From NCBI GenBank assembly GCA_002292345.1, contig DBBT01000082.1, positions 1 through 13,062 on the forward strand: DNA of 13,062 nucleotides, read 5' to 3'. This DNA is from Opitutia bacterium UBA977 (GTDB lineage Bacteria; Verrucomicrobiota; Verrucomicrobiia; Opitutales; Coraliomargaritaceae). The first letter of the stretch is position 1. Every line of letters starts with the position of its first letter. A model generated the notes under the pieces. The model did no database searches. It saw only the letters and a list, made by a program, of their open reading frames with translations, and was not told where the DNA came from. Both the position numbers and the translations under genes were made by a program. Positions 1-13,062 of this stretch are shown here, piece by piece.

Positions 1-429
1 GAGGCAGGCTTGATCAAACCCGAAATGCTGCGGTGCGTCCGCTTGACGGCCGAGTTGCCACTTCCCGGCGATGCAGGTGGCATAGCCGCTCTGCTTGAGC
101 AAGTGAGCAAAAGTTGTCTCTCCCCTGTCCAGCACTCCAAACGCGGTATAGTTCCGAACGTTGTACATGCCGGTCATGATTTGGACGCGTGAGGGCGTGC
201 AGAGTGGCTGAGAGTAGCAGTGCTCAAACCGCACACCGGTTGCCGCCAGCTTGTCCAGCACGGGCGTCTGGTATGAAGTCCCGCCGTTGGCACCAATGCA
301 TTCATAGCCGAGATCGTCCGCCATGATCAGAACGATATTGGGGTTTTCTATCTGAGCGTATCCTTCTGGCAGAAGCGCAAACATGCACCCCGCGACAAGT
401 GTGGCTTTTATATAATTAAGTTTATTCAT
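1..429 (-). CDS. Type I sulfatase, N-terminal part only (runs off the window)
   Basis: This is the first 143 codons of a secreted formylglycine sulfatase; the 3' part lies outside the window. ATG is at 429-427, with a weak purine-rich AGAGA upstream, 29 bp after the preceding gene. Residues 1 to about 26 look like a signal peptide ending near GYA/Q. VAGC at residues 12-15 resembles a lipobox, but the hydrophobic stretch before it is short, so a plain Sec signal is more likely. The alkaline-phosphatase-like sulfatase fold follows: a metal-binding ADD motif near residues 36-38, then CTPSR with Cys77 as the residue converted to formylglycine, then a GKWQLG segment close to the edge. CTPSR fits the standard C-x-P-x-R maturation signature. 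The substrate cannot be judged from this much sequence. Family assignment is firm; it is the last visible gene of the downstream block. Confidence 0.93.
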
Positions 430-458
430 ATAGTCTCTATTTGTATTCGGTGCCTGTG

Positions 459-2816
459 CTAACGCGTCCTGTTCTGCGGGATCGCCTTCAGTAACTTGTT
501 CGAATAGAAAACACCGATCACGCGCGTCTGCTTTCCCTTCAGGGTAGGAAAGTGTCCGCCGGGATTTCCATCGTGGTCTCTCATGTTTGCTGTGATGACA
601 TATCTGCCTAGCTCGGGGATGTAGGCAATGTCCGGATCCTGGATGCGGTGGTTGTCCCAATCATCCACTTCATCCGAGCGCGGGGTGATCGCTTTGCCCA
701 CATACTCGAAGGGCGTATTGATATTTTTGGATCGCCAGGCCACGACCTTGTAGGGGCTGCCCTTTGATTCCCGGTCGCAGAAGATGTAATAGTGTCCCTC
801 GATCTTGGCGATTGTTGCGTCACCCACGCCATATTTGTGCCCTCCGTCGGGGTTGGGATCGACGGCTTTGGCGTTGACCAATTTCCAATCGCCTAGACCC
901 GTAGTGGAAGTGAAGTGAGCCAGGCTGGTGCCATCCGGCCCGTGCGGGAAATCGCCATGTTCGCCGAACATGTGGAATACCCCGTCTTCGACATAGATGC
1001 CGATGTCATCGCATTGCTTGTGAGGAAAGGTGCCAGCTGCTTTCCATTTCCCGCTGGCTTGCTCGAGTGGCCCTGAGTAGGTGTAAACGATCCCTTCTTC
1101 ATAGAGATAGTAGGTGCCATCGACCTTCACTCCATCATCGTACTCGTAGTGTTTCCCGATCTTGTATTGGTCAGAAACGAGTTCCCAGTCGTCGCTGCTC
1201 CACGAGAATTTCTTGGCTCGCCACAGATGGGCGGCTTCGGCCGTGTGGCTGATGATCAAGTGGTAAGGGTATTCCAGATCCGGATCGACGAAGAGAACGG
1301 AGTCATGGTTATTGCCAAAGGTTGTCGTAAAGACCGGATTGTCGACCGGACGCTTCCAATCCAGAGGGTCAAACGTTGTTGTTTCTTTTTTTGCGGCCTC
1401 ACTGGCCTCAAATGATTTGTGTCCGGTTGAGTCCTTGCCGAGGATCGGATGAGCGTTTTCAGGTATCATAGCCCTGTGCTTTTCAATCAGTGTTGCCAGC
1501 TTCGGGTTCTCAATCAGGTTCTTCCACTCGTGGGGGTCACCTGCGTGGTCATAAAACTCCTCCGAGCCGTCGTTGTAATGGATGTAGCGGTATCGCTCAG
1601 AAACGATTGAGTAGTTTCCGGGGCCGAAGCTGGTGCGCGCCATATGCGGCCAATCTGCCTGCGGATTTTTCAGCAGTGGCACGAGTGAATACCCCTCGAG
1701 TTTGGGGTCGGCTTTCAATCCGGACAGTTCCAGCAGTGTTGGATAGATATCGAGCAACTGTGCCGGCTTTGAGCACACCTTACCTTTAACAAGTCCCGGC
1801 CCGGCAATGATCATCGGCGTGCGGGTTCCGTCTTCCCACAAACTGCGCTTGGCAAAGCGCTCCTTCTCGCCCTGGTGAAAACCGTGGTCGGTGTAGAGGA
1901 CGATGAAGGTGTTGTCTTTGTACGGGCTGTTGTCCAAAGCATCGAGCAGTTTACCCACCTGATGATCGGTGAAGCTGATGCAGGCAAGATAGGACTGAAC
2001 GAGTGGTTTCCATTGATCGTTTTTTTCAACCCACTCCATGGTCGGCGCGACATGCTTGAGGCGGGTCAGGTTGACTCCGTATTCTGGAATATCCTTCAAA
2101 TCGTCTGCTATCACCTTGGGTAGTTGCAGTGTTTCTATCGGATACATATCGAACCATTTCTGCGGTGCAAATTGTGGCACGTGCGGGGTGTAGAAGCCCG
2201 TCGCCAGAAACAGCGGCTTATCCTGTTGCTTAGCCAGTTGCTGAACACCCCACTCGGCTATTTTATGATCCGTCATCAACTCATCTTTTTCTGGGAACAC
2301 GCCCCAGTCCCATATCTTTCCGCCGGGAAACGAAGTGATTTTCTTCTCGGGCAAAGGCCCAAACCCGCCAAATGATCCTGCATAATTTGGCATGTGGTTT
2401 TTATTTTGATTTCCATGAAAGAGCTTGCCGGCACCTGTTACATGATAGCCATCATCTTGAAAACGCTTGGGCAACAAGGTGTTTTTCTTTGCGACCGGCG
2501 ACCGACTGAGATCAGGAGTCAGAAAGTAAACCCCGGTGGTGCTCGGATAGAGCGAGGTCATCATGCTGGCGCGTGAGGGGTTGCAGACCGGCGACTGGCA
2601 GTGGGCATTATTGAACAGCACCCCGCGCGCGGCGAGTCGATCGATATGCGGCGTCTTCGCCTGCGGATGCCCGCCCATGCAGCCGATCCAGTCATTGAGA
2701 TCGTCAATCGCAATCAGCAACACATTCGGGTGCGCCGGAGTCTTTGCCGTGGCATGGGTCAACGACACGCCACTGATGAGAGCGAGAGCTATCAATATCT
2801 TTTTATTTTTCATCAT
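459..2816 (-). CDS. Two-domain secreted enzyme: iduronate-2-sulfatase-like sulfatase fused to a five-bladed beta-propeller glycoside hydrolase-like domain
   Basis: The protein has 785 residues. Residues 1-24 are a signal peptide ([10 protein letters not shown]...ATA). Residues about 29-440 form a sulfatase domain with IDDLND metal ligands (D38, D39), CNPSR with Cys78 as the formylglycine precursor, and a late YTDHG segment; the style resembles iduronate-2-sulfatase-type (SulfAtlas S1_7-like) enzymes. After a charged linker (about 445-480), residues about 482-785 contain five similar beta-strand units. Each begins with an acidic or HD/DD motif (H504-D505, D560-D561, D603-D604, D666, D727/D729) and is followed by a G-x-Y-Y-type strand. 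This is the pattern of a GH43/GH117-type five-bladed propeller. It would desulfate a glycan and hydrolyse a terminal sugar in one polypeptide; that is inference, and the propeller could be only a binding module. The ATG overlaps the stop of the upstream small gene by one base (TAATG). ATG codons 1 and 2 are both possible starts. Confidence 0.92.
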
Positions 2817-3301
2817 TATTTCTCTGATTGATTGAGATCGAATTTAACAGAGCCTTCGATAAGATGGCGTTGCGGCACGGCGAGGTTCGCAAGGAACGCA
2901 CTGACGACTTCGGGGCCGCCTTGCTGCGCTTCCTCCCACTGGGCGCGTAGCTCATCCTCCGGGGTGTCCCTCCAGACGTGCACCCAGAGTATCTCGGGGG
3001 ACGTCCTGTTCTTTTCATAGATCCACTCGGCCATTACGTTGCCCTTCCGGAGGAAGGCGCGCTCCGTGCGCCCACTGGCACCCCGATTGCCGCCTTTAAC
3101 GTAGCTCCAACCCTCCCTGCGTAGTGTCTCGACAGCACGCTCGATCAGGTCATGCGCGTCGTTACCCGCATAGCGCCAGAATGCTTCTCCCTCTCGTCCA
3201 ATCCGAGAGCCCGCGAAGGTGGGCTCCGGGGCAAGTGCTTCGAAGCCGAAGCCTCCTGCCAGGAGTAGCGTGGAGATACAGAGTGTTTTGCTAACATTCA
3301 T
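2816..3301 (-). CDS. Small secreted protein of unknown function (161 aa)
   Basis: I do not recognise this family. The N-terminus (MNVSKTLCISTLLLAGG...) looks like a signal peptide, with possible cleavage around residues 24-30. The mature part of about 130 residues is charged and rich in Arg, Glu and Trp, with predicted helical stretches (IERAVETLRREGW; EDELRAQWEEAQ) and a WVHVW strand; it has no Cys pair and no catalytic motif I can name. The gene starts 17 bp after the stop of the upstream sulfatase. Its stop codon shares one base with the ATG of the downstream sulfatase-propeller gene (TAATG), a layout typical of translational coupling. It is therefore almost certainly expressed with the two sulfatases. 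A partner, chaperone or binding protein for one of them is a guess from context only. The frame is open throughout, and the competing frames show no better candidate. Confidence 0.8.
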   Translation of the reverse strand: MNVSKTLCISTLLLAGGFGFEALAPEPTFAGSRIGREGEAFWRYAGNDAHDLIERAVETLRREGWSYVKGGNRGASGRTERAFLRKGNVMAEWIYEKNRTSPEILWVHVWRDTPEDELRAQWEEAQQGGPEVVSAFLANLAVPQRHLIEGSVKFDLNQSEK

Positions 3302-3318
3302 TATCTATTTGCTCGATT

Positions 3319-4836
3319 CTAGCGTCGCCGGACACTCCGTTTCTCACGCTTGTATTGCTCTAAAAGTGCGGTGAGTGCTTTAACCACCTCAGGGTGCTGG
3401 CTGGCCACATTCGTTGTTTCTCCGGGATCCCCCTGCATATCATACAACTGCGGAGTTAGATCCGATTTGTAAGGGTGCCCCAATCCCGATGTCGCTTTGG
3501 TCAAGAGCTTCCACTTGCCTTTCCGTATGGCAAAGTTACCCCCAAAGTCGTGGTGAACCACTCCTTGACGCATGGACGTATCGATGGCTTCACCGCGCAG
3601 TGCGGGCAAAAAGCTGAGACTGTCTTCACCGGCATTCCTGGGCAACGGCTCTGCTACGATCGCTGCACAGGTAGCCAATAGATCTGTCAGGCAAATCGTT
3701 TGGTCATTCTGTGTCCGCGGCTTGATGGTTTCCGGCCATCGCACCAAGAATGGCACACGGTGTCCGCCGTCAAAGGTTCCACCTTTGTAACCTCTGTAGT
3801 TCGCGCTCGGGAAATGTCCTTCCTCCTCGAATTGCTTGACGCCGATGTAGTAAGCACAGCCATTATCTGCCGTAAAAATCACCAGGGTGTTATCGCTTAA
3901 TCCGCGTTCCTCTAGAGCGGCCAGGACTTGGCCCACGGTATCATCGACTTCTATGCAGAAATCTGCGTACTTACCCAGCTTGCCCTCCAGCTTGCTTTTG
4001 CCCTGGAACGGTTTGGACGGCGCGATCGGTGTGTGCGGCGCATTCAATGAGAAATAGAGGAAGAAGGGCTGATTCTTATCCTGCGCTTTAATGTACGATA
4101 CGGCCTCTTGAGTGAACGCAGGCAGAAAGTGTTCGGGCTCCAGGTCTTTGTCGGCAAGTCCGATTCGTCGACCGAAGGTTTTCTTTGCTACCGTTGGAAT
4201 GCTGACGGCCTTGTCGTTCTTGAGGAAGATATAGGGTGGCATATCGAGTGACGCATTGATGCCGAAGAAATAGTCAAAGCCCATGTCCACAGGGCCATTT
4301 TTGAACGGCTTAGCGAAGTCAACGTCAGCCTCATCCTCGGTGATCTCCCCCGGTTTGGATTGACTTGCCCAATCCAGCCCCAGGTGCCATTTGCCGACCA
4401 TCCCTGTGTTGTAGCCATTTTCTTTAAGATAAGAAGCCACGTTGAGCTGGGAAGGTTTCATCAAGCTGTTATCATAATTCCATAACACGGCCCGCTTTAG
4501 GCGCGTACGCCAACAATAGCGACCAGTCAAAATTCCATACCGCGTCGGGGTGCAAACAGAGGATCCGGAATGGGCATCGGTAAAATTCATCCCTTCACTT
4601 GCGAGACGGTCAATGCTTGGGGTTTGAATCTTTGATTCCGGATTTAGGGCGCTGACATCGCCGTAGCCCATATCGTCCGCCAGAATATAGACAATATTCG
4701 GCAACGTGCCTGTTCTATCCTTTGCGCTAGCGGTATACCCTGAAAATACCAAGAGTACGACTACGATGCTAATTGATCTTATATAATTACGGTGTTTCAT
4801 TTTATTCTGTGTTGTCGAGGGTCCACCAAATTTCAT
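3319..4836 (-). CDS. Secreted type I sulfatase (arylsulfatase A / GalNAc-6-sulfatase-like)
   Basis: This is a full-length sulfatase of 505 residues from the chosen start. The reading frame is open to a TTG at 4860, but the ATG at 4836-4834 has a GGGAGG Shine-Dalgarno sequence on the minus strand (4854-4849), so I prefer it. The next ATG (4800) would give a shorter, cleaner signal peptide and stays possible. Numbered from 4836: hydrophobic signal core about 19-36 with cleavage near ASA/K (38/39); LADDMGYGD with metal ligands D54 and D55; CTPTR with Cys95 as the formylglycine precursor; then TGRYCWRT, GKWHLGLDW, a NAPHTP segment, FTADNG and a C-terminal GKWKLL subdomain. The pattern resembles galactose/GalNAc-6-O-sulfatases, so 6-O-desulfation of a galactose-type residue is plausible but unproven. 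It sits 121 bp after the GH141-like gene and 17 bp before the small secreted protein. Confidence 0.93.
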   Translation of the reverse strand: MKFGGPSTTQNKMKHRNYIRSISIVVVLLVFSGYTASAKDRTGTLPNIVYILADDMGYGDVSALNPESKIQTPSIDRLASEGMNFTDAHSGSSVCTPTRYGILTGRYCWRTRLKRAVLWNYDNSLMKPSQLNVASYLKENGYNTGMVGKWHLGLDWASQSKPGEITEDEADVDFAKPFKNGPVDMGFDYFFGINASLDMPPYIFLKNDKAVSIPTVAKKTFGRRIGLADKDLEPEHFLPAFTQEAVSYIKAQDKNQPFFLYFSLNAPHTPIAPSKPFQGKSKLEGKLGKYADFCIEVDDTVGQVLAALEERGLSDNTLVIFTADNGCAYYIGVKQFEEEGHFPSANYRGYKGGTFDGGHRVPFLVRWPETIKPRTQNDQTICLTDLLATCAAIVAEPLPRNAGEDSLSFLPALRGEAIDTSMRQGVVHHDFGGNFAIRKGKWKLLTKATSGLGHPYKSDLTPQLYDMQGDPGETTNVASQHPEVVKALTALLEQYKREKRSVRRR

Positions 4837-4848
4837 GATCTGCTTTGT

Positions 4849-4854
4849 CCTCCC
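4849..4854 (-). promoter_or_regulatory. Ribosome binding site deciding the start of the CTPTR sulfatase
   Basis: On the minus strand GGGAGG lies 12 nt before the ATG at 4836. It falls inside the reading frame extended to the TTG at 4860, which argues that the extension is not translated. The spacer is a little long, so the site is a good rather than ideal match. Confidence 0.5.
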
Positions 4855-4957
4855 GCTCAATAGCTTATTACTTCCCTAGAGTAACATAACACCCTCCCCT
4901 GCGTAATCACGTGAACACCCGATGATGTACACCAAATAAAGCCCGAGAGCGGTTTGT

Positions 4958-7198
4958 TCACAAATTCAATTCGTTGCTGTCTTTTTTGCGTTTCTTTTTT
5001 CCGCCCTCTTTCGCCGTGCTCTTAAAGAGCATCGAAGAGTCAGACATGAAACGCGCCAGAAACGGATCCCGCAAGGTCCCCATTTTCCCAACGATATCCA
5101 GCGACAAGGGTTTCATTCCCAGCTTGAGCGCAGGCGATCCGGTTTTGAAACTGAAGTCCCCATGAACCGGATCCACAAACAGCGGATCGCTGGCCAGACT
5201 GTGATGGTCCGCTAACGCTGTTTTGTTACGCGCACGTTGTTTCATTAACAGTGATTCCCCGACCCCCGGCGCATTATGGTAGTAGAGATTATAATCCAGC
5301 CCGGCACCCACGCTATCGATACCGTAGTGAAAGCCATCGGATACCGAGCCACTGACGACATAGAATATATTGCGCGACAGATCCGACTCTGGATCGACGG
5401 TGTTGCCCGCCCGCCCTGTCAGTAGTTGGCTATTGACGAACACATTTCCTGTGGCGGTATTCAGCCCCTTGATGGTGATCCCCTGATTCCCCGTAGTGCC
5501 AAACAGAAGGTTGCCTTGAACCGTGGCACCATGGCTATCATCGTCGGTACGAATCATCGCCCCCTCCGGATGGTTATACGTCACGTTATGCCGAACGATG
5601 TTGCCATCGCCATTGGCTGACAGATAGATGCAGTTTCCATCGTGTAGTAACTTCAGGCAGTCATGCACTTCATTAAACTCAATCAGGTTTCCCCGCGCAT
5701 GCATGTACGGCTCATACGCGGACCAGGCCTTGATGTCGGCGAGTGTAATCTCGTCCCAGCGAATCGTGGGAATATGCTCGCGCGTCCCTTCAGGAAATTT
5801 CCATTTGGCGAACGGATTGGCCTGACCCGTCTTTTTAAAAACGGGGGCAAAGAAACGGCGACGCACGCCTGCGATCACGATGCCGGTGTAAGCCTGATCG
5901 TAGACATGATTATGAGAGATCCGGTTATGCCCGCTCTGCCAGACAAAGATCCCCGGCGAATGTAGAAACAACTGCCCCACCCGGGTAATCTCATTGTTGT
6001 GGATGGTATTGCCTTTGTTGACATCCTTTTTGCCCGGCCCATAGCCGCACAACAGGATTCCGGTGCCGCCGAGATCCCTAAACGTGGAGCCCTCCACCGT
6101 GATTTCCTGACAAAACAGATCAAGCCGCACACCGTCGCTGCCGCTGTCGAAAAAAGTGCAGTTCCGGACGGCGCAATTGCGGGCGCCCCGAAAGCGAATC
6201 AACCCGTTCGCCTTGTCCCACATGTTCCAGTCGTGCTGAATCCCCTGGTCTTCCGGCAACCACTTCTGGCGATCTGCGTGAGCAAACCGAAGCCCGCTGA
6301 AAACAATGCCCTCGACAGGCCGGTCCTTCTTCCCGGCAACGGAAGCATCGTTCACGCCTTCCACCCGGATCAGCTCATCCAGCGCCGGGGCAATTACCTG
6401 ATCGCCCGGCGTGCCCGATTCCGGCCAGTAATAGAGGATGCCTTCCTGCGCATTGAGCGCCCATTCACCCGGCTGATCCAGATCATCGACCCGGTTTTCC
6501 AGAACAAACGATCCACCCATACGGTATGTGGCCGGAACCGTCAGCCGGGCCCGTTTTTTCTCCGGGTCGACCGAGGCGATCCCCAGGTAATTGACCAACC
6601 ACGCCCGAGTGGGCTGGCCGTATAGCTCCAGATCCTCCAGATTTTTACAGGGCTTGAGCACATCGCCCGTATAGGAAAACTCCAGCCGATGCTTAAGCTC
6701 GCCCGCATACATGCTTCTGGGCGCATCCACGTTCACACGAATCTCTTCAGACTGCGCCCGCTGCAAAAGCGTACTGCCATCGTAGAGACAATGGAAGAAG
6801 GCATCCCCCTTCGCCCACGGGACCTTCGCCTTCCAGACCTTGCCGCTCTGCAGGTCGGATTGTTGCCAGTTTTTGATGACACGACCGCCGCTGATCAAGG
6901 GACTCGCGCCCTCGGCCGCACGGTAGCGCGTCACCGCGCCCTCGGGTGCAGAATCCTCCGGCCCGAAGACCAGCGTTTGGTCCAGCGTATAAACCCCGTC
7001 CTGAATCACGACATCGATATCGCCCTTTTCACCTGCGGCCCGCAATGCCCGCACGGCATCACGAGCCTCTGGTAGCGAGTCAACCGTTCCGCCAGGCGAC
7101 ACTATAATCGTTTGGGCTGACAAGGCCTGAGCCGTCATGTCCAAAACGGAGATGCAGGCGACAGCACATAGGGCGGTCCTAAGGATTTGCTTTTTCAC
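4958..7198 (-). CDS. GH141-like right-handed parallel beta-helix glycoside hydrolase
   Basis: This secreted protein has 746 residues. Residues 1-28 are a signal peptide (MKKQILRTALCAV...LSA). The mature start has the layout of this family: an IIVSPGG strand, an EARDAVRALR helix, DVVIQDGVYTL and SGGRVIKNWQQ. From about residue 280 to 640 it becomes a repetitive beta-helix with many N-x-F/I-x-N rungs, including GNTIHNNEITRVG, SPGIFVWQSGHNRISHNHVY and an RTDDDSHG turn (D552-D554). GH141 members are known as alpha-L-fucosidase (from RG-II degradation) and xylanase, so release of fucose from a side chain or from fucoidan-like material is plausible here; I cannot map the catalytic residues. The start is GTG, overlapping the stop of an upstream 74-codon ORF by 4 bases, with no clear Shine-Dalgarno sequence. 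The last 22 residues are an unusual Lys-rich tail (GGKKKRKKD). Confidence 0.88.
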   Translation of the reverse strand: MKKQILRTALCAVACISVLDMTAQALSAQTIIVSPGGTVDSLPEARDAVRALRAAGEKGDIDVVIQDGVYTLDQTLVFGPEDSAPEGAVTRYRAAEGASPLISGGRVIKNWQQSDLQSGKVWKAKVPWAKGDAFFHCLYDGSTLLQRAQSEEIRVNVDAPRSMYAGELKHRLEFSYTGDVLKPCKNLEDLELYGQPTRAWLVNYLGIASVDPEKKRARLTVPATYRMGGSFVLENRVDDLDQPGEWALNAQEGILYYWPESGTPGDQVIAPALDELIRVEGVNDASVAGKKDRPVEGIVFSGLRFAHADRQKWLPEDQGIQHDWNMWDKANGLIRFRGARNCAVRNCTFFDSGSDGVRLDLFCQEITVEGSTFRDLGGTGILLCGYGPGKKDVNKGNTIHNNEITRVGQLFLHSPGIFVWQSGHNRISHNHVYDQAYTGIVIAGVRRRFFAPVFKKTGQANPFAKWKFPEGTREHIPTIRWDEITLADIKAWSAYEPYMHARGNLIEFNEVHDCLKLLHDGNCIYLSANGDGNIVRHNVTYNHPEGAMIRTDDDSHGATVQGNLLFGTTGNQGITIKGLNTATGNVFVNSQLLTGRAGNTVDPESDLSRNIFYVVSGSVSDGFHYGIDSVGAGLDYNLYYHNAPGVGESLLMKQRARNKTALADHHSLASDPLFVDPVHGDFSFKTGSPALKLGMKPLSLDIVGKMGTLRDPFLARFMSDSSMLFKSTAKEGGKKKRKKDSNELNL

Positions 7199-7419
7199 GT
7201 TATCTTTATTTCGTAAGGATGAAGGCCAGTCACACCCATTCGTCCAGAGTTTGGCATAGTCTGGTTGAGTTGCTCTGCCAATGCTTTGAGTTCGGATTCA
7301 GACTCATCCGCTGCGTCGCCGCCCAAAACCGACGACTTGTGTGGAGTCTCTTTGAGCCAATGCCGGTTCAAATAAACCGCACCGGTATGATACGGCTGAC
7401 GAATATTATTTTTGATCAC
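7195..7419 (-). CDS. Unrecognised 74-codon ORF coupled to the GH141-like gene
   Basis: I do not recognise this product. It starts at GTG 7419-7417 (a purine-rich AGAGAG lies about 9 nt upstream) and ends in TGA, forming a GTGA overlap with the start of the GH141-like gene. It has no signal peptide or membrane segment. The middle is acidic and likely helical (DAADESESELKALAEQL). The frame also stays open upstream of the GTG, through the 3' end of the preceding metallo-beta-lactamase remnant, so it may be the tail of a larger lost gene rather than a real small protein. The overlap could let its translation feed ribosomes to the GTG start of the GH141-like gene, which lacks an obvious ribosome binding site. 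Coding status is uncertain. Confidence 0.4.
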   Translation of the reverse strand: MIKNNIRQPYHTGAVYLNRHWLKETPHKSSVLGGDAADESESELKALAEQLNQTMPNSGRMGVTGLHPYEIKIT

Positions 7420-7451
7420 GTCTAAGGGTCTCTCTATTTTGTTCAGACTGT

Positions 7452-7844
7452 TTAGCTCAGCACGACGGACATACCGTCATAGGCAGGGATAAGACCTTCC
7501 GGTAGGAGCGTTTGCTCCATCTCTGCATGGGGGGGCTGCAGTTTTCGTGCGATATGGGTGAGAATGATTTTTGCATCAGGTTTCAGTACCTTTCCTTTCA
7601 CAAGGGAATGGTTCATGTGGCGAATCATGCTCATGTCGTTATGGCTGAAAATTCGAGGATCTCCCGCTCCTTCGCCACAGGTGGCGTCCCAGATAATGGC
7701 ATCGAGTCGCTTTTTACGGAGAGTGTTCCATGTGTTTGCCAGTAGCCAGGAACCGTCTGTCGCGTAGAGCCGCCTCAGGGTGCTACCGGTGTGGAGTTCG
7801 CCATCGATGCGCGACGCGAGTTGAGCAAAAGGAATGTGATTCAT
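7452..7844 (-). pseudogene. Remnant of a metallo-beta-lactamase-fold hydrolase (PhnP-like), C-terminal part
   Basis: The readable product (130 residues from ATG 7844) matches only the C-terminal half of an MBL-fold hydrolase. Visible are YATDGSWL, the DAIIWDATCGEG strand with its Asp, an FSHNDM segment, ILTHIARKLQPPHAEME and the terminal PAYDGMSVVL. The N-terminal metal-binding T-H-x-H-x-D-H half is missing. The frame is closed by TAA at 7880-7878, only 12 codons above the ATG. Compared with the family as I know it, the stretch between IDGE and YATDGSW also looks about 20 residues short, which suggests an internal deletion. It is out of character in a sulfatase locus and is best read as a broken passenger gene; a shortened, still expressed protein cannot be excluded. 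It lies 96 bp after the 504-residue sulfatase and 32 bp before the 74-codon ORF. Confidence 0.72.
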
Positions 7845-7861
7845 GAAGACTGTGTCGATTG

Positions 7862-7884
7862 ATCCTAAAAAGAGTAGTTAGGAT
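7862..7884. repeat. Perfect 7-bp inverted repeat with 9-bp loop
   Basis: ATCCTAA (7862-7868) and TTAGGAT (7878-7884) are exact inverted copies around a 9-base loop, between the end of the 504-residue sulfatase gene and the truncated metallo-beta-lactamase remnant. On the transcribed strand it could form a small AT-rich hairpin. There is no T-run after it in the direction of transcription, so it is not a convincing intrinsic terminator. An operator half-site pair, an attenuating hairpin or a rearrangement scar are all possible. Confidence 0.35.
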
Positions 7885-7940
7885 AATGGCGACTGCACGA
7901 TCCCCGACCGGATTTGTCCGTGGGTATATTTTTCGGCGTT

Positions 7941-9455
7941 CTATTTATTTTTCTGATGCTGCTTGGATACCGCCTCAGGGTAGGCGTCCAGATAGCGCTC
8001 CATGCGCTCTTTCATCCTATTCAGCACAGACGCATACTCAGGGTTGGCAGCCAGATTGATCAGCTCTGTCGGATCCTTTTTCAAATCGTAGAGACATTCA
8101 TAAGGACCGCCGTCTTCTTCATAGTAGGAGGCATATTTATAGCGTTCACTGCGCACGGCATACCAGTTATTGAAATGATAGAATTTATGTTCTGCGAAGA
8201 TATCTTTGCGCCAGCCTGCCGGGGCGTCACCGGCCATAAGCGGCAAAAGAGAATGCCCCTGATAGACCTCTGGAATTTCAACGCCACCAAAGTCGACAAA
8301 GGTTGCCGGCAAATCGACGTTACTGACCAGCTCGCTGACCACTCGACCACGCTGTGCGTTGGGCAGCCTGGGATCATAGACAATCAGCGGTATACGTAAG
8401 GACTGCTCGTAGTGATTCCACTTACCAGCGGTACGACGATCTCCCCTCATATAGCCGTTATCGGCGGAGTAAACAATGATTGTGTTCTGATCAAGCCCCT
8501 TTGCTTTCAGCTCTTGGAGAACCCTTGCAATGGCGTGATCAATACCGGTAATCATGCGATAATACGCGCGGATATTGATCTGGTATTTTTCCGGGGTATC
8601 CCACCGCCAGAAGTATCGCTCATAATTGAGATTTCTCTTTTCTCTGAGAAAGCTCGGCAGTGCCTTAAAATAGCGCTCATCCCCAAGTTCCGGCCCGGGT
8701 ATTTCCACATCTTCGTACAGTCCGTCAGCCGATTCCGGCCATTGGAAATGGTAGCCCGGTCGATGATCTCCGTCCTCAGCATGGGTCGCGTTAAAACTGA
8801 CCGACATACAGAACGGTTTTTCAGCCGGATTTGATTTGATGAATTCGATCGCGGCATCCGCACACAGATCAGTCTCATGACGCAGCGTGCCATCCTGCTG
8901 CTTCTTAAGAAATGGATTACGCCCGATCTCCTGCATAAAATCAAATTCATGTTTCAACCCCGGCCCCCCAAATCGCATGCCGTATTTCCCAGCAAAACCA
9001 ATCCGGTAACCGGCGCCCTTGAGCCTCATCGGATAGCTACTGGCGATAAACTTAGAGGGCACCGGTAACTCACCAAAATTATAACCATGCGTACGCTGTG
9101 TCAGTCCGGAGAACAGCGTCGCACGACTCGCCGCACAGATAGGCACTTCGCAAAAGGCATTTTCAAAGCGAATGCCTTGCGTCGCCAGGCGATCCAAGGT
9201 CGGGGTCTGAATGATCGTATTACCAGCGCAGCCGAGCACATCGTTGCGTTGATCATCCGCTAAGAAAAAGATGATGTTTGGTTTTTCTTCGGCGGCAACC
9301 CGCCCCGCGAGCAAGCCCAAAATGGAGGTTCCTAAAACAAACATCCGCAACCATCCAGCCAATTTGGCTTTCGACGCCGGACGCAGACTCCGCCCGCGCG
9401 GATCGGCTTTCGCATTGGAGTGATCGATGTTATCGACCGCTATAAATTGTTTCAT
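7941..9455 (-). CDS. Secreted type I sulfatase with a C-A-A-S-R active-site motif
   Basis: This is an intact sulfatase of 504 residues. The ATG at 9455 is preceded by a near-perfect ribosome binding site (AAGGAGGG, 7-nt spacer). The N-terminus is odd: about 37 polar and basic residues come before the hydrophobic core (about 38-52), with cleavage likely at VAA/EE (55). LADDQRND gives the metal-binding aspartates. CAASR follows with Cys107 as the formylglycine precursor; Ala replaces the usual Pro of C-x-P-x-R, a variant known in this superfamily. The usual GKWHLG is FAGKYGM. Later come SFNATHAEDG, YSADNGYMRGDRR and a C-terminal SERYKYASYY subdomain with YDLKKDPTE. Substrate is unknown; the general architecture resembles heparan N-/iduronate-type or choline-type sulfatases. 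The gene is flanked by a sulfatase fragment on the 5' side and a truncated hydrolase on the 3' side, so it may have been inserted into or rearranged within the locus. Confidence 0.93.
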   Translation of the reverse strand: MKQFIAVDNIDHSNAKADPRGRSLRPASKAKLAGWLRMFVLGTSILGLLAGRVAAEEKPNIIFFLADDQRNDVLGCAGNTIIQTPTLDRLATQGIRFENAFCEVPICAASRATLFSGLTQRTHGYNFGELPVPSKFIASSYPMRLKGAGYRIGFAGKYGMRFGGPGLKHEFDFMQEIGRNPFLKKQQDGTLRHETDLCADAAIEFIKSNPAEKPFCMSVSFNATHAEDGDHRPGYHFQWPESADGLYEDVEIPGPELGDERYFKALPSFLREKRNLNYERYFWRWDTPEKYQINIRAYYRMITGIDHAIARVLQELKAKGLDQNTIIVYSADNGYMRGDRRTAGKWNHYEQSLRIPLIVYDPRLPNAQRGRVVSELVSNVDLPATFVDFGGVEIPEVYQGHSLLPLMAGDAPAGWRKDIFAEHKFYHFNNWYAVRSERYKYASYYEEDGGPYECLYDLKKDPTELINLAANPEYASVLNRMKERMERYLDAYPEAVSKQHQKNK

Positions 9456-9598
9456 TTCTTTACCCTCCTTTGTATCATTGTCGCTCTAAATTCGTATTCA
9501 GAGTGCATAGTTGCCCTAGTTTCAGCTCCAGCGCAACCAGTGAATTCCAGTCGAGCTTGGATCGCATTTAAAGCCGGTCAGTTCCGAATGGCACTCAC
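9456..9598. other. Intergenic stretch with no gene, upstream of the CAASR sulfatase
   Basis: Apart from the ribosome binding site at its left end I see no gene here: the minus-strand frames are interrupted and show no family motif. It must carry the 5' leader of the sulfatase and perhaps its promoter, but I find no convincing -35/-10 pair. It begins right where the similarity of the upstream sulfatase fragment ends, so it may be an element that replaced the rest of that gene. Confidence 0.4.
9463..9470 (-). promoter_or_regulatory. Strong ribosome binding site of the CAASR sulfatase
   Basis: AAGGAGGG on the minus strand, 7 nt before the ATG at 9455. It is the best Shine-Dalgarno match in the window and supports the long N-terminal extension as genuinely translated. 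Confidence 0.75.
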
Positions 9599-9778
9599 TT
9601 AAGGATCGTTGCCGAGAGTACCAACGTGGGTGGGGCGGGATTTGGCTTCTTTTTTCCCAAGCAGAATTTCGAAGATGTCTTTTCCGTCAATGATCCGGTC
9701 CGTTGAAAGGCGGTAGTTGCTAAGCTTTGCAAACGTGGAAAGCGCATGCGAGCACGTCACAGGTTTTCCAGTCGTCAT
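9599..9778 (-). pseudogene. Fragment of a sulfatase gene (C-terminal region)
   Basis: A 59-codon frame (ATG 9778 to TAA 9599) encodes a piece recognisable as the region just after the catalytic core of arylsulfatase-A-type enzymes: ALSTFAKLSNYRLSTDRIID then GKDIFEILLGKKEAKS. In intact relatives this corresponds to the 'PTLAxLAG...DRxIDGxDxxPLLxG' block. The N-terminal two thirds, with the formylglycine motif, are absent. The frame is open upstream only to the TAA of the GH20 gene (9805-9803), and after KEAKS the sequence no longer looks like a sulfatase. It is therefore a relic, in the same orientation as its neighbours, left by a deletion or recombination between two sulfatase genes or by insertion of new DNA. 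It cannot be an active enzyme. Confidence 0.7.
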
Positions 9779-9802
9779 ACTGATGGCATTGGACGAGCCA
9801 AC

Positions 9803-11419
9803 TTACTCGCTTTTGCGATGAACTCCCAGCAGATCCAGGCGCCGATAAAACGTGGAAAGGCGGACGGAGAAGTCGTCAAAGTTCCGCCTCTCTCTTGACG
9901 ACCACCCTGTCTCGGCAATAGCGCACAGACGTGGGAACGATTGCATATCCACTCGTCGAATGCTCGGAGTTCCCTCTCCCCACATGTTGCCCTGAATTCC
10001 CAGGATGTACTTTTCGTCCTCCGCCGACAGCTCGGCTGGTACCGGCTCATAATCATAGGTGCGCTTCAGAGAAAGCCCATTGTCGAGGTAATAATCCGGA
10101 AAGATCGAGATGACTAGGTTTCGCTTCTGACTCACCGCGCCGACAATTGCGTGCGGACTACGCCAGACCATCATTACTGCGCGACTTTCTCTTTGCAGTC
10201 CGCTCTCGATGATCTCGTCCCAGCCAACCATCCTGCGCCCCTTAGAAGCCAGAGACTTGTCGACCTTGCGGACGAACTGGCCCTGCAGAAGACCGACGTC
10301 TTTGTGGAAGGCAGTTCCCGCCTTACGATCCACTTTCACGCGAAATGGGTTAACATCATCGGGAAGTTTCTCGCCTGCGAGCCTTTCCATATTCGTTGTG
10401 CATCGCGGGCATTTACGCCAATGCTCGGCGGGAACTTCATCTGCACCGACATGAATGTAGGGAGATGGAAACAAGGCGATAACCTCGTCCAGAACATCTG
10501 TGACATACTCGAACGTTGAGTCCTTTGAGACGCACAGGGGGGCACTCCAGCCTTCTACGGGTTTGCCCGTGCACCCCAGTTCAGGATATGCTCTGATGGC
10601 CGCGCCACTGTGCCCGGGCATTTCGATCTCAGGCACAACCGTGACATGCCTGCTCGTCGCGTATGCCACGACTTCCTTGATGTCTGCTTGCGAGTAGAAC
10701 CAACCGTCGCCTGATTTGCGGCTGTGATTCGACCGAGAACCCACTTCGGTCAGCTTGGGATACTTCTTGATCTCGATCCGCCATCCCTGGTCGTCGGTCA
10801 GATGGAGTTGGAGGATGTTCAATTTCTGGAGCGCCATTAGATCGATATAGCGCTTCAAGTCCTCCTTCGTTAGAAAGTGCCGGGCCGGATCCAACATATA
10901 ACCGCGCCACTTGAATCGTGGCCGATCCTCAATCGACACGCTGGGGACGATCCATTTCCGTCCTTCGACTGTCTGCCGCCCCTCGATCTCTGGTGGAAGC
11001 AATTGACGCAGGGTCTGGACACCGTAGAAGACCCCGCTGGGGTTCGCTGCGGTAATCGTGACGCCCTTTGGCGTGCAATGCAGCAAATAGCCCTCCTCGC
11101 CCAAATCCACCCGGGAATCGTCAAGTTTCAGAACGACTCCCCCAGAAGGCATAGACCTCGGCGACGTGACCTTCAGGTTGAGTCCGGTTGCGGGCCTTAG
11201 AAGTTCAGCCAAATATTGGGCCGTGGCCTTGAGTTTGTCTGACCTCGCATAAATGACCGTACGTTCTGTCAGCTGATACCCGCCATCCAAATACTCCGCT
11301 CTCTGGGGTCTCGGAATGATCTGACAAGGGGCCTGCTTGCCTGCCTCAACCGCTATCAGCGGGCCCTGTCCGGCCAGAAATATCCCGCCCATTAGTAAGC
11401 TTGCTATTGCGTTTTTCAT
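9803..11419 (-). CDS. GH20 beta-N-acetylhexosaminidase
   Basis: This is a full-length secreted exo-enzyme of 538 residues that removes terminal beta-linked GlcNAc or GalNAc. The frame reaches a TTG at 11440, but ATG 11419 has AGAGG 9 nt upstream and begins a clean signal peptide (MKNAIASLLMGG...), so I start there. An N-terminal GH20b-type alpha/beta domain (about 30-155) precedes the TIM-barrel domain, which opens with RPRFKWRGYMLDPARHF. Diagnostic motifs follow: LHLTDDQGWRIEIKKYP (about 203-219), PEIEMPGHSGAA, and HVGADEVP with the catalytic pair D327-E328, where Asp orients the substrate acetamido group and Glu is the general acid. The C-terminal GNMWGE and WSS segments line the active site. 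It lies 17 bp after the esterase gene and is surely co-transcribed with it. Its presence points to a HexNAc-containing substrate. Confidence 0.96.
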   Translation of the reverse strand: MKNAIASLLMGGIFLAGQGPLIAVEAGKQAPCQIIPRPQRAEYLDGGYQLTERTVIYARSDKLKATAQYLAELLRPATGLNLKVTSPRSMPSGGVVLKLDDSRVDLGEEGYLLHCTPKGVTITAANPSGVFYGVQTLRQLLPPEIEGRQTVEGRKWIVPSVSIEDRPRFKWRGYMLDPARHFLTKEDLKRYIDLMALQKLNILQLHLTDDQGWRIEIKKYPKLTEVGSRSNHSRKSGDGWFYSQADIKEVVAYATSRHVTVVPEIEMPGHSGAAIRAYPELGCTGKPVEGWSAPLCVSKDSTFEYVTDVLDEVIALFPSPYIHVGADEVPAEHWRKCPRCTTNMERLAGEKLPDDVNPFRVKVDRKAGTAFHKDVGLLQGQFVRKVDKSLASKGRRMVGWDEIIESGLQRESRAVMMVWRSPHAIVGAVSQKRNLVISIFPDYYLDNGLSLKRTYDYEPVPAELSAEDEKYILGIQGNMWGEGTPSIRRVDMQSFPRLCAIAETGWSSRERRNFDDFSVRLSTFYRRLDLLGVHRKSE

Positions 11420-11428
11420 GTTCTCTTT

Positions 11429-11433
11429 CCTCT
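11429..11433 (-). promoter_or_regulatory. Ribosome binding site supporting the GH20 start
   Basis: AGAGG on the minus strand, 9 nt before ATG 11419, in the 17-bp gap after the esterase stop codon. It favours this ATG over the TTG at 11440, which would overlap the esterase gene's end. Confidence 0.5.
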
Positions 11434-11436
11434 CTT

Positions 11437-13023
11437 TCAATTTTTGTGATGTCTATAAAACGGTGCGGCAGGCAAGCCTGCGGTATTAAACAAGGTGGAG
11501 GGCGGATTGTTGGCCCAAGCGTACCGAATGGCGACGGGCTGCTCTACACCTGTTGCGCTTAAGTTTATTGTATTCCCCTTCAAAACTGCGCTTGCGGGAA
11601 TGAATCGTGCGTCCTCTCCGGCCAGTTCGAACCCACTTGGCCCATCTTTTTTCAGCACCAGCTGTTGAGCACAGCCGCCCGGATCAAAATGAACTGCCAC
11701 CATTTTATCACTAAATCCGACATGACCAAGCTGAGGCCCCGCGGCGACAATTTTCTTTCCGTATACCTTTTTTAAGGCAACGAGTGCCAGACGCCGCCCC
11801 ACATCCTGTTTGTTGGGCGGATGACCATTCTGCGCCATGCCGATATCGATACCAACCGCCATCCCCGTATTTGGGACAGTGCCCGCAACAGTTTGCTGAG
11901 CAGAACGCAAGGCTGCAAAATCCCACGGTCTTTGGTTCGGAGGAATTTCCTGGTTAACCAACTGCATCAGTAAAAACGGGAAGTCTCCCTGCTTCCAGTG
12001 ACTGCGCCAGCCACGAATCAGTTTTTTCATCAAACCGGCGTATGCAGACGCATAACTTGCGTTGCTTTCTCCCTGATACCAGATCACCCCCTTGATCGTC
12101 ATGGGGGTTAGCGGAAGAATCCGCGATGAAAACAACCGGCCAGCACCCAACGTTGACTGTGCCCACTGCATGCGGTCCATATCCGGAATGCTGTAAGTCG
12201 ATTCCGGGCACTTCGGAAGTGCCCCCCCTAGCGCCTTGGCCTCTTTCAGCTCCTTTTGCCAGCCTGTCATGAGTTGCTGATGTTTGATTTGTAAAGGCAG
12301 CAACTGTTCTACGATCCGCTTGGCGTCATCCGTGGATGCAGCAAACTCAGGAGTGCCATCGAGTTCTGTACGCGGCGTCCATAACTGCGCCATCGTGCCT
12401 CCAACGGCAGCCTGAACCAGGCCGACGGGAACATTCAGGTGTTTATGCAGCTCCCGTCCAAAGAAATACCCTGCAGCGGAAAATGATTTCGTATTGTCAG
12501 GCGTACAGAGCTTCCAGCCTCCTGTTTTCAAGTCGAGCAGGCGGATCTGTGGGTGTTTTGCCGCTGAAACCTCCTTCTTCCAATTAAGGACTCCCCCAAA
12601 TGACGGGCGGGGTTCCAGAGGCATCTCCATATTGGACTGCCCGGAACAGATCCAGACGTCTCCTGCAAGAAGGTTGGTAAGCCGAATCCTATTCTTTCCC
12701 TGAAAAACAAGATCCGGGAGAACTCCGGCTTTCTGTGCCGGAAGCATAACGACCCATGGCGTCTTTTCTCCTGCGCCAACCGTTTTGCCTACAACGCTAT
12801 CACCAAGGTTGACAACGACGGCCTCACCCGCATCAGCCCAACCGCTAAGCCGCACCGGCACGTCCCGCTGCAGCACCATATTTGATGTAAGAAAGGGAGC
12901 CAGCTTAACGGCAGCCTCCAGGGAGTTTCCACACAGAAACACAGCCGCAACAACAATGAACCCACTGCGAAACAGAGATCCCCCGCTCACACTGTTTTTT
13001 ACCCTGAAGTGATTACGCTCCAT
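11437..13023 (-). CDS. Sialate O-acetylesterase-family (SASA) secreted esterase
   Basis: The protein has 528 residues and the SGNH-hydrolase fold; the family removes O-acetyl groups from sugars such as sialic acids or plant and algal polysaccharides. Residues about 1-38 are a signal peptide with a basic n-region (core SGFIVVAAVFLCG). A beta-sandwich start follows ([21 protein letters not shown]), then GDVWICSGQSNMEMPL with the nucleophile Ser130, the AAVGGT oxyanion block, GVIWYQGESNA, and a final NGHPPNKQDVGRRLA block with the catalytic His401. The Asp often found two residues before this His is Asn399 here. It is the first gene fully contained in the window on the transcribed strand, 17 bp before GH20. 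In this setting de-acetylation of a sulfated glycan is the likely role; true sialate specificity is not implied. ATG 13023 is followed at once by the signal peptide; only a weak AAGAGG precedes it. Confidence 0.94.
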   Translation of the reverse strand: MERNHFRVKNSVSGGSLFRSGFIVVAAVFLCGNSLEAAVKLAPFLTSNMVLQRDVPVRLSGWADAGEAVVVNLGDSVVGKTVGAGEKTPWVVMLPAQKAGVLPDLVFQGKNRIRLTNLLAGDVWICSGQSNMEMPLEPRPSFGGVLNWKKEVSAAKHPQIRLLDLKTGGWKLCTPDNTKSFSAAGYFFGRELHKHLNVPVGLVQAAVGGTMAQLWTPRTELDGTPEFAASTDDAKRIVEQLLPLQIKHQQLMTGWQKELKEAKALGGALPKCPESTYSIPDMDRMQWAQSTLGAGRLFSSRILPLTPMTIKGVIWYQGESNASYASAYAGLMKKLIRGWRSHWKQGDFPFLLMQLVNQEIPPNQRPWDFAALRSAQQTVAGTVPNTGMAVGIDIGMAQNGHPPNKQDVGRRLALVALKKVYGKKIVAAGPQLGHVGFSDKMVAVHFDPGGCAQQLVLKKDGPSGFELAGEDARFIPASAVLKGNTINLSATGVEQPVAIRYAWANNPPSTLFNTAGLPAAPFYRHHKN

Positions 13024-13062
13024 TATTTCATCCCAACCTCTTCATTGGTAAGCGCGTAAAGG

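Follow-up and report, generated by a model that had tools for sequence, protein, structure and literature searches.

A sulfatase fused to a predicted five-bladed propeller, a putative glycosidase, in a gene cluster of an Opitutia bacterium

In the window, as we call the whole stretch of 13,062 nucleotides analysed here, one open reading frame joins a sulfatase to a predicted five-bladed propeller. With moderate confidence, we read its product as an exported two-enzyme fusion within a sulfated-glycan degradation cluster, pairing an S1_7-like sulfatase with a propeller glycosidase of an unnamed family that acts on the linkage exposed by desulfation or on an adjacent one. Conversion of C78 to formylglycine would activate the sulfatase, and the N-terminal S1_7-like domain, acting outside the cytoplasm, would remove a sulfate ester. 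The C-terminal propeller, a putative glycosidase, would hydrolyse the linkage thereby exposed or one next to it. The invariant acids probably lead the inner strand of blades, and D505, D603/604 and D666 would be the likeliest catalytic residues. We infer export from a signal peptide recognised by eye, and likewise infer hydrolysis, the order of steps, the identity of the acid/base residues and the substrate; coupling of desulfation with sugar removal is plausible by analogy with published precedent.

We favour this reading because of the sulfatase residues and Pfam matches, the predicted fold, a sub-threshold GH43 signal and eight invariant acids, and because sulfatases neighbour most standalone relatives, a second fused copy exists and published fusions act in sequence. 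Counted against it are damage to the sulfatase in two of the four fused copies, two standalone loci without a sulfatase, a PF04616 score under the cut-off and a glycine at the place of the GH43 acid. Algal glycans that bear sulfate are resistant to decay, and many enzymes that open them have no assignment. Being small, strongly conserved and often found with sulfatases, to one of which it is joined here, this propeller family offers a compact target in the search for a new activity, and the fusion suggests which sulfatase would be its partner.

The fused frame lies on the minus strand, with its ATG at 2816, and its product has a signal-peptide-like N-terminus (first ~24 residues, by eye). Its parts are as follows.

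459..2816, minus strand: fused gene, sulfatase then propeller; 785 amino acids from ATG to stop, with no internal stops
1473..2729, minus strand: sulfatase domain, residues 30-448; PF00884 and SGSH_C matches, residues lining up with 6HHM and/or human iduronate-2-sulfatase (IDS)
2571..2585, minus strand: formylglycine motif C78-N-P-S-R82
1380..1472, minus strand: linker, residues 449-479, from the last Pfam match to the first confidently modelled propeller residue
486..1379, minus strand: five-bladed propeller, residues 480-777, by AF2 model; fold matches span model residues 8-305
1302..1304, minus strand: D505, blade 1; Asp in 24/24 relatives
1134..1139, minus strand: D560/D561, blade 2; Asp in 24/24
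1005..1010, minus strand: D603/D604, blade 3; Asp in 24/24
819..821, minus strand: D666, blade 4; Asp in 24/24
630..638, minus strand: D727 and D729, blade 5; Asp in 24/24

A formylglycine sulfatase of family S1 is expected to carry a formylglycine motif and metal-binding residues. The Pfam profile PF00884 spans residues 30-366 (164.5 bits against a cut-off of 25) and SGSH_C spans residues 316-448 (60.4 bits). The C/S-x-P/A-x-R motif (C78NPSR82), the metal-binding Asp pair D38/D39 and D310/H311 are all present, and D38/D39, K131, H134, H212, D310/H311 and K323 align with human iduronate-2-sulfatase, most of them also with 6HHM. The closest PDB relatives are 6HHM (E 1.3e-56) and then human IDS (E 6.4e-39). 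According to the excerpt available of PMC9096561, 6HHM is P18_S1_7, an ulvan 2-sulfo-xylose sulfatase, and the available part of PMC6388578 assigns human IDS to S1_7 as well. On this residue set and these nearest relatives, the fused sulfatase is judged complete and S1_7-like. A sequence-only reading had described one open frame with a complete, iduronate-2-sulfatase-like module, and both descriptions hold.

For the C-terminal part, the structure was predicted with AF2. A single-sequence model (pLDDT 40) was discarded; the model built from a 26-row alignment has 19 strands, a mean pLDDT of 86.5 and a pTM of 0.88, and the PDB fold matches among those listed are five-bladed propeller enzymes. 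Model and matches thus agree with the earlier proposal of a five-bladed propeller, which is the fold of GH43. GH43 structures among the matches (e.g. 3qz4, 1uv4 and 4qqs) are 10-16% identical to the propeller. GH32 enzymes are also five-bladed propellers, and the GH32-type levanase BT1760 is among the listed matches. A GH117 structure is named in none of the 50 fold matches listed, which excludes nothing. Searching the PDB by sequence with the propeller returned one chance match only (E 0.51), and a profile search returned none. No relative was found in a viral sequence collection, and the matches in a library of viral folds, which began at E 4e-9, were for the most part unnamed or other propeller-like proteins.

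Among the propeller fold matches, a phosphorylase and the deacetylase 6n1a tie, which counts against a glycosidase. The propeller could catalyse a different reaction on the glycan that the sulfatase also attacks, whether as a deacetylase, phosphorylase, lyase or dehydratase. We regard this as unlikely, since a weak GH43 profile signal is seen in 8/26 members and in a sister family described below. Phosphorylases are as a rule intracellular, whereas the propeller proteins look exported.

Conservation was counted in the 24 of 26 alignment rows longer than 250 residues, two pieces from genome G989 being excluded. In all 24 near-full-length relatives, D505, D560, D561, D603, D604, D666, D727 and D729 are Asp; H504, H524, E558, E573, H615, E619, H634, D681 and E683 are invariant in the same set. 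The blade-leading acids named in the sequence-only reading thus stand at the positions it gave, and the conserved loss of active-site acids that would have spoken against an enzyme is the opposite of what is seen. Of the GH43 Asp-Asp-Glu triad, D505 and D603/604 are invariant. When blade 4 was compared by eye with that of a standard GH43 protein (EGPHIYKRNGYYYL in L080), G665 fell at the place of the Glu, which we take to be the general acid, with D666 adjoining. This suggests that the catalytic acid, if the propeller is a glycosidase, may differ from that of GH43.

That eight acids, and many polar residues besides, are invariant also bears on the proposal that the propeller has no catalytic role and serves for carbohydrate binding or as a scaffold. 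Partners other than a sulfatase occur in 4/24 members, as is common for binding modules: a LamG domain precedes the propeller in two (L027 and L041), ~350 residues without a Pfam match precede it in one (L037), and a metallophosphoesterase does so in L034. However, such invariance in 24/24 members, together with standalone frames in 16/24, better suits an enzyme, and we hold a purely binding role to be distinctly improbable. In L034, the one frame (307-2412) runs from a calcineurin-like metallophosphoesterase (PF00149, 46.3 bits) into the propeller, and an S1_7-like sulfatase frame adjoins it on the opposite strand.

Membership of GH43 or GH117, as first suggested from the sequence, is not supported in that form. 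For the GH43 profile PF04616 the score is 14.7 bits, below the cut-off of 32.2, and by eye the place of the GH43 Glu holds a glycine; a sub-threshold signal appears in 8/26 members (at E up to 10), with a best E of 0.0014, and no GH32 Pfam match was found for the propeller. HHalign against standard GH43 gave a probability of 35.3% with nine rows, one of which (L100) proved to be a wrong frame, and 19.5% once that row was removed, leaving eight. Against six rows chosen by a motif, which we take to be GH117-like, it gave 16.7%; a second GH43-like set (four rows) gave 0.4% and a mixed set (six rows) 5.6%. Nine propeller-like proteins of ~500 residues, which form a sister family, aligned with a probability of 97.3% and E 1.8e-11; the alignment spans blades 3 to 5. 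One of its members, L105, itself gives a weak GH43 signal (20.1 against 32.2 bits). From these alignments, the propeller and the sister family appear to make up a branch of GH43-type propellers that carries no name. A bolder and rather doubtful extension is that the two constitute a single new glycoside hydrolase family, whose catalytic set differs from the GH43 triad and whose target is a sulfated sugar made accessible by the fused S1_7-like sulfatase. Sister-family members were seen in the same genome (L105, at G000:C21) and at L031, L038-L040 and L061-L065, and several adjoin sulfatases. A G243 protein that looked GH32-like by eye was dropped, its 68-residue match (E 3.4e-4) being too short.

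Functional partners are expected to occur as one chain in some genomes and as separate genes in others, and this pattern was observed. Sixteen of the 24 near-full-length members (L013-L026, L035 and L036) stand alone in frames of 333-375 residues, whose starts look signal-like by eye, and four (the window, L010, L011 and L012) are sulfatase fusions. A sulfatase-like frame lies near 12 of the 14 standalone loci L013-L026, against 2.4 expected from gene density; the expectation assumes random placement, though sulfatase genes cluster, and uses per-genome counts at E up to 1e-15. At four of these loci (L020, L022, L024 and L025) a neighbouring protein shares 41-47% identity with the fused sulfatase. 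Beside L015 and L016, BLAST with the fused sulfatase found none in the fetched stretch.

The window fusion is intact, and that of L011 is intact up to its contig end and 85% identical over 767 residues; the frame is therefore kept in more than one genome and is no chance event. The other fused copies are damaged: L010 lacks the formylglycine motif and shows a TGA in its place (around 1030), and in L012 (2162-2515) residues 378-472 are the only part of the sulfatase found. Since both lie on short metagenome contigs, decay and assembly error are indistinguishable there.

These copies bear on whether the fusion is incidental, with each domain working alone and nothing gained by joining. Damage to half of the fused sulfatases would fit this, as would the 16 members without one and the lower conservation of the sulfatase (72-81%) than of the propeller (88-91%) in L010 and L011. 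Also in its favour, the fused label requires two changes on the tree, where shuffled labels average 3.8, and a single change suffices in only 12% of bootstrap trees. Nevertheless, the window and L011 carry both domains in similar form, sulfatases recur beside separate propeller copies, the damaged copies may be assembly errors, and the starred tree branches are compatible with one origin. An incidental fusion seems improbable, the least likely of the accounts considered.

In the phylum sample, full-length-type members were found in 2/387 genomes including the window's own (a third match, G243, was short), and the domain is absent from all 8 other own-family genomes listed there. In the class sample they were found in 2/384 genomes (a third match, G277, was short), in one order in 7/288 (11 matched, four by a short stretch) and in the class around L013 in 1/345 (four matched, three by short stretches). 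The nearest relatives of the propeller are in family f10. L014 and L017 carry proteobacterial labels, yet are metagenome bins. Misbinning of the contig was considered, given the f10 relatives and the absence from own-family genomes, and may apply; the GC content of the window (0.533) falls inside the range of 0.507-0.55 measured for nine further stretches of the same assembly. A second propeller copy was not found in the window's own genome, which was counted against the two-enzyme reading.

The setting of the fused gene agrees with a role in sulfated-glycan degradation. The window holds nine minus-strand frames, separated by gaps of -4, 347, 96, 253, 97, 17, -1 and 29 bases and listed here in that order, with the fusion in eighth place between the last two.

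11437..13023, minus strand: SASA-type acetylesterase; PF03629, 75.2 bits
9803..11440, minus strand: GH20 hexosaminidase; PF00728, 324 bits
7941..9455, minus strand: S1_25-like sulfatase; PDB 6hr5 (P36_S1_25), E 2.9e-107
7452-7844, minus strand: 130-aa frame, without a Pfam match
4958..7198, minus strand: beta-helix protein, GH141-like; PDB 9rx2, E 2e-125; GH141_M 22.5 bits, below the cut-off of 27
3319..4860, minus strand: S1_15-like sulfatase; PDB 6s20, E 2.6e-80, and 9bas ("S1_15A sulfatase"), 1.1e-67
2816..3301, minus strand: 161-aa frame without a Pfam match, overlapping the start of the fusion by 1 base
1..429, minus strand: start of a further sulfatase, ATG at 429, cut by the contig end; 43% identical to the fused sulfatase over residues 27-98 of the latter

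The accessible part of PMC8857213 describes, for marine Verrucomicrobiota, clusters that combine S1_7 sulfatases with GH141. The S1_15-like and S1_25-like sulfatases, the GH141-like protein and the GH20 enzyme would suit a sulfated glycan that contains fucose, rhamnose or hexosamine.

Fusions of sulfatases with glycosidases are already established in the literature, of which the following sources were available in part. P36_S1_25_GH78 of Formosa agariphila, acting on ulvan, likewise holds sulfatase and glycosidase parts in one chain, which are described as performing consecutive steps (PMC8511951), but it pairs S1_25 with GH78 rather than an S1_7-like sulfatase with an unnamed propeller. Kiritimatiellales S1_7 sulfatases that carry a GH32 or GH10 domain (SCARR_04167, PDESU_06089 and SCARR_04194; PMC6388578) share the sulfatase subfamily by nearest relatives, as compared by description only; unlike their GH32 partner, the fused propeller has no GH32 Pfam match. 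The same source reports an S1_15 gene with a GH29 domain. Planctomycete sulfatases with GH43 and GH117 domain matches within them (PMC4807772) also combine a sulfatase and propeller-glycosidase similarity in one protein; those are named families, whereas the propeller here falls below the GH43 cut-off. In PbSulf1-GH195 of Polaribacter (PMC13063451), sulfatase and glycosidase domains similarly work one after the other within a single protein, but as S1_51 and GH195, with other folds and another substrate. From GH43 enzymes the fused propeller is set apart by its low identity, PF04616 score and HHalign values of 19-35%. In the portions available of the open-licence literature on sulfatase-propeller or sulfatase-glycosidase fusions and on new propeller families, no description of it was found. 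What looks new is the propeller partner, a branch without a named family in Pfam or NCBIfam, which may already carry a CAZy number.

Further sulfatase frames were observed in the same genome. Two very long ones, L071 (845-4948) and L072 (2-3847, minus strand), encode 1368 aa and, within the fetched stretch, 1282 aa, and no Pfam match at E up to 1e-4 covers their C-terminal ~600 residues. Another sulfatase fusion, L073 (3-3146, minus strand), combines a sulfatase with an F5/8-type domain and a GDSL lipase/esterase domain.
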